Below are positions 1 to 64,000 of a stretch of DNA of 64,000 bases, piece after piece (the stretch's first letter is position 1; the number at the start of each line of letters is the position of its first letter). The stretch is from Flavobacteriales bacterium. GTDB taxonomy: Bacteria; Bacteroidota; Bacteroidia; Flavobacteriales_E; Vicingaceae. The notes beneath the pieces were generated by a model that did no database searches, was not told the origin of the DNA, and worked only from the letters and a program-made list of their open reading frames with translations. A program made the translations under genes and the position numbers. The stretch spans positions 1 through 64,000 of the forward strand of contig JAJCYO010000075.1 in NCBI GenBank assembly GCA_029262875.1, written 5' to 3'.

Positions 1-52
1 CTAATTCTGGTTCGCACTATCCGAACATCACGATGCTATGTAACTGTATTAA

Positions 53-2059
53 AAATTTGGAGCAACGAAAACTGAATTAAAAAATATTCTATCCCTTGTT
101 CCGGCTGTTTACATGACTGATTTTGCTTCGGTAAAAACAGCTGGAAAACTCGAGTTGGATGGTTATGCTAAAGGAGTTTATACGGAAACAGCATTGCCTG
201 CATTTGGATTAGACTTAAAAGTAGAAGATGCAATGTTCAAATACCCTGACTTGCCAAAAGCGGTAAATAACATTCAGGTTGATTTACATGTAGACAATCC
301 AGGAGGAGGCGAAGACAACACCTTTGTTAACCTTAAACGGTTTTACATGGAAATGGCTGGAAATCCAATTGACATGAACATGAAAGTACGTACTCCTGTT
401 TCTGATCCGGATATTGACGGTGGAATTAAAGCAAAATTCAACATGGCTTCTGTAAAAGATGTTATTCCAATGGAACAAGGTGATGAAATGAATGGAAACA
501 TTACAGCTGATGTTCAATTAAAAGGAAAAGTATCTGCGATCGAAGAAGAAAGGTATGAAGAATTTACCGCTCAAGGTCAATTAATTATATTGGATATGGA
601 TTACAAAAGTGACTCATTACCATACGATGTGATGTTAAAGCAAATGTATTTGAACTTCTCTCCACAATTTGTCGAATTAGCTTCTTTCGAATCTCAAATT
701 GGAAAATCTGACATCAATGCCAATGGTAAAATAGAAAACTTTATTGCTTATGCTTTTGCAGATGATGAAGCATTAACTGGGCGATTTAACCTTAACTCCA
801 ATTTAATGGACCTAAACGAGTTTATGGAAGAGGATCCTGAGGTTGAAGAGGGAAGTGAAGCGGCAGAAGAAGAGCCATTAAGTGTCATTGAAATTCCTAA
901 GAACATTGATTTTGTATTGACTTCAAACATGAATAAGGTGATCTATGACAACTTAGAAATAGATAATCTTAACGGGGAGTTAAGCGTAAAAGATCAAAAG
1001 GTGAGCATGAATAATGTTGCTATGAATTTACTTAAAGGAAGTATGGTTCTTAGTGGTCACTACGAAACGACTAATCCTAAACAACCAGGATTTAGTTATA
1101 TCATGGACATTACTGATTTTGATATTGAAGCAGTGACATCCACGTTCAACACCATTGATGAAATGGCTCCTTATGCAAAAAACATGAAAGGTCGTTTCAA
1201 TACATCGTTAGTTGTAAATGGTGTATTAGATCAGGAAATGATGCCAGACTTAAATACAATGACTGGAAATGGTGACATGCTAACTAAAAGCATGAAAGTT
1301 GAAGACTTTAAAGCGCTTAACAAGTTAGGTGAAATTCTTAAAAATGATAAGTTCACGAAATTAGAAATTGATGATACTCGTATTAAATATACCTTTAAAG
1401 ATGGTAGAGTACACACAGAACCATTTGATATAAAAATGGGACCAATTACAGGAACCATGTCTGGCTCTAATGGCTTTGATCAAACAATGGACAATGTAAT
1501 GACGTTGAAAGTACCAAGTTCTGAATTAGGCGCTGGTGATGCAGTTGGTAAACTTAACGATCAAGCCGCAGGTTTAGGTATGAGCTTAAAATCTGCAGAG
1601 TTTGTTAATGTTGATGTTACCTTGAAAGGAACCGTAGATGATCCAAAGGTAGGCGTTAACTTAAAAGACGCTGTAGGGAGTGTTGTGGATGATGTAAAAG
1701 AACAGGTAAAAGAAAAAGTAGAGGAAACTAAAGAGGAACTAAAGAAGAAAGCAAGAGAGGAAGCAGATAAATTATTAAAAGATGCCAAAGCACAATCTGA
1801 TAAGATAAGAACGGAGGGTAAAAAGCAGGCGGATAAAGTTAGAGAAGAGGGTAGAAAACAATCTGACAAATTAATTAAAGAAGCAGGAAGCAATCCTTTT
1901 AAGAAAGCTGCGGCAAAGATAGCAGCTAAAGAAGCGATTAAACAAGCAGACAAACAGGCCGATAATGTTGAAAAAGAAGCTAATAAACAAGCGGATGGGG
2001 TTGATGCAAAAGCAAAAAAGGAAGCTGATAAAATTATGGCTGATGTAGAGAGTAAATAA
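53..2059 (+). CDS. AsmA-family protein, 5' end missing or frameshifted
   Basis: AsmA-like envelope protein; the family is linked to outer-membrane biogenesis and inter-membrane lipid transport. The frame is open from base 53, and the residues before the first ATG (113) already look like the family (KTELKNILSLVP), so 113 is probably an internal Met and the true N-terminus lies upstream. Repeating beta-rich segments fill roughly residues 1-540, with an AsmA C-terminal-like part near 390-545 counted from the ATG. The last 100 or so residues are very rich in Lys, Ala and Glu, with recurrent KQADK and KAREEADK units, and are predicted to form a long charged helix. In-frame stops at 41-43 and 50-52 break the upstream frame. 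It is followed after 28 nt by a PD40/OmpA gene on the same strand. Family call is good; exact role is unknown. Confidence 0.8.
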   Translation, partial: KFGATKTELKNILSLVPAVYMTDFASVKTAGKLELDGYAKGVYTETALPAFGLDLKVEDAMFKYPDLPKAVNNIQVDLHVDNPGGGEDNTFVNLKRFYMEMAGNPIDMNMKVRTPVSDPDIDGGIKAKFNMASVKDVIPMEQGDEMNGNITADVQLKGKVSAIEEERYEEFTAQGQLIILDMDYKSDSLPYDVMLKQMYLNFSPQFVELASFESQIGKSDINANGKIENFIAYAFADDEALTGRFNLNSNLMDLNEFMEEDPEVEEGSEAAEEEPLSVIEIPKNIDFVLTSNMNKVIYDNLEIDNLNGELSVKDQKVSMNNVAMNLLKGSMVLSGHYETTNPKQPGFSYIMDITDFDIEAVTSTFNTIDEMAPYAKNMKGRFNTSLVVNGVLDQEMMPDLNTMTGNGDMLTKSMKVEDFKALNKLGEILKNDKFTKLEIDDTRIKYTFKDGRVHTEPFDIKMGPITGTMSGSNGFDQTMDNVMTLKVPSSELGAGDAVGKLNDQAAGLGMSLKSAEFVNVDVTLKGTVDDPKVGVNLKDAVGSVVDDVKEQVKEKVEETKEELKKKAREEADKLLKDAKAQSDKIRTEGKKQADKVREEGRKQSDKLIKEAGSNPFKKAAAKIAAKEAIKQADKQADNVEKEANKQADGVDAKAKKEADKIMADVESK

Positions 2060-2087
2060 TACTTTCTAAAAACAAGAAAAAGGTAAA

Positions 2088-4091
2088 TTGAAGAAGTACA
2101 TTGTTTTAATAGTAACATGTGTTTTCTTTTTAGGTGTACATGCCCAAGAAGAAAACTGCCCTGAGCCAAAAAAGAAGGCAGTAAAATTATTTGAAGCTGC
2201 TAAAACGGGTACTTTCAAAGAGAAAAAGACCTTACTTATTCAGGCAATTAAGGCTGACCCCAATTACCTTGAGGCCTATGATGAATTAGCACACATGAGT
2301 GCCAGGAAAGCTGACAATGCTTTTAGTGCAGCCGACATAAATGCCTTTAAACAGCACGAAAACACAAAACTAAAATATTGGAAAAAGATCTATCAGATTT
2401 GCCCTGACTACAGGAACTTTTACCATGCCATGAAATTGGGTGATTATTATTTTGGTCAACGAAAATTTGTTCAATCTAAACCCTACTACCAAACCATTAT
2501 GGCTTCACCAAATGCCTACAAAAAGGATGAACGTTATGCTTATGATAGAATACAAGATATCGAGACCTATGTTGCGCTCGTAAATGATACGGTGCCATTT
2601 GCTCCAAAAAAAGTAGAAGGCCCATCCACTGATCTTGATGAGTATTTACCCATGCTATCTCCTGATAACAAGTACCTGTACTTTACCCGAAAAATGCCAG
2701 ATGAAACCAAGCAAGCCTTTGATGGTGGATTTAAAGAGCAATTTATAAAAAGTAGAAAGACCATGGGTGACCGATACAGTGGAGGTATCCCTATGGGCGA
2801 TCCTTTTAATTTAGGGCAATATCAAGGAGGTGTCTCCATATCGGTAAATAACAAACTGTTATTCATTACCATCGTTGAAGTGATTCCTTACCGAGGTAAA
2901 AACCGAGCTGGATTTGGACAAATGTTTGATAATGCTGACATTTTCTTTTCAGAATATAAAGATGGTAGATGGTCTAAACTTGAGTCTATTGGAAGTAACA
3001 TCAATACTCCTACCACATGGGAAGCTCAACCTTCTATCTCTTCTGACAACAAGACCCTTTATTTTACTCGGGTAACGGATGTTTTTGGAGGCGATATGGA
3101 CATTTACAAATGCGAAAGGCAACCTAATGGAAGCTGGGGAGATCCTATCAACTTAGGAGCTCCCATCAATACTCCTGGAGATGAGAAATCTCCGTTTATG
3201 CACTCCGACAGTCACACACTATACTTCTCTTCTGATTACCATATTGGTATGGGGGGCTATGATATTTTTTATTCTAAAATGGATGAAAAATCTAAGGTGT
3301 TTAAAAAACCTAAAAACATTGGAAACCCGATTAACACTACTAAAGATGAGCACGGGTTTATTGTAAGTAAAGACGGAGATAAAGCTTATTACGGCTCTGA
3401 TGATGATGGAAAAGATTTGAATATTTATTCTTTTGAGCTGTATGAAGAAGCCCGTCCTAAGTCAGTAGCCTTTGTAAATGGAGAAATCTTAAATAACCTC
3501 GGAGAAGTTCCTGACGGTGCTCAAGTCATTCTAAAAAACACGAAAACAGAAGAAGAAGTAGAAGCCGTAATTGACAAAGAAAGTGGTGAATATGTAGCGG
3601 TTATTACCGTTGAAAAAGACCAGGACGTATTGTTGACTGCCAAGAAGAAGGGTTTTGCATTCAGCTCTCAATTAATTTCTTCTAATGAAATTGTTGTTGG
3701 GAAACCAGTAAAGACAGAAAAGGTTGAGATTAAGCCCATTGAAGTTGGAGAAGCTTATCAAATTAACGACATTAATTTTGCCACCAATTCTTATGAAATT
3801 ACGCCAAGAATTGTGTTGGTACTAAATGAGTTTATTGATTTCTTGAAAATTAATGACAACCTTAAAATTGCCATTAACGGTTATACGGATAATGTGGGTA
3901 ATCCTGATGAGAACTTAGCGCTATCTGAAAACAGAGCAAAAGCAGTTTACGATTATTTGCTGATAGAAGACATTGATGCTTCCAGATTAACCTCTAAAGG
4001 ATTTGGGGAAGCCAACCCTATCGCGAAAAATGATACCGAAAAAGGACGTGCTAAAAACAGACGTACAGAGTTTGTGATTGTGAGTAAATAA
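2088..4091 (+). CDS. PorE-like TPR/PD40/OmpA outer-membrane-associated protein
   Basis: Begins at TTG (2088), which gives a clean signal peptide ending in HAQ. Residues about 25-160 look like TPR helices. About 175-460 hold PD40/WD40-like beta-propeller repeats (LSPDNKYLYFTRK, ISSDNKTLYFTR, DSHTLYFSSD). About 465-550 form a carboxypeptidase-regulatory-like beta domain. About 560-667 form an OmpA C-terminal peptidoglycan-binding domain with INGYTDNVG, NLALSENRAKAVYDYL and GRAKNRRTEF. This order matches T9SS component PorE, which anchors the secreton to peptidoglycan. Bacteroidota carry several paralogues of this architecture, including one at 27972 here, so the exact role is not fixed. It lies 28 nt after the AsmA-family gene. 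Confidence 0.85.
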   Translation: MKKYIVLIVTCVFFLGVHAQEENCPEPKKKAVKLFEAAKTGTFKEKKTLLIQAIKADPNYLEAYDELAHMSARKADNAFSAADINAFKQHENTKLKYWKKIYQICPDYRNFYHAMKLGDYYFGQRKFVQSKPYYQTIMASPNAYKKDERYAYDRIQDIETYVALVNDTVPFAPKKVEGPSTDLDEYLPMLSPDNKYLYFTRKMPDETKQAFDGGFKEQFIKSRKTMGDRYSGGIPMGDPFNLGQYQGGVSISVNNKLLFITIVEVIPYRGKNRAGFGQMFDNADIFFSEYKDGRWSKLESIGSNINTPTTWEAQPSISSDNKTLYFTRVTDVFGGDMDIYKCERQPNGSWGDPINLGAPINTPGDEKSPFMHSDSHTLYFSSDYHIGMGGYDIFYSKMDEKSKVFKKPKNIGNPINTTKDEHGFIVSKDGDKAYYGSDDDGKDLNIYSFELYEEARPKSVAFVNGEILNNLGEVPDGAQVILKNTKTEEEVEAVIDKESGEYVAVITVEKDQDVLLTAKKKGFAFSSQLISSNEIVVGKPVKTEKVEIKPIEVGEAYQINDINFATNSYEITPRIVLVLNEFIDFLKINDNLKIAINGYTDNVGNPDENLALSENRAKAVYDYLLIEDIDASRLTSKGFGEANPIAKNDTEKGRAKNRRTEFVIVSK

Positions 4092-4156
4092 ATATGCCTT
4101 ACATCTCTAACTTTTAGAGCGTACAATAATTAAAAGGCCCTACCCGTTTGTTATCT

Positions 4157-4885
4157 ATGAAAATTTTCATTTCATGCTTTTTTTCTTTTTACTTAACTAT
4201 AGGTTTTTCACAAAATGAACTTCAGGATTCTCTAATCTCAACAAATGATACTATTTCATTCTATAGTACTTTTAAGAAAGAAATAAGAGAAATAGAATTT
4301 AAACCAGCCAAATGGAACTTAAATAAAAATAATAAGCAATTAGTTGATTCGGTTGTAGCTTTATATCGATTTTATAAAAAGTGTGATTGTATCATTGACT
4401 TCCCAAAAGAACATAAGATAGATTCTACCCTTATAAATAAAAGAATCAATTCAGTTATTCAATATTTAAACGTAAAATTAGATACTTCCAAAATACGTTT
4501 AGATATATTTTATCCACGAGAAAGAAAAGAAAAATATCAACCCATTTTTGGCAACACCATTTCAAAAAAAACTCATAAACGTTATCAAAATATACTATTA
4601 TTAGAATTAGATTGCAGCAATACACTTTATGCAAAAAATGACTCAACACCTTTTACTGGTTATTATATTTTTCCTGGCGGTAATCGCATTGAATCAATGA
4701 CACACTATATAAATGGCATAAAAAATGGTCCTTTTTATCGCTGGAATTCCAATAAACTAAAAGTGACAGGAAATTATTCCATAGGGTTAATAAATGGCAG
4801 GTGGATTGTTTATTCCAAGAATGGTCAAATTCAATCTATAAAGCAATTTAGTGCAGGAAAAGAATTAAAAGACACTTCTAATTAG
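4157..4885 (+). CDS. Secreted protein with degenerate OmpA-like fold and MORN_2-type repeats
   Basis: A 242-residue protein starting at ATG 4157; a TTG 9 nt upstream is possible but extends the signal peptide for no gain. The signal peptide ends near GFSQ. Residues about 50-120 follow the strand-helix-strand-helix spacing of an OmpA-like domain (a long helix around QLVDSVVALYRFYKK, then INKRINSVIQYLN followed by SKIRLDIFYPR), but the NxxLSxxRA and GHxD signatures are lost. Residues 165-235 contain repeats of the YwqK/MORN_2 type (GYYIFPGGNRIESMTHYING, KLKVTGNYSIGLINGRWIVY). No specific function can be given. Its stop overlaps the convergent transporter gene by 4 nt. Confidence 0.6.
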   Translation: MKIFISCFFSFYLTIGFSQNELQDSLISTNDTISFYSTFKKEIREIEFKPAKWNLNKNNKQLVDSVVALYRFYKKCDCIIDFPKEHKIDSTLINKRINSVIQYLNVKLDTSKIRLDIFYPRERKEKYQPIFGNTISKKTHKRYQNILLLELDCSNTLYAKNDSTPFTGYYIFPGGNRIESMTHYINGIKNGPFYRWNSNKLKVTGNYSIGLINGRWIVYSKNGQIQSIKQFSAGKELKDTSN

Positions 4886-6189
4886 AGTAACGCTCCTACA
4901 ATAACAGCAGTAAATAAAGAGGCTAAGGTACCTCCTATTAATGCCCTGAATCCATATTTAGCCAATGTTGCTTTTCGCTCTGGAGCTAATGACCCTATCC
5001 CTCCTATCTGTATTCCTATAGAGGCAAAATTGGCAAAACCACACAATATGTATGTAGCCATAACCACAGATTTTTCTTCATGAAACTTTCCTGCATTCTT
5101 CATGTCTCCTAAAGAGACATAGGCTACAAATTCATTTAGGATCGTTTTCTCCCCAAGCAACTGACCAACCAAGACCATGTCTTCTGAACAGACCCCCATC
5201 AACCAAGCTATTGGTGCAAAGGCGTAGCCTAATAAAAACTGAAATGACAATCCATCAAAAGCAGTATTGGCAGCAATGATATCATTGAGCGCTATCCAAT
5301 CTCCAATCTTAAAAAGAATTGCATTCCCCATTGCCATAAGTGCAATAAACACCAATAACATCCCTGCTACGTTTACCGCTAATTTAATACCGTCAGTAGT
5401 TCCATTGGTAATAGCTTCTAAGGCATTGGAACCTATTTTCTCCTTGCTTATTTCTAATTTTTCATCAAACTCCTCTGTTTCTGGCACTAAAATTTTTGCT
5501 GCAACAACAGCTGCTGGTGCCGACATGACAGAAGCTGCTAATAAGTGTTTGGCAAAGTAAACTTGTTGAACAGGATCATCACCTCCTAAAAAACCAATGT
5601 ATGCCGCCAGCACTCCTCCTGCAATGGTAGCCATCCCCCCACTCATTAAACACATCAATTCTGATCCGGTCATCTTATTCAAGTAAGGTTTGACCAATAG
5701 AGGCGCTTCGGTCTGTCCTAAAAAGATATTACCGGCAGCAGCCAAACTTTCTGCTCCAGATAGATTCATGGCCTTTTTCATCACCCAGGCAAAACCATAA
5801 ACAATTTTCTGAAGTATACCCCAATAATAAAGCAAACTGGTTAATGCCGAGAAAAAAACTATTGTTGGCAATACCATTACCACAAAATTGACCAAAGAGG
5901 ACTCTATCTTTCCCGAAATAAAGCTTCCAAAAAGAAATTTTGTTCCTTCCTGTGTAAAACCTATTAATTCAGTGAATTTCTGGCTAATCCATTCAAATCC
6001 ATCAGCAACAAAACCAACTTTCAACACCAAAATAGCAAAGATTAATTGTATGCTCAGCCCCTTTAAGACCAACATCCAATCAATTTTCTTTTTATTGTTA
6101 CTAAATACCCAAGCAATTGCAAGTAAGGTAACCATGCCTAGTAATCCTCTAGCTATTGATTCAAAACTGATGGTTAAAAGCGTAGTCAT
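4882..6189 (-). CDS. Concentrative nucleoside transporter (NupC/CNT family)
   Basis: A 435-residue polytopic inner-membrane protein of the concentrative nucleoside transporter family, which couples nucleoside uptake to an H+ or Na+ gradient. The family core is clear: an N-terminal hydrophobic domain, the LGQTEAPLLVKPYL motif near residue 158, the SGGMATIAGGVLAAYIG segment, and the conserved C-terminal ILCGFANFASIGIQIGG helix with a following APERK loop. The length is normal for bacterial CNTs. Cation preference cannot be read reliably. It may work with the adenine deaminase-like enzyme at 43906 in purine salvage, but the two are not linked. It reads the same way as the bfn gene, 47 nt downstream of it. 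Confidence 0.92.
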   Translation of the reverse strand: MTTLLTISFESIARGLLGMVTLLAIAWVFSNNKKKIDWMLVLKGLSIQLIFAILVLKVGFVADGFEWISQKFTELIGFTQEGTKFLFGSFISGKIESSLVNFVVMVLPTIVFFSALTSLLYYWGILQKIVYGFAWVMKKAMNLSGAESLAAAGNIFLGQTEAPLLVKPYLNKMTGSELMCLMSGGMATIAGGVLAAYIGFLGGDDPVQQVYFAKHLLAASVMSAPAAVVAAKILVPETEEFDEKLEISKEKIGSNALEAITNGTTDGIKLAVNVAGMLLVFIALMAMGNAILFKIGDWIALNDIIAANTAFDGLSFQFLLGYAFAPIAWLMGVCSEDMVLVGQLLGEKTILNEFVAYVSLGDMKNAGKFHEEKSVVMATYILCGFANFASIGIQIGGIGSLAPERKATLAKYGFRALIGGTLASLFTAVIVGALL

Positions 6190-6236
6190 AGATGCAAATA
6201 AAGCAACAAGATATCAATTATTTTTTAGGTGGGGGA

Positions 6237-6860
6237 TTAATTTGCGTTCCGTTTATCTAACTCTTCCTTAATCTTAGAAGCCTCTTCGTAATTCTCACTT
6301 TCGATCGCATCTTGCAATCTTTTATTGAGTTCTTCTATCGTTAAATCATCATAACTCAACGACTTTGGTTCTTCAATGACAATTGCTTCTAAATCGTCTT
6401 CTATCGAATCAAGCTCTTTGGCCAATTCATCTTCTCCTTCTTGAGATTCATCCAAAATAATTCCTGCGCTTGCTAAGATAAACTCGTGGGTATAAATTGG
6501 ACATTTAAATCGAACAGCCAAGGCGATGGCATCAGATGTTCTGGTATCCACTTCTATTTCTTCTCCCTCTTTTTCTGATAATAATTTAGCATAGAATATG
6601 CCTTCTACTAAGTTATAGATAACGATTTCCTTTATTTCTATTTCGTAGACATCAGCAAAACTTTTAAATAAATCGTGTGTCAATGGTCTACTTGGTGTCA
6701 TCGATTCCAACTCAATGGCAATGGCCTGAGCCTCAAAACCACCAATGATAATGGGCAACCTTCTTTTTGCACCACTCTTCTCCCCTAACACCAACGCATA
6801 AGCTCCTGTTTGTGTTTGACTGTAAGAAAGTCCTATTATTTCTAATTCTATCTTATCCAT
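6237..6860 (-). CDS. Bifunctional nuclease (DUF151) with C-terminal UVR domain
   Basis: A 207-residue protein. Residues 1-140 are the DUF151/BFN domain (GAYALVLGEKSGAKRRLPIIIG, AIAIELE, TRPSD-type RTSDAIALAVR). A short acidic linker follows, then residues about 168-205 form a UVR motif (IEELNKRLQDAIESENYEEA, KIKEELDKR) as in UvrB/UvrC interaction domains. Plant and archaeal BFN proteins have nuclease activity, but the bacterial role is poorly known. The domain pair is typical of Bacteroidota. The start codon abuts the T-run of the terminator-like hairpin behind etfA, so transcription must read through or start within that hairpin. Confidence 0.9.
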   Translation of the reverse strand: MDKIELEIIGLSYSQTQTGAYALVLGEKSGAKRRLPIIIGGFEAQAIAIELESMTPSRPLTHDLFKSFADVYEIEIKEIVIYNLVEGIFYAKLLSEKEGEEIEVDTRTSDAIALAVRFKCPIYTHEFILASAGIILDESQEGEDELAKELDSIEDDLEAIVIEEPKSLSYDDLTIEELNKRLQDAIESENYEEASKIKEELDKRNAN

Positions 6861-6886
6861 AAAAAAAGGAGGTAAAAAATACCTCC
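6861..6886 (-). terminator. Intrinsic terminator of etfBA, directly before the bfn start codon
   Basis: Minus-strand hairpin with 7-bp arms (GGAGGTA / TACCTCC), a 5-nt T loop, then seven T residues (6867-6861) that run straight into the ATG at 6860. The sequence is a good rho-independent terminator for the upstream etfBA unit. Confidence 0.75.
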
Positions 6887-6907
6887 ATAAATTTAGTCAA
6901 TTTTTTA

Positions 6908-7858
6908 TTAAGCTCCTTTTAGTTTGTTTACTGCTTCAACTAATTTTGGAACAACTTCAAAAGCATCACCAACTATACCATAATCAGCAGCTTTAAAGAA
7001 TGGTGCTTCGGGATCGGTATTGATTACGACAATCACCTTACTCCCATTAACTCCAGCTAAATGCTGTATTGCTCCAGAAATACCTGCTGCAATGTATAAA
7101 TTTGGTCTAATGGCTATTCCAGTTTGTCCAACGTGCTCGTGGTGAGGACGCCAACCAATATCAGCAACAGGACGAGAACAAGCTGTTGCCGCTCCTAATG
7201 CTTTTGCTAAATCTTCAATCATTCCCCAGTTTTCTGGTCCTTTTAGACCTCTACCAGCAGAAACAACAACATCTGCTTCTGTTAAGGATAATTCTGTTGA
7301 TTCTTTTTTAATTTCTTTTACGGTTATTCCAGTACTTGGCAACTCCACTGAAAATGCTTCAACAGCTGCACTTCCTCCAGGGGTTACTTTATCTACTGAA
7401 TTTGGCAATACCGAAATAATTTTTGTTGCTGTCGTAATTTCTACTTCAGCAAATGCTTTTCCTGAAAAAACTGCTTTCTTCACTACATTTCCATTTGGCA
7501 ATGCAACTGCTCCACTTACCAATCCTGCATCTAATTTAGCTGATAGACGAGGTGCAACTGATTTTCCTGAATAATCATGTGCAAAAACAATGGTATCTGC
7601 TCCAGCTTCACCTGCTGCCTGAGCAACAACATGAGCTACTTTTTGAGGATCAAAATTATCTAAGCTTGCATCTGCAACGTGCATTACTTTTGATACTCCA
7701 TAATTTCCTAATTCTTCTAAGCCTGAGGCTGAACCTGCTACAACAGCAATGGCATCTGTACCGGCTGCTTGAGCCAATTGTGCACCATAATTTGCTGCTT
7801 CCAAAGCATTTTTAGTTAACGCTCCATTAGATGAATCTGCATATATTAAAACTGACAT
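6908..7858 (-). CDS. etfA: Electron transfer flavoprotein alpha subunit
   Basis: A 316-residue EtfA, the FAD-carrying subunit that takes electrons from acyl-CoA and related dehydrogenases and passes them to the quinone pool through ETF:quinone oxidoreductase. The N-terminal domain begins MSVLIYADSSNGALTKNALE. The C-terminal FAD-binding region shows VVSAGRGLKGPENW, GAATACSRPVADIGWRP, VGQTGIAIRPNLYIAAGISG and VVINTDPEAPFFKAADYGIVGD, all family signatures. Length is normal. It follows etfB by 23 nt in one transcript that ends in the hairpin at 6861-6886. Confidence 0.97.
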   Translation of the reverse strand: MSVLIYADSSNGALTKNALEAANYGAQLAQAAGTDAIAVVAGSASGLEELGNYGVSKVMHVADASLDNFDPQKVAHVVAQAAGEAGADTIVFAHDYSGKSVAPRLSAKLDAGLVSGAVALPNGNVVKKAVFSGKAFAEVEITTATKIISVLPNSVDKVTPGGSAAVEAFSVELPSTGITVKEIKKESTELSLTEADVVVSAGRGLKGPENWGMIEDLAKALGAATACSRPVADIGWRPHHEHVGQTGIAIRPNLYIAAGISGAIQHLAGVNGSKVIVVINTDPEAPFFKAADYGIVGDAFEVVPKLVEAVNKLKGA

Positions 7859-7881
7859 TTTTCTTTTTTTTAAGTGTTAAA

Positions 7882-8622
7882 CTAAATGGCTTTCGCTTCG
7901 TTGTGTAATAAATCAACCAATTCTTGTACATTATCTGCATCAACGTATCTGCAACCAGACTTTGCTGGAGGCAATGCAAATCCTTTTACCGATGTTGAAG
8001 CACTTGCTTCAGAAGCCGGAACAACATTTAACGGCTTACTTCTTGCCGCCATAATTCCTCTCATGTTTGGAATACGAGCCTCTGCCATTCCTTTGGCTGC
8101 ACTCAGTACAAATGGTGTATTTACTTCAATCACTTCTACTCCACCCTCTATCTCTCTTTCTATTGTAGCGGTGTTTCCGTTCATGTCTAATTTAGACGCT
8201 AACGAAACATACGGAGCATTCATCAATTCTGCCACCATACCTCCTATCTGTGAACCATTGTAATCGATTGTTTCCTTACCTGAAAGAATCATGTCATACC
8301 CTTGCTCTTTTGCATAATTGGCAATTTGTTTCGCTACGTATAAGGCATCTGTAGTTGCTGCATCAATTCTTACGGCATCATCTGCGCCAATGGCTAATGC
8401 TTTTCTAATGATTGGATCACTATCTGCTTCTCCAACGTTAAGAACAGTTACTGTTCCTCCATTGGCTTCTTTTAACTCTAAGCCTCTAACTAACGCATAC
8501 CATTCATCGTAAGGATTCACAATAAACTGCACGCCATTTTCATCAAACTTGGTATCGCCATCAGTAAATGCAATTTTAGCAGTAGTATCGGGAGCCTTAC
8601 TTATACATACTAATATCTTCAT
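7882..8622 (-). CDS. etfB: Electron transfer flavoprotein beta subunit
   Basis: A 246-residue EtfB, partner of EtfA; the subunit carries AMP. Signatures are MKILVCISKAPDTTAKI at the N-terminus, the VNPYDEWYALVRGLELKE segment, LSGKETIDYNGSQIGGMVAE and the C-terminal IPNMRGIMAARSKPLNVV recognition-loop region. It is the first gene of the etfBA pair. The upstream gap (8623-8784) holds a weak TAATTTCG element on the minus strand near 8665-8672 that could be its -7 box; the -33 element is not clear. Confidence 0.97.
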   Translation of the reverse strand: MKILVCISKAPDTTAKIAFTDGDTKFDENGVQFIVNPYDEWYALVRGLELKEANGGTVTVLNVGEADSDPIIRKALAIGADDAVRIDAATTDALYVAKQIANYAKEQGYDMILSGKETIDYNGSQIGGMVAELMNAPYVSLASKLDMNGNTATIEREIEGGVEVIEVNTPFVLSAAKGMAEARIPNMRGIMAARSKPLNVVPASEASASTSVKGFALPPAKSGCRYVDADNVQELVDLLHNEAKAI

Positions 8623-8784
8623 TATCTCTATATTAAATGTTGTAATTAATTATCGTTTTCGCCAACGAAATTAACAATAATACAGCGAATAAAAAATATG
8701 ATTTTGCTCAATAACGAAGAGTTTTGAACAAAGCACTCAACAAAATTTTAAACGGATTTAAATTCTTATCTTAAAACCAATGTT

Positions 8785-9000
8785 TTAGTTCCATCTCACT
8801 TGTTCAGATGGGCATTTTACTTCGCCATACTGACAATTTACACAACATTCATCTTCGTTTGCCTGAATTATTTCGTTACACGTTTCACATTCGTAAATAC
8901 GTGAGCTTTCCAAGGCTAACATTTCTACATTTTGATGTGCCCCACATTCCGGGCAAGTCAATTTGTTTTTATAAAGTACTTCTAAAACTAAATCATTCAT
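8785..9000 (-). CDS. Small zinc-ribbon protein of the GDCCVxCSYG type
   Basis: A 71-residue protein dense in cysteine: a CPECG pair near residue 16, a CETC pair near 38, then DECCVNCQYGEVKCPSEQ. The last stretch resembles the conserved GDCCVxCSYGxxxCPPIQ tail of a small uncharacterised family. The N-terminal CxxC pairs probably form a zinc ribbon. In this copy the usual Gly-Asp becomes Asp-Glu and the terminal PIQ becomes SEQ followed by VRWN, so it is a divergent member. It stands alone between etfBA and a lipoprotein gene. Function is unknown. Confidence 0.75.
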   Translation of the reverse strand: MNDLVLEVLYKNKLTCPECGAHQNVEMLALESSRIYECETCNEIIQANEDECCVNCQYGEVKCPSEQVRWN

Positions 9001-9110
9001 AAGTCAACGTTGTTAATTAGTACAAAAGTGATGGTATGAATTTAGGAAATTATAGCAGCGAAAACTGCTACCCATTCTTTAGTTATTAACATTGGAGTTG
9101 TTAAGATGTT

Positions 9111-9773
9111 CTATTGCTTTTCAAAAGTAACAGTTCCGATATGAGGAGCTATTGCAGTGCCATTTCCCAATGGAGTGTCTACTAATAATGTAATGGGAGA
9201 TTGTGGTGATGTGATACTATTACTTGAAACAAATGTTGTTCCGTCATCTGAACCTGCATCATACATCAACAAGTTAATTGTTTTGCTTTCAACAAATGAA
9301 ACACCATCGAAAAGGTTAATATTTACTACTCCTACATACCAATCTGGACTTGGAGCAAGCATAGAAACCAATGTTACTGAAGAATACTCCTCATCTATCT
9401 TTATATTAATAGTTATCGTTCCAACCCCGCTACTTAAGCTGTTTCCAACAAATAGGTTAGCGCCTTCTTCATTCGCTATTCTAACATTTATTTCATCATC
9501 GAGCGGGCTTGTTAATCCAGATTCTGCCATTTTCTTAACTCCTTCTGTAGCTATTGACCCAAGAGAGAAAAATATTGATGTTGATTGATGGCTCCACCCT
9601 ATTATTGGGGAAAAATGCGCATTAGAAGGATAACTTGTGGGAAAATCTATATTATTCCAGTTTAAATTAAAAGTAACGCTATATTCAGCTACCTTATCAA
9701 TATCTCTTCCCTTTTCTTTTTTACAACTAAACAGAAGTAGCGTAATTAATATATAGAGTAATTTCTTTTTCAT
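9111..9773 (-). CDS. Spondin_N-domain lipoprotein
   Basis: A 220-residue lipoprotein: signal peptide with lipobox LLFSC (Cys17). Residues about 28-190 match the spondin_N fold known from animal F-spondin and from many marine bacteria: FSPIIGWSHQ, TEGVKKMAESG, the hallmark APSPDWYVGV (140-149) and DAGSDDGTTF (172-181). The animal domain binds Ca2+ and matrix components; in bacteria the ligand is not known. It is likely anchored to a membrane lipoprotein face, and surface display is possible in this phylum. It is a single-gene unit upstream of 8785. Family call is strong, role unknown. Confidence 0.85.
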   Translation of the reverse strand: MKKKLLYILITLLLFSCKKEKGRDIDKVAEYSVTFNLNWNNIDFPTSYPSNAHFSPIIGWSHQSTSIFFSLGSIATEGVKKMAESGLTSPLDDEINVRIANEEGANLFVGNSLSSGVGTITINIKIDEEYSSVTLVSMLAPSPDWYVGVVNINLFDGVSFVESKTINLLMYDAGSDDGTTFVSSNSITSPQSPITLLVDTPLGNGTAIAPHIGTVTFEKQ

Positions 9774-9810
9774 TTCTATCTAACGCAAAAGATTAAGGGT
9801 TCATTATCTG

Positions 9811-11355
9811 TTAGAATCGATTACTAAAGCTTTGCATCAGTTTGCGCTCGTAATCTTCTTGTAACCACTTGAGGTAATTATCGGTGCTTTTGCATATGGA
9901 ATAAGAATACAATCGAATGCGGTAAGCAATCTGATCGCTCAATAGTATTGCCAACTGACGTGCATCCATCAAGTCTTCACTGTTTTCTATGCACATGGTT
10001 GAATGTTGCGCCAAGGATCGTTCCAATACCATCTTTGGTCTTTCTCCTTTTTTTTGCGACTGCTTGTATTCTTCATCTACATCAAACTCAACATTTTCTG
10101 ATTTCGCAAATTTTGCACGCACATCATCTGGCATTTTGTATTTAAAATTCTTCTCTATTTCTGAATCTACAATAATGTTATTCAAGTAAAAATCTGGAAC
10201 GCGAAAAATCTCATGCCAATCCACTTTATCATTCCATGCTCCAAAACGTGCTACATTGTTTCCTAAATCGAGAATGGTAAACTTCTTTTTATTTTCTAAA
10301 ATACGTGAACCACGCCCTATCATTTGAAAGTACAAGGTCAATGATTTTGTTGCCCTGTTTAATATAATTGTCTCTACTGTTGGTTCGTCAAAACCAGTGG
10401 TTAAAATTCCAACTGAAGTTAAGATAGCATCTGGAGTATGTTTAAACCACTCCAAAATCTCTTTTCTTTCGGCAGGTGAATTCTTATTGTCTAAATGCTT
10501 TATGGCATAACCTGCTTTGGTAAACGTATCGAACACACCTAACGAGGTACTGATACCGCTGCTAAAAATCAATGTTTTTTTACCCCTGGAATTTTCTTCA
10601 TAAGCATGCACCAATTTCTCCAACATGGGGAAATCACCGTAAAGCAAATCTGATGAACGTACGGTATAATCTCCATTGGCACCAATCTTTAGAGAGCTTA
10701 ACCCAACATCATAACAATAGGTTGTTGGTGAAGATAAAAAGCCATTTTTCACCAAATAAGAAATGGATTCTCCAACGATAAGTTCATCATAATTCTGGTA
10801 CATGGGCAACTTCACATTAGAACTCAATGGTGTTGCAGTTACGCCTAACATTACACAATCCTCAAAATAATGAAACAGCTTTCTAAACGAATTGTAATGC
10901 GCCTCATCTACAATGACCATCCCAATGTTATCGAGGTCAATCATCTCATCTTGCAAACGATTTTTTAACGTTTCTACCATGGCTACAAAGCACATGTAAT
11001 CCTTTTGGTTGGGTAAGGATTTTACTTTACTGTTGATGATCTTATTCTTTACATCAAAACCATTTAACATAGCAGATGTTTGCCCACACAACTCAATTCT
11101 ATGGGTTAAAATCAATACTTTTTTATTGGTGGTGGCAACGTACCTTCTGGCTATTTCAGAAAAAATAACCGTCTTTCCTCCTCCTGTTGGCAGCTGATAC
11201 AGTAGATTATGATTGTCAGGAGCTTTTGCTAAAGTATCAAAAATTTTATCCATGCCTTTTTGCTGGTACTCGTAAAGCACCTTTTTGGGTGGAGGCATTA
11301 AAACATCAATTTCTTCTGACATGTCCTTTAAAAATTGGGCAACAAATTTAAGCAT
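9811..11355 (-). CDS. DEAH-box superfamily 2 helicase
   Basis: A 514-residue SF2 helicase related to the UvrB/RecQ-like and restriction-type helicases. Motifs are in order: YQQKGMDKIF (Q-like), LPTGGGKT (motif I), VDEAHYNSF (II), GVTATP (III), then in the second RecA domain TLIFSSGIS (IV), TTGFDEPTVETIILNRATKS (V) and QMIGRGSRI (VI). A C-terminal helical tail of about 130 residues carries no motif I recognise. Two starts are possible: ATG 11355, used here, or ATG 11322 (MSEEIDVL). The first lies inside a perfect inverted repeat, and a TAAATTTG box at 11350-11343 on this strand would favour 11322. No nuclease or methylase gene is next to it. Confidence 0.88.
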   Translation of the reverse strand: MLKFVAQFLKDMSEEIDVLMPPPKKVLYEYQQKGMDKIFDTLAKAPDNHNLLYQLPTGGGKTVIFSEIARRYVATTNKKVLILTHRIELCGQTSAMLNGFDVKNKIINSKVKSLPNQKDYMCFVAMVETLKNRLQDEMIDLDNIGMVIVDEAHYNSFRKLFHYFEDCVMLGVTATPLSSNVKLPMYQNYDELIVGESISYLVKNGFLSSPTTYCYDVGLSSLKIGANGDYTVRSSDLLYGDFPMLEKLVHAYEENSRGKKTLIFSSGISTSLGVFDTFTKAGYAIKHLDNKNSPAERKEILEWFKHTPDAILTSVGILTTGFDEPTVETIILNRATKSLTLYFQMIGRGSRILENKKKFTILDLGNNVARFGAWNDKVDWHEIFRVPDFYLNNIIVDSEIEKNFKYKMPDDVRAKFAKSENVEFDVDEEYKQSQKKGERPKMVLERSLAQHSTMCIENSEDLMDARQLAILLSDQIAYRIRLYSYSICKSTDNYLKWLQEDYERKLMQSFSNRF

Positions 11356-11372
11356 AATTAATGCTTAAATTT
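11344..11372. promoter_or_regulatory. Perfect 12-bp inverted repeat over the helicase start
   Basis: Arms AAATTTAAGCAT (11344-11355) and ATGCTTAAATTT (11361-11372) are perfect complements around a 5-nt centre. The arm on the helicase side contains its ATG at 11355 and a TAnnTTTG-like box. It lies in the divergent gap before the gene at 11430. It could be a repressor operator or an mRNA hairpin that hides the start codon. Confidence 0.55.
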
Positions 11373-11429
11373 TATTCTAAGGATTTTATTTAACTGGAGG
11401 TTAAAATTTAATTGCTAAATTTATAGTGT

Positions 11430-13613
11430 ATGAAAAACTATTTGAATCTTTTGAACAAGCAAATAATTAACCCAAAGATTATAATAAATTTTCTTATCAC
11501 AGGGTTCATTTGCGTTGTATTTCCTTTCTGTGCTTTAAGTCAACCACAATTACAAGATGTACAAACTTATCACCATGATTTCGATGACTATGGGAGGGCA
11601 TTGGAGGTTGACGAAGATAAAAATGTGTATTTCGTAGCATTTTCAGGTGCTTCAAATGGTGGGACTAGGGGTTATATTGTTACGAAAATGGATTCTTCCG
11701 GAACCGTTATTTGGCAATATGACGGTGATAATCTTGGAACGAAAGTTGGTGCTTTCGATATAGGTATTGACTCTTTACGAAATGTTTATGTAATTATTCA
11801 GGTAGTTGGTACAGGAACTCAGTATAATGGAGATACTTTAACGTCCGCAAATGGATTGTTCTTATTGAAGTTTAGTACAAATGGCAATCCCCTGTGGTAT
11901 AAAAAATTGACAAACTTTTCTGATATAAATAATGCTGATGACGTTTTTTTAGAAACGACCAAAAGTGGTGACTGTTATATCATGAGCAACTACAGTATTC
12001 AGTCAATTTTTGGTAACGACACCCTCAATTCAGTTGGATCAGGAGATATTTTTTTAACTAAATCAGATTCTTCTGGAAATTTCTCTTGGGCTAAAAGTTT
12101 TGGAGGATCTCAGACTAGCTGTAATGACATCGCTTTTGGTCTTTCTATTGACAAAAATGAAAATGTCTTATTTTACACAGAGAACTGTGGTAATCCATCT
12201 TATCCAAGGACCATTTATAAATATCATCCAAATGGCACTTTAATTTCATCTATAGCACTTCCAACTTACAATACGGCTAATATAGTTTTCAATGTTTTCT
12301 ATGCTGATGAAAATGGCACCTCCTATTTAGGAGGTTATCAAACTCAGACTCAAATTACCATTAATGGAAATCCCGTTACTAATAATAGTGGCGCCTCCTA
12401 TACAATTTTAAAGTTTGACTCTACAGGATTTTTCACATCATCTATTATAGTTGTAGATAGCACTTCCTATAATTTGGATATTCAAAAGATATATGCTGAC
12501 ACTTATGAAAACATCTATTTAATTGGACAAGTTTGGAGCAATGTAGTCTACTTAAGCCCAAATGATTCAGTTGAATTAGGTGATTTCTTTATAACAAGCC
12601 ATGATAAATTTGGCAATTTAAAATGGGCAAAAGGATTTGGAAATGGACTTACTGCTGGTGCTTACACTAACCTATTCGATATTCAAGATTTAGAAAAGGA
12701 ATTATTCATCATTGGGACTGCAGATGGCAATTCGAATATAGATGGTAATTTCCTCGGCACTAATTGGCATGATGTGATACTGGGTAGAATGCCAGCAAAT
12801 TATTGCAATGTTAATGCAAATTATAATTATCTTAATAATGGCAATGGCAATCATTCCTTTTCTAATGCTTCGACTGGATACTTTAACCAATCTCATTGGG
12901 CTTTTGGGGATGGTAATACCTCTACAACGATAAATCCTAACCATACTTTTAGTGCCAATGGAGCTTACGTGGTGGTTTTAGCCATAAAGGATTCAACAAT
13001 TTCTGGAGACACTTGTACCGATTATTATATTGACACAATTAATGTAACAGGAGTTATAAGCCCTCTCCAATGTGTTTCTGGCTTTGTCATGTACCCTGAC
13101 ACAAATATTAGTAATATTGTTGTTGTTAACAGCTCTATTGGCAGTAATTTAAGTTATTCATGGAATTTTGGTGATGGGGACACTTCAAACCTACAAAACC
13201 CAACTCATGTATATTCAACTTCGGGGCCTTTTTATCTTTGTCTAACCATTGATGACGGAGCAGGTTGCATTGATATGTATTGCGATTCTATTGGAAAAAA
13301 TGGAGTTGTATTTAAACAAACTGGCTTTACCATTAATGTCATTTCTCCTCCTATTATAACAGGTCTTAAAAAAAGCTTAGAGTTAAATTCTAATGTTTAC
13401 ATTTATCCTAATCCTGCCACGTCTATATTGACTCTTGTTAGCAAGCAGATGATATTGAAAAAAATAAACATTAAAACTATTGCTGGTAAATTGGTAAAAA
13501 CAATAATCTCTGACTTAAATACAATTAGTGTTTCCGACTTACCATCGGGTATTTATTTTATTGAGATAGTGGGTGCTGAAAAAACACTTATTCAAAAATT
13601 TGTAAAGAATTAA
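11430..13613 (+). CDS. PKD-domain secreted protein with T9SS type A sorting domain
   Basis: A 727-residue secreted protein. The long N-terminal signal peptide ends near CALSQ. Residues about 35-450 form a repeated beta-propeller or SBBP-like region with recurring units such as YIVTKMDSSG, LLKFSTNGNPLWYK and FLTKSDSSGNFSWAK. Two PKD-like domains follow (about 480-530 with HWAFGDGNTSTTINPNHTF; about 565-615 with YSWNFGDGDTSNLQNPTHVY). The last 75 residues are a T9SS type A sorting domain (IYPNPATSILTL ... DLPSGIYFIEI ... LIQKFVKN). It should be exported through T9SS and cell-surface attached or released. Ligand is unknown. It converges on ccsBA with a 4-nt overlap. Confidence 0.88.
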   Translation: MKNYLNLLNKQIINPKIIINFLITGFICVVFPFCALSQPQLQDVQTYHHDFDDYGRALEVDEDKNVYFVAFSGASNGGTRGYIVTKMDSSGTVIWQYDGDNLGTKVGAFDIGIDSLRNVYVIIQVVGTGTQYNGDTLTSANGLFLLKFSTNGNPLWYKKLTNFSDINNADDVFLETTKSGDCYIMSNYSIQSIFGNDTLNSVGSGDIFLTKSDSSGNFSWAKSFGGSQTSCNDIAFGLSIDKNENVLFYTENCGNPSYPRTIYKYHPNGTLISSIALPTYNTANIVFNVFYADENGTSYLGGYQTQTQITINGNPVTNNSGASYTILKFDSTGFFTSSIIVVDSTSYNLDIQKIYADTYENIYLIGQVWSNVVYLSPNDSVELGDFFITSHDKFGNLKWAKGFGNGLTAGAYTNLFDIQDLEKELFIIGTADGNSNIDGNFLGTNWHDVILGRMPANYCNVNANYNYLNNGNGNHSFSNASTGYFNQSHWAFGDGNTSTTINPNHTFSANGAYVVVLAIKDSTISGDTCTDYYIDTINVTGVISPLQCVSGFVMYPDTNISNIVVVNSSIGSNLSYSWNFGDGDTSNLQNPTHVYSTSGPFYLCLTIDDGAGCIDMYCDSIGKNGVVFKQTGFTINVISPPIITGLKKSLELNSNVYIYPNPATSILTLVSKQMILKKINIKTIAGKLVKTIISDLNTISVSDLPSGIYFIEIVGAEKTLIQKFVKN

Positions 13614-16600
13614 CTTGAAGTCCGCTTATTTCGGAAATAGGCAATGGCAGCAATAAAAAATATAACCCCAGCAGATATAGGCACAAATGTAGGTATAGGC
13701 ACAGGATCACCAGCTGCATAAGAATGTAAGCCTGATAGGTAATAGTTTACACCAAAATAGGTCATAAGGACTACGCCCAATCCAATAATTGAAAGGAAAT
13801 TAAACAAGAATTTTCCATTTGCTTTTGGTATAAATCGTAAATGCAGGAGCATGGCATAAAATAGTACAATAATCAAGGCCCAAGTTTCTTTCGGGTCCCA
13901 ACCCCAATACCTACCCCAGCTTTCGTTGGCCCATATACCACCTAAAAACGTACCAATAGCAGCCATAAACAAACCAACCGTTATGATCATTTCTGAAATA
14001 GATGTTAATTCACTTATTACTCGATTCAATTTTATTTTGTTCTTAGCTGTTCTAAAAATCATTAACAACAAGTTAATAAACCCTAACAATGCCCCAAGAG
14101 TTAAAGGTGCGTAACTACCTACAATTATGGCTACGTGTATCATTAACCAATAGGAGTTAAGTACAGGAACTAAATTGGTAATTTGAGGGTCTAAAAAATT
14201 AAGGTTAGCCGAAAATAATACTACACATGCTAATATGGCTGAAGCCGCCAATATCATTTTGCTCGATTTAGAAAAGACAAAACCTACTACTACAGCTGTC
14301 CAGGATACCAACAACATTGCTTCATAACCATTGCTCCAAGGAGCATGCCCTGATATATACCACCTCACACCCAGACCAGCTGTATGAATAAGTAGTAATA
14401 TGAACAGGAAAACGCTTAAGACATTAACAACTATTTTTTTCCATTTCTTATCGTTAAAAATATCCGAGAAAAGGAAAAACAGCATTAATAATCCTATTAT
14501 AGGGTAATACCTAAAAAGTGTATTGAATATATTAATCTTGTTATAGCTTATTTCCATATCAATTTTATCTTGAGAAGGAATTACATCTGCACCAAATTTT
14601 TGCTGATAATCATCAATGTATTTTAGTGTGCTATCTGCACCACTCCAATTATTTTGCTCGATAGATTTGCTAATAGAAGAATAATAAAGTGGTAGTATCG
14701 CCTTTACAAATATAGAGTCATGAGTTGTAAATTGCCCATATTCCGTGCTACTAAACCATTTATTATTTTCATCATTTGCCTTTGGAAACAACCTTAAAAC
14801 AGATCCTTCGTAAATCATATAACAAATATTTATTCGCTCATCAACAGCCAATACATCTTTATCGTATTGTGTTTGTTCTGCTGGTCTTTTGGCATTTGCA
14901 GCTTTCACATCATCCATTAAAATGTACTGGAAGTCTTTGCCAAAAAAGTGAATAAAGGCAGCATAATTACCTTCTGCTTTCAATTTTGTTTTTAATTTTT
15001 CATTATTTCTATTGATATAAATAAATGGTACTTGTTGCCATGGTCTTGGATTATACATAATACTCAGCAGTACTTGTTCTGGCTGAAGATCTTTATATTT
15101 CGTTTTATGATGAACCTTTCTTAAAAATTCCGAAGCAAAAGTGTGCACAGGCTTCATTCTTCCTCCTTGATCTTGCACCAATAAACGAGCGAATTTATCA
15201 ACATGTGCTGCATCCATAACTACAATCTCAGAATTTGGAGCTTTAGCGTGGTTGTGTCCTTCATGTTGAGCAGATAAATCCATAGCTGAAAAAGTCGTAA
15301 CCAAGAAGAAAAGTGCAGTAACAACTTCTTTTTTAGCTTTAAGCTTTCTGATATTATGACGTAAAGTAGCAAACCTAGATTTTCTCATGAACAAGGTCAA
15401 TATCATCCCTAAAAACAGAAAGAAATAACCAATGTAAGTAATGGTTGTTCCCCAGAAATCGTGGTTTACTGAAAGTACCGTTCCCAATTCATCTTGATCA
15501 TAAGAGGATTGGAAAAAACGATAGCCATCATAATCCAACACATTGTTCATGAAAATGCGTTGATCAAACTCCACTCCTCCATTTCTATTATCCATCAAGG
15601 TCACCTCACTTGCAAAAGAAGAAGGACTCATGGATCCTGGATATTTTTCCATTTCAAAATCGTTTAACCTTACACTAAAAGGAGTAATTATCTTTTTAGA
15701 ACCGTAAGCCAAGGAGAAATTCAGAGTATCTAATTGAAAAATAGTATGGTTTGAAGTATACCCCTGTCCGCCAAAAAGAATGACTTCTTTTGTTAAATCA
15801 TTACAAGCCACATTAACAATTAAAGCATCTTCTCCACTCTTATTTTCTTTTGGCGCTGATATTTGTTTGATCACCACATTTTCATGGACGCTCTTAAACA
15901 CCAATTGAACATTATCTATTGTGTACAACCTTCTATTCTTAAATTGATGTGCTGTGTCTTTTTTAAGTATGGCCGTACTTTGGTCATCCATACTCATATA
16001 ATTAATGTCGTATGGAGAAACAACAATTAATCCTGAATCTGTTTCACTAATTTTAATCGCTTCTGGTCTTGAATCATTATTAAAAGCAACAGGAAAGTTT
16101 CCAAAGAACTTAGTTTGACCACTTTCAATGTATCGAGAAACCCGACCTCCTTGTCCAACGGTAACAATTTCAACAATGTGTTTCCCTTTTTCTGAAGTGA
16201 CTACCGTATCAATAGAATTTGGAATAAACCCTTTATAAGTTACACTTACTTTATTGTTTTTGAAATCAAAGTCATTATCGAATGACGCATTGTATTTAGG
16301 ATTTAGGTAAAGTTTCTTATCATAAGTTAACTGATCAATCTTATCATCTACCTTAAATTGCAAATAAGTGTCAGCAGAAACAATCGTGTTGCTCACCTCA
16401 CCTTCTCTAATGTGCATAGATCCTTCAAAACTAACGTATCGCGTAATACCAGCACCAATAATAATTACGATAAAAGCCAAATGAAACATCAGGGTAGCGA
16501 ACTTTACCAATCTCAATAATTTGTATTTGAAGATATTACCGATCAAATTAATAATCAACAACAGGTGAATTAATTCAAACCATCGCGTATTAAATATCAA

Positions 16601-16729
16601 TGCCTTGGAAGCTGCTGTTCCATAGTCATTCTCAATAAAAGTTGCCCAGCCTATGGCCACTGCAAAAATCACTAACAAAAGAGCCGTTAGTTTTGTTGAA
16701 AACAGAATATTTTTAATGGATTCGAGCAT
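13610..16729 (-). CDS. ccsBA: Fused cytochrome c biogenesis protein CcsBA (ResB-ResC)
   Basis: A 1039-residue System II cytochrome c synthase. The N-terminal half is CcsB/ResB-like with three early membrane helices (FSTKLTALLLVIFAVAIGW; HLLLIINLIGNIF; FHLAFIVIIIGAGI) and a large periplasmic domain. A helix near 440 precedes another long periplasmic segment, and the C-terminal 350 residues are CcsA/ResC with six or more helices and the tryptophan-rich heme motif WGWDPKETWALI near 945. It exports heme and ligates it to apocytochromes c. The fusion is the usual form in Bacteroidota. It implies a respiratory chain with c-type cytochromes, although none is encoded here. The start ATG at 16729 lies 15 nt after a TATTTTTG box. 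Confidence 0.96.
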   Translation of the reverse strand: MLESIKNILFSTKLTALLLVIFAVAIGWATFIENDYGTAASKALIFNTRWFELIHLLLIINLIGNIFKYKLLRLVKFATLMFHLAFIVIIIGAGITRYVSFEGSMHIREGEVSNTIVSADTYLQFKVDDKIDQLTYDKKLYLNPKYNASFDNDFDFKNNKVSVTYKGFIPNSIDTVVTSEKGKHIVEIVTVGQGGRVSRYIESGQTKFFGNFPVAFNNDSRPEAIKISETDSGLIVVSPYDINYMSMDDQSTAILKKDTAHQFKNRRLYTIDNVQLVFKSVHENVVIKQISAPKENKSGEDALIVNVACNDLTKEVILFGGQGYTSNHTIFQLDTLNFSLAYGSKKIITPFSVRLNDFEMEKYPGSMSPSSFASEVTLMDNRNGGVEFDQRIFMNNVLDYDGYRFFQSSYDQDELGTVLSVNHDFWGTTITYIGYFFLFLGMILTLFMRKSRFATLRHNIRKLKAKKEVVTALFFLVTTFSAMDLSAQHEGHNHAKAPNSEIVVMDAAHVDKFARLLVQDQGGRMKPVHTFASEFLRKVHHKTKYKDLQPEQVLLSIMYNPRPWQQVPFIYINRNNEKLKTKLKAEGNYAAFIHFFGKDFQYILMDDVKAANAKRPAEQTQYDKDVLAVDERINICYMIYEGSVLRLFPKANDENNKWFSSTEYGQFTTHDSIFVKAILPLYYSSISKSIEQNNWSGADSTLKYIDDYQQKFGADVIPSQDKIDMEISYNKINIFNTLFRYYPIIGLLMLFFLFSDIFNDKKWKKIVVNVLSVFLFILLLIHTAGLGVRWYISGHAPWSNGYEAMLLVSWTAVVVGFVFSKSSKMILAASAILACVVLFSANLNFLDPQITNLVPVLNSYWLMIHVAIIVGSYAPLTLGALLGFINLLLMIFRTAKNKIKLNRVISELTSISEMIITVGLFMAAIGTFLGGIWANESWGRYWGWDPKETWALIIVLFYAMLLHLRFIPKANGKFLFNFLSIIGLGVVLMTYFGVNYYLSGLHSYAAGDPVPIPTFVPISAGVIFFIAAIAYFRNKRTSS

Positions 16730-16743
16730 ACAATTATTGCCGA

Positions 16744-16751
16744 CAAAAATA
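16744..16751 (-). promoter_or_regulatory. Candidate -7 box for ccsBA
   Basis: TATTTTTG on the minus strand fits the Bacteroidota -7 consensus TAnnTTTG and sits 14 nt before the ccsBA ATG. I see no good TTTG at the -33 spacing, so this is moderate evidence only. Confidence 0.4.
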
Positions 16752-16789
16752 ACTATTTTTACAGTGTAAATAGGAATAAAAAAGTTTAA

Positions 16790-17560
16790 TTGACTGCTAT
16801 AAAAACAATAACATTAATCGGAGCTGGAAACGTAGCTACTCATCTTGGAAAAGCTTTCTTAAATCAAGGTTTTAACATTAATGAGGTGTATAGCAAGTCA
16901 TTAGAAAATGCTGTTTTACTTGCCTCAAAACTAAATGCTTCGGCATGTGATAAAATTGAGCAATTGAACTCAGGAAGCGATGCCTACCTTATTTGCATTA
17001 AAGATGATTTTATTGTTAGTATTGCAGACCTATTGCCGTTCAAGCATAAATTAATAGCCCATACTTCTGGAAGCATAGGGTTAGATGTGTTAAACCAGTT
17101 TGAAAATTATGGGATATTCTATCCGCTTCAAACATTCTCAAAAGAAGTTGAAGTAGATATTGCAGAGGTTCCGTTTTGCATCGAAGGTGCTAATAATGAA
17201 ACTGAAAGTATGTTGATGGAGTTAGGAAATTCTTTGTCCAAAAGCGTATACAAAATCAACTCCGAACAAAGAAAAAAAATCCATTTAGCTGCCGTATTTG
17301 CTTGTAACTTCAGTAATTACATGTACACCGTTTCTGAGGATATACTAAGTGAAAACGACATTGACTTCGATATCTTGAAACCATTAATATTAGAAACGGC
17401 TAAAAAAATCCAGGACAATACAGCAAGCTCAATGCAGACAGGTCCGGCAAAACGAAATGATGAAGCTGTTATAAAAAATCATATTGAAATGTTAGCTGAT
17501 TCTAAAGATTATCAAGATATTTATAAAATAATAACGAACAATATTATTAAGCGCAACTAA
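16790..17560 (+). CDS. Rossmann-fold/DUF2520 dehydrogenase-like protein
   Basis: A 256-residue protein that starts at TTG 16790. An N-terminal NAD(P)-binding Rossmann segment (TITLIGAGNVATHLGKAF) resembles the F420-dependent NADP reductase/ProC-like group. The C-terminal half is the all-helical DUF2520 domain (HLAAVFACNFSNYMYTVSEDIL, QTGPAKRNDEAVIKNHIEML). Related proteins are often annotated as 2-dehydropantoate reductase-like, but the substrate is not established. The stop overlaps the kdsC-like start by 1 nt (TAATG), so the two genes are translationally coupled; in Bacteroidota these two are frequently adjacent. Confidence 0.88.
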   Translation: MTAIKTITLIGAGNVATHLGKAFLNQGFNINEVYSKSLENAVLLASKLNASACDKIEQLNSGSDAYLICIKDDFIVSIADLLPFKHKLIAHTSGSIGLDVLNQFENYGIFYPLQTFSKEVEVDIAEVPFCIEGANNETESMLMELGNSLSKSVYKINSEQRKKIHLAAVFACNFSNYMYTVSEDILSENDIDFDILKPLILETAKKIQDNTASSMQTGPAKRNDEAVIKNHIEMLADSKDYQDIYKIITNNIIKRN

Positions 17561-18072
17561 TGGCAAATTTTAAAGAACTCTTACCAAAAATAAACTCATT
17601 TGTATTTGATATTGATGGGGTACTTTCGGATGGAAGCATTCAAGTAACAGAGAATGGAGACCAGCTTAGAACCATGAGCACAAGAGATGGCATTGCCCTT
17701 ACCATGGCCTTAAAAAAAGGTTATAATATTGCCGTCATATCTGGCGGAAACTCTCAATCAGTGATGTATCGATTTAAGTACTTAGGAATTACGGATGTTT
17801 TTTTAGGTGTTCAGGATAAAATAGAAGTGCTTCACAATTATTTTAATGACAAAAACATTACTTCAGAGAATGTGCTTTACATGGGAGATGATATTCCCGA
17901 CTATTATCCCATGAAAGAATGTGGCGTTGCAACGTGCCCCAAAGATGCAGCGATAGAAATTAAAGAAATTGCAGATTATATTTCTGATAAAAATGGAGGC
18001 CAGGGTTGTGTAAGAGACATTATTGAACAAGTAATGCGTTGTAATGGAGATTGGTTTAATCCGTTGGACTAA
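17560..18072 (+). CDS. kdsC: KdsC-like HAD phosphatase (Kdo-8-phosphate phosphatase)
   Basis: A 170-residue small HAD hydrolase without a cap domain. The catalytic loop FDIDGVLSDG carries the two aspartates, followed by STRDGIALTMALKKGYN, ISGGNS (motif II), a Lys in QDKIEVL, and YMGDDIPDYYPMKECGVATCP (motif IV). This is the KdsC pattern, an enzyme that dephosphorylates Kdo-8-phosphate in lipopolysaccharide core synthesis as a tetramer. Length is typical. kdsA/kdsB are not nearby. It is coupled to the upstream DUF2520 gene by TAATG and converges on the next gene with a 4-nt overlap. Confidence 0.88.
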   Translation: MANFKELLPKINSFVFDIDGVLSDGSIQVTENGDQLRTMSTRDGIALTMALKKGYNIAVISGGNSQSVMYRFKYLGITDVFLGVQDKIEVLHNYFNDKNITSENVLYMGDDIPDYYPMKECGVATCPKDAAIEIKEIADYISDKNGGQGCVRDIIEQVMRCNGDWFNPLD

Positions 18073-18902
18073 ATATGATACTTCACTAAATCCTCAATAG
18101 GCTGCCTAACAATCTTACCTATTTTAACATTGTGTTTCTCTGCTGTTTTCTGGAGTAAATCTTGATAAATAAAAGCAATAGAACCTATTAAATACAAGGT
18201 ATTGCTTTGGTAATTAGAATATTTGGCAATGTTTTTTTCAAAAAATAGATCAAATCTTTTTTCTATCATTTCTTGAATTTCTTGATTGCCTATATGGGTA
18301 TATACAAATAAACTAAAGCCCGCTAAAAATCGATTTGGTAATGCCTGTTTGTATACAGCATCCAACACATCTGCCGTGTTAAGCTTATATTGTTTATTGA
18401 AATCTGCTTCAACCTCAGCAGGTAATTCTTTACCTAAAAAAGCCTTAATAAATGTCTTTCCTATATCTGCCCCACTACCGTAATCCCCTAATATAAAACC
18501 AAGTGCAGCAACATTTTCAACAATAGCACTTCCATTGTATAAACAGGAATTAGACCCTGTTCCTAAAATTGCTACCATTCCTTTTTCTCTTCCACATGTT
18601 GCTCTAACTGCAGCAAGCATATCATGTTCTACTTCCACTCGTGCATTGTTAAAAAATGTGCTTAGTGGATTAAAAATCACTTTGCAATTTTGTTCGGTTG
18701 AACAGCCTGCACCATAAAAGAATACCTGCGTGACATCTTTTTTGATTTCTGTAAGCTTAGAACTTACCAACTCATTAAGTACACTTGCCGAAGTAATAAA
18801 ATATGGGTTGAAACCTATCGTTTCGAAAGACAGCGTTTCTCCATCCTTGCCCACTAATCGCCAATCTGTTTTTGTAGAACCACTATCTGCTATCAATATC
18901 AT
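18069..18902 (-). CDS. BadF/BadG-type ATPase, probable N-acetylglucosamine kinase
   Basis: A 277-residue ASKHA-fold kinase. The phosphate-1 loop is ADSGSTKTDWRL near the N-terminus; the adenosine and phosphate-2 segments are AILGTGSNSCLYNG and GDYGSGADIGKTF. This family includes mammalian-type GlcNAc kinase, and Bacteroidota copies are usually annotated so; activity here is inferred. It could recycle amino sugars from peptidoglycan or chitin. It is a lone minus-strand gene, divergent from the FKBP gene, whose consensus promoter lies in the shared upstream gap. Confidence 0.82.
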   Translation of the reverse strand: MILIADSGSTKTDWRLVGKDGETLSFETIGFNPYFITSASVLNELVSSKLTEIKKDVTQVFFYGAGCSTEQNCKVIFNPLSTFFNNARVEVEHDMLAAVRATCGREKGMVAILGTGSNSCLYNGSAIVENVAALGFILGDYGSGADIGKTFIKAFLGKELPAEVEADFNKQYKLNTADVLDAVYKQALPNRFLAGFSLFVYTHIGNQEIQEMIEKRFDLFFEKNIAKYSNYQSNTLYLIGSIAFIYQDLLQKTAEKHNVKIGKIVRQPIEDLVKYHI

Positions 18903-18927
18903 GCTGCAAATGTATACATAAATCTAT

Positions 18928-18958
18928 TTTGTCATCCTTTTTATAAATCCTAAATTTG
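18928..18958 (+). promoter_or_regulatory. Consensus Bacteroidota promoter for the FKBP gene
   Basis: TTTG at 18928-18931, a 19-nt spacer and TAAATTTG at 18951-18958 exactly fit the phylum's -33/-7 consensus. The expected transcript start is near 18962, giving a leader of about 12 nt before ATG 18974. Confidence 0.75.
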
Positions 18959-18973
18959 CAAAAAAAATAAATT

Positions 18974-19477
18974 ATGAGTGAAGTAAAAAACAAAGTTATA
19001 TCAGTAAACTATAACCTACACAAGGATACAGCTGACGGAGAAATGATTGAAACAACTGAAGGGAAACAGCCTTTAGTATTTTTATCTGGATTGGGACAAA
19101 TGATTCCTGATTTTGAAAGAAATGTAGCAGACCTTAATACAGGTGATGCCTTTTCTTTTGGAATTACAGCTGACAAGGCTTACGGAAAAAGAACAGAAGA
19201 CGCAGTTATTGAATTACCTCAAGACATGTTTATGAAAGACGGTAAATTAGTTGAAGAAGTTGTTATTGGCAATGTATTGCCATTACAAGATCAAAACGGA
19301 CAAGTTCACCCTGCAAAAATTGTTTCTGTAAATGAAGAGTCAATTACTGCAGATGTAAACCACCCTTTAGCTGATCAAGATTTACATTTTACAGGAAATG
19401 TTGTAGAAGTAAGAGAAGCGACTAAAGAAGAAGTGGAACACGGTCATGTTCATGGTCCTGGTGGTCACGAACATTAA
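18974..19477 (+). CDS. SlyD-like FKBP peptidyl-prolyl isomerase
   Basis: A 167-residue cytoplasmic FKBP-type peptidyl-prolyl cis-trans isomerase with the SlyD arrangement: FKBP strands (KVISVNYNLH, PLVFLSGLGQMIPDFERNV, FGITADKAYGKR) interrupted by an inserted-in-flap chaperone domain around residues 75-130, and a His-rich tail (EHGHVHGPGGHEH) that probably binds nickel or other metals. No signal peptide. It acts in protein folding. It has its own consensus promoter and its own terminator, so it is a single-gene unit. Confidence 0.93.
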   Translation: MSEVKNKVISVNYNLHKDTADGEMIETTEGKQPLVFLSGLGQMIPDFERNVADLNTGDAFSFGITADKAYGKRTEDAVIELPQDMFMKDGKLVEEVVIGNVLPLQDQNGQVHPAKIVSVNEESITADVNHPLADQDLHFTGNVVEVREATKEEVEHGHVHGPGGHEH

Positions 19478-19497
19478 AATTTTTAATTTTAAACTTA

Positions 19498-19526
19498 AAT
19501 CCTCGCAAGTTTTGCGGGGATTTTTT
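19498..19526 (+). terminator. Intrinsic terminator after the FKBP gene
   Basis: An 11-bp stem (AATCCTCGCAA / TTGCGGGGATT, with one G-T pair), a GTT loop and six T residues at 19521-19526. A classical rho-independent terminator about 20 nt after the stop. Confidence 0.85.
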
Positions 19527-19589
19527 GTTTATATGTAGTTGACACTACAATTTGTCCGCTTGAAAAATGCTAATTTCGTTACTACACTG

Positions 19590-20276
19590 ATGCTAAAGAA
19601 GATAATTATATATACTGTTGTAATACTGCTCCTTAGCAGTTGTTCTTCTCTATTTCATTCTGCCAAAGGAACTTTTGCCAAAGGGAAAAAAGAACAACCC
19701 TACGATGCGATAATAGTCCCTGGCTATCCGTATGAAGGAGAGCATTGGAATACGGTAATTAAAATGCGAGTGACGTGGGCTAAATACCTTTACGATAAAG
19801 GATATACCAAGAACATTGTTTTTTCCGGTGCAGCTGTCTATACACCCTATATCGAGAGTAGGATTTTTAAAGCTTATGCTATTGCTAAAGGAATCCCTAC
19901 AGAAAATATCTTTACCGAAGAGACCGCAGAACATAGTGTAGAAAATATTTACTACTCCTATCGTATGGCTAAAGAAATGGGATTCGAAAAAATTGCATTG
20001 GCTACGGATGCTTTTCAAACAAACAATACCAGGCGTTTTATCAAGAAGTATGATTTAAACATTCAATTGTTACCAGTAGTTATGGAGACACTATTCCGAT
20101 TGGATAGAAGTGAGCCCAAAATTGAGCCAAGTACTGCCAAAGTTGATGATTTCACATCCATCAAAGAACGAGAAAGCCTGTCGGAACGATTATCAGGAAC
20201 ATTTGGTAAGCACATCATATGGGAGGAAGAAGACCTCAAGAAAAGGCGGTTAAGAAAAAAACATGGATTTAAATAG
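19590..20276 (+). CDS. DUF218 (YdcF-like/SanA-like) lipoprotein
   Basis: A 228-residue protein starting at ATG 19590; the longer TTG version from 19539 would put the lipobox too far inside. The signal peptide MLKKIIIYTVVILLLSSC ends in a lipobox cysteine. The rest is a DUF218 domain: DAIIVPGYPYEG, IVFSGAAVY, ENIFTEETAEHSVENIYYS, IALATDAFQTNNTRRF. The family includes SanA/ElyC-type envelope proteins that affect peptidoglycan precursor use at low temperature; the biochemical role is not settled. The C-terminal tail is rich in Lys/Arg. It ends 2 nt from the convergent membrane protein gene. Confidence 0.85.
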   Translation: MLKKIIIYTVVILLLSSCSSLFHSAKGTFAKGKKEQPYDAIIVPGYPYEGEHWNTVIKMRVTWAKYLYDKGYTKNIVFSGAAVYTPYIESRIFKAYAIAKGIPTENIFTEETAEHSVENIYYSYRMAKEMGFEKIALATDAFQTNNTRRFIKKYDLNIQLLPVVMETLFRLDRSEPKIEPSTAKVDDFTSIKERESLSERLSGTFGKHIIWEEEDLKKRRLRKKHGFK

Positions 20277-20278
20277 CC

Positions 20279-20773
20279 CTACTTTTTTTCTCTTTTAAAC
20301 AGTTGCAGTAGAATAAGAACTGCACTGGTAGTAAAGGTTAGCGTGAGCAATATTCCTGAAAAAATAACAATGTATTTAAACCATAGCACCCCGCTCCACA
20401 TTAGCCATATTCCTCCAAACGTTAACACAATTGAAATGAAGGGTTCTACAATTAAAAACTTCTTAAGCTTTGCTGGTACCGAAGTAATTAATAAAATAGC
20501 TCCCAACAATAGGAAAATCATTGACATACTAATAACATGGTTGTGTACCGTAGTAATGATTTCCTTTTCTGATTTTTTAAATTTCATCTCGGTAGCGTCT
20601 TCATCAGCTTCATTACCCAAGTAATGTTCTTCTATCCCTTGGGTTGTAGCGTTGGTATTTTCATTTACAAAGCGTAAACCGGTAAAATAACCAAAGCTTA
20701 GAGTTATAATAAAAAAGCCCACTAACAATTTAGCTGGCTTAGGGAGTTCGTGTATTTTTCCGTGCAATTCCAA
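20279..20773 (-). CDS. Four-helix membrane protein, partner of FMN-binding protein
   Basis: A 164-residue inner-membrane protein not assigned to a family. Predicted helices are near 16-36, 95-117, 124-142 and 144-160, with an acidic exposed loop (about 38-92) between the first two. Conserved-looking polar residues at the start of helix 2 (TTVHNHVISMSM) and GIEEHYLGN in the loop could bind a metal or heme, which is speculation. It follows the FMN-binding gene after 3 nt and the porin and regulator lie upstream on the same strand. That context suggests a membrane electron donor or anchor for the flavoprotein. Confidence 0.65.
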   Translation of the reverse strand: MELHGKIHELPKPAKLLVGFFIITLSFGYFTGLRFVNENTNATTQGIEEHYLGNEADEDATEMKFKKSEKEIITTVHNHVISMSMIFLLLGAILLITSVPAKLKKFLIVEPFISIVLTFGGIWLMWSGVLWFKYIVIFSGILLTLTFTTSAVLILLQLFKREKK

Positions 20774-20776
20774 TAA

Positions 20777-21301
20777 TCAAATAATTCCTTTAGCTTTTAA
20801 TTCAATCATCTGTCGGGTTACTTTTTTGACATCTTCTGTTAGTGAACGAGCTGAAATTGTGGCTCCTGAGATGTTCTGAATATCATGTCCGAATTTCATT
20901 TTTTTTGGATCAGATTTTCCAATAAATTGCTTCAACCATCTTGAACTTCCTATCTCTCCTCCGTACTCTTCTCGATAGACTAAAAGCTTAATTTTCAGTA
21001 TAGAAAGGTCCTTTTTAAACACTACCATGTAGTCAAACTCATTCATCTTACCTACTCCTTTAGATAAAATCATATAAGCCTCTGTATTTGAGTTACTTGA
21101 AATTGAAAATAAACTATTGTTTTCTAACTCAAAAGAAAGAGATTTTTGAGTAACTGGATTGATATTTATTGACTTTTTTGTAATGACTTGCTCCGGCCAC
21201 AATTTAGCCAAGGTTTTGTCCATTTTCTTAGTTGCCGATTTAGATAAATCGAAAGAGAAAAACAACGTCCCCAAAAATAATATGATCCAAATTTTCTTCA
21301 T
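20777..21301 (-). CDS. Exported FMN-binding domain protein
   Basis: A 174-residue protein with a signal peptide or membrane anchor (WIILFLGTLFFSF). The C-terminal part has the FMN_bind signature: RWLKQFIGK, then ISGATISARS with SGAT at 145-148, the site where ApbE attaches FMN through phosphoester to Thr/Ser in NqrC/RnfG-type proteins. The Asp normally three residues before SGAT is Gln here, so covalent flavinylation is likely but not certain. It probably acts on the outer face of the inner membrane. No apbE is in the window. The following membrane gene starts 3 nt downstream. Confidence 0.83.
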   Translation of the reverse strand: MKKIWIILFLGTLFFSFDLSKSATKKMDKTLAKLWPEQVITKKSININPVTQKSLSFELENNSLFSISSNSNTEAYMILSKGVGKMNEFDYMVVFKKDLSILKIKLLVYREEYGGEIGSSRWLKQFIGKSDPKKMKFGHDIQNISGATISARSLTEDVKKVTRQMIELKAKGII

Positions 21302-21313
21302 TTCTATAAGCTT

Positions 21314-21342
21314 AAAATGGTCTGCTAATTTCTTAGCAGACC
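21314..21342 (-). terminator. Hairpin between porin and FMN-binding genes
   Basis: Perfect 10-bp arms (GGTCTGCTAA / TTAGCAGACC) around a 4-nt loop, followed on the minus strand by only four T residues. It may be a weak terminator or an attenuator that sets the porin to flavoprotein expression ratio; alternatively an mRNA-stabilising 3' hairpin. Confidence 0.6.
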
Positions 21343-21371
21343 GTAAAAATAATTAACAAATGTTAATTTAA

Positions 21372-22589
21372 CTAAAACCATACACCTATACCGAAATTAA
21401 TTTGGTTGGAAGGTGTATTTCCTTCTGCCTTATTATCAAATATTTGATAGTCTGCCTTAAAAGCCGCTCCGTTACTTACCTTATAAGTTACCCCAAAAGT
21501 CATATCTGTTCTGGCATAAGAATCATTTTTTTCTAAATCACCTTCAACTTTCGCATGTGTATCGTAGAACTCATACCTTCCAAACAAGATGATCTTTTCT
21601 TTTGCATCTTTTTTAAAGATGCTTAGCACATCGTAACCAACTTCTCCATAATAGCCCATCATAGAAGAACCTAAATCCTTACCTGTAAAGGTATTGTACT
21701 CACTTGAATTACCAATAGCAGCTGTTATAAACTGACCTCTTACATGTAAAGCTTTAAATTGGTAACGAACATCAAATCCAAACATGTTAATTCCAACTAT
21801 AGAAGAATCAGCTCTTGCCAACGCTCCAGTAGTATCTGCATCCAATAAACCATCATACATTTTAGACTGCGTATTACCAAAGTAACCAGCAGCACCAATT
21901 TTCAATCCTTTAATTCCATAATAATCCAGTTTAGCTGAGAAGTTTGGCGTACTGATAGTAGATTCAGCTCCTTTTTGTCTTCCTTTTCTAAACCCATCAC
22001 TACCTCTTAGTTTTCCACCGCCATCATAACCTAAAAATCCGTTTACCACGTAAGCTTGGTACTTTAGAGATAATCCATCTATGTTGCCAGCAAAACCTGC
22101 TCCCATCTCTCTCCAAGTAGTTGGAACAATTTTACCATCAACATTTGGTCGTTCTACTCCATTGAAGGTCGTAGGCTCATGGTATTCATTTATAATCCCC
22201 ATAGGAATTAGCATTAAACCAGCTCTAAAATTAATTGGTTCGCTTATTTTATAATTTAAAAAAGCTTGTTCAACGTAAACTTCTTTTACATGTTCTAATT
22301 CTATTTCAGTAACAAATTGAACCCTGTCGTTAAATTTATATCCCATGAAGATAACCATACGGTGCACGTCCATCTTACCATTTGCACTTGCTGTATCATT
22401 CAACGCTTGATTATAATCAATTTGACCATAACCGCCAATGGTGATTTTCTTAGCACCATTACCCGACAAGATGTTTTGAGCTGAATTCAAAGGCGCATTA
22501 CTTGTTGTATCTGTACCTCTTACTTGAGCTGATAGAGAACATGTTATCATAATTCCCATTGCCCCTATTCCTACTTTTAATAATTTCAT
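21372..22589 (-). CDS. Outer-membrane porin (OprP/porin O-like)
   Basis: A 405-residue beta-barrel protein with a signal peptide ending in SLSAQ. The barrel starts at ITIGGYGQIDYNQ; alternating amphipathic strands follow (VIFMGYKFNDRVQFVTEIELEHVKEVYVEQAFLNYKI, given here only in outline) and the protein ends in a strand closing with FGIGVWF, the aromatic C-terminus recognised by the BAM complex. Relatives are phosphate-selective porin O/P-like. Substrate is not known. It is the second gene of the minus-strand regulator-porin-flavoprotein-membrane protein group, with its own candidate promoter. Confidence 0.85.
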   Translation of the reverse strand: MKLLKVGIGAMGIMITCSLSAQVRGTDTTSNAPLNSAQNILSGNGAKKITIGGYGQIDYNQALNDTASANGKMDVHRMVIFMGYKFNDRVQFVTEIELEHVKEVYVEQAFLNYKISEPINFRAGLMLIPMGIINEYHEPTTFNGVERPNVDGKIVPTTWREMGAGFAGNIDGLSLKYQAYVVNGFLGYDGGGKLRGSDGFRKGRQKGAESTISTPNFSAKLDYYGIKGLKIGAAGYFGNTQSKMYDGLLDADTTGALARADSSIVGINMFGFDVRYQFKALHVRGQFITAAIGNSSEYNTFTGKDLGSSMMGYYGEVGYDVLSIFKKDAKEKIILFGRYEFYDTHAKVEGDLEKNDSYARTDMTFGVTYKVSNGAAFKADYQIFDNKAEGNTPSNQINFGIGVWF

Positions 22590-22631
22590 TTTGTATCTTA
22601 TTTTTATTTAGACTAATTATAAATAACAATA

Positions 22632-22663
22632 CAAAAATAGAGGCGGTATTCAGATAATGCAAT
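22632..22663 (-). promoter_or_regulatory. Candidate promoter of the porin gene
   Basis: On the minus strand ATTG (22663-22660), 20 nt, then TATTTTTG (22639-22632), close to the TTTG-N19-TAnnTTTG consensus. The transcript would start near 22628, about 39 nt before the ATG. The -33 part touches the palindrome at 22661-22680. Confidence 0.55.
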
Positions 22664-22680
22664 ACCACAAAAGTGGTATT
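22661..22680. promoter_or_regulatory. NarL-like palindromic operator before the porin
   Basis: AATACCAC / GTGGTATT, perfect 8-bp arms around AAAA. Read as heptamers it is TACCACA and TACCACT separated by 2 nt, resembling the 7-2-7 sites of NarL-type response regulators. A further half site, GCGGTATT, is at 22643-22650. It lies just upstream of the porin -33 box and just downstream of a NarL-type regulator gene. Confidence 0.55.
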
Positions 22681-22698
22681 TTACAAAAAAGTTAAGAT

Positions 22699-23331
22699 TT
22701 ACCCTTTAATGATATTCTCTCTAAAGGCATAGATAACAATACCGGCAGTGTTTTTTATGCCTAACTTATGCATAATGTTTTTCCGGTGCGTATTTACGGT
22801 ATGTGGACTTAAGAATAGTTTATCTGCTATTTCCTTGTTGGTACAACCATCAGAAATTAAACGAATAACTTCTATTTCTCTCTCTGACAAAGATATTCCT
22901 GAGCAACTATTAGCGTCTGGGTCATTACTCTCAGCAAGAATATCAATTACCATCCCACAATAAAACTGCTTCCCATCATAGGTATCAGTAAGAGCTTCCA
23001 TTATTTCAGGTTTATCGCAATCAGAAAGCAAATAACTATCCACCCCGTTTTTTAACGCATTGTAAACTGTTGATTTAGGTAAAGGGTCCGTAATCGCGAG
23101 AATTTTACAGTCTTTGTAAAGCTTTTTAATGGCTGCAATAGAATTGACTCCAAAAGATTCAGAAGAATAATCAATGACAACGATATCAGGAAAATATTTA
23201 GAGGATTGATCGGTAAGGTGTTTGATAGAGTTCGCAATTCCCAAAACCCTATTCCCCATTTTAGATTGTATAATGGTTTTAAGGCCTTCCCCTACTATCT
23301 GGTTATTATTTGCGATTAAAATATCTATCAT
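22699..23331 (-). CDS. NarL/LuxR-type response regulator with atypical receiver
   Basis: A 210-residue regulator. The receiver domain (about 1-125) has the phospho-acceptor aspartate D54 (VVIDYSS) and a Thr at 81, but the acidic pair that binds Mg2+ is Asn-Asn (residues 8-9, LIANNNQIV) and the conserved Lys is Ser (YLLSD). Residues 145-205 are a LuxR helix-turn-helix (LSEREIEVIRLISDG, NKEIADKLFLSPHTVNTHR). No sensor kinase is adjacent. The altered pocket suggests phosphorylation-independent or altered control. A NarL-like palindrome lies between it and the porin, which is the obvious target. It has its own promoter at 23360-23389. Confidence 0.9.
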   Translation of the reverse strand: MIDILIANNNQIVGEGLKTIIQSKMGNRVLGIANSIKHLTDQSSKYFPDIVVIDYSSESFGVNSIAAIKKLYKDCKILAITDPLPKSTVYNALKNGVDSYLLSDCDKPEIMEALTDTYDGKQFYCGMVIDILAESNDPDANSCSGISLSEREIEVIRLISDGCTNKEIADKLFLSPHTVNTHRKNIMHKLGIKNTAGIVIYAFRENIIKG

Positions 23332-23359
23332 TTTATTTAGATTGATTCTAAATAGAGTT

Positions 23360-23389
23360 CAAATGTAAGACATAAAATGATTTTACAAA
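23360..23389 (-). promoter_or_regulatory. Promoter of the response-regulator gene
   Basis: Minus strand: TTTG (23389-23386), 18 nt, TACATTTG (23367-23360). Good match to the phylum consensus, with a leader of about 25 nt to ATG 23331. Confidence 0.65.
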
Positions 23390-23423
23390 GGAAAAACAAT
23401 ACAAATATATCAACAATTAACAT

Positions 23424-23454
23424 TTTGTTAAGCAAGGTTTAATCAGTAAATTTA
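23424..23454 (+). promoter_or_regulatory. Promoter of the type B adhesin operon
   Basis: TTTG (23424-23427), 19 nt, TAAATTTA (23447-23454), one base from consensus. The expected start of transcription is about 23458-23460, leaving only a few bases before ATG 23463, so the mRNA may be nearly leaderless. Confidence 0.6.
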
Positions 23455-23462
23455 CCCTACAT

Positions 23463-26400
23463 ATGAAATTGCTACTTAAATACCTTCCATTATTGTTTCT
23501 ATTTGCATTTAACTCATCCTATGGTGGTGATGGTATTCGTTTTACTGAGAACAAAGGGCAATGGGAACAATCTTTTTTATACAAAGCAAACATTGGCAAT
23601 GGGGCATTATTTCTTGAGAAAACATCCTTTACCTACAATTTTTACAACGCAGATAACTATCACTTTCACAACTTTAACGCGGATGAACCAGCAGAAAAAT
23701 TAAAATCACATGCTTTTAGAATCAATTTTGTAGGAGCGAACAACAACCCCTCTATAGCAAGCAAAAATGTCTTTCCTGAATATTACAATTATTTCTTGGG
23801 TAAGAATTCTAAAAATTGGCGCTCTAATATTAAAGCCTATCAGCTGATACATTACAACAACATTTATGATCATGTTGATTTAACCATGTATTCTTTGGGT
23901 TATAAGCTCAAATATGATGTAATTGTTAATCCTGGCGGAAAGGTTAAGGATGTTCGATTTAAATATGAGGGGCATGATAAATTGTCCATTGACGACAATG
24001 GAAACTTGCACATAGTAACATCTGTCAACGAAATTATCGAACAAAAGCCTTTTGCCTATCAAATCATAGAAGGAAAAAAGATAGAAGTACCGTGTCAATT
24101 TGTAATTGAAGAAAATACCATCTCTTTTAAAATGCTAAAAGGTTATAAGAAGAAATATCCTTTGATTATTGACCCTGTTTTAATATTTGCAAGCTATTCT
24201 GGATCTACTGCAGATAACTTTGGTATGACTGCCACTTATGGTTATGATGGAAGTCTGTTTGCCGGGGGTACAGCTTTCAATGTTGGTTATCCAACTACCT
24301 TAGGTGCTTTTGACACTTCATTCAATGGTGTCCCTTCAGCAGGTATTACGGATGTTGTGATTACTAGGTATGATTCAACTGGGTCAAATTTGATTTACTC
24401 TACATACATTGGTGGATTACAAGCAGAAACAGTTCACAGTATTATTGCCAACTCCAACAATGAGCTCTATATCTACGGAGCGACAAGCTCCAACGATTTT
24501 CCAGTAACAGCTGGTGCCTATGATCAAACTTTTAATGGGGGAAGTTTTTTAAACTTTCCGAACAACGGAACCACTTTTAACAATGGAACAGATATATATG
24601 TAACTAAGATTAATGCGACAGGAACGAATCTCTTAGGCTCAACCTATATTGGAGGAAGCGCTAATGATGGTGTAAACCATACAGTCAATCAAACATACGA
24701 CACCTTAATGAATAATTATGGAGATCAGTATCGTGGAGAGATTATGATAGATGATGTGGGCAATTGCTACATCACCTCCTCTACCAAATCAACAGATTTC
24801 CCAGCAATAAATGGGTTTGACAACACCTTAAATGGTCATCAAGATGGGGTAGTTTTTAAATTTAACCCATCACTTACATCTCTTTACTGGAGCACCTATC
24901 TTGGTGGCTCTAATGCTGATGCAGGGTTCTCACTAAAAGTAGATTCAAGTAATTTTGTTTATGTCTGTGGCGGTACCAACTCCACTGATTTTCCAGCTAC
25001 TTTAGGAAGTATAACAACGACTTATCAAGGAGGAAAAGCAGACGGTTACATCGCTAAAATAGATAGCAATGGCTCTTCTATTATAGCTGCTACTTATATG
25101 GGAACCAATAGTTATGATCAATGCTATTTCATTGACATTGATAGGTTTGGAACCATTTATACTGTTGGTCAAACCGAAGGTGCTTTTCCGATTATCAATG
25201 CTCCCTACTCCAATCCAAATAGTGGACAATTTATACAACGGATTGATAATAATCTTACTACGATAGATTATTCTACCCTTTTTGGCAATGGAAACATTAA
25301 TGCAGAATTCTCTCCTTCAGCGTTTTTAGTGGATCGCTGTGAGAACGTTTACGTTTCCGGTTGGGGAGGCAACATATTAAATGGAACAGCATTGAACAAC
25401 ATGCCCACTACTGCAGGAGCCCCACAACCGACTTCTGGTGATGGTTTCAATTTTTACCTCTTCGTATTGGAAAGAAATGCACAATCTTTATTATTTGGAA
25501 CCTACTTTGGAGGCAACACTAGTCAAGAACATGTAGATGGAGGAACAAGTAGGTTTGACAAACAAGGAATTGTATACCAATCGGTTTGTGCTGGATGTTG
25601 GAACAACAATGATTTCCCAACCACACCTGGTGCATGGTCTAACGTTAATAATAGTACTGGATGTAATAATGGTATTTTTAAATTTGATTTTGAAATTATC
25701 CCAAAAGCGGAATTCACAGTAGATACTTTTCAAGGATGTGCACCTTTGGTCATAACATTTACAAATTCCAGTAATGGAGGAGACACTTATTTATGGGATT
25801 TTGGTGGTGGAGATACCACAAGCCAGATTTTTAACCCCGTAAAAAACTATCCTACACCAGGGGTTTACAACGTTACCTTAATCATAACCGACTCGATTTG
25901 TAACACTGTAGACACCGCTTTTCAAACAATAACAGTTTCTCCAGCCATATCGGTAAGTGGTGGAGATACAACTACCACATGTGATACCACTACTTTAGAC
26001 ATTTCGACCACCGGAGGTCCAAGTATTTTTATATGGTCCAGTAACAACCAATTTACAGACACCTTAAATACAAACCTTGGGGATTCCAACTATGTAGCAA
26101 CCCCTTCTGATACTACCTGGTATTATGTAATGGCTACAAATGGGGTTTGTTCAGCCATCGATAGTTTCTTGGTCTATTATCCAGGATTTCAAATACAAGC
26201 TTTAGGGGGCTCTGTTTGCCTTGGAAATTCAGATACGCTTGACGTTACCAACCTATCTGGCCAAACATTAACCTATAGTTGGACACCCACTGCAAACATA
26301 TCAAGCGGAGCAAATACTGCTAACCCTATCGTTAATCCTGATTCGACAACAACATATACCGTTATTGCTCAAAATTCTTACGGATGTACAGATACCAGTT

Positions 26401-26957
26401 CCGCTATAGTAGCGGTCTCAGGTTTTGGTCCAAACAATATAACCATTACCGCAGATCAGGATACGTTGTATGGTGGTGACGGAACCTTTATTTATGTAAC
26501 ACCAAGTACAGGATTTACTTACCAATGGTCACCTCCAATCTTTTTAAGTAACCCAACCATTCCTAACCCTTATGCTACACCTACTTCTACAATAACATAT
26601 ACCGTTTACTTAACTGAAACGGCAACTGGTTGTACGTATGCAAAGACCTATACACTTTATGCGTTTGAAATAAATTGTGGAGAACCTGATGTTTTTATCC
26701 CAAATGCCTTTACACCTAATCAAGATAATGAAAATGACTTGCTCTTTGTTAGAGGGAATAATGTTGAAAAAATGGTTTTAAAGATTTTTGATCGTTGGGG
26801 AGAATTGGTTTTTGAAACAGACAAGCAATCTAAAGGATGGGATGGTACTTATAAAGGTGAATTGGTAGATCCTGGAGTATTCGTTTACTATCTTGAGATC
26901 ACTTGCGTTGATGGGCAAGAATACTTTAAAAAAGGAAATGTAACCGTAATCAGATAG
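23463..26957 (+). CDS. Giant T9SS type B (CHU_C) surface protein with DUF7948, SBBP and PKD domains
   Basis: An 1164-residue secreted protein. After the signal peptide (FAFNSSYG), residues 22-240 form a DUF7948-type domain (RFTENKGQWEQSFLYKANIG ... YPLIIDP). About 240-750 are SBBP-type propeller repeats with recurrent YLGGS/DFPATLG/TYIGG motifs. A PKD domain (about 760-830, LWDFGGGDTTSQIFNPVKNY) and two or three Ig-like segments follow. The last 90 residues are the gliding-motility-associated type B sorting domain (DVFIPNAFTPNQDNENDLL, KIFDRWGELVFETD, WDGTYKGE, VFVYYLEITC). It is exported through T9SS; type B cargo usually depends on a cognate PorP/SprF protein, which is the next gene 1 nt away. 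Confidence 0.92.
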   Translation: MKLLLKYLPLLFLFAFNSSYGGDGIRFTENKGQWEQSFLYKANIGNGALFLEKTSFTYNFYNADNYHFHNFNADEPAEKLKSHAFRINFVGANNNPSIASKNVFPEYYNYFLGKNSKNWRSNIKAYQLIHYNNIYDHVDLTMYSLGYKLKYDVIVNPGGKVKDVRFKYEGHDKLSIDDNGNLHIVTSVNEIIEQKPFAYQIIEGKKIEVPCQFVIEENTISFKMLKGYKKKYPLIIDPVLIFASYSGSTADNFGMTATYGYDGSLFAGGTAFNVGYPTTLGAFDTSFNGVPSAGITDVVITRYDSTGSNLIYSTYIGGLQAETVHSIIANSNNELYIYGATSSNDFPVTAGAYDQTFNGGSFLNFPNNGTTFNNGTDIYVTKINATGTNLLGSTYIGGSANDGVNHTVNQTYDTLMNNYGDQYRGEIMIDDVGNCYITSSTKSTDFPAINGFDNTLNGHQDGVVFKFNPSLTSLYWSTYLGGSNADAGFSLKVDSSNFVYVCGGTNSTDFPATLGSITTTYQGGKADGYIAKIDSNGSSIIAATYMGTNSYDQCYFIDIDRFGTIYTVGQTEGAFPIINAPYSNPNSGQFIQRIDNNLTTIDYSTLFGNGNINAEFSPSAFLVDRCENVYVSGWGGNILNGTALNNMPTTAGAPQPTSGDGFNFYLFVLERNAQSLLFGTYFGGNTSQEHVDGGTSRFDKQGIVYQSVCAGCWNNNDFPTTPGAWSNVNNSTGCNNGIFKFDFEIIPKAEFTVDTFQGCAPLVITFTNSSNGGDTYLWDFGGGDTTSQIFNPVKNYPTPGVYNVTLIITDSICNTVDTAFQTITVSPAISVSGGDTTTTCDTTTLDISTTGGPSIFIWSSNNQFTDTLNTNLGDSNYVATPSDTTWYYVMATNGVCSAIDSFLVYYPGFQIQALGGSVCLGNSDTLDVTNLSGQTLTYSWTPTANISSGANTANPIVNPDSTTTYTVIAQNSYGCTDTSSAIVAVSGFGPNNITITADQDTLYGGDGTFIYVTPSTGFTYQWSPPIFLSNPTIPNPYATPTSTITYTVYLTETATGCTYAKTYTLYAFEINCGEPDVFIPNAFTPNQDNENDLLFVRGNNVEKMVLKIFDRWGELVFETDKQSKGWDGTYKGELVDPGVFVYYLEITCVDGQEYFKKGNVTVIR

Positions 26958-26958
26958 T

Positions 26959-27963
26959 TTGAAAGCATTAATTATTAAAATATCAATTTTTATTTTTTCA
27001 ATTTTCAGTTTTCAATTGTTAACGGGACAGGACATTCACTTTTCTCAGTTCTACAACTCTCCATTAAATTTAAACCCTGGGTTAATTGGTGGTTTTAAGG
27101 GAGATTATCGATTGGTTGCTAACCAACGAACACAATGGAGTTCAGTAACAACACCTTATGCTACCTATGGATTGAGTGTAGATGCCAAGCGTATTTTTAG
27201 TTCTCCAGTAAGTGCTGGACTATCTGTTTATCAAGATAAAGCAGGTGATTCTGATTTTAGTACGCTGCAAATTGCTTTAGGTGGTGTATATACATTTCAA
27301 TTGGGTGATTCCTCTCAGAGTATTAGTATTGGAGCACAACCTGCTTTTACGCAACGAAGTATTAATTACAACAAGCTACAGTTCGACAACCAATACAATG
27401 GTAGTTTTTACGATGCCAGCCTTGGCAATGGAGAAACATTTGGTAACAATGGTAGAACTTATTTTAATTTGCATGGAGGTGTAACTTGGAATTACGAAAT
27501 TGCTCAACGAAAAGAAGTTGGTGCTGGAATTGCAATGCACAACATCATTAAACCTCAACAATCCTTTTTTAACGAAGATATCCCACTGCACCAACGGTTT
27601 ACAGCAAACATTAATGGCCTGTTTCGTATAAGTGATAAAATAGATGGCTTACCGCATATTATCTGGCAAAAACAACACAAGTTTCAGGAAATTATTTTTG
27701 GTGGACAGGGAAAATACCACCTCAACAAAGGAAATTACAAGGCACTCTATGCTGGAATATGGTACCGTAATTCTGATGCAAGTTATTTTAGCGTTGGCAT
27801 GGATTATGGCAATTTTCATGTTGGCGTAAGTTATGACTTAAACCTTTCTTCATTAAGAGTAGCTAGTAACCGTAGAGGTGGTTTTGAATTTGCGCTCATC
27901 TACATATTTGAACGTTACAGACCCGATCTTAGACGTTATAAATCTTGTCCTGATTATATTTAG
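26959..27963 (+). CDS. PorP/SprF-family T9SS outer-membrane protein
   Basis: A 334-residue beta-barrel protein with TTG start and a signal peptide ending near LLTGQ. Signatures are DIHFSQFYNSPLNLNPGLIGGF, RLVANQRTQWSSV and YATYGLSVDAK at the start and YDLNLSSLR ... GGFEFALIYIFER at the end, all typical of PorP/SprF. In Flavobacterium johnsoniae SprF is required for secretion and attachment of the type B adhesin SprB. Here it directly follows a type B cargo gene, so it is probably its dedicated partner. Confidence 0.93.
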   Translation: MKALIIKISIFIFSIFSFQLLTGQDIHFSQFYNSPLNLNPGLIGGFKGDYRLVANQRTQWSSVTTPYATYGLSVDAKRIFSSPVSAGLSVYQDKAGDSDFSTLQIALGGVYTFQLGDSSQSISIGAQPAFTQRSINYNKLQFDNQYNGSFYDASLGNGETFGNNGRTYFNLHGGVTWNYEIAQRKEVGAGIAMHNIIKPQQSFFNEDIPLHQRFTANINGLFRISDKIDGLPHIIWQKQHKFQEIIFGGQGKYHLNKGNYKALYAGIWYRNSDASYFSVGMDYGNFHVGVSYDLNLSSLRVASNRRGGFEFALIYIFERYRPDLRRYKSCPDYI

Positions 27964-27971
27964 AAGTAACA

Positions 27972-30272
27972 TTGGTGGGTAAAAACAAGATAAATAACAG
28001 TCGTATTTCTAAGATAGCATTCATTGCTTTCTGTGTATTATTTTCTACTAACCTTGCTGCTCAAAGTCAAAAACAATTGGTTAAGAATGGAGATAAACTA
28101 ATTGAAGAATACCGCGATTACTATGGTGCTTCCATCTGGTACAAAAAAGCCCTTGATATCGACTCTACTTATTTAGACATTGTTTTTAAATATGCTGAAG
28201 CCCTTAGGGGTTATAATGATTATGCAAAAGCAGAATCTAAGTATTACTACATCTACAAAAAAGACAGGGGGAGACTTTATCCAATGGCTCCGTTTTGGTA
28301 TTCAACGATGTTAAAATACAATGGTAAATATTCAGACGCTAAAAAATCATTTAAGCGTAGTAAGCGTTTCTTCTCTAGAGATAGAAAAGGATACCACTAT
28401 CTAAAAGTGATGAATGAAATTAAATCTTGTGAGGAAGCCATTAAGATCATGAAAGATTCAATTCCTTTAGACATTAAGAATGTTGGAAATTCGATTAATA
28501 CATATAATGGTGAACTAAGCGGAACACTCCTCAATGATTCGACCATGGTTTATTCGTCATTGAGAGACGAAAAGATGCAAGGAAATAACATTGTGGTTGA
28601 TACTGCTTCTTACCTATTCAGACTCTTTCAAGGAAGTAAACAAGGAGATGTCTGGAGCATTGATAAGAAGTTGGATGAAAAGATTAACGAACCTGATTTT
28701 AATATTGCTAATGGTTGTTTAAATGCAAAAGGAACTGTTTTTTACTATACACGGTGTGATAGAAGCTATAATTGTAAAATATATGCAATTAACTACAACA
28801 ATGGAGAATGGGAAACTCCATTTGAAGTAAAAGGTGTTAACATTGATGGATTTAACTCTACCCATCCTTCTATAGCAGAAATTGAAGATAAAGAAGTATT
28901 GTTCTTTTCCTCTAATCGGAATGGCGGAGAAGGCCGAATGGATATTTGGTATGCTCGTAAAGATGCTAATGGTAACTTTATGGCACCTGCCAATGCAGGC
29001 AACACCATAAATACGATAGAAGATGAAATAACACCTTATTACAGTCCAAAAGATACGATGCTATACTTTAGTTCTAACTGGCATTATGGTTTAGGTGGTT
29101 TTGATATTTTCAAATCTAAATCCGATGTCATCACTTTTGAGAAACCAAAAAACATGGGATTTCCAATTAATACAAGTACCAATGATTTTTACTACAACAT
29201 TAGAAACAGTACGGCATTAATTACTTCTAATCGAAAGGGTTCTTATACAAAAAAAGGAGAAACCTGTTGCAATGACATTTGGGTCTATGAAATACCCGAC
29301 ACCATCAAACCTCTATACACTACATTAGAGGAGCTTAATCGTTATTTACCTGTTAGGTTGTACTTTCATAATGACCATCCAAATCCTCGTACCACAGATA
29401 CCTTAACGAACTTAAATTACATTACTACCTACAAAGGGTATACGAGGCTATACAACGAATACAAAAGAGAATATGCGAAAGGATTAAAAAAAGAAGAAAA
29501 AGAAGATGCTTTATTAGATATCGAAGACTTATTTAGCGAAAATATTGACAAAGGAGCCAGTGACTTAGCACTATTCACTCCTTTATTAATCAGGGAATTG
29601 GACGCTGGAAAAACGGTAACCTTAACCGTTAAAGGTTTTGCTAGCCCCTTATCTAAATCAGATTACAATGTGAACTTGACGCTACGAAGAGTATCAAGTT
29701 TAATTAATTATTTGAGTGAATATGAAAATGGGAGAATACTACCTTACATTAATGGTACGGCAGAAAATGGAGCAAAATTGGAATTTATTAAAGTCCCGTT
29801 TGGAGAATACCAGTCCGTTAAAACAATTAGTGATGACATCAAAGACCAACGAAATTCTATTTATAGCCCTGGAGCAGCGTTAGAGCGTAAAATAGAAATT
29901 ATTGCTATTCAGGCTAATGATACTAATCAAGTAGCTATGGATGGAAGCGAAATTGAGAAGTTGCCTTTATTAACTTTTAAAGACTCTATTATTCAATTAC
30001 AAGCTGGAGAAACAGAGAAACTTATCAAAATAATAAACAATGGAGAAGCCCCATTAAAGATATTTTCAGCAACATTTAGCTGTGAAGGTTTTACCATTGA
30101 CTTACCTGGATTGGCTATCCCAACCTTCGAACCGTTAGACCTAAAACTAACCTATAACCCTAAAGAGTATAAGGCTAAAACATGTACAGTAGAATTTTTA
30201 ACCAACACCATACCTAATAAGATTCGGATGACTATTCTTGTTAAAGGGGCCCAACCAGTTGAATGGGAATAA
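27972..30272 (+). CDS. TPR/PD40/OmpA-like protein with C-terminal ASH-type domain
   Basis: A 766-residue protein starting at TTG 27972 or GTG 27975. Signal peptide ends near NLAAQ. TPR-like helices fill about 30-155; PD40 propeller repeats fill about 160-430 (CLNAKGTVFYYTR, VLFFSSNRNGGEGRMDIWY, MLYFSSNWHYGLGGFDIF). Then comes a degenerate OmpA-like domain at about 515-650 (VTLTVKGFASPLSKSDYNVNL, TLRRVSSLINYL, ERKIEI) and a C-terminal DUF1573/ASH-like beta domain (about 660-766). It is a paralogue of the 2088 gene. It lies in the type B cargo-PorP-OmpA operon, a recurrent trio in this phylum, and probably links the surface adhesin to the cell wall. Confidence 0.85.
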   Translation: MVGKNKINNSRISKIAFIAFCVLFSTNLAAQSQKQLVKNGDKLIEEYRDYYGASIWYKKALDIDSTYLDIVFKYAEALRGYNDYAKAESKYYYIYKKDRGRLYPMAPFWYSTMLKYNGKYSDAKKSFKRSKRFFSRDRKGYHYLKVMNEIKSCEEAIKIMKDSIPLDIKNVGNSINTYNGELSGTLLNDSTMVYSSLRDEKMQGNNIVVDTASYLFRLFQGSKQGDVWSIDKKLDEKINEPDFNIANGCLNAKGTVFYYTRCDRSYNCKIYAINYNNGEWETPFEVKGVNIDGFNSTHPSIAEIEDKEVLFFSSNRNGGEGRMDIWYARKDANGNFMAPANAGNTINTIEDEITPYYSPKDTMLYFSSNWHYGLGGFDIFKSKSDVITFEKPKNMGFPINTSTNDFYYNIRNSTALITSNRKGSYTKKGETCCNDIWVYEIPDTIKPLYTTLEELNRYLPVRLYFHNDHPNPRTTDTLTNLNYITTYKGYTRLYNEYKREYAKGLKKEEKEDALLDIEDLFSENIDKGASDLALFTPLLIRELDAGKTVTLTVKGFASPLSKSDYNVNLTLRRVSSLINYLSEYENGRILPYINGTAENGAKLEFIKVPFGEYQSVKTISDDIKDQRNSIYSPGAALERKIEIIAIQANDTNQVAMDGSEIEKLPLLTFKDSIIQLQAGETEKLIKIINNGEAPLKIFSATFSCEGFTIDLPGLAIPTFEPLDLKLTYNPKEYKAKTCTVEFLTNTIPNKIRMTILVKGAQPVEWE

Positions 30273-30307
30273 GTTTAAATCAAGAAAACAATTATTAAAT
30301 TAAAAAC

Positions 30308-31417
30308 ATGAAAAATTCACTTTATTCCACTTGTAAACTAATGGGGCTTACCCTTTTCTTTTTCACAATACTATCTTGCTCCAGCAAAAAAGAAATTGAT
30401 GAAACTGCTCCTGAAGAATTTACTTCGAGTAGCTCTTGTAATTTACCGCAGATAAATGGCAGTTCAAATGTTGAAGGTTTTGGAATTCTTGAAAAATTTT
30501 CAGGAATATGGAATGGTCCAGTATTCTCTCCTACTCCACTGGGCAGCTATCCTGAATGGATTGTAGATTTTAGACCTATTTCATCTTCACAAATTTCAGC
30601 CAAAAATGAATTGGATTCGTTAAACGATATTTTCATGAGCTTTTTTATTGTAAAACATGAATGCAGCTATAAAGTTGCATTTAGAAATGGAGGAGGTTTT
30701 GCTGGTTCAGTTCGTAATGCATATATGGTTATTGATAGTTTAAATGAAGGTCCTTCCGAATCGTTTTACCGATTTGTTGACCCCATCTCTGGCGGAAACC
30801 GTGTTTATACTGACATCACTTTTAAGCAGGATAGTCTTATAATGCATGTCTACACCAACAAATACGGCTCTTTACCTTCTGCTGTTACCCATATGATTTG
30901 GACGGCCAATCAAAGGGATACCACTTCAGCTCAAAATGCCATAAACCTCTTTAATTTTCCCCAAAAACAATTGACAAAAGATTTTTCAACCACTTTTGAT
31001 GGATTATCGGATGCTGTTTTTTACGCTGCTGCTGCTGACCCATACCCTGAACAAAACCAGCCATATTTAGGAACATCCAACGTCAACATAAACATAACAA
31101 ATCCGGTAACAGTTGACACCTCTAAAAAAGTCCTCATCATTATTACCACTCAAAAACTATTTAGTGGGGTAACCTTTATGCCAGCTAATTTAGATTTTCG
31201 ATCGAGGTATGTTTTTGTAAAAGCGAATAATCCTTCCAGTTATAATTTTAATTACATGCACCCAGGTGATTACTATGTAAATGCCATTTATGATAGTAAT
31301 GGAGATTTTAATTTTTCAAGTGGGGACTACATGAACAGTAGTTTCGACATTCCTTTTACCTTAACAAATCAAGGAACTAGCAGTACAAATGTTAACATCA
31401 ACTTTCAAATCCCGTAA
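30308..31417 (+). CDS. Uncharacterised lipoprotein
   Basis: A 369-residue lipoprotein; the signal peptide ends at lipobox TILSC. Residues about 55-200 contain FSGIWNGPVFSP and alternating strands, somewhat like a calycin/lipocalin barrel, but I cannot confirm it. A C-terminal region (about 270-369) has beta-sandwich character and DSNGDFNFSSGDYM, which may bind Ca2+. It starts 35 nt after the PD40/OmpA gene and is probably in the same transcript. Function is unknown. Confidence 0.65.
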   Translation: MKNSLYSTCKLMGLTLFFFTILSCSSKKEIDETAPEEFTSSSSCNLPQINGSSNVEGFGILEKFSGIWNGPVFSPTPLGSYPEWIVDFRPISSSQISAKNELDSLNDIFMSFFIVKHECSYKVAFRNGGGFAGSVRNAYMVIDSLNEGPSESFYRFVDPISGGNRVYTDITFKQDSLIMHVYTNKYGSLPSAVTHMIWTANQRDTTSAQNAINLFNFPQKQLTKDFSTTFDGLSDAVFYAAAADPYPEQNQPYLGTSNVNINITNPVTVDTSKKVLIIITTQKLFSGVTFMPANLDFRSRYVFVKANNPSSYNFNYMHPGDYYVNAIYDSNGDFNFSSGDYMNSSFDIPFTLTNQGTSSTNVNINFQIP

Positions 31418-31438
31418 ACGATAATAAAACTATGAAGA

Positions 31439-32365
31439 ATGAGATTACTACCGTTCATATTGCTTTTGATTAGCTTCAGTTCATTTGGACAAACCTATCA
31501 TAAATTTATTGACTCCAATATTTACTGGGATGTTGGCCATGCAGATATGGGCTATATATGCATGCCCTACGGAAATGATGGTCCTTGGAGATTTAGCATT
31601 GGTAGTGACACCATAATCAATTCAACAACTTATAAAATGTTTAGGGCTTATGACTTTATTAACCTTAACACTCCTCCATCACCTAACTGCCCTCCTTTTG
31701 CTATTGACACCTTAAACCATCTGGAAAATACTTTTGGATCAAGAGCCATTATGCGAGAAGACACCATTTTAAAGAAGGTATATAAATATGATACATTTCT
31801 ACAACAAGAAGTACTCTGGTACGACTTTGATGCCCAAATAGGAGACACTATTTTCTATGATCCTCCCATTATTTATTTCGTGGTTGATACCATATACAAC
31901 ATTGTTACCTTAGACGGTAAAACCCGAAAGTATTTTGAATACAACAACAATATGGCAGGTGGCTTAGGTGGTTACTATATAGAAGGATTAGGAGGAAGAG
32001 GTGGTCCATTTTTTGAACCACTTAGCTATTTTGAAGGAGGTCCATGGCTAATGTGTATCAGTGATACCAATCAAAATGCAATCCATACTCCAAGTGGATG
32101 CTATAGTTTTGCTACCGGCTTAAATGAAATCACAAAGGCTAAATCTAAGTTATTGCTATACCCTAACCCGACAACAAAAGAGCTTATCATAAACATAGAT
32201 CAAAATTTCACAGCGTTAATTATGGTTGACATTACTGGTAAAATCATTAAGTCTTTCACAGAAAAAGTTAATCGTATTGATGTTGCTGATTTACCTAAGG
32301 GTATTTATTTCATACAGCTAATAAGGGAAGAAGGTATCATTACCAGAAAGTTTGTAAAACAATAG
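31439..32365 (+). CDS. Secreted protein with T9SS type A sorting domain
   Basis: A 308-residue protein. Signal peptide ends at SSFGQ. The central 200 residues (YHKFIDSNIYWDVG ... IEGLGGRGGPFFEPLSYFEG) are a small domain common in secreted Bacteroidota proteins but without an assigned role. The C-terminal 75 residues are a type A T9SS sorting domain (LLLYPNPTTKELIINI, DLPKGIYFIQLI, ITRKFVKQ). It follows the lipoprotein gene by 21 nt and closes the operon that began at 23463. It ends 5 nt from a convergent gene. Confidence 0.82.
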   Translation: MRLLPFILLLISFSSFGQTYHKFIDSNIYWDVGHADMGYICMPYGNDGPWRFSIGSDTIINSTTYKMFRAYDFINLNTPPSPNCPPFAIDTLNHLENTFGSRAIMREDTILKKVYKYDTFLQQEVLWYDFDAQIGDTIFYDPPIIYFVVDTIYNIVTLDGKTRKYFEYNNNMAGGLGGYYIEGLGGRGGPFFEPLSYFEGGPWLMCISDTNQNAIHTPSGCYSFATGLNEITKAKSKLLLYPNPTTKELIINIDQNFTALIMVDITGKIIKSFTEKVNRIDVADLPKGIYFIQLIREEGIITRKFVKQ

Positions 32366-32370
32366 CTTCA

Positions 32371-32739
32371 TCACTTCAACGTAACTTCACTCTCCAGTTT
32401 AAAAGTAGCAGGTAGTGTATTGTCTATTAAAGGTTCACAAGTACTGTTAAAGTCTTTCTTTAGAAGTTCCTCTAATTCACACAGGGAATCAAACATAACA
32501 TCTTCACAGCCATACCCAAGTACAACGTCTTGTCTAATGTTATGGATAGAACAAGTTGAATCTAAATCGAATGTTATGATTATGGTTCCTTCTATCCCAT
32601 TAATTTCAGCCTCTCGAGGATATTCCATCTTTAAATTATAATGGGTATTCTCTTCATTCGGTGTCTCATTTTCTTGCCCAAAAACGAAAACTGACAGAAA
32701 AGCCAACAAAAATAATATGGTGAAACGTTTAAATAACAT
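32371..32739 (-). CDS. Small secreted TonB C-terminal-like protein
   Basis: A 122-residue protein: signal peptide (FLSVFVFGQ), then one domain with the pattern YPREAEINGIEGTIIITFDL followed by DSTCSIHNIRQDVVLGYGCE, which matches the TonB_C fold (YPxxA, GxVxVxFxV, DGxV). Unlike real TonB it has no membrane anchor or proline-rich spacer, and it has six or so cysteines that could form disulfides. Such stand-alone TonB_C proteins are common in Bacteroidota and of unknown function. It does not overlap neighbours. Confidence 0.72.
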   Translation of the reverse strand: MLFKRFTILFLLAFLSVFVFGQENETPNEENTHYNLKMEYPREAEINGIEGTIIITFDLDSTCSIHNIRQDVVLGYGCEDVMFDSLCELEELLKKDFNSTCEPLIDNTLPATFKLESEVTLK

Positions 32740-32792
32740 ACTTATTAAACGCTAAACGGCTCTAATTTGTTATGTATAATAGCAATTTATAA

Positions 32793-32822
32793 AAAAAGCC
32801 CGTTCAAATGAACGGGCTTTTT
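32793..32822 (-). terminator. Terminator downstream of the M16 peptidase pair
   Basis: A perfect 13-bp stem (AAAAAGCCCGTTC / GAACGGGCTTTTT) with a 4-nt loop, symmetric and so possibly bidirectional. It lies 20 nt after the stop of the M16B gene on the minus strand. Confidence 0.9.
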
Positions 32823-32841
32823 AATTGAATGATGAGTTCAA

Positions 32842-34944
32842 TTATTCAAATATTTCATCACCTAATTTGGTGTTTTGTTCAATTGCTGTCACTTCCATAT
32901 CGATAATCTGTGGTCCAGCAGTTTGTTTGATTTTATGTGCATAGTTAATGCCATTTACCACTTTGTAATCCGAAAATTCAGATACTGAAGTCATAGACCC
33001 TCCACCAGCTTCTTCAGGAACTTCTGTTACTTGCATTGCTTTTACTTGCATGCTTGTTGCAACATCATACCATTCCGTTTCTTTATCTCCACTCTTCTTA
33101 ACCACTTCAATTTTATAAGCATCCTTACCTCCTATTGGCTCAATACCTAATAAAGTATAAGTACTCCCAGAAGTTGCATAGCTTATATCACTGAACATCA
33201 CTGCACTTGCTTTTAAGTCTTCCAATTCTTCACCTTCTACATCTTTATTTCCTTGCATCCCACTCATTTTTCCTTTGGTACCATCAAATGTTTGTTTTTG
33301 AATAACCATTGGTCCCATTGTAATAGACATAGCATATTTGTTTGGTGCTTTGTTGTAACGTGTAATGCTAATTGATTGCCCTTGAACAGATGCACTCATT
33401 TTCATGGTAACATCTTTAATCTTCTTCAATTTTTTATCCAAAGACTTTCCTGCTGGCATACCATACTTTGCTTCAATAAATTTGTCCAACACATTCTCAG
33501 CAGTCATTCCAGCTGGAGCAGGCTTTAATGGCTCTACCCAGTCGTTACCATAAGTGTCATAAAAATCTACCTTTTTACTTGCAGCAAATCCTTTTAACTT
33601 GTCAGCAATTTCTTTATCACCTACAACTAAAATATGTGCATTCTCTGGCTTAATGTATTTTTTAGCCATGGCTTGTACATCTTCTATTGTTACTGCAGCA
33701 ACATTTTTCAAGTAGTTTGCATAATAATCTTCTGGCAAGTTATACTTCTCAGTGTTAATTGCAAAACGGGCAATTGTTTGAGGATCTTGTAAGGTATATG
33801 CAAATGTTCCTGTCATATAATTTTTCACACCTTGTAAATCTTCTTCTGAAACTTTTTCATCAATCATTCTGTTTAACTCTACCATAAATTGAGTAATTGA
33901 GCTATCCGTTACTTCGTTTCTTACTTTAGCACTTGCAGAAAAGCTTCCAACCAATTTACTTGGACTTATTCTTGAGTAAGCTCCGTATGTATAACCATGC
34001 CCCTCTCTTAGGTTCATAAATAACCTTGCCGTAGAACCTCCACCTAAAATAGAGTTCATTACTCTGGCTTTAATTACATCTGGATTATTGTGCTTAAGGT
34101 TAATTGGATACGTAATGTTAATTACAGATTGTACAGCTCCTTCTTTATGAACTACTGCTACTTTCGTTTTACTTGGAGCAGAAGGTGTTCTGTACTTATT
34201 CACAGGAACATCTCCTTTAGCCCAACTTCCAAAGTATTTCTCTATCAAAGGCTTAACTTCAGCAACAGTAACATCACCAACAACAGCTAAATAAGCTACA
34301 TTAGGTTTGAAATACGTTTTATAATGTGCTATACATTTTTCCAAGGTAATTGCTTCCACTGTTTCTTCAGTTGCGACTTCCCCATAAGGGTGGTCTTGAC
34401 CATACAATAAGGCTGCTTTTACATTACCTGCAATTGCATCAGGATCATCTTTAGAAGATGCTATCCCTGAAATCATTTGTTTCTTAATCTTATCTAATTC
34501 TTCCTGTTTAAATTCAGCATTCATCAATACGTCAGACATCATATCTAACAGTTTATTTTGATGCTTTTTTAACGAAGCTGCATAAATTCCACTTGAGGAA
34601 GAACTTAAGGTAGCACCAATGAAATCAATCTCTTCATCAAATTGTTGCTTGGTTCTGTTCTTTGTACCTCTTTCCATTAACTGTCCAGTAACATCTAAAT
34701 AACCAGCCATATCTCCCTCTAATACAGGATCCACATCTAACGATAAAGAATAAGCTACTTTAGGTAATTTGTGGTTTTCTACAACAAATACTTTAAGACC
34801 ATTTTCTAAGGTAAATTTTTCAATCTTACCCAATTTAATTTCTGGCGCAGTTCCAGCTGTAGGCCTTTTACTTCTGTCTAATTTCTGAGCAAAAGCAACT
34901 GAAGTTACTGCTAATACTAATAGGAGTGATAATATCTTTTTCAT
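32842..34944 (-). CDS. M16-family peptidase-like protein, non-catalytic subunit
   Basis: A 700-residue periplasmic protein (signal peptide AVTSVAFAQ). Two M16 halves cover about 35-480. The zinc motif HxxEH is absent: the equivalent segment reads MAGYLDVTGQLMERGT. The second half keeps LREGHGYTYGAYSR, the substrate-binding R/Y region. This is the non-catalytic partner type of two-subunit M16B peptidases; the catalytic partner is the next upstream gene. Residues about 490-700 are an extra domain resembling lipoprotein-carrier (LolA/LolB) folds, as known in Bacteroidota M16 proteins. It follows its partner by 23 nt. Confidence 0.9.
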   Translation of the reverse strand: MKKILSLLLVLAVTSVAFAQKLDRSKRPTAGTAPEIKLGKIEKFTLENGLKVFVVENHKLPKVAYSLSLDVDPVLEGDMAGYLDVTGQLMERGTKNRTKQQFDEEIDFIGATLSSSSSGIYAASLKKHQNKLLDMMSDVLMNAEFKQEELDKIKKQMISGIASSKDDPDAIAGNVKAALLYGQDHPYGEVATEETVEAITLEKCIAHYKTYFKPNVAYLAVVGDVTVAEVKPLIEKYFGSWAKGDVPVNKYRTPSAPSKTKVAVVHKEGAVQSVINITYPINLKHNNPDVIKARVMNSILGGGSTARLFMNLREGHGYTYGAYSRISPSKLVGSFSASAKVRNEVTDSSITQFMVELNRMIDEKVSEEDLQGVKNYMTGTFAYTLQDPQTIARFAINTEKYNLPEDYYANYLKNVAAVTIEDVQAMAKKYIKPENAHILVVGDKEIADKLKGFAASKKVDFYDTYGNDWVEPLKPAPAGMTAENVLDKFIEAKYGMPAGKSLDKKLKKIKDVTMKMSASVQGQSISITRYNKAPNKYAMSITMGPMVIQKQTFDGTKGKMSGMQGNKDVEGEELEDLKASAVMFSDISYATSGSTYTLLGIEPIGGKDAYKIEVVKKSGDKETEWYDVATSMQVKAMQVTEVPEEAGGGSMTSVSEFSDYKVVNGINYAHKIKQTAGPQIIDMEVTAIEQNTKLGDEIFE

Positions 34945-34967
34945 CTTATATAATTTTCTGATCTGTA

Positions 34968-36320
34968 TTATTTTTTATCTTCTTTTAAGTCTGGTTGATT
35001 TGGTTTATCAGCCTTTTTAGGTACATAATGTAATGTTACCCTATTGTCTTTTCTAAAGTACTCTTTTGCCACTCGTTGGATATCTTCACGAGTTACTTTC
35101 ATGTACCTATCAATTTCCGTATTGATTAGATTAGCATCACCATAGTAAACAGCATAATTTGCTAAGCTCTCTGCAATTCCCTCAATTTTAGAATTTTGAG
35201 AAATCATGTCATTCTCAATTTGATTTTTAAGTTTTTGAAATTCTTTTTCAGAAATTAATTCTTTCTGTAGCTTCTCTACTTCCGCATCAATTGAATTCTC
35301 TAAATCTTCTAAAGAAACACCCATATTTGTTAAACCAAACATCAATGCCATTCCTGGATCCTCCGTTGGAAAAGGAAATGCTCCAACAAATAATGCTTTT
35401 TCTTGTTCGTCAACAATACTTTTTTGCATTCTTGAACTTTTTCCTTGAGATAAGATTTGTGCCAGCATGTCAACAGCATAAGCATCAGGAGTTCCTTGAG
35501 CAGGAGTATGATAACCCATCATTACTGCAGGTAATTGAACATTGTCTTCAATAACATCTCTTATTTCAGCTTTTTTTACTGGCTCAACAACTTTTGGTCT
35601 GTTCATTGGCTTTGTTCCTTTTGGAATACCAGCAAAATATTTATTAATCCATTGCTTCAATTGCTTTTTATCAAAATCTCCAGCAATAGAAAGCGTTGCA
35701 TTATTAGGAACATAGTATGTTTTGTAAAAATCTCTAAACTCTTCAATTTTAGCAGCATTTAAATGCTCCAAAGAACCAATTGGCACCCAGTTGTATGGGT
35801 GGATTTCAAATGCTCTTTTAAACATCTCTGGTAAGAAAGAACCATAAGGAGTATTCTCATAACGCTGTCTATATTCTTCTTTCACTACTTCTCTTTGAGT
35901 CTCTACACCAGTTTCATCAATCTTAGCATGCAATAATCTTTCAGATTCTAACCATAATCCTAATTCCAATTGATTAGAAGGTAAGATCTCAAAGTAAAAA
36001 GTTCTGTCAAATGAAGTATTTGCATTCAAAATACCTCCATTGCTTTGAACAATTTTCATGTACTCTCCTCTACCAATGTTTTCAGATCCTTCAAATAATA
36101 AATGCTCAAAAAAGTGAGCAAACCCTGTTCTCTTAGGGTCTTCATTTTTAGAACCAACGTGGTAAAGTACCGTTACGGCAACTATTGGTGTTGAATGATC
36201 TTCGTGAAGGATAACATTCATTCCGTTTTTGAGTTTGTATTGTTCAAACTCTATTTTAGACTGTGCATTTGCGCTTATCAACCCAAAGCATAAAACAGCC
36301 GCTATTAAAATTCTTTTCAT
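34968..36320 (-). CDS. M16-family zinc metallopeptidase, catalytic subunit
   Basis: A 450-residue secreted protein (signal peptide ISANAQ). The zinc-binding inverted motif HFFEHLLFEGS (HxxEH near residue 70) and the downstream glutamate region TQREVVKEEYRQR are present, so this is the catalytic M16 half. The second M16 domain lacks HxxEH, as usual. It probably forms a heterodimer with the non-catalytic protein encoded next to it and degrades peptides in the periplasm. The C-terminal tail is Lys/Asp/Pro rich. The gene leads the minus-strand pair and diverges from a TonB-dependent receptor. Confidence 0.93.
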   Translation of the reverse strand: MKRILIAAVLCFGLISANAQSKIEFEQYKLKNGMNVILHEDHSTPIVAVTVLYHVGSKNEDPKRTGFAHFFEHLLFEGSENIGRGEYMKIVQSNGGILNANTSFDRTFYFEILPSNQLELGLWLESERLLHAKIDETGVETQREVVKEEYRQRYENTPYGSFLPEMFKRAFEIHPYNWVPIGSLEHLNAAKIEEFRDFYKTYYVPNNATLSIAGDFDKKQLKQWINKYFAGIPKGTKPMNRPKVVEPVKKAEIRDVIEDNVQLPAVMMGYHTPAQGTPDAYAVDMLAQILSQGKSSRMQKSIVDEQEKALFVGAFPFPTEDPGMALMFGLTNMGVSLEDLENSIDAEVEKLQKELISEKEFQKLKNQIENDMISQNSKIEGIAESLANYAVYYGDANLINTEIDRYMKVTREDIQRVAKEYFRKDNRVTLHYVPKKADKPNQPDLKEDKK

Positions 36321-36453
36321 ACTGATATATTTTTTCTTAATTAGTTATGCGAAAATAGGTATAAATAATATGCATCCCAAAACCTTAATACATAAGTGGT
36401 AAAATAATACGACAAGTGGTCGGATCACCACAATATATTATGACATTTTTAGT

Positions 36454-36461
36454 TACTTTTG
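36454..36461 (+). promoter_or_regulatory. Candidate -7 box for the TonB-dependent receptor
   Basis: TACTTTTG fits TAnnTTTG and lies 25 nt before the GTG at 36487. The -33 element is poor. A short inverted repeat, GTGGT-N6-ACCAC, sits at 36416-36431. Confidence 0.4.
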
Positions 36462-36486
36462 AAACCCAATAAAATGCACGGACTTA

Positions 36487-39024
36487 GTGACTTTAGATAA
36501 AATACTTTATATCATCATCTTGATTTTTGTTACAGGAGGAGTTTGTGCTCAGGAAACGGCAACAGTTTCTGGAACACTTAAAAACTCAAAAGGTGAACCC
36601 TTGCAATATGCCAATATTGCCATTTTAGGTGAACCTGAGGTAGTTATATCTGATGCAAAAGGGTTCTTTACCATTAAAATTCCAGCAAATCAAAACATCA
36701 AAATTGGAATTTCCTTCATAGGACATAAAACATTACTTCAAACATTTAACCTCTCTCCTGGTGAAAATGCAGATTTCTCATCTGTCTTAATAAATACGGT
36801 TACCGGAATGGAGACTTATGATCATGTTGAAGAAGGAAACCGTGGTGACCCTATGGTCCGAATAGAACCTAAACTGGCGAAGAATTTTGTCGGACCAAAT
36901 GAAAGTGTTGAAGCCATACTAAAAACACTCCCTGGTGTGTCATCGAATAATGAACTGAGTTCTCAATACTCTGTTCGTGGAGGTAACTTTGATGAAAACT
37001 TGGTTTATGTTAATGACATTCAGATATATCGACCGTTTTTAATTAGAGCTGGAAGACAAGAAGGATTAAGCTTTATCAATTCTAATTTAGTTTCTGACAT
37101 CAAATTTTCCGCAGGTGGATTCGGTGCAAAATATGGTGATAAAATGTCGTCCGTTTTAGATGTTACTTATAAAGAACCAGAAGAATTCGGAGGATCTTTT
37201 ACAGCAAGTTTACAAGGTGCTTCTGTACACATAGAAGGTGCCAGCAAAAACCATAGACTTACCTTCCTAACAGGAGTTCGATATAAAACCAATCAATATG
37301 TATTACAAAGTTTAGATACCGATGGTGAATACCGCCCTTCTTTTTTAGATGCTCAAACATACATTACATATGACATCAATGAAAAATGGGAAATTGGCTT
37401 TTTAGGAAACGTAGCTCAAAATAAGTATAAATTTATTCCCGACACCAGGCAAACAGAATTTGGAACCATTAATCAAGCACTGCAGCTAACGGTCTTTTTT
37501 GATGGACAAGAAGTTGATCAATTTCAAACTTATTTTGGAGCAATTAGCAATACTTTTACGCCAAAAGAAGGTTTGGAACTCAAATTTATCACCTCTGCTT
37601 TTAGCACTTTAGAAGATGAGAAATTTGATATTGAAGGGGGGTATCGAATAGATGAACTGGAAAGAGATTTAGGAAGCGATGAATTCGGTGATGTAAAATT
37701 TAACAGAGGCGTTGGTACTTTTATGGATCATGCCAGAAATACCTTAGACGCCAACGTAATAAATGTTGAACATAAAGGAAAAAAAATAGCAGGGAACCAC
37801 ACTACTTTTTGGGGAGTTAAATACCAACATGAGTTCATTGAGGATAAAATTAGTGAATGGGGGTTTGTAGATTCCACTGGTTTTTTTATTCCACAAGGAG
37901 CTGATTCAATTGGTTATACTGATGCATTGGCACAAGGAGAACAATTGTTAGAACTAAACGAAGTTTTAAAATCTAAAGTAACATTAAACAGTAGCCGATA
38001 TAGCAGCTATTTACAGCGCTCATGGGTATGGGAAAAAGACACCGTAAACTATACATTTACAGCTGGTGCAAGAGGTGCTTTTTGGGATTTGAACGAAGAA
38101 CTAATAGTTAGTCCACGTGTAGCATTTTCTGTTGAACCTAACTGGAAAAGGGATTTTCTTTTTAGGCTTGCTGGGGGTGTTTATTATCAACCTCCATTCT
38201 ATAGAGAAATGCGTGATTTTGATGGCAACATAAATCGCAACATCAAATCACAGCGTTCTTACCAAGCTGTATTGGGTTCTGATTATAATTTTGAAGCATG
38301 GGGAAGGCCTTTTAAATTTACAACTGAAGTCTATTACAAACACATGGAGAATGTAATCCCTTATGAATTGGACAATGTTAGAATAAGGTATCATGCTACC
38401 AATAATGCGAACGCACAAGCTGCCGGAGTTGACATGAAAATAAATGGAGAATTTGTAAAAGGAGTAGAATCATGGTTTAGCATGTCCGTTTCGAAAGTTC
38501 GTGAAGACTTAGTGGATGATCGAAAAGTTACGTATTTAAACAGTGATGGAGATACTATTATTTCTGGATTTACTGCCAATAATGTCATTGCAGATAGTCT
38601 TGAAGTTGGGCCTGGATGGATTCCGAGGCCAACGGATCAACGTGTAAATTTCGCACTTTATTTTCAGGATTACATTCCAAAATTACCGAGCCTAAAAATG
38701 CACATCGCATTGTATTATGCCACAGGCTTGCCTTTTGGACCATCAGACGATCATGAAAGGTATAAAGCAACGTTAAGAATACCAGCATACCGAAGGGTAG
38801 ACATGGGGTTTTCTTACCTTTTAAAAAAGGCTGAAAAACATGGGAAAAGTAAAATTATCGGAAACTTTGAGAACATCTGGATTAGCGCTGAAGTGTTTAA
38901 TTTATTACAAATTAATAACGTTATTTCTTATTTATGGGTAAAAGATGTCACCAATAGAAATTATGCTGTTCCTAATTACCTTACTTCACGACAAATTAAT
39001 GTGAAGCTTCATTTTGAGTTTTAG
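36487..39024 (+). CDS. TonB-dependent receptor with N-terminal carboxypeptidase-like domain
   Basis: An 845-residue outer-membrane receptor starting at GTG 36487. Signal peptide ends near VCAQ. Residues about 25-105 are a CarboxypepD_reg-like domain (VSGTLKNSKGEPLQYANIAI). The plug follows at about 120-240 (ESVEAILKTLPGVSSNNELS, YSVRGGNFDENLVYVNDIQI, GGFGAKYGDKMSSVLDV). The rest is the 22-strand barrel ending in INVKLHFEF. No SusD gene is adjacent, so it is not a SusCD sugar system; siderophore, vitamin or metal uptake are all possible. It diverges from the M16 peptidase pair. Confidence 0.92.
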   Translation: MTLDKILYIIILIFVTGGVCAQETATVSGTLKNSKGEPLQYANIAILGEPEVVISDAKGFFTIKIPANQNIKIGISFIGHKTLLQTFNLSPGENADFSSVLINTVTGMETYDHVEEGNRGDPMVRIEPKLAKNFVGPNESVEAILKTLPGVSSNNELSSQYSVRGGNFDENLVYVNDIQIYRPFLIRAGRQEGLSFINSNLVSDIKFSAGGFGAKYGDKMSSVLDVTYKEPEEFGGSFTASLQGASVHIEGASKNHRLTFLTGVRYKTNQYVLQSLDTDGEYRPSFLDAQTYITYDINEKWEIGFLGNVAQNKYKFIPDTRQTEFGTINQALQLTVFFDGQEVDQFQTYFGAISNTFTPKEGLELKFITSAFSTLEDEKFDIEGGYRIDELERDLGSDEFGDVKFNRGVGTFMDHARNTLDANVINVEHKGKKIAGNHTTFWGVKYQHEFIEDKISEWGFVDSTGFFIPQGADSIGYTDALAQGEQLLELNEVLKSKVTLNSSRYSSYLQRSWVWEKDTVNYTFTAGARGAFWDLNEELIVSPRVAFSVEPNWKRDFLFRLAGGVYYQPPFYREMRDFDGNINRNIKSQRSYQAVLGSDYNFEAWGRPFKFTTEVYYKHMENVIPYELDNVRIRYHATNNANAQAAGVDMKINGEFVKGVESWFSMSVSKVREDLVDDRKVTYLNSDGDTIISGFTANNVIADSLEVGPGWIPRPTDQRVNFALYFQDYIPKLPSLKMHIALYYATGLPFGPSDDHERYKATLRIPAYRRVDMGFSYLLKKAEKHGKSKIIGNFENIWISAEVFNLLQINNVISYLWVKDVTNRNYAVPNYLTSRQINVKLHFEF

Positions 39025-39025
39025 A

Positions 39026-40111
39026 TTACCTCGTTAGGGGAGCTGAATTATCACAATTGTAGTAGTTGAGCTCATTTTTAAACTTTTTCTTTAAAGGTAG
39101 ATTCATTTTTATGCTTTCTGATAGTTTAGAACAATCATTAAAGTAAGTCTCAAGCTTTTTTAAAATATCAACTTTATTAATATTATTTTCAATTAACTTG
39201 TAATTTCTATCATAAATATGATAAGTGAACTTCTCGACTAAATCATATGTCAATATGAAATTATCGTTGTAAGCAACAACTTCGTATACATCATAGAGTT
39301 TTTTAGGAGCTTCAAGGGTTAAATATATTCTTTTATCCACTACCATATACTTTAAACTTCTCAGCTTATCTTGAACCGTTCCATATTGTTTAGCCTTGCT
39401 TAATCTTTGTGGTGATTCAATGACATCTTTCTTTATGCCTTTTTCAGTTACCTCATAATTCTTCTCTATATTTGCTACTGTCGATGGTAATTCAACTTCC
39501 ACATCAACAATAGATCGATTCACATTTGGAAATACTTCTTTCGAATTACCGCATTTAAAATTAGAAATCCTTCCAGTTCCTGGTCCTCCATCTGCCATAT
39601 TATCATATATTCTATTTAGTAATTCAGGGCAATCCTCAAAATAGGGTTCAATTTTATCTTTAAAAATTTCTTTATTATAATTAATTTTTTGATTATCACT
39701 GTAAATTTTAACCGCAGGTTCAATAATATTAAACTCTCTATCAATTACTGTCATCAAATAAATGTCGTGCTGACCTGATGTCCCTAATGCTCTATAGGTT
39801 TCTAACATTATATATTCATCATTAAAGGCAATAACCTCTTTAAGTCTTTGTCTATTTTTTTTATTAAGCACTCCCACAAAATATTTTTCCCCTGCTACCA
39901 AAAGCCTAATCGAGTCTTGATTGATTTTTTCTAATTTATTTCTACCCTTGTCATTTTTAGGAAAATGATGGATTTCTCCAGGAATAAGTTCTATTCTATT
40001 ATATAATTCAATCCTATTCCCAGAATTGGTTATAGCATAATAATTAGATTTCTGAGTATAACCGTTTAAAAAAAGAAGTAGTGAAAAGGTTATCAAGAAA
40101 GTACTCTTCAT
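39026..40111 (-). CDS. Uncharacterised secreted protein with an internal duplication
   Basis: A 361-residue protein with a signal peptide ending near GYTQ. I do not recognise a family. Two segments resemble each other: about 91-187 (EVIAFNDEYIML, VIDREFNIIEP, KIEPYFEDCPEL, C187) and about 277-353 (EVVAYNDNFILT, IYDRNYKLIEN, KLETYFNDCSKL, C353). Each copy has a matching Cys pair, perhaps one disulfide per repeat. It is tail to tail with the TonB receptor, 1 nt apart, which does not indicate joint function. Confidence 0.62.
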   Translation of the reverse strand: MKSTFLITFSLLLFLNGYTQKSNYYAITNSGNRIELYNRIELIPGEIHHFPKNDKGRNKLEKINQDSIRLLVAGEKYFVGVLNKKNRQRLKEVIAFNDEYIMLETYRALGTSGQHDIYLMTVIDREFNIIEPAVKIYSDNQKINYNKEIFKDKIEPYFEDCPELLNRIYDNMADGGPGTGRISNFKCGNSKEVFPNVNRSIVDVEVELPSTVANIEKNYEVTEKGIKKDVIESPQRLSKAKQYGTVQDKLRSLKYMVVDKRIYLTLEAPKKLYDVYEVVAYNDNFILTYDLVEKFTYHIYDRNYKLIENNINKVDILKKLETYFNDCSKLSESIKMNLPLKKKFKNELNYYNCDNSAPLTR

Positions 40112-40154
40112 AATTGAGTTTTTTAATTATTATTTAAAAGTAAGAATTTTCTAA

Positions 40155-40571
40155 TTATCTTTCCCAAATCAACTTCTTTCCAAATCCTAAAGTATTGTCC
40201 GTCATTTTAATCCAATCTAATTCTATTCCCCATATTGGTGATGGTTTTGCTTTTGCAAAAGGAAATTTCTTATAGTAAATCGCATAAAATGTTTTTTGTT
40301 GCTCCTCAGATGGATTTACAAATTCTCCTGTAAACTGTATGCCCTGTATTTTGGCTACCGTTGTCACTTCAGTATTAATGGTTCCAGCAACATTACTATT
40401 CTGAAGTCCTTCTGCAATATGCTGCGTCTTGGCATCAGACAAAAAAATCAATGTTTTATTGACTTCATCAAACACATAAAAACAATTGGCACAATAAGGT
40501 TTATCATTAATAGACGTAGCTAATGTAAGTACTTTATTTGCTGAAATATATCGTTTAATTTTTTGATCCAT
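40155..40571 (-). CDS. Pyridoxamine 5'-phosphate oxidase-like (YhbP/UPF0306-type) protein
   Basis: A 138-residue split-barrel flavin-binding protein. The segments KVLTLATSINDKPYCANCFYVFD and LIFLSDAKTQHIAEGLQNS are typical of the PNPOx-like/UPF0306 group; the end (GIELDWIKMTDNTLGFGKKLIWER) fits YhbP. Cofactor and substrate are not established. It reads toward 39026 and diverges from thrS. Confidence 0.82.
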   Translation of the reverse strand: MDQKIKRYISANKVLTLATSINDKPYCANCFYVFDEVNKTLIFLSDAKTQHIAEGLQNSNVAGTINTEVTTVAKIQGIQFTGEFVNPSEEQQKTFYAIYYKKFPFAKAKPSPIWGIELDWIKMTDNTLGFGKKLIWER

Positions 40572-40623
40572 AATGCTACAAAAATAATTGAATTATTTTA
40601 TGTCGTTAAAACACCCATTTTAT

Positions 40624-40631
40624 TAACTTTG
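40624..40631 (+). promoter_or_regulatory. Candidate -7 box for thrS operon
   Basis: TAACTTTG fits TAnnTTTG and predicts a transcript start near 40635, 18 nt before ATG 40653. The -33 box is weak (TTATG at 40598-40602). Confidence 0.5.
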
Positions 40632-40652
40632 CCGTTCTAAATTTTAAAGTAA

Positions 40653-42593
40653 ATGATAAAAGTAACATTACCAGATGGCGCAGTAAAAGAATATCAAGCA
40701 GGAGTAACTGCCATGGATATCGCCATGAGTATTAGTGAAGGGTTAGCCAGAAATGTAATTTCGGCAAGTGTAAACGGCAACACAGTTGAAGTTACCACAC
40801 CTATTACCACTGATGCTAATGTTACTTTATTCACTTTTAATGATGATGAAGGGAAGAAAGCTTTTTGGCATTCTTCTGCTCACATCATGGCTCAGGCCTT
40901 AGAAAAGTTGTACCCAGGTATTAAACTCACTATTGGTCCAGCAATTGATAATGGCTTTTACTATGATGTTGATTCTGGTGAAACAACCATTCATGAAGCA
41001 GATTTTAAAAAAATAGAAGATAAGTTCTTAGAGTTGGCTCGAGAAAAGGCTGATTTTAAATTGAGACCTGTCGCTAAAGCGGATGCATTAGCCAAATACA
41101 AAGAAGAAGGAAACGAATACAAGGTTGAACTGATCGAAAATTTGAATGATGGAGAAATTACTTTCTGTGACCATTCTGATTTTACTGATTTATGTAGAGG
41201 TGGACACATTCCAAACACAGGAATTGTAAAAGCTTTTAAAGTAATGAGTGTTGCTGGTGCATATTGGCGAGCAGATCAAACAAAAAGTCAATTGGTTCGT
41301 GTTTATGGTGTTAGTTTCCCTAAACAAAAACTGCTTACTGAATATTTAGAAATTTTAGAACAAGCTAAGCTTCGTGACCATAGAAAATTAGGAAAGGAAT
41401 TAGAACTGTTTACATTCTCTCAAAAAGTGGGTCAAGGATTACCTTTATGGTTACCAAAAGGAACTGCGTTAAGAGAGCGTTTAGAGAATTTCTTAAAAAA
41501 AGCGCAATTAAAAGCGGGTTATTTACCCGTAATGACACCACATATTGGCCATAAAAATTTGTATGAGACATCAGGTCATTATGCTAAATATGGCGAAGAT
41601 TCTTTTCAACCAATAAAAACACCTCATGAGGATGAAGAGTTTTTATTAAAACCTATGAACTGCCCTCACCACTGTGAAATATATAACTCATCTCCAAGAT
41701 CATATAGGGATCTACCGATACGATATGCAGAATTTGGAACGGTTTACCGTTACGAACAAAGTGGTGAATTGCATGGTTTAACGCGTGTTAGAAGTTTTAC
41801 TGTTGATGATGCCCACATCTTCTGCCGCCCTGATCAAATTGTAGAGGAGTTTAAAAATGTTATTGATTTAGTATTGTACGTTTTTAAGACTTTCGATTTT
41901 CAAGATTATATAGCTCAGATTTCTCTTCGAGACCCTGAGAATAAGGAAAAATATATTGGATCAGATGAAAACTGGGAAAAGGCTGAAAAAGCAATCATTG
42001 AGACGGCAAAAGAAAAAGGACTGAATACTGTTGTTGAAACTGGCGAAGCGGCTTTTTATGGTCCAAAGTTGGATTTTATGGTAAAAGATGCTTTAGGAAG
42101 AAGCTGGCAATTGGGGACAATTCAGGTAGATTACAATTTACCAGAGCGTTTTGAGTTAGAATATAAAGGCAGTGATAATGAGGCACACAGACCAGTAATG
42201 ATTCACCGTGCACCTTTTGGTTCTATGGAAAGGTTTGTTGCAGTATTGATAGAACACTGCGCTGGAAATTTCCCATTATGGCTAACACCTGATCAAGTTG
42301 CGATTTTACCAGTAAGTGAAAAATACAACGAATCGTGTAAAAATATTTTAAATTCATTAAATAATTACGATATTCGCGGATTCGTTGACGATAGGAACGA
42401 AAAAGTGGGAAGAAAAATTAGAGATGCGGAGGTTAAAAAAGTGCCTTACATGCTAATTATTGGAGAGAAAGAAATTGAGTCTGGCGCTTTAGCAGTAAGG
42501 AAACACGGAGAAGGAGATTTAGGTGAGTTTACTGAAAAAGGGTTTGCAGAATTAGTAAATAATGAAATTGAAAAAGATTTAAGTAATAATTAA
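40653..42593 (+). CDS. thrS: Threonyl-tRNA synthetase
   Basis: A 646-residue class II synthetase that charges tRNA-Thr. Residues 1-62 form the TGS domain ([20 protein letters not shown]). The editing domain spans about 65-240 ([27 protein letters not shown] with conserved His/Cys). The catalytic core holds the zinc residue motif [10 protein letters not shown], motif 2 ([24 protein letters not shown], partly quoted) and motif 3 ([11 protein letters not shown]). The C-terminal anticodon-binding domain starts near 540 ([14 protein letters not shown]). Length is normal. It heads the thrS-infC-rpmI-rplT operon, a conserved order. Confidence 0.98.
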
Positions 42594-42609
42594 TTAAAAC
42601 AGAGAAACC

Positions 42610-43170
42610 ATAGCTAAAAGATTTTCACATAGAGGGAGGCGTAGATTCGTTAAAAAGGAAGACCCTCACAAAATAAACGAAAGAATATTCGCTAAAGAAG
42701 TTCGTGTAATCGCTGAAGGTGTTGAGCCTGATGTATATTCTATTGAACAAGCTTTAAAGTTTGCAGAAGAGCAAGAATTAGATTTAGTTGAAATTTCGCC
42801 AAATGCTAAACCTCCTGTTTGTAAGATAATTGATTATAAGAAGTTTCTTTACGATCAAAAAAAGAAACAAAAAGAGATTAAAGCTAAAGCTCAAAAAATT
42901 GTATTGAAAGAAATACGCTTTGGGCCGAATACAGACGATCATGATTTTGAATTTAAAACAAAACATGCTCGTAAGTTTATAGAAGAAGGTGCTAAGGTAA
43001 AAGCATTTGTTTTCTTTAAAGGTAGAACAATCATCTTTAAAGATAGAGGGCAAATACTTTTGTTAAAGTTAGCGCAAGAGTTGGAAGACATTGCAACAGT
43101 AGAAGCTTTACCAAAAATGGATGGTAAAAGAATGTTTATGTATCTGACTCCGAAAAAGAAAAATAAGTAA
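42610..43170 (+). CDS. infC: Translation initiation factor IF-3 with AUA start codon
   Basis: An 186-residue IF-3. No ATG, GTG or TTG occurs in frame between the in-frame stop at 42595 and codon 42904, which is well inside the conserved protein. The frame before that codes for [36 protein letters not shown] and [20 protein letters not shown], a complete IF-3 N-terminal domain. The codon before AKRF is ATA at 42610, matching the expected N-terminal Met-Ala-x-Arg. The C-terminal domain ([30 protein letters not shown]) is normal. IF-3 rejects non-standard start codons, and E. coli infC uses AUU for autoregulation; an AUA start would do the same here. Confidence 0.93.
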
Positions 43171-43192
43171 TAAATTAAATAAATTATATAGT

Positions 43193-43387
43193 ATGCCAAA
43201 AATGAAAACCGGCTCCAGTGCAAAAAAGAGATTCCGATTAACTGGGACGGGAAAAATTAAAAGGAAACATGCTTTTAAAAGTCACATCTTAACTAAGAAA
43301 ACGACTAAACAAAAGCGTAATTTAACCAAGTCTGGTCTAGTTGCAAAAGTAGATGAGAAAAGTATAAAATTACAATTAGGGATATAA
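43193..43387 (+). CDS. rpmI: 50S ribosomal protein L35
   Basis: A 64-residue ribosomal protein of the large subunit. The N-terminus [20 protein letters not shown] and [20 protein letters not shown] are the standard L35 pattern, very basic throughout. It starts 22 nt after infC and precedes rplT by 109 nt. Confidence 0.97.
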
Positions 43388-43400
43388 TCCTAATCATGTT

Positions 43401-43412
43401 ACCGATATCGGT
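43401..43412. repeat. 12-bp palindrome in the rpmI-rplT spacer
   Basis: ACCGATATCGGT is a perfect palindrome 13 nt after the rpmI stop, in a spacer long (109 nt) for this operon. In other bacteria L20 controls this operon by binding structured leader RNA. Whether this is part of such a site is a guess. Confidence 0.3.
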
Positions 43413-43496
43413 TATCGTAAATTAATAAAAGTACAAAACCAGGTAATTAGTTTAAAGATTCGAAAGAACACTAACTATCAAAAAACGTAAATTAAA

Positions 43497-43844
43497 ATGC
43501 CAAGATCAACAAATTCAGTCGCTTCAAGAGCAAGAAGAAAGAAAATCATGAAGCAAGCCAAAGGGTACTTTGGTAGAAGAAAAAATGTATGGACAGTATC
43601 TAAAAACGCAGTAGAAAAAGCTGGTGTTTATGCTTATACTGGACGTAAACAAAAGAAAAGAAACTTTAGAGCCTTATGGATTCAGCGTATTAATGCAGGT
43701 GTTAGAGAGCATGGCATGTCTTACTCTAAATTTATGGGAGAAGTTGCTAAAAAAGACATCAAGTTAAACAGAAAAGTTTTAGCTGATTTAGCAATGAACC
43801 ACCCAGATGCTTTTAAAGCAGTTGTTGAAGCTGTGAAAAAATAA
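43497..43844 (+). CDS. rplT: 50S ribosomal protein L20
   Basis: A 115-residue ribosomal protein, last gene of the IF3-L35-L20 operon. Signatures are [58 protein letters not shown]-type [19 protein letters not shown] and [21 protein letters not shown]. It binds 23S rRNA early in assembly and is often an autoregulator of this operon. A strong terminator follows. Confidence 0.98.
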
Positions 43845-43864
43845 AGTTTAACCATATTTCAATG

Positions 43865-43892
43865 AAGGGAAGCGCATGCTTCCCTTTTTTTA
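43865..43892 (+). terminator. Intrinsic terminator of the thrS-rplT operon
   Basis: Stem AAGGGAAGC / GCTTCCCTT around GCAT, followed by a T run to 43891. It ends 14 nt before the next start. Confidence 0.9.
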
Positions 43893-43905
43893 GCCCTAAA
43901 ATCTT

Positions 43906-44916
43906 ATGAAAAATTTCATTAAAAACCTTCCTAAAGCAGAGCTTCACTTGCATATTGAGGGAACATTTGAACCTGAATTGCTTTTTGAAATTGCACATCG
44001 AAACGGTATTACTTTAAAATATAACTCAATCGATGAATTGAAAGAAGCTTATTCTTTTGATTGCTTGCAGGATTTTTTAGACATCTACTACCAAGGTGCA
44101 GGGGTTTTAATAACCGAACAAGATTTTTATGACTTAACTTATAGCTACTTAAAAAAGTGTGCGGAACAAAATGTGAGACACACGGAGATCATGTTTGACC
44201 CTCAAACACATACTCAAAGAGGAATCACTTTTGAAACAGTAATAAATGGTATTAGTAGGGCAATTGAGACTGCTAAAAAGGATTTGAATGTTTCTGCACT
44301 ATTAATCATGAGCTATTTGCGCCACTTATCTGAAGAGGAAGCATTTAAAACATTGGAACAATCAATTCCGTTTAAAAATAAGATAACTGCTGTTGGATTA
44401 GATTCTTCTGAAAAAGGAAATCCACCTTCAAAGTTCGCCAACGTTTTTGAAGCATCTATTAAAGAGGGATATATTCCAGTAGCACATGCAGGAGAAGAAG
44501 GCGATGCAGATTACATATGGGAAGCATTAGACCTGTTAAAAATTAAGCGAATAGACCATGGCAACAACTGCCTTCAAGATGATACTTTGGTTCGGGAAAT
44601 CATCCAACGCGATTTAGCTTTAACGGTTTGCCCACTTTCCAACACAGCCTTGCAAGTTGTAAAAGATTTAAAAGATCATTCCTTAAAAAAGATGATGGAT
44701 TTAGGCATTAAAACCACCATCAATTCAGATGATCCTGCTTACTTTGGTGGACAAGTCAACCAAAATTACATTGACACACAGCAAGCATTAAACTTGAGTA
44801 AAGAAGAATTGTACCAATTGGCTCGAAACTCATTTCAATATTCTTTTTTACCTGATAGCGATAAAGCAATTTTTATTGAAGAATTGGATACGTATTACTC
44901 CATCAACAAATCATAA
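43906..44916 (+). CDS. add: Adenine deaminase (Add-type aminohydrolase)
   Basis: A 336-residue amidohydrolase-fold purine deaminase. The metal-binding HLHIEGT (His14, His16), EPELLFEIAHRNG, SFDCLQDFLDIYYQG, EIMFDPQTHTQRGITF, AHAGEEG, RIDHGNN and NSDDPAYFGG motifs are in order. Several of these (SFDCLQDFLDIYY; FDPQTHTQRG) are characteristic of the adenine-using subgroup rather than classical adenosine deaminase, so adenine to hypoxanthine is the more likely reaction; adenosine is the alternative. It acts in purine salvage, as might the CNT transporter at 4882. Confidence 0.88.
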   Translation: MKNFIKNLPKAELHLHIEGTFEPELLFEIAHRNGITLKYNSIDELKEAYSFDCLQDFLDIYYQGAGVLITEQDFYDLTYSYLKKCAEQNVRHTEIMFDPQTHTQRGITFETVINGISRAIETAKKDLNVSALLIMSYLRHLSEEEAFKTLEQSIPFKNKITAVGLDSSEKGNPPSKFANVFEASIKEGYIPVAHAGEEGDADYIWEALDLLKIKRIDHGNNCLQDDTLVREIIQRDLALTVCPLSNTALQVVKDLKDHSLKKMMDLGIKTTINSDDPAYFGGQVNQNYIDTQQALNLSKEELYQLARNSFQYSFLPDSDKAIFIEELDTYYSINKS

Positions 44917-44949
44917 AAAATGTTAACATAACAATGTCCTAAAAAGCCA

Positions 44950-44980
44950 CTCGTTTCACTTAAAACCCAAAAGAAACGAG
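44950..44980 (+). promoter_or_regulatory. Inverted repeat just before the BchE-like gene
   Basis: CTCGTTTC (44950-44957) and GAAACGAG (44973-44980) pair around a 15-nt loop and end 1 nt before ATG 44982. A hairpin here would bury the ribosome-binding region, or the DNA could be an operator. The loop is too long to be a good terminator. Confidence 0.4.
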
Positions 44981-44981
44981 C

Positions 44982-46436
44982 ATGAAAATTCTACTAATAA
45001 ACCCACCCCACAAATCAATTGGAAGTCGCTTACCGAGAGAACATTTACCTCCATTAGGATTGCTTTCTATAGGCGGTCCTTTAATTGACAACAACTATGA
45101 AGTACAACTATTGGATGCGGACTTCAGTAATTTAAAACATGAATCTATTGTCGAAAAAACAATCGAATTCAACCCCAACATTGTTTTGTTAGGCCATTCA
45201 GGGTCAACATCGGCCCAACCCATCATTAATGACATCACTCTATTAATTAAAAAAGAAAACCCAGCAATAAAAATTATAATCGGAGGAGTATTCCCCACTT
45301 ACCATTGGAAGGAAATAATAGAAACTAATGATCAAATTGATTATATCGTCTGTGGGGAGGGTGAGCAAATTACCTTAGACTTACTGCATGGATTAGAGGA
45401 GCATTTAGACATAGCTACTGTTAAGGGCATTGCTTATCGGAAAGACGGAGTTGCTATGAAAACAAAAACAGCAAACATTATTTCAAACCTCGATGATTAT
45501 CGAGTTGGATGGGAGCTAATGGGTGATTATCATTATACCTATTGGGGTAAAAAGAAAGCCGTAGTTATACAATTTTCAAGAGGATGCCCCTACCCTTGCA
45601 GCTATTGCGGTCAAAACCTGTTCTGGAAAAAATTTCGAAACAAAGATCCTCAACGTTTAGCAGATGAGCTTGAAATGTTACACCATAAATATGGAATTGA
45701 GGTCATTAATTTTGCGGATGAAAATCCTTCTTCAAACAAAAGAGAATGGAAAACCTTTTTAGAAGCGTTAATCGCTAAAAACTTAAACCTAATTCTTGTT
45801 GGCTCCATAAGAGCAGACAACATTGTAAGAGATGCTGACCACTTACACTTGTACAAAGAAGCAGGGTTTGAAAGGTTTTTATTGGGGATAGAAAACTATG
45901 ATGAAGTCATTTTGGAAAAGATAAAAAAAGCTGGTTCGATCACTAAAGACAGGGAAGCCATTCAACTACTAAGGAAACATAATATTCTTTCTATGGCCAC
46001 TTATGTTGTTGGTTTTGGTGAAGAAAAAACAAGAGACTTTTACAACAGTTACAAGCAATTGATATCCTATGATCCTGACCAGGTTCAATTGCTTTACGTT
46101 ACCCCTCATAAATGGACCCCTTATTTTGATGAAGTAAAAGATAAAAGGATAGTCCAACTCGATCAAACAAAATGGGATTACAAGCATCAAATATTAGAGA
46201 CAAAAAATCTTAATCCATGGAAAGTAATCCTGTATGTGAAATTGATTGAATTATTAATGCAGGCAAGACCGAAAGCAATTTCACGCTGGCTATTCCATAA
46301 AGACAAACGGCTTAGAAAAGCAATGTTCTGGTATAACAATATCGGAAAACGTGTATGGTTTTATGAGTGGTTCCAGTTTTTCTTCAACGATAAACTTACA
46401 ACCAAACCAATCAAAATAGATACGTTTTGGAAATGA
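44982..46436 (+). CDS. bchE: BchE-like cobalamin-binding radical SAM protein
   Basis: A 484-residue class B-type radical SAM protein. Residues 1-150 form a B12-binding Rossmann domain (ILLINPPHKSIGSRLPREH, LLGHSGSTSAQP, IIIGGVFPTYHW). The 4Fe-4S motif is CPYPCSYC (C202, C206, C209) inside QFSRGCPYPCSYCGQNLFW; further SAM-barrel segments include NFADENPSSNKREW and ERFLLGIENYDE. The C-terminal 110 residues (DQTKWDYKHQILETK, KLIELLMQARPKAISR, MFWYNNIGKRVWFYE) are specific to BchE, the anaerobic Mg-protoporphyrin monomethyl ester cyclase. No other pigment genes are here, so the reaction in this organism is uncertain. It stands alone behind the adenine deaminase gene. Confidence 0.8.
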   Translation: MKILLINPPHKSIGSRLPREHLPPLGLLSIGGPLIDNNYEVQLLDADFSNLKHESIVEKTIEFNPNIVLLGHSGSTSAQPIINDITLLIKKENPAIKIIIGGVFPTYHWKEIIETNDQIDYIVCGEGEQITLDLLHGLEEHLDIATVKGIAYRKDGVAMKTKTANIISNLDDYRVGWELMGDYHYTYWGKKKAVVIQFSRGCPYPCSYCGQNLFWKKFRNKDPQRLADELEMLHHKYGIEVINFADENPSSNKREWKTFLEALIAKNLNLILVGSIRADNIVRDADHLHLYKEAGFERFLLGIENYDEVILEKIKKAGSITKDREAIQLLRKHNILSMATYVVGFGEEKTRDFYNSYKQLISYDPDQVQLLYVTPHKWTPYFDEVKDKRIVQLDQTKWDYKHQILETKNLNPWKVILYVKLIELLMQARPKAISRWLFHKDKRLRKAMFWYNNIGKRVWFYEWFQFFFNDKLTTKPIKIDTFWK

Positions 46437-46439
46437 CCG

Positions 46440-47834
46440 CTACTCCTTTATAAACTTCTTTGTAACCACACTTCCATTGCTTTGGGTAATGGAAAAAGTA
46501 TAAAATCCTGAAGATATATCTGCTATTCCAATACTCGTTTGTGCTTTTGTTAGCTGTCCCTTCTTTACCATTTTACCGCTAAGGTCAATTATAGCATATG
46601 CTACAGCTTTTTCAAAAAGTGTAGTTGTAACGGTAATTTGATTACTCGCTGGGTTTGGATAAACGATAAATGCCAATTCGTTCTTTACTCCAAAATCAGC
46701 AACACTATTGGGAAATGATGTATCAAAAACAAACAATCCTTCTTGCATATCAGAAGCTAATATTTTACCCGAAGGTAAGAACGGATAAACACCCCAATTC
46801 CCTTCATACTTATTATCCTGATGAGGACGTGTAGAAGTATCATAATATCCTGCCAAGCTAATGTTATTAATGTCCGAAGTGTTAAAAACATACAGACCAT
46901 CAAAATAATAACTCACGTATAAGAAATCATTTTTAAATATAAGGTTATGAGGAATAGATAGGGTATCGACCACATTGGAACCAATGGTATCAATCACATT
47001 TATATTCGACAAATTGCTCACATCTAATATTTTAACCCTTAACCCATGGTTTTCATCTGCTAAAGCGTAATGATCTCCACTATCGTCTAACCAACCAGAA
47101 TGATTATACCCTTGGTGCAGGTAAGTTGTTATTGAACCTAAACCTTGTACTGAAAGTAAATTAGAAAAATCCACCACAAACAAACCATTAGGACCAGCAT
47201 TACAATAAGCAGTATCATTTCTAACATAAATATCATGCAAATATCCAATATTAGCATTCCAAAATGGAACACCTAATTCGCAATTCAGTAAAAATTGAGG
47301 GTTGGTTGGATCAGGGTTCAATGCATATATTGACAACTGGTTAGGACCAAAATCAGTAACACCACCACAAGTGTATAAATAACCAGAAGTTGTATCTATA
47401 AATATGTTATGTGATTTTACGATAAAATTATCATCGTCATAAACCAAAGGCGCAGAATCCGGTAAAAATGATAAATCCGCTATTTGCAATGAACTTGCCC
47501 CTTCATCAGCAACAATGTATAAGTAATCTTGGTAGGTGTCATAATCTCTATGTATTATTTGCCCCCCTTGTACTCTACCCGCAATAAAATCAACGGTATC
47601 TACATTGTTTACATCAGTAATGTCAAAGATATGTGTTCCTGCCGTTGAACCAATAATAGCATATTCTCTACCATTATTAGCATATCCCCAAATCTCGTTA
47701 TAAGTATTGTCATGAGCGAATGAGGCTGGTAACGTATTGTCTTGCCATTGGTAAACTAAATTCATGTTAAGACTTGTCTGAGCTTTTAAACCGATGGCAA
47801 AAAATGATAAGATAATGATTAAGCTAAACCTCAT
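46440..47834 (-). CDS. LVIVD-repeat (choice-of-anchor B) protein with T9SS type A sorting domain
   Basis: A 464-residue secreted protein with signal peptide ending GLKAQ. Residues 25-375 are LVIVD-type propeller repeats in the choice-of-anchor B pattern (REYAIIGSTAGTHIFDITD, YLYIVADEGASSLQIADLS, SHNIFIDTTSGYLYTCGG, HDIYVRNDTAYC, PHNLIFKNDFLYVSYYFDGL). The last 75 residues are a T9SS type A domain (AFIVYPNPASNQITVTTTL, DISSGFYTFSI, VVTKKFIKE). Function is unknown; location should be surface or extracellular. It is convergent with the BchE-like gene, 3 nt apart. Confidence 0.88.
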   Translation of the reverse strand: MRFSLIIILSFFAIGLKAQTSLNMNLVYQWQDNTLPASFAHDNTYNEIWGYANNGREYAIIGSTAGTHIFDITDVNNVDTVDFIAGRVQGGQIIHRDYDTYQDYLYIVADEGASSLQIADLSFLPDSAPLVYDDDNFIVKSHNIFIDTTSGYLYTCGGVTDFGPNQLSIYALNPDPTNPQFLLNCELGVPFWNANIGYLHDIYVRNDTAYCNAGPNGLFVVDFSNLLSVQGLGSITTYLHQGYNHSGWLDDSGDHYALADENHGLRVKILDVSNLSNINVIDTIGSNVVDTLSIPHNLIFKNDFLYVSYYFDGLYVFNTSDINNISLAGYYDTSTRPHQDNKYEGNWGVYPFLPSGKILASDMQEGLFVFDTSFPNSVADFGVKNELAFIVYPNPASNQITVTTTLFEKAVAYAIIDLSGKMVKKGQLTKAQTSIGIADISSGFYTFSITQSNGSVVTKKFIKE

Positions 47835-47944
47835 TTGTTTTTAATTTAAGTATTGAGTTATAATTCTATGGGTAAAGTTAATCATTTTTAAAAAAAATAA
47901 GAATTAGGTTTTTTTAAAGGTCATTAACTAAACATCATAATCCT

Positions 47945-47952
47945 TATTTTTG
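47945..47952 (+). promoter_or_regulatory. Candidate -7 box for rluF
   Basis: TATTTTTG fits TAnnTTTG and lies 23 nt before ATG 47976; the -33 box is not clear. Confidence 0.4.
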
Positions 47953-47975
47953 AGGCAAATTCGCACATTTGATAA

Positions 47976-48701
47976 ATGGAAACCAAACGCCTAAATAAAG
48001 CCATCTCAGAAACAGGTTATTGTTCACGAAGGGGAGCTGACAAATTAATAGAGGAAGGTCACGTAAAAGTCAATGGAGCTACTGCTGGATTAGGGGTTAA
48101 AGTTACGTCAAAAGATGTAATAAGTGTTAATGGAACGGTTATTACCAAAGAAGTAGCTAACATCTACATTGCATTTAATAAACCTGTTGGAATTACGTGT
48201 ACAACAGAAACACATGTTAAAGGGAATATCATTAGCTACATCAACTACCCCGAGCGCATTTTCCCCATTGGCAGGTTAGACAAACCCAGTGAAGGGCTTA
48301 TTTTTTTAACCAATGATGGTGACATCGTGAATAAAATATTACGCGCTAAAAACAGTCATGAAAAAGAATACATTGTAACAGTAAACAAACCCATTACTAA
48401 AGAATTTATTAAACAAATGAGCAATGGCATTCCAATACTGGATACCATCACAGAGAAATGCAAGGTAGAACAAATCAATGAAACTACTTTTAACATTGTG
48501 TTGACGCAGGGATTAAACCGTCAAATAAGAAGGATGTGCGATTACTTGGCTTATGAAGTCAAAACATTAAAGCGCATTCGGATTATGAATATTTCTTTAA
48601 CCAACTTAAAGGTTGGAGAATACCGTTCTTTTACAGAAACAGAACTGAAAGAACTGAAAGACTTAATTGAAGACTCGAGCAAAACAGAAGAAGCTTCATA
48701 A
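47976..48701 (+). CDS. rluF: 23S rRNA pseudouridine synthase, RluF-like
   Basis: A 241-residue RsuA-family enzyme. Residues 3-50 are an S4 RNA-binding domain (RLNKAISETGYCSRRGADKL). The catalytic motif GRLDKPSEGLIFLTNDGD has Asp102. The RQIRRMC segment and the TTFNIVLTQGLNRQ stretch match RluF, which modifies U2604 (and U2605) of 23S rRNA in E. coli. Other RsuA-family members (RluB, RluE, RsuA) are the alternatives. A dimly acidic C-terminal tail follows. It begins a plus-strand run of small genes to 51243. Confidence 0.85.
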   Translation: METKRLNKAISETGYCSRRGADKLIEEGHVKVNGATAGLGVKVTSKDVISVNGTVITKEVANIYIAFNKPVGITCTTETHVKGNIISYINYPERIFPIGRLDKPSEGLIFLTNDGDIVNKILRAKNSHEKEYIVTVNKPITKEFIKQMSNGIPILDTITEKCKVEQINETTFNIVLTQGLNRQIRRMCDYLAYEVKTLKRIRIMNISLTNLKVGEYRSFTETELKELKDLIEDSSKTEEAS

Positions 48702-48761
48702 GCCTCGAAAAAATAATTACATTTGATTCAGATAGAAAATTAACTAACAAAAATAGAAATC

Positions 48762-49187
48762 ATGTCAGTAAATAAAGCATCAGCACAATGGAATGGAACC
48801 TTAAAAGAAGGTAATGGAACAATGAGTTTTACAGGTTATAGTGGCCCTTATACCTTTGCATCCCGGTTTGAAGAAGGGTCTGAAACCAATCCAGAGGAAC
48901 TTATCGGAGCAGCACATGCAGGCTGTTATTCAATGTTTTTATCTGCGTTAATTAGTGGTGAAGGTTTGACACCATCTAATATCAATACTAATGCAATAGT
49001 TACTTTAGAGAAAGACGATATTGGCCCAAACATTTCTAATATACAATTAGTATGTAATGTTATTTGTGATGGCCTTTCTCAAGAAAAATTTGATGAATTA
49101 GCAGCTGCAGCCAAAGCAAAATGTCCTATTTCAAGGCTATATGACGGTGGAACAGCTAACATTGAATTAACCGCAAACTTAAACTAA
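48762..49187 (+). CDS. OsmC-family peroxiredoxin
   Basis: A 141-residue OsmC/Ohr-family protein: it reduces organic hydroperoxides with two redox cysteines. The two motifs are AHAGCYSMFLSALI (peroxidatic Cys) and AKCPISRLYDGG (resolving Cys), with the N-terminal NGTLKEGNGTMSF and ETNPEELIGAAHAG. This pattern fits the OsmC subfamily rather than Ohr. No signal peptide. It follows rluF by 60 nt. Confidence 0.92.
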   Translation: MSVNKASAQWNGTLKEGNGTMSFTGYSGPYTFASRFEEGSETNPEELIGAAHAGCYSMFLSALISGEGLTPSNINTNAIVTLEKDDIGPNISNIQLVCNVICDGLSQEKFDELAAAAKAKCPISRLYDGGTANIELTANLN

Positions 49188-49255
49188 CCCCTTTTTGTAA
49201 CTAAAAAATCAATTATGACAACCATAAACCCTTATTTAAGCTATTAGAGTAACCC

Positions 49256-49834
49256 ATGAGTATAGAAAATGAAATTCAAGAAAGAAGTGGAAACAAGTGT
49301 GAGCTCTGTACTTCTTCAGATAATTTAAGCGCCTATGAAGTTCCTCCTGTATCGAACAAAGCAGCAGAAGGAAACATTTTAGTTTGTTCTACTTGCTTAG
49401 ATCAAATTGAGCATCCAGAAAATGTGAATGCAAACCATTGGCGTTGTTTAAATGATAGTATGTGGAGCGAAGTAGATGCTGTAAAAGTAATGGCTTGGAG
49501 AATGTTATCTCGATTAAAATCTGAGGGATGGACCCAAGACTTATTGGACATGATGTATTTAGAAGACAATGTCAGAACATGGGCTGAGGCAACCGGGGAA
49601 GGAGATGATGAGGGTGATAAAATAATACACAAAGACAGTAACGGTGTAACCTTAAATGCTGGTGATTCTGTAGTATTAATTAAAGACCTACAAGTAAAGG
49701 GTTCAAGCATGATTGCTAAAAGAGGTACTGCTGTAAGAAGAATTTCATTGGATCATGAAAATGCTGAATACATTGAAGGAAAAGTTGATGGTCAGCAAAT
49801 TGTGATCATCACACAATACGTAAAAAAAATATAA
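49256..49834 (+). CDS. PhnA-type zinc-ribbon protein (YjdM-like)
   Basis: A 192-residue protein. The N-terminal 50 residues resemble a zinc ribbon (NKCELCTSSDNLSAYEVPP, ILVCSTCLDQI) and the C-terminal 65 are the PhnA/YjdM domain (DSNGVTLNAGDSVVLIKDLQ, KGSSMIAKRGTAVRRISLD, IEGKVDGQQIVIITQYVKKI). PhnA proteins of this group are not phosphonoacetate hydrolases; their role is unknown. It is followed after 3 nt by ywbE-like. Confidence 0.88.
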   Translation: MSIENEIQERSGNKCELCTSSDNLSAYEVPPVSNKAAEGNILVCSTCLDQIEHPENVNANHWRCLNDSMWSEVDAVKVMAWRMLSRLKSEGWTQDLLDMMYLEDNVRTWAEATGEGDDEGDKIIHKDSNGVTLNAGDSVVLIKDLQVKGSSMIAKRGTAVRRISLDHENAEYIEGKVDGQQIVIITQYVKKI

Positions 49835-49837
49835 TCA

Positions 49838-50032
49838 ATGTCTGGCGGAAAAAACAGAAAAGACATTCAAATAGGAACTGAAGTTGAAGTAGTTCAAAAA
49901 CAAGATCAACGTTCGGGTAATTTAACACCCGGAATTGTTAAAAGAATTTTAACCAACTCCTCTACTCATCCTCATGGCATAAAAGTGATGCTGGAAGGTG
50001 GTATTGTAGGACGAGTAAAAAAAATATTATAA
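49838..50032 (+). CDS. YwbE-family small protein
   Basis: A 64-residue protein of the YwbE family (RKDIQIGTEVEVVQKQDQRS, GNLTPGIVKRILTNSSTHPHG, KVMLEGGIVGRVKKIL), a short beta-rich KOW-like fold of unknown role. It lies 3 nt behind the PhnA gene and 1 nt before the RDD gene, so all three are cotranscribed. Confidence 0.9.
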   Translation: MSGGKNRKDIQIGTEVEVVQKQDQRSGNLTPGIVKRILTNSSTHPHGIKVMLEGGIVGRVKKIL

Positions 50033-50033
50033 C

Positions 50034-50609
50034 ATGAGCGAAGAAGCTTTAGACAATGTATTAATTGATGATAACCACGGTTATAAGGAAGAAATAGAAT
50101 ATGCAGGATTTTGGATAAGAGTTGGTGCAGGAATGATAGACCTTCTTATCTTCATTCCAGTCTTTGTATTGAGTTATTTTAATCAGTTTAACATTAAATC
50201 CATAGCTCTGCTGTATGTATTAACAGTGCTCTCTGCGTTATACAAACCTTTATTAGAGTGGCGATACGGTGCCACATTGGGGAAAATGGCATGTAAAATA
50301 AAAGTAGTCAATAAAGAATTGAAACCGATAAGCATTGATCAAGCTTTCGGTAGGTATATTCCATGGGCAATTTCTACCATCATTCAATTAATGGCAGCAA
50401 CAAGTATATACTTGGCTCCTAATTTTAAAAATATTGACACGTACATAGAGTTAACAGAATTATCTCAAGACTCTCCATTAAATACTATTTCTTCAGTTTA
50501 CAGTGTTGTCTTTTTAATTATTATTTGTTGGCTAATTTTTGATAAGAAAAAACAAGGTTTACACGATAAAATTGCGAAGACCTTTTGCATTAAGATCAAA
50601 AAGGATTAG
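50034..50609 (+). CDS. RDD-family membrane protein
   Basis: A 191-residue protein with the RDD domain: YAGFWIRVGAGMIDLLIF at the first helix with the Arg/Asp pattern, GATLGKMACKIKVVNKELKP in the middle, and KQGLHDKIAKTFCI at the end, with four or so helices. RDD proteins are inner-membrane proteins, some proposed as transporters. It is one base downstream of the YwbE gene and followed by a DEAD-like gene. Confidence 0.9.
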   Translation: MSEEALDNVLIDDNHGYKEEIEYAGFWIRVGAGMIDLLIFIPVFVLSYFNQFNIKSIALLYVLTVLSALYKPLLEWRYGATLGKMACKIKVVNKELKPISIDQAFGRYIPWAISTIIQLMAATSIYLAPNFKNIDTYIELTELSQDSPLNTISSVYSVVFLIIICWLIFDKKKQGLHDKIAKTFCIKIKKD

Positions 50610-50631
50610 CGGTAATCAACTTGTCAGATTT

Positions 50632-51243
50632 ATGCCTTTCAAAAAATTAAAGCCACTCCTTAAAAATGTTTTAGAACATCTAACTATTGAAGAGGCAACA
50701 CCTTTTCAAAAAAGTGTCATTCCAAAAATAAAAAGTGGGGCAAATGTATTTGCAGTTGGAGCTGAAAACAGTGGTAAAACCACCGCACTTATCCTAACTA
50801 CTTTGCAAAAATTAAAGGATTACGAAGAGCATGACAACCCTAGAGTACTGGTCTTTGTTAAAGACAAAGTTTCCGCCTTAGCATTAGAAGAAAAATTTAA
50901 AGTATTTACTCAACATATGAACTTAAGCACATATAGTGTATATGAAGAACAAGCAATACAAATACAAAAAGACACCATTTATGAAGGGGTTGACATTGTG
51001 ATTGGTACAGCGAAAAGAATAAATAAACTTTATTTAATGAATGGCATTAACCTCAATGATATGAATACTATTATTATTGAAGATGCCAACTTACTACCCC
51101 GAATAGATTTTGCAGCCGATATTGTTAGAGTAAGTGAAAGTTTTCCAAAATGCCAGTACATTGTTTTTTCTACTGACTATGATGAAAAATTGATCTCCTT
51201 AAGGAATTCATTTATGAGCAATGCCATAAAAGTAGAAGTTTAA
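50632..51243 (+). CDS. Single-domain DEAD-like RNA helicase relative
   Basis: A 203-residue protein starting at ATG 50632; the longer version would overlap the RDD gene. It keeps only the first RecA domain of a DEAD-box helicase: Q-motif-like TPFQKSVIPKI (Q26), motif I GAENSGKTT (43-51), motif Ib-like IGTAKRI, motif II EDAN (150-153) in place of DEAD, and motif III STD in place of SAT. The second RecA domain with motifs IV-VI is absent and the stop overlaps the convergent gene, so it is not an obvious frameshift of a longer gene. It may bind ATP or RNA but cannot unwind alone. The Asp of DEAD position 2 is kept as EDAN, shifted by sequence. Confidence 0.82.
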   Translation: MPFKKLKPLLKNVLEHLTIEEATPFQKSVIPKIKSGANVFAVGAENSGKTTALILTTLQKLKDYEEHDNPRVLVFVKDKVSALALEEKFKVFTQHMNLSTYSVYEEQAIQIQKDTIYEGVDIVIGTAKRINKLYLMNGINLNDMNTIIIEDANLLPRIDFAADIVRVSESFPKCQYIVFSTDYDEKLISLRNSFMSNAIKVEV

Positions 51244-52136
51244 GAATTATACTTCTCCCACCTTGTTTTTTCTCTTTCCAATGTAGTGTTAAATTTATTG
51301 GGCAAAGGCAATTCAATTGTTAATGGCATTTGTGTTGTGGGGTGAATAAATATCAATTCTACAGCACTTAAAAACAATCCTTTACCTTTTAATACTTCGC
51401 CTTCTTTTCCATAAATTTTATCTCCTAAAATAGGAAACCCTAATTGAGAAAGGTGAATTCTTAGCTGGTGTGTTCTTCCTGTCTTTGGAAACAGCTCAAC
51501 TAAACTTAAGTGTTTATTTCTTAAGGAAGGAACGGATATAATCAGCTTATATTCAGTTAACGATTTCAGCCCTTCAATTTCAGCATCAATTGTTCCATTG
51601 TTTGATAATTTTCCAATGACAATGGCGTTATATTTTTTTTGAATTTCCTTTTGTTCAAATTGTTGTCCAAGTTTTACCAAAGCAGCTGCAGTCTTAGCAA
51701 TCAACAATAAGCCACTTGTTGGACTGTCTAATCGATGTACAGGTTTGGGCCATGGTAAAGCATCTTCTTCTTGCGAATCTTTAATGTTTCCAATTAAAGC
51801 ATTTTGTATGGTTCTAAACTGGTTTCCACTAACGGGAATACCAGCCGGCTTATCGATTACAGCCAAATATTCATCCTCATAAACTACTTTCAGCTTAAGA
51901 TGATACGCTTTTGGCGGATTAACATTTGACGCCAACAGCTCAATTTTTTGACCAGGTTTCACCCATAAACCAGTTGTTGTTTTTTCTCCATCTACAATTA
52001 TCTCTTCACGGGCAATCGCTTTTTTTATTCCTTTTCGCGAAGGGACTGTTTTAAAGATTTGTTGCGCATAATCATACAATCGAATGTCTTCGACCCCTTC
52101 GGGAACAATATGTGTTTTGAGAACAACCATCATCAA
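51240..52136 (-). CDS. RluA-family RNA pseudouridine synthase
   Basis: A 298-residue pseudouridine synthase. Residues about 15-75 resemble an S4 domain, and the catalytic motif is PKPVHRLDSPTSGLLLIAKT with Asp137. Other core segments are LAVIDKPAGIPVSG, FPKTGRTHQLRIHLSQLGFPILGD and IYGKEG. The target (23S rRNA or tRNA position) cannot be read from sequence. It starts with three Met codons. It overlaps the DEAD-like gene stop by 4 nt and diverges from the HD gene. Confidence 0.9.
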   Translation of the reverse strand: MMMVVLKTHIVPEGVEDIRLYDYAQQIFKTVPSRKGIKKAIAREEIIVDGEKTTTGLWVKPGQKIELLASNVNPPKAYHLKLKVVYEDEYLAVIDKPAGIPVSGNQFRTIQNALIGNIKDSQEEDALPWPKPVHRLDSPTSGLLLIAKTAAALVKLGQQFEQKEIQKKYNAIVIGKLSNNGTIDAEIEGLKSLTEYKLIISVPSLRNKHLSLVELFPKTGRTHQLRIHLSQLGFPILGDKIYGKEGEVLKGKGLFLSAVELIFIHPTTQMPLTIELPLPNKFNTTLEREKTRWEKYNS

Positions 52137-52189
52137 TTTTTCTCAAAGCTAATCTAAAAAGAACGGAAAAAACTGCTTTCCTTTGCAGA

Positions 52190-52840
52190 ATGAATTCTCA
52201 AATTATCCAAAACACCATTTTATTTGTCCAGGAAAAACTTGAAGGAGCTGAAGGCGGTCATGACTGGTTTCACATTGAACGGGTTTGGAGGAATTCAAAA
52301 CTCATCGCACAATCAGAAAATGTAAACATGCTTATTGTAGAATTGGGTGCATTGTTGCATGACATTGCCGATTCAAAATTTAACGATGGTGATGAAACAA
52401 TAGGCCCTAAAATAGCCACAGAATTTATGGAGTCACAAGGAATTGATTCAGCAGACCTTGATCATGTTATTGCCATTATTGAAAACATTTCTTTTAAGGG
52501 TGGTAATCAAGCACAAAAATTTACCTCTCCAGAATTAAACGTGGTTCAAGATGCAGATCGGTTAGATGCACTTGGAGCAATTGGTATTGCACGTGCTTTT
52601 AATTATGGAGGATTTAAAAATAGAGAAATTTACAACCCTTCAATTGCACCGAAACTTAACATGAGCATAGCAGAGTATAAAGCGAGTACTGATCCAAGCA
52701 TCAATCATTTTTATGAAAAATTATTGCTTCTAAAAGATAGAATGAACACTAAAACAGGACAACAACTTGCTCAGGAACGTCAAAAATTTATGGAGCTTTA
52801 TTTAAAACAGTTTTATGGTGAATGGAACGGAGACATTTAA
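52190..52840 (+). CDS. HD-domain metal-dependent phosphohydrolase
   Basis: A 216-residue HD-fold protein. Metal ligands are HDWFHIERVW (His24-Asp25), ALLHDIADSKF (His57-Asp58) and QDADRLDALGAIGIARAF. The YpgQ/YedJ group hydrolyses nucleotides, and the substrate here is unknown. A normal length for the group. It starts the plus-strand run HD, ABC exporter, ttcA and VF530. Confidence 0.9.
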   Translation: MNSQIIQNTILFVQEKLEGAEGGHDWFHIERVWRNSKLIAQSENVNMLIVELGALLHDIADSKFNDGDETIGPKIATEFMESQGIDSADLDHVIAIIENISFKGGNQAQKFTSPELNVVQDADRLDALGAIGIARAFNYGGFKNREIYNPSIAPKLNMSIAEYKASTDPSINHFYEKLLLLKDRMNTKTGQQLAQERQKFMELYLKQFYGEWNGDI

Positions 52841-52854
52841 TTAGTTAAAATAAT

Positions 52855-54591
52855 ATGAGTAAACAAAAAGTAACGATAGTTCAAGCGTTCAAAGAATTTA
52901 TATGGCCTAGAAAAGGGATCATCTTTATTGGATTAATATTAATCGTAATCAGTAGGTTAGCCAGCTTAGTATTACCATTAAAGAGTAAAGAGTTATTGGA
53001 TGAAGTTATTCCAAATAAGGACATGGATGATTTGATAGAATTAGTTTTAATGGTGAGTGGAGCCATTTTAATATCGGCTTTAACCTCTTTTGCTTTAACA
53101 AGATTATTGAGTGTAGAAGCGCAACTGCTTATTTCTAAACTAAGGGCTAAAGTTCAAAAACAAATTCTGTCCTTACCTATATCTTATTTCGACAACAACA
53201 AATCTGGCGCATTGGTTTCTAGAATTATGACGGATGTAGAAGGAGTAAGAAATTTAATAGGAACAGGATTGGTTCAATTGTTTGGTGGAACCATTACTGC
53301 GATTATTTCTTTATTCCTTTTAATAAATATCAACGGATGGATGACGCTATTTGTTTTGGCTCCCGTAGCAGTATTTGCAGTAATTGCACTCAAAGCATTT
53401 GGTTATATCCGTCCAATTTTCAGAAATAGAGGTGTTATTAATGCTGAAGTAACAGGAAGGTTAACAGAATCCTTAGGAGGCGTTAGAGTAATTAAAGGGT
53501 TTAATGCTGAGCCTCAAGAGAACATCATATTCGAAAAAGGTGTTGAGCGTCTTTTTCTTAATGTAAAAAAGAGTTTAACAGCTACTGCTTTAATGACCAG
53601 TTCTTCTGCTTTTTTATTAGGCTTGGCATCGGTTGGTATTATGGGAATTGGCGGAGCAATGATTATTGACGGAACATTATCTTATGGTGATTTCATTGCC
53701 TTTACTTTACTCTTAGGGTTTATGATTGCTCCTATTGTACAGATGAGTAACATTGGTAGCCAATTAACAGAAGCATTTGCAGGTTTGGACAGAACAGAGG
53801 AGATTATGAACATGCAAGCAGAGGATGATCCAACCATTAGGACATCTGAATTAAAGGGTATTCATGGTGATATTAAATTTGATGATGTTTCCTTTTCATA
53901 TGAAGAAGGAAAAGAAGTGGTACACAACATAAGCTTTGATGCTCCAAAAGGAAGTGTTACGGCTTTAGTCGGTTCTTCTGGCTCTGGAAAATCTACCATC
54001 GCAGGATTAGTTTCTTCATTCATTAACCCACAAAGTGGAACCATTACCATTGATGGAGAAGACATTTCTAAGGTGAGTTTATCATCTTATAGAAGTCAGC
54101 TAGGTGTGGTTTTACAAGATGATTTTTTGTTTGAGGGTACCATTAGAGAAAATGTGTTGTTTCCGAGGCCTAATTCCACCGAAGAACAGTTAAACGAAGC
54201 AGTAACAGCTGCTCACGTCAACGAGTTTACCGATCGGTTTGAAGACGGTTTAGACACCCTTATTGGAGAAAGAGGTGTAAAACTTTCTGGTGGTCAACGC
54301 CAACGAATTGCCATTGCAAGAGCAATCTTAGCCAATCCTAAAATATTAATTTTGGATGAAGCTACCTCTAACCTGGATAACGAAAGTGAAGCATTAATAC
54401 AAAAAAGTTTAGCGGAATTAATGAAAGGAAGAACCACCATAGTTATTGCCCACAGGTTGAGTACCATAAGAAAGGCAGATCAAATATTGGTGATAGAAGA
54501 TGGTAAAATTGCAGAACGTGGACAACATGATGAACTAATCGCAGCAGAAGGCAGGTATTACGAATTGTTTACTTATCAGAGCAGAATCTAA
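52855..54591 (+). CDS. ABC exporter half-transporter (MsbA-like)
   Basis: A 578-residue type IV ABC exporter half-molecule: six membrane helices in residues about 15-300, followed by the nucleotide-binding domain with Walker [11 protein letters not shown]-loop [11 protein letters not shown], signature [15 protein letters not shown], Walker [13 protein letters not shown] and switch His AHRLST. It works as a homodimer or with a partner. Substrate is unknown; lipid or drug export are both plausible. It starts 14 nt after the HD gene and its stop overlaps the ttcA start (TAATG). Confidence 0.93.
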
Positions 54592-55382
54592 TGGAAACGA
54601 CCATAGACATTAGCAAAATAACCAAACATCTTCGTAGAGATACATGGAACGCTATAGAGGCATTCAACATGCTTGAAGATGGTGACAAAATTATGGTATG
54701 CCTTTCTGGAGGAAAAGACAGTTATACTTTATTAGACGTATTACTTCATTTTCAAAAAACGGCCGACATTGATTTTGAAATTATTGCGGTGAACATGGAT
54801 CAAAAACAACCTGGATTTCCGGAGGAAGTATTGCCCAATTATTTAAAACAAAACAACATCCCTTATTTAATTGTAGAACAGGACACCTACAGTGTGGTCA
54901 AAGAAAAAATACCTGAAGGAAAAACAACGTGCAGTTTGTGTTCTCGATTGCGTAGAGGTAGATTGTATGCTACTGCTAAAGAAATTGGCACAAACAAGTT
55001 GGCATTAGGTCACCATAGAGATGATATTGTTGAAACCTTTTTTCTGAACTTGTTCTTTGGCGGAAAATTAGAGGCAATGCCACCTAAATACAAAACAGAT
55101 AATGGTGAACACATTGTTATTCGTCCATTAGCATTTTGTAAGGAAAGTGAAATCGAAATTTATGCTGAACATCAAGATTTCCCAATTATACCGTGTAACC
55201 TATGCGGTTCACAACCCAAATTACAGCGACAACTTATAAAGAAAATGATTAAAGATTGGGAGACGGAATACCCCGACCGATCTGCTATTATTTTCAATGC
55301 CTTAAAGAATGCTTCGCCCTCTCACCTATTGGACACTGATTTATTTGATTTTAACGAGTTAAAAAAAATGCACAATGCGTGA
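54591..55382 (+). CDS. ttcA: tRNA 2-thiocytidine biosynthesis protein TtcA
   Basis: A 263-residue PP-loop ATPase that thiolates cytidine 32 of tRNA using an iron-sulfur cluster. The PP-loop is [12 protein letters not shown] (39-44 for SGGKDS). Cysteine motifs [11 protein letters not shown] and [14 protein letters not shown], and [21 protein letters not shown], are as in TtcA. The start overlaps the ABC gene stop (TAATG) and the stop overlaps the VF530 start by 8 nt. Cotranscription with the ABC gene is likely by position, not by known function. Confidence 0.95.
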
Positions 55383-55590
55383 AACACAACCCAATAACCC
55401 TTTACATGGAATTAAATTAGCGGACATTCTGGATTTCTTAGTGGAAAACTATGGTTGGGAAGAACTGGGACAAGAGATTAACATCCGCTGCTTTCAGAAT
55501 AATCCTACCAAAAAATCAAGCTTGAAGTTTTTGAGAACAACTCCTTGGGCAAGAGCCAAAGTAGAACAATTGTATTTGGATTCTATTTAG
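55375..55590 (+). CDS. VF530-family DNA-binding-like protein
   Basis: A 71-residue VF530-family protein ([60 protein letters not shown]), a small helical fold proposed to bind DNA. It overlaps ttcA by 8 nt. Role is unknown. Confidence 0.93.
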
Positions 55591-55602
55591 TCTTTATATT
55601 TG
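55575..55602 (+). promoter_or_regulatory. Candidate promoter of the SDR gene
   Basis: TTTG (55575-55578), 16 nt, TATATTTG (55595-55602). The spacing is shorter than the usual 19 but both elements match. It overlaps the end of the VF530 gene and points to ATG 55609, ruling out the upstream TTG as the start. Confidence 0.5.
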
Positions 55603-55608
55603 TATTCC

Positions 55609-57159
55609 ATGATAGATCAACAATCAGATAAGGTGAGTCAAGAGGACATTGAACGGTGTATTTCTATATTAGAAGCATTGGCCAATGACACCAATCAGGT
55701 TTTTGAATTGCCTGAAGAAAAACGAGTAGCCCTAATGAAGGCTGCCGGTTTATTATCAAGGCCTGATCGTGATGAATTTATCAAACGTAAAAAAGATGCT
55801 AAAAAAGCGGCCAAGCGAAAAATGATTGAGCGTGACAAGCACGCAAGAAAATCAACAGGAATTAGATCGGCAAGAGAAGCTTTGGTTTTTGAAGCTCCTA
55901 AATTATTGCTTGATCTCCCTAAAGGGAAAAGTGACACCCAAAGTGAATTAGAATCCCCAAGAAATTGTTACGTATGCAAAACAGTTTACACTAAACTCCA
56001 TCACTTCTACGATACCATGTGCACCGAATGTGGTGACCTGAATTATGCCAAACGATTTCAAACGGCAGATTTAACAGGACAAGTAGCTGTTGTAACGGGT
56101 TCTCGATTAAAAATAGGCTACCACATTACATTAATCTTACTCAGGTCTGGAGCAACAGTCGTTGCCACTACCCGATTCCCAGTAGATTCTGCCTTACGTT
56201 TTGCTAAAGAGGAAGATTTTAAGGATTGGGGGCACCGTCTAAAAATTCACGGATTGGATTTAAGGCACATTCCAAGCGTTGAAATTTTTTGCAATTTTAT
56301 TGAGCAACAATATGATCGCTTAGACATCCTCATTAACAATGCCGCTCAAACGGTTAGAAGACCTGCAGGTTTTTACCAACATTTAATGGAAAATGAGGAA
56401 AAATCAATTACTTCTTTACCTCAATTTGCACAAGATCTATTGTCTGACCACGACAACTGTATCCAAGAAATAAAGAACCTATCAGTAGGAACAGACAACA
56501 AAGAAAATAACAGATTACCGGTAACTTGGCAAAGTCCAGAACCCGGAATTGGGTTACGGTCTTCAGCCAAACTATCTCAAATACCCTATAGTTTTGACAA
56601 CTCCTTACAAACAAACGAAGTATTTCCTGAAGGAAAATTAGATGCTGATTTACAGCAAGTTGACTTACGAAAAACAAACAGTTGGCGCTTAAAATTAGGA
56701 GAGATAGAAACCCCAGAAATGATAGAGGTTCAATTGGTAAATGCCGTTGCTCCATTTGTGCTGTGCAATCGTTTATCCAATTTAATGCGTAAAGAAAATA
56801 CCGGCAAAAAACACATCATTAATGTTTCTGCCATGGAAGGAAAGTTCCATCGTTTTAAGAAAATTGATCGGCATCCACATACCAATATGGCTAAAGCAGC
56901 ATTGAACATGATGACACACACCTCTGCTTCAGATTTTGCCAAAGATGGGATCTATATGAACGCTGTTGACACAGGCTGGGTAACGGATGAAGATCCTGTT
57001 GAATTGTCTAAAAAGAAAGAAGAAACGCATGATTTTCAGCCTCCATTAGACATTGTAGATGGGGCAGCTCGTGTCTTAGATCCTTTAATTGATGGCATCA
57101 ATACAGGAAAACATTGGTGTGGTAAATTTTTAAAAGACTATTTCCCAATAGACTGGTAA
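55609..57159 (+). CDS. SDR-like protein fused to a zinc ribbon, lacking catalytic Tyr
   Basis: A 516-residue protein starting at ATG 55609. Residues 1-95 are a charged helical segment. Residues 120-141 hold two CxxC pairs (CYVC, CTEC), likely a zinc ribbon. From about 155 comes a Rossmann short-chain dehydrogenase fold: TGSRLKIG (163-170), ILINNAAQT and NVSAMEG with the catalytic Ser. The SDR Tyr-x-x-x-Lys motif reads HTNMAK, so Thr425 replaces Tyr and Lys429 is kept. Between the NAD site and the active site lies an insert of about 110 residues rich in Asp/Asn. The enzyme may be inactive as a classical SDR or use a different proton relay. Function is unknown. Confidence 0.8.
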
Positions 57160-57210
57160 ATCGTGTCGATTTAGACAATTAATGAGTAAGACAAAGATAA
57201 TATAGCTAAA

Positions 57211-57987
57211 ATGGCACGTTGGAACAACTTCTATTTGATTCGAATTGAATTTCTCGGTTTTCGCTACCACGGTTGGCAAGTACAACCTGGTTTAAAAAGC
57301 GTGGAGGGAATGATGAACAAAACATTTTCTTTTATTCTAAAACATGACAACTTTAAGGTGCTGGGGTGTGGTAGGACAGACGCTAAAGTTTCGGCTGATG
57401 ATTTTGCCTTAGAGTTATTCCTGAATCAAGAAATGGACCCTTCCCTACTGTTGGAAGAATTAAACAGCAACTTACCCTTTGATATTCGAGCAAAATCTGT
57501 TGAAAAAACAACTGCCGATTTCAACATTATTCAACATTCAAAAATTAAGGAATACCATTACAGTTTTTCATTTGGAGAGAAATCGCATTCGTTTAATGCA
57601 CCTTTTATCATTAACATGGGAGATCATTTAGACATTGAGCTCATGCAAGAAGCAGTTAAGGAGTTTGTTGGTATACACAATTTCAAACGCTATGCCTGTA
57701 AACCGACCGAAAACACCATTTTTGAACGTGAAATTATTGTTGCAGTAATTGAAAAAAACACAAAACTAACTGGAAGTTTTTTTCCAGAAAACGCTTATGT
57801 ATTCAAGGTAAGTTCTAAAGGTTTTTTACGCTACCAAGTGCGATTAATGATGGCTGCTTTGGTGGATGTGGGTAACGGAACATTAAGCATGGAAGACTTC
57901 AAAAACACCTTAGTTAATTTTAATGAAGACCCCATGAACCATAATGCTCCTTCTTCAGGTTTAAACCTACATAAGGTTAGTTTTTAA
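57211..57987 (+). CDS. truA: tRNA pseudouridine synthase A-like
   Basis: A 258-residue TruA-family enzyme. RIEFLGFRYHGWQVQPG, the catalytic CGRTDAKVSA (Asp57), HSKIKEYHYSFSFG and the second-half FRYQVRLMMAALVDVG-type FLRYQVRLMMAALVDVGNGTL fit TruA, which modifies U38-U40 in the anticodon arm. Spacing between motifs is slightly divergent and a chain shorter than the 265-270 residue norm, so a paralogue is possible. It follows the SDR gene by 51 nt. Confidence 0.88.
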   Translation: MARWNNFYLIRIEFLGFRYHGWQVQPGLKSVEGMMNKTFSFILKHDNFKVLGCGRTDAKVSADDFALELFLNQEMDPSLLLEELNSNLPFDIRAKSVEKTTADFNIIQHSKIKEYHYSFSFGEKSHSFNAPFIINMGDHLDIELMQEAVKEFVGIHNFKRYACKPTENTIFEREIIVAVIEKNTKLTGSFFPENAYVFKVSSKGFLRYQVRLMMAALVDVGNGTLSMEDFKNTLVNFNEDPMNHNAPSSGLNLHKVSF

Positions 57988-58009
57988 ATCAGATTACTAT
58001 CTTTACACC

Positions 58010-58246
58010 ATGGGATTAACTAACAACGACATCTTTAAAAAACTACGAGTAGCTCATGCCTTACGCGATGATGACATTATTAAAATAATGGATCTGGTCG
58101 ATTTTAGAATTTCTAAAAGTGAATTGGGTGCTTTTTTCAGAAAAGAGGGCCATCCCAAATACGTAGAGTGTGGTGATCAAATTTTACGGAATTTCTTAAA
58201 TGGATTGGTGATTCATCTGAGAGGGCCAATGCCAGCTAAAAAGTAA
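58010..58246 (+). CDS. Half-length DUF1456 (YehS-like) protein
   Basis: A 78-residue protein matching one DUF1456 repeat (NDIFKKLRVAHALRDDDIIKIM, ISKSELGAFFRKEGHPKYVECG, QILRNFLNGLVIHLRG). The family usually has two such repeats in about 150 residues; here only one is present and the frame closes normally. It lies 22 nt behind truA. Role is unknown. Confidence 0.85.
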   Translation: MGLTNNDIFKKLRVAHALRDDDIIKIMDLVDFRISKSELGAFFRKEGHPKYVECGDQILRNFLNGLVIHLRGPMPAKK

Positions 58247-58249
58247 CAA

Positions 58250-60037
58250 CTACTTTCTTAGCGTAGTAATATCAAAAACCTCAGCATCTTCACCGTAGCC
58301 TATCGTTATTTTAGTCGGATCTTTATGGTCTTCGCTATAGGCCCATTTACTAAGCGTTTCTTCATTAAGTATATCATACAATGCATATTGGTACTCACCA
58401 AACTCAGATGGGTCTATCATCAGAATCGCATAATCATTGCTCAAAATGTATCCAAATGATTCATCTCGTGCTACTTCTTTAAAATCAGCATTAATTAACC
58501 CTCCTATCCAAAACTGATAATTATTGTAATAATTACCCCGACTACCAATGATATAATAGCCATTGCTTTCTCTTACCAATGTACTGTACCAAAACGTCCC
58601 CATTTCCGTTAATTCCAAAGTCTCCTCATTAACCGTAGACCACAATCGTGTAGAATCATAAACGACCATTTGTTTACCAAAGTAATGGACTCCGTCAAAG
58701 CGTTGGTCATTTACCTTGTTGAAGTTGGCATCCAAGAAATAAAAATTACCATGGCCATCTACCGTCATGGTATCCGCAACAATATAGTTTTTACCATAAG
58801 GATATATCATGTATTTATAAGGTTCTACTATCCACTTCTTTTTTGTTAAACTATATACTCCTGAAGTACCAGTATATGAATGCCACCAGCCACCAGCATA
58901 GCCACCTTTACCATTTCTCTTCTCTGATTTATGACCTCTGGAGACAATCAGCTTATCTCCAATTATCGTGGTTAGACCATCTCTGTTTTCATAGGTCAAT
59001 TCTTGTGCTAAACTATCGGTATTATCAACCTCACTTAATCCAGAAAATATTTCACATTGCTCATAATATCCAGCAAATATCCTGTCATCAATTTTAACAT
59101 AGGGGTGACAAAAATCTGTGGAATAGCTTTCTATAAAATTATATTGAGCAGACAATATCAAGTTACTCTCTCCATTAAAACCTCCTAATTTATTGCCTTT
59201 TACTACAATATCGAGCATGTATCCCGGTCGAATCATATCGTATTCTGGCTCTAATTTCACACCTTCATAATGACCAAAAACACCAAATTTTCCATTGCAG
59301 CTATAAATAAAATCATAGTAGCCATGCTTCCATACCGTATCTACTTCACATCCTACAATCTTTCCCAGCTTAATAGGGTCAGTAAGCTCTTTTTTGGAAA
59401 TGCTATCATTTAGCCTTTTATAATCATGATTAAAATAGGCGCGCATTTTATTGTTTCCAATACTGTACCCCATTGCCACTCTATCCATGTACCAATTGTC
59501 AACATCAATTACAATTTTATTGGTTGCTAAATCAATTATTTTATTGTTAAAGCTTTCTGTTTTATGATTAAAATACTTCAGTTTAATGTCTTTTTTGGTA
59601 CGAGTAATAGTCAAGACTTCTTTTTTTAAAGTATCTCTACAATAAAGGCTTTCTCTATATCTGTAGTAACTGATATCGTAACGATCATTTCTAAAAGAAA
59701 TGTAATCTGAATCGTTAGCGGTAGTCAAATAAATTTCCTTTTCTGAAGGGATATATATTCCCATAAAATTATCGTTGTACAATAAATACCCATTATCATA
59801 CAAGGTTGGAAGCACTGTAAATACATGAGAAGAGGTAAGAACCACATGCTTATTATCGTTGTCCCATAAGCCTTTCCCCTCTTTATAATCAAACGTAAAC
59901 CAATTCTCATTGGCTGGGCTTACCACAATGTTTTTTACTTTTTTATGAGGAATACTCTTTTTTAGTTGTTTAAGGTCTTGTGCAAAAAGTGAAGGGAAGA
60001 CAAGAAAAAGGCTAAGAATAAGGACAATTGTTTTCAT
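58250..60037 (-). CDS. Uncharacterised secreted beta-propeller-like protein
   Basis: A 595-residue protein with a signal peptide ending LFAQ. The rest is a series of beta-rich segments with Trp/Tyr/Gly pairs (YKEGKGLWDNDNKHVV, NGKFGVFGHYEG, VKGNKLGGFNGESN), partly resembling WG repeats. There is no sorting domain at the C-terminus (FDITTLRK), so it is likely periplasmic. No function can be given. It converges on the DUF1456 gene with a 3-nt gap and diverges from the MarR gene. Confidence 0.6.
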   Translation of the reverse strand: MKTIVLILSLFLVFPSLFAQDLKQLKKSIPHKKVKNIVVSPANENWFTFDYKEGKGLWDNDNKHVVLTSSHVFTVLPTLYDNGYLLYNDNFMGIYIPSEKEIYLTTANDSDYISFRNDRYDISYYRYRESLYCRDTLKKEVLTITRTKKDIKLKYFNHKTESFNNKIIDLATNKIVIDVDNWYMDRVAMGYSIGNNKMRAYFNHDYKRLNDSISKKELTDPIKLGKIVGCEVDTVWKHGYYDFIYSCNGKFGVFGHYEGVKLEPEYDMIRPGYMLDIVVKGNKLGGFNGESNLILSAQYNFIESYSTDFCHPYVKIDDRIFAGYYEQCEIFSGLSEVDNTDSLAQELTYENRDGLTTIIGDKLIVSRGHKSEKRNGKGGYAGGWWHSYTGTSGVYSLTKKKWIVEPYKYMIYPYGKNYIVADTMTVDGHGNFYFLDANFNKVNDQRFDGVHYFGKQMVVYDSTRLWSTVNEETLELTEMGTFWYSTLVRESNGYYIIGSRGNYYNNYQFWIGGLINADFKEVARDESFGYILSNDYAILMIDPSEFGEYQYALYDILNEETLSKWAYSEDHKDPTKITIGYGEDAEVFDITTLRK

Positions 60038-60086
60038 TTTATCGGTTTTGTGCGTACATCAAACTTAAATAAATTTAACGAAATAG

Positions 60087-60117
60087 TTGTGTTTAATTGA
60101 TATATCAATTATATTTG
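60087..60117 (+). promoter_or_regulatory. Promoter of the MarR gene
   Basis: TTG at 60087-60089 and TATATTTG at 60110-60117 fit the phylum promoter with about 20 nt between. Predicted leader to ATG 60134 is about 12 nt. Its spacer holds a perfect palindrome. Confidence 0.65.
60095..60110. promoter_or_regulatory. 16-bp palindrome, probable MarR operator
   Basis: AATTGATATATCAATT is a perfect 16-bp palindrome located between the -33 and -7 elements of the MarR promoter. MarR proteins bind such AT-rich palindromes as dimers and repress their own genes, so autorepression is likely. Confidence 0.65.
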
Positions 60118-60133
60118 CATCAAGTTAATTAAT

Positions 60134-60571
60134 ATGAAACTTGAAGCACCTCATAATACGGTGATCTATACCATAGAAAAAGCCATAAAAGAGTACCGTA
60201 AGTTTGGCCATAAGAACATTAAGAAAGTGGCTGATGACATTACGATTGATCAAGGTTTAGTATTGATTATTCTGGAGCAAAACCCAGATATCAGCCAGAA
60301 AGAAATAGCTGAGTTGGTGTTTAAAGATTACGCTTCCATGACACGTATGATAGACTTGATGGTGAAAAAAGAGTATTTACAGCGTGCCATTAATGAAGTG
60401 GACAGAAGAAGGTTCACACTTAGTATAAGTAAAAAAGGTAAACAAACGATAAAGAAATTAATCCCTACTGTAAAGCAAAATAGAAGCATTGCTTTAAATG
60501 GGTTGAGTCAAAAAGAAATTACACAATTGTACAGTTCTTTAAATAAAATCATAGCCAATTGTACCGCATAA
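60134..60571 (+). CDS. MarR-family transcriptional regulator
   Basis: A 145-residue MarR-type winged helix. Core segments are ITIDQGLVLIILEQNPDISQ, KEIAELVFKDYASMTRMIDL (recognition helix), MVKKEYLQRAINEVDRRRFT (wing with DRR) and ISKKGKQTIKKLIP. No redox cysteine; ligand is unknown. It is a single-gene unit with a palindrome in its own promoter and a bidirectional terminator downstream. No obvious target such as an efflux pump or peroxidase is adjacent. Confidence 0.93.
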   Translation: MKLEAPHNTVIYTIEKAIKEYRKFGHKNIKKVADDITIDQGLVLIILEQNPDISQKEIAELVFKDYASMTRMIDLMVKKEYLQRAINEVDRRRFTLSISKKGKQTIKKLIPTVKQNRSIALNGLSQKEITQLYSSLNKIIANCTA

Positions 60572-60618
60572 AAAGGCAGTTTAGTGAATACCGTTCTGGT
60601 ATGTTTAGTTAGTGCAAA

Positions 60619-60646
60619 AAAGCTCCTCGAGAAGTCGGGGAGCTTT
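60619..60646. terminator. Bidirectional terminator between the MarR and WD40-like genes
   Basis: A 12-bp stem (AAAGCTCCTCGA / TCGGGGAGCTTT with two G-T pairs) and a 4-nt loop. The minus strand continues with a run of six T residues; the plus strand has TTTGTCTTTTT. It serves at least the convergent minus-strand gene. Confidence 0.8.
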
Positions 60647-60657
60647 GTCTTTTTAGG

Positions 60658-61764
60658 CTATTTCTTATTCAAGGAAGTTTCGGTATAATTAGGCAAACCT
60701 AACAAACATTCTTTCCCAGCAAGGTGCAAACCATCATCAATGTAGCTACAGCTTTCACCAGGAAGATTTGGATGTTCTATTACACCCACATGGGCACTTC
60801 CAAATCTTGCTACATAAATCTTTCCATCAGGGCCCAATTGTAATGCTGCAACAAATTTAGTCTCGCTGCTCCCCACTTTTACGTAGTCCAATATCCCCTT
60901 TTTAAACTTTGCCTTGTCCATCTTAATTTGAACAACTCCTCCTCCACTTTCAGATGATGTAGGATTAGCAATGGAAGCATATACTTTAGAGCCGTCTGGA
61001 GAAAACTCAACACCGTATCCGAAAAAACTCAGTTGAGCGGAAACTAAATTTTTCAATTTTCCTTTAGCATTGTCGAATGAAAATATTTCAAACAATCGAT
61101 CATCACGAATACAGCTTACAATGTAATCTCCTTTGGGTGAAGATTTCAAGTACCCACCAGCATTACCAGTAACACCACCATGGTGCTTTCCTGTTTTACT
61201 GATGACAGGAGTATGAGACATCCCTTTCTCTGTTAGCAAAAAAGAGCAATACTCATCACTCTCCCATTTGTGTACTACAATCCAAAAATCTTTTCCATTT
61301 TTATGTTGAATCGCAGTGATTTTTTCTGTAGATAAATTCAAAAATAATTTGGAATGAACAACGATAGACCCTGCTCCCTTATTGGTATAAAGATCGACTA
61401 ATGAATAATATGCTGATCCACCATTCCCTCCTAAAGAAAATATATAGTACTGCGTTGGATCACCTGGTGAAGGAACAATCAAACTACTTTGTGTTGATCC
61501 TAAATCTTCTCCTAATCCAGCGCCTATGTATCGGTGATTCCCTTTGTACAGACTTGACCCATCCGAATAAAGCAACAGATTACCTTGCTCATCACTAATA
61601 CTGGCACATCCTTCATGTGTATTAATGGCTCCATCAGTAACAGCGACAGCACCAGAATCCGTAAACTCAATTCCAGCATTTTTTCCAAAATACCAAATGT
61701 TATGTTTGTTCTGAGCTGAACAACTTAAGCCAACTAAAAGTGTAACTATTAATGCTATCCTCAT
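60658..61764 (-). CDS. Secreted WD40-like propeller protein
   Basis: A 368-residue protein; signal peptide ends LSCSAQ. The body is a propeller of the WD40-like/PD40 kind common before Bacteroidota surface domains: NIWYFGKNAGIEFTDSGAVA, CASISDEQGNLLLYSDGSSL, GYGVEFSPDGSKVYASIANP, ALQLGPDGKIYVARFG. The usual following PKD/CHU_C tail is missing, so this copy ends in the propeller (ETSLNKK). It might be a truncated or free-standing version. It follows the SGNH-like gene by 4 nt. Confidence 0.75.
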   Translation of the reverse strand: MRIALIVTLLVGLSCSAQNKHNIWYFGKNAGIEFTDSGAVAVTDGAINTHEGCASISDEQGNLLLYSDGSSLYKGNHRYIGAGLGEDLGSTQSSLIVPSPGDPTQYYIFSLGGNGGSAYYSLVDLYTNKGAGSIVVHSKLFLNLSTEKITAIQHKNGKDFWIVVHKWESDEYCSFLLTEKGMSHTPVISKTGKHHGGVTGNAGGYLKSSPKGDYIVSCIRDDRLFEIFSFDNAKGKLKNLVSAQLSFFGYGVEFSPDGSKVYASIANPTSSESGGGVVQIKMDKAKFKKGILDYVKVGSSETKFVAALQLGPDGKIYVARFGSAHVGVIEHPNLPGESCSYIDDGLHLAGKECLLGLPNYTETSLNKK

Positions 61765-61768
61765 GTTC

Positions 61769-62893
61769 TTATTTTACGATAAATTTAAAGTTTATTTTTT
61801 TACCATCTGACAAACCATCAAGTAGGTAAAATCCAGAAGGGATACCCGCCAAATCAAGTTCCTTGAACACACCTGTTTTAGATAGGATTACCCTCCCATC
61901 AATGCTACGAATGCTTATGTTTTCTATTGCTTGATCAAAAAACAGTTGATCTTCAGCCGGATTAGGATAGAAATTAGGTTGCTCCATCGTATTAGAGTTT
62001 ATATCCGTAATGAGCAGACAACTCCTTGGATCAGTACTCACCACTTCCCAAGCTATTTGCTGCATGATTAATGCTTGTGCTGGAGTTGGCGCATCAAATT
62101 GCCAGCCTTGAGAACTGAACGTAATGTTGGTCAATCCTACAGGGCTCTGGCCAAAAATAGTTGCATAATGAACACAAGCTGATAAATAGTAAGTCATTTC
62201 CGAAGGGTGAATCTTCACATTAGGCGGATCATTTGAATCAAACATATCTATCCAGTTGCTGATCCCTGGAAAAACACCAGCAATAATACTATCAGACAAT
62301 GCTTGGTATGCTGCGGCAACAGGTACAATACAAACATTAGGTCCACCACTGTTTATGAGCGCAACAGAATCGGCAACACGCTCCCAAAGTGGACGCATCG
62401 CTGTATTTAAAGCCGTCCAATCTGCATGTGCAGTTGGTGATGTTGAATCGGCTTCATTGTGAAACTCCATCAAATACATTCTGGTTGCTGGATTGGCTCC
62501 AACGGCCATATCATAGAAATTATCTACGGCTTCCACAGAACTAATAATGTTTGCATTGCACCATTGACTTCCATCAATGACTTCTAATATAGGAATTTGT
62601 TCTGCCAGAACAACAACATCATAGTTTCCAGTAGGCAGTTCATTCCAAGAATCTGTTCCTCCTCCAGGATTGGCATGATTGAACCATTGATTGGCAATAC
62701 AAGTGCCTCCAATAAATTGAAATCCAAAACCATAAGAATTTATTCCCGCATCATTAGCCAGATCATCGACCATATCCCCCACAATTAAGTCCCAGCCAAA
62801 ACCGCTGTGACCAATATAATACGTATTGTGTTGACTGTAAGAATTAATAACTGTTAACATTATTAAGCTCAATAAAAGTGTAATTTTTTTCAT
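61769..62893 (-). CDS. Secreted SGNH-like hydrolase with T9SS type A sorting domain
   Basis: A 374-residue secreted protein (signal peptide NSYSQ). The first block YYIGHSGFGWDL, the central YDVVVLAEQIPIL and the late IHPSEMTYYLSACVHYAT segment lie in the order of SGNH/GDSL hydrolases, in which the Ser sits in the first block and Asp/His precede HPS; the call is moderate because the GDS motif is GHS. The C-terminal 75 residues are a T9SS type A domain (PNFYPNPAEDQLFFDQ, DLAGIPSGFYLLDG, KINFKFIVK). A surface esterase or carbohydrate deacetylase is a reasonable guess. It is first in a pair with the WD40-like gene. Confidence 0.72.
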   Translation of the reverse strand: MKKITLLLSLIMLTVINSYSQHNTYYIGHSGFGWDLIVGDMVDDLANDAGINSYGFGFQFIGGTCIANQWFNHANPGGGTDSWNELPTGNYDVVVLAEQIPILEVIDGSQWCNANIISSVEAVDNFYDMAVGANPATRMYLMEFHNEADSTSPTAHADWTALNTAMRPLWERVADSVALINSGGPNVCIVPVAAAYQALSDSIIAGVFPGISNWIDMFDSNDPPNVKIHPSEMTYYLSACVHYATIFGQSPVGLTNITFSSQGWQFDAPTPAQALIMQQIAWEVVSTDPRSCLLITDINSNTMEQPNFYPNPAEDQLFFDQAIENISIRSIDGRVILSKTGVFKELDLAGIPSGFYLLDGLSDGKKINFKFIVK

Positions 62894-63020
62894 GTGAATT
62901 TATTTTAGTTTATACAAAATGAAGACTTATAATTGGCATTTAATTGTAAAAAAGCGACAGCAATCCGTTAAGATTTTAAAATGATGAAACCTTCACACCC
63001 CTTTTATCGTCTTAGTTGTA

Positions 63021-63890
63021 GTGAAAATTAATTTTAATAAATACGCTCCAGCAAGTAACTTATCGAGGTTTATACAATCTTATTTTGTTATTTCCACAGG
63101 GGTTTATTGTAAGGATCAAACAGCAACCAATAATCTTCCCTTAGCAAAAGATTCGAACCAGTTTTTAAAAAACCATCCTCAAGGCAGCGTTGATTTGATG
63201 TTTACATTAAGAGGAGAAGGTGTTAAGATTATTACTGCAGATGATAAAAGCAACCAATACAATGACATTTTTATCCTTGCCCAACAAGAAGGAAAGTTTG
63301 AACTAAAATTCTCTGAAGACCTCTTTATCGTAGGAGTAGTATTTTATGGAGAAAGTTTTAAGAAATTATTCAATTTTCCTTTACAAGAACTTTCCAACAG
63401 TGGATTAGTGGTGAGTGATGAATTGAACGAAAGTTACGGTGAGATTCATGCTCAATTGCAACAAAGCTTAACCGAACATGAAATAGTAGGCAGGTTAAAT
63501 GAGTTTTTCAACAGGCAATTGTCGCAAATTGATTTTTCATTTACCAAATTCGATCAGTTAATTGAACACATTCGATTGACCAACGGGCAACTCCAAATAG
63601 ATCAAATAGCTGAACTTTCCAATTTAAGTACACGTACGCTTCAACGAAGAATGAAAGAGGTAATTGGTGTATCCCCTAAATCTTATTCATCCATTATGCG
63701 TTTTAAGCAAGTGATGAACTTATTGAATTCAAGTACTACAACCGATTGGCAAGATATTCTGTTTAATTGTGGTTATTACGATCAAGCGCACTTTATCAAA
63801 GATTTTAAAAAATATACGGGACATACTCCGAAAAGCTTTCTGAATGATGACTCTAGTTTATCAGATTTCTTTGCTTCTCAGCACAACTAA
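63021..63890 (+). CDS. AraC-family transcriptional regulator
   Basis: A 289-residue regulator starting at GTG 63021. The N-terminal 160 residues resemble the DUF6597 ligand domain (NKYAPASNLSRFIQSYFV, GSVDLMFTLRGEGVKI). Residues about 185-285 form the double helix-turn-helix: LQIDQIAELSNLSTRTLQRR, MKEVIGVSPKSYSSIMRFKQ and WQDILFNCGYYDQAHFIKDF. Ligand and targets are unknown. It overlaps a convergent partial gene by 4 nt. Confidence 0.9.
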   Translation: MKINFNKYAPASNLSRFIQSYFVISTGVYCKDQTATNNLPLAKDSNQFLKNHPQGSVDLMFTLRGEGVKIITADDKSNQYNDIFILAQQEGKFELKFSEDLFIVGVVFYGESFKKLFNFPLQELSNSGLVVSDELNESYGEIHAQLQQSLTEHEIVGRLNEFFNRQLSQIDFSFTKFDQLIEHIRLTNGQLQIDQIAELSNLSTRTLQRRMKEVIGVSPKSYSSIMRFKQVMNLLNSSTTTDWQDILFNCGYYDQAHFIKDFKKYTGHTPKSFLNDDSSLSDFFASQHN

Positions 63891-64000
63891 GAAGCATTTT
63901 TGATGTATTTCTTCAATTGGTAGTAACCGATACCACACCCCATTCCTAAGCCACCTACAAAAATCGCAAAAACAACCCCGCTTACATAAAGTATCCAGGT
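63887..64000 (-). CDS. C-terminal end of a membrane protein gene
   Basis: Minus-strand partial frame: 37 codons and a TAG stop, running off the window edge. It encodes a hydrophobic helix (ILYVSGVVFAIFVGG), then GMGCGIGYYQLKKYIKNAS, a basic tail. The frame is supported only by being open to the edge, its membrane-helix character and its exact 4-nt stop overlap with the AraC gene, as at other convergent junctions here. Function is unknown. Confidence 0.5.
   Translation of the reverse strand, partial: TWILYVSGVVFAIFVGGLGMGCGIGYYQLKKYIKNAS

Follow-up and report, generated by a model that had tools for sequence, protein, structure and literature searches.

A putative cobalamin-dependent radical SAM enzyme from a clade apart from photosynthetic BchE in a member of the Flavobacteriales

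BchE, the Mg-protoporphyrin monomethyl ester cyclase, is a ring-forming, non-methylating case among cobalamin-dependent radical SAM enzymes, and has recently been reconstituted in vitro (PMC13142503, PMC13331322). According to a review, deletion of three candidate BchE homologues in Synechocystis gave no cyclase phenotype, and these genes are apparently not orthologues (PMC4500134). Here we describe a BchE-like gene from a Flavobacteriales bacterium (GenBank assembly GCA_029262875.1, contig JAJCYO010000075.1, positions 1 to 64,000; this whole 64,000-nucleotide stretch is referred to as the window). The description of TIGR02026, the NCBIfam model for BchE, presumably already refers to a second clade, in which non-photosynthetic bacteria occur. 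In view of that description and of the Synechocystis deletions, it is therefore not new that BchE has relatives outside chlorophyll synthesis; what is new here are the operon partners, the empty insertion site and the gap in TIGR02026 scores. We put the probability at roughly 70% that the gene product is a radical SAM enzyme that depends on cobalamin and belongs to a second clade of the BchE family, one not concerned with chlorophyll, and that the gene was acquired horizontally on its own.

The preliminary description placed the feature at 44950-46436. The open reading frame is real and intact, but it starts at 44982, position 44950 being the start of an inverted repeat. The features of the locus are as follows.

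44982..46436, + strand: BchE-like, predicted cobalamin-dependent radical SAM enzyme of 484 amino acids, in a clade apart from photosynthetic BchE (open reading frame, TIGR02026, tree, AlphaFold2 model)
45045..45374, + strand: N-terminal B12-binding (Rossmann) domain, PF02310, residues about 22-131 (Pfam)
45567..46025, + strand: radical SAM domain, PF04055, residues 196-348, with CPYPCSYC giving C202, C206 and C209 (Pfam, alignment)
46173..46433, + strand: clade-specific C-terminal segment with WDYKHQ at 398-403, QxRPxA at 427-432, W450-Y451 and GxRVWF at 455-460 (alignment, model)
44950..44980, + strand: perfect 8-bp inverted repeat (arms 44950-44957 and 44973-44980, loop of 15 nt), the right arm of which stops 1 nt short of the ATG
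44917..46439, no strand: single-gene inserted segment between add and the homologue of the gene at 46440-47834 (-) (comparison with five congeners)

The protein matched TIGR02026 from end to end and scored 503.7 bits, where this NCBI equivalog model has its cut-off at 481.35 bits; the second-best NCBIfam family was PhpK, with 123 bits. PF02310 is followed by PF04055 with a CxxxCxxC motif, the arrangement by which cobalamin-dependent radical SAM enzymes are recognised. An AlphaFold2 model built from 35 clade sequences had a mean pLDDT of 88.3, and its best solved structural matches were AprD4, MgmA, CysS, OxsB, TsrM and TokK (Z 23-30, top 29.7, over about 390-440 residues), indicating the fold of solved members of this enzyme group. 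The C-terminal segment is mostly helical in the model. Confidence was low near residues 11-20 and 301-320, though both stretches are rich in conserved residues, and they may face the substrate. AprD4, the best structural match, is known to lack cobalamin, so a shared fold is no proof that the window protein binds it. Residues G101, G102, T106 and the GEGE at 125-128 are common to the window protein and BchE. The host genome has seven B12-domain matches above cut-off, the window gene among them, and some of the others can be read as MetH and methylmalonyl-CoA mutase, which makes cobalamin use plausible. By analogy with the family, the window enzyme probably uses cobalamin.

The likeness to BchE noted in the preliminary description thus extends over the whole protein at the level of the profile, but identity to BchE of photosynthesis gene clusters is only about 25-30%. 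Scores on TIGR02026 were bimodal, the clade giving 483-588 bits and BchE 756-847 bits, and mean identity in the alignment was 60% inside the clade, 64% inside BchE and 29% across the two. A phylogeny with BchE had been proposed as a check on the original identification, and its outcome went against it: in a maximum-likelihood tree of 58 sequences, in which the bootstrap had not fully settled, 49 clade members and 8 BchE were split by branches of 100/100 support, and the window protein lay outside the clade of BchE encoded in photosynthesis gene clusters. Matches of the protein to plasmids by tblastn also fell into two groups. One, at about 52% identity, comprised plasmids of Allocoleopsis and Sphingobium; the other, at 27-29%, included bchE among bchH, bchB, bchL, bchM, bchJ, chlG or puh (Roseinatronobacter, Thiodictyon) and bchE adjoining bchJ in Skermanella.

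The two groups also differ in their motifs. The N-terminal loop reads PNYxSGGAEIAGxWPP in the BchE group and PPHxxIGSRxxxEHLPP in the window protein and its relatives, and the C-terminal YNFVTPI of BchE is replaced by WDYKHQ; both motifs of gene-cluster BchE are absent from the window protein. The segments KWDYKHQ, QARPKAISR and GKRVWFYE, formerly taken as typical of BchE, are specific to the other clade. Of the two motifs cited for the B12 and radical SAM domains, PPHKSIGSRLPREH and CPYPCSYC are both present, but PPHKSIGSRLPREH is no BchE signature. About 58 invariant columns, including the CxxxCxxC and GEGE positions, are common to the clade and BchE. A third BchE-like lineage was seen as a Chlorobia paralogue (L024; G206, 7512-8951 -), which scored 367 bits on TIGR02026 and is about 30% identical both to the clade and to BchE; a normal BchE is found elsewhere in G206.

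The clade gene occurs without BchE in 46 of 48 clade genomes; Rhodobium orientis and one Myxococcales bin carry both. In the latter, bin-1538, the two genes lie about 5 kb apart on contig CAIWFK010000802 (L072/L158), which also reads as bearing bchC and a BchL/BchX-like gene. This was the sole proximity to a photosynthesis cluster seen.

The host assembly is 3.94 Mb long, with an estimated completeness of 100%. It gave 0 matches to PF02514 (BchH/CobN), 0 to PF00124 (reaction centre) and none above cut-off to TIGR01281 (BchL). Two weak TIGR01281 matches span just 33-43 positions and fall far under the cut-off; 14 of 14 control genomes also match this model at or below it. In these searches pigment genes were found neither near the window gene, as had been noted before, nor elsewhere, and a photosynthesis cluster at another site, one of the two explanations offered at the outset, is ruled out as far as the assembly allows. 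Judged by its gene content, the host appears unable to make chlorophyll by the known route.

These results bear on whether the gene could be a genuine BchE retained by a former or cryptic phototroph. The pass on TIGR02026 and the positions shared with BchE would fit such an origin; the pass, like the neighbouring bchE on the Myxococcales contig, also speaks against the reading as a non-chlorophyll enzyme. An origin as genuine BchE is countered by the separate clade, the lower scores, the replaced signatures in the N-terminal loop and at the C-terminus, the lack of Mg-chelatase H, BchL and a reaction centre in the host, and the presence of the clade gene beside true BchE in two genomes. This explanation is strongly disfavoured and has in our estimate very little chance of being right. 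We conclude that the window enzyme is not BchE and that its substrate is most probably other than Mg-protoporphyrin ester. The second of the original explanations, action on another substrate, is supported by the 100/100 separation, by the co-occurrence in two genomes and by the different operon partners described below.

In five congeners the corresponding site is empty, with about 10-30 bp from add to the convergent homologue of 46440-47834 (-). The window junction differs by one extra gene, a clean insertion. None of 45 other genomes of the host family contains the clade gene, and within the class it was found in 8 of 395 genomes, the host included, the other seven copies being 62-72% identical. 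The comparison of genomes suggests that the window gene was acquired horizontally as a single gene. Its G+C content (36%) is near that of its flanks (35%), so the transfer was not recent or the donor was of similar composition. Among the matches listed, the nearest relatives are from a Planctomycetota MAG (75% identity) and a MAG labelled Heimdallarchaeota (73%). Two observations concern neighbouring genes. Congeners G016 and G020 (L121, L124) carry a tandem duplicate of the homologue of 46440-47834 (-). At 42784-43230 (+) of the window, the infC frame extends well upstream of the first ATG, GTG or TTG in the list of open reading frames; translation may therefore begin at a non-standard codon, which is the usual case for IF-3.

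At least 577 relatives were confirmed by tblastn in a scan of GTDB contigs. Clade members, 52-75% identical to the window protein among the matches listed, are scattered over many phyla, and copies also occur on the Allocoleopsis and Sphingobium plasmids. The same bacterial-looking, sigma-factor-like gene adjoins the clade gene in Heimdallarchaeota/Asgard MAGs (L035, L036) and in a Planctomycetota MAG (L031), reflecting either mis-binning or recent transfer. One copy (L023; G489, 7481-8937 -) is broken into two open reading frames by a frameshift near residue 368, through either decay or assembly error.

Gene neighbourhoods were compared for 80 of the at least 577 relatives, and partners are counted over 90 loci. 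Of the 90 loci, 31 (10 of the 24 from Bacteroidota and 21 from Alphaproteobacteria) have a winged-helix regulator of PF13601 upstream of the enzyme gene and in the same orientation, one ArsR-type regulator cluster that had merged with this cluster having been set apart by eye and motif. The regulators of the two phyla are 36% identical (E 5e-21). In both phyla the regulator is preceded by a membrane protein of about 210 amino acids, and these proteins too are related (hhalign E 2.8e-5, probability 74%). A cis-prenyltransferase (NF011412, PF01255) lies directly upstream of the enzyme in about 21 alphaproteobacterial (Rhizobiales) loci, although the Bradyrhizobium copies are near-duplicates and locus counts overstate independence. 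Neighbours in Bacteroidota include DUF4184, which overlaps a Zn phospholipase C profile and recurs beside the gene on a cyanobacterial plasmid, together with a prokaryotic DAG kinase, a Coq4-like protein, DUF1361, DUF2809, DUF4153 and CreD; a 165-aa membrane protein is common to Chloroflexota loci as well. Several partner junctions show 4-bp overlaps or gaps of 0-10 bp. The window gene itself has no conserved neighbours, many other loci are likewise without PF13601 or lipid partners, and the PF13601, CreD and DUF4153 modules may be common in genomes without the clade gene too.

The 8-bp inverted repeat pointed out previously is real, and the leader containing it folds at -9.9 kcal/mol (z -3.06). 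Across the window, perfect 8-bp arm pairs have a density of about 0.8 per kb, and those rich in G+C are rarer. No matching hairpin was found at the ATG in the leaders of 17 relatives, and it was therefore rejected as a family feature; it could affect start-codon access in the host genome only. Control by a cobalamin riboswitch was also rejected. No Rfam match up to E=1 was obtained in 40-50 kb of the window, in agreement with the preliminary description, and none was recognised as a cobalamin riboswitch at 8 other clade loci; nor was one recognised at the Roseibium loci L091 and L097. The sole riboswitch in that 8-locus check was an unrelated SAH riboswitch (L066).

From what is known of the family, a [4Fe-4S] cluster on C202, C206 and C209 would cleave SAM, and the resulting 5'-deoxyadenosyl radical would abstract a hydrogen atom bound to an unactivated carbon of the substrate. 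The cobalamin, seated in the Rossmann domain at the N-terminus, might then give a methyl group or, alternatively, capture the substrate radical, leading to a ring or an oxidised product; both types of reaction are proposed by analogy. The recurring operon partners suggest that the substrate is found in membranes or is an isoprenoid. The likeliest class is thus a lipid of isoprenoid or polyprenyl type associated with the membrane, a tentative assignment drawn from gene neighbourhood. We found nothing in the literature on an isoprenoid link.

Two other kinds of substrate were considered. Another tetrapyrrole (a heme precursor, coproporphyrin or corrinoid) is suggested by the nearest characterised relative, a porphyrin enzyme, and by two Roseibium loci (L091, L097) in which the clade gene reads as lying inside an apparent cobalamin biosynthesis cluster (CobB, CobM/CbiG-like). 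Outside Roseibium, however, no heme or corrinoid partner gene recurs, the 8 loci checked have no cobalamin riboswitch and the host is without CobN/BchH, so that we consider a tetrapyrrole unlikely. It also seems improbable that the enzyme methylates or cyclises a secondary metabolite or a peptide. The patchy distribution, the plasmid copies and the matches to models for HpnR, PhpK and RiPP methylases would suit such a role, but those matches are weak, all scoring far under cut-off (HpnR 112 against 650), and the genes that recur near the enzyme included no recognised precursor peptide, NRPS or PKS.

The gene is on hundreds of genome contigs, mostly of non-phototrophs, and where it is annotated it bears the name bchE, by which surveys of phototrophy are misled. 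The family looks mobile, and in several phyla its members are found repeatedly next to regulators, membrane-lipid genes and a cis-prenyltransferase. Such partners offer a concrete clue, open to experiment, to a new modification that depends on B12 and whose target may be an isoprenoid lipid. A more speculative proposal, which we would not yet bet on, is that this widespread and mobile, bchE-labelled clade forms a new class of B12/radical SAM enzymes. In aerobic bacteria these would methylate or cyclise a membrane lipid of isoprenoid or polyprenyl type, with a dedicated winged-helix regulator controlling them.

Among described systems, the window protein resembles BchE in the order of its B12-binding and radical SAM domains, the CxxxCxxC motif, the roughly 58 invariant positions and the full-length profile match. 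It differs in belonging to another clade at about 25-30% identity, in lying outside any photosynthesis gene cluster, and in having PPHxxIGSR for PNYxSGGAE and WDYKHQ for YNFVTP. Synechocystis slr0905, sll1242 and slr0309, likened here by published description, are comparable as candidate BchE homologues without an MPE-cyclase phenotype (PMC4500134). HpnR, the hopanoid C-3 methylase (TIGR04367), shares the cobalamin radical SAM architecture and is among the next-best NCBIfam matches, but the window protein scores 112.2 bits against a cut-off of 650. AprD4, MgmA, CysS, OxsB, TsrM and TokK have the same overall fold as the model, with 14-20% identity and different substrates.
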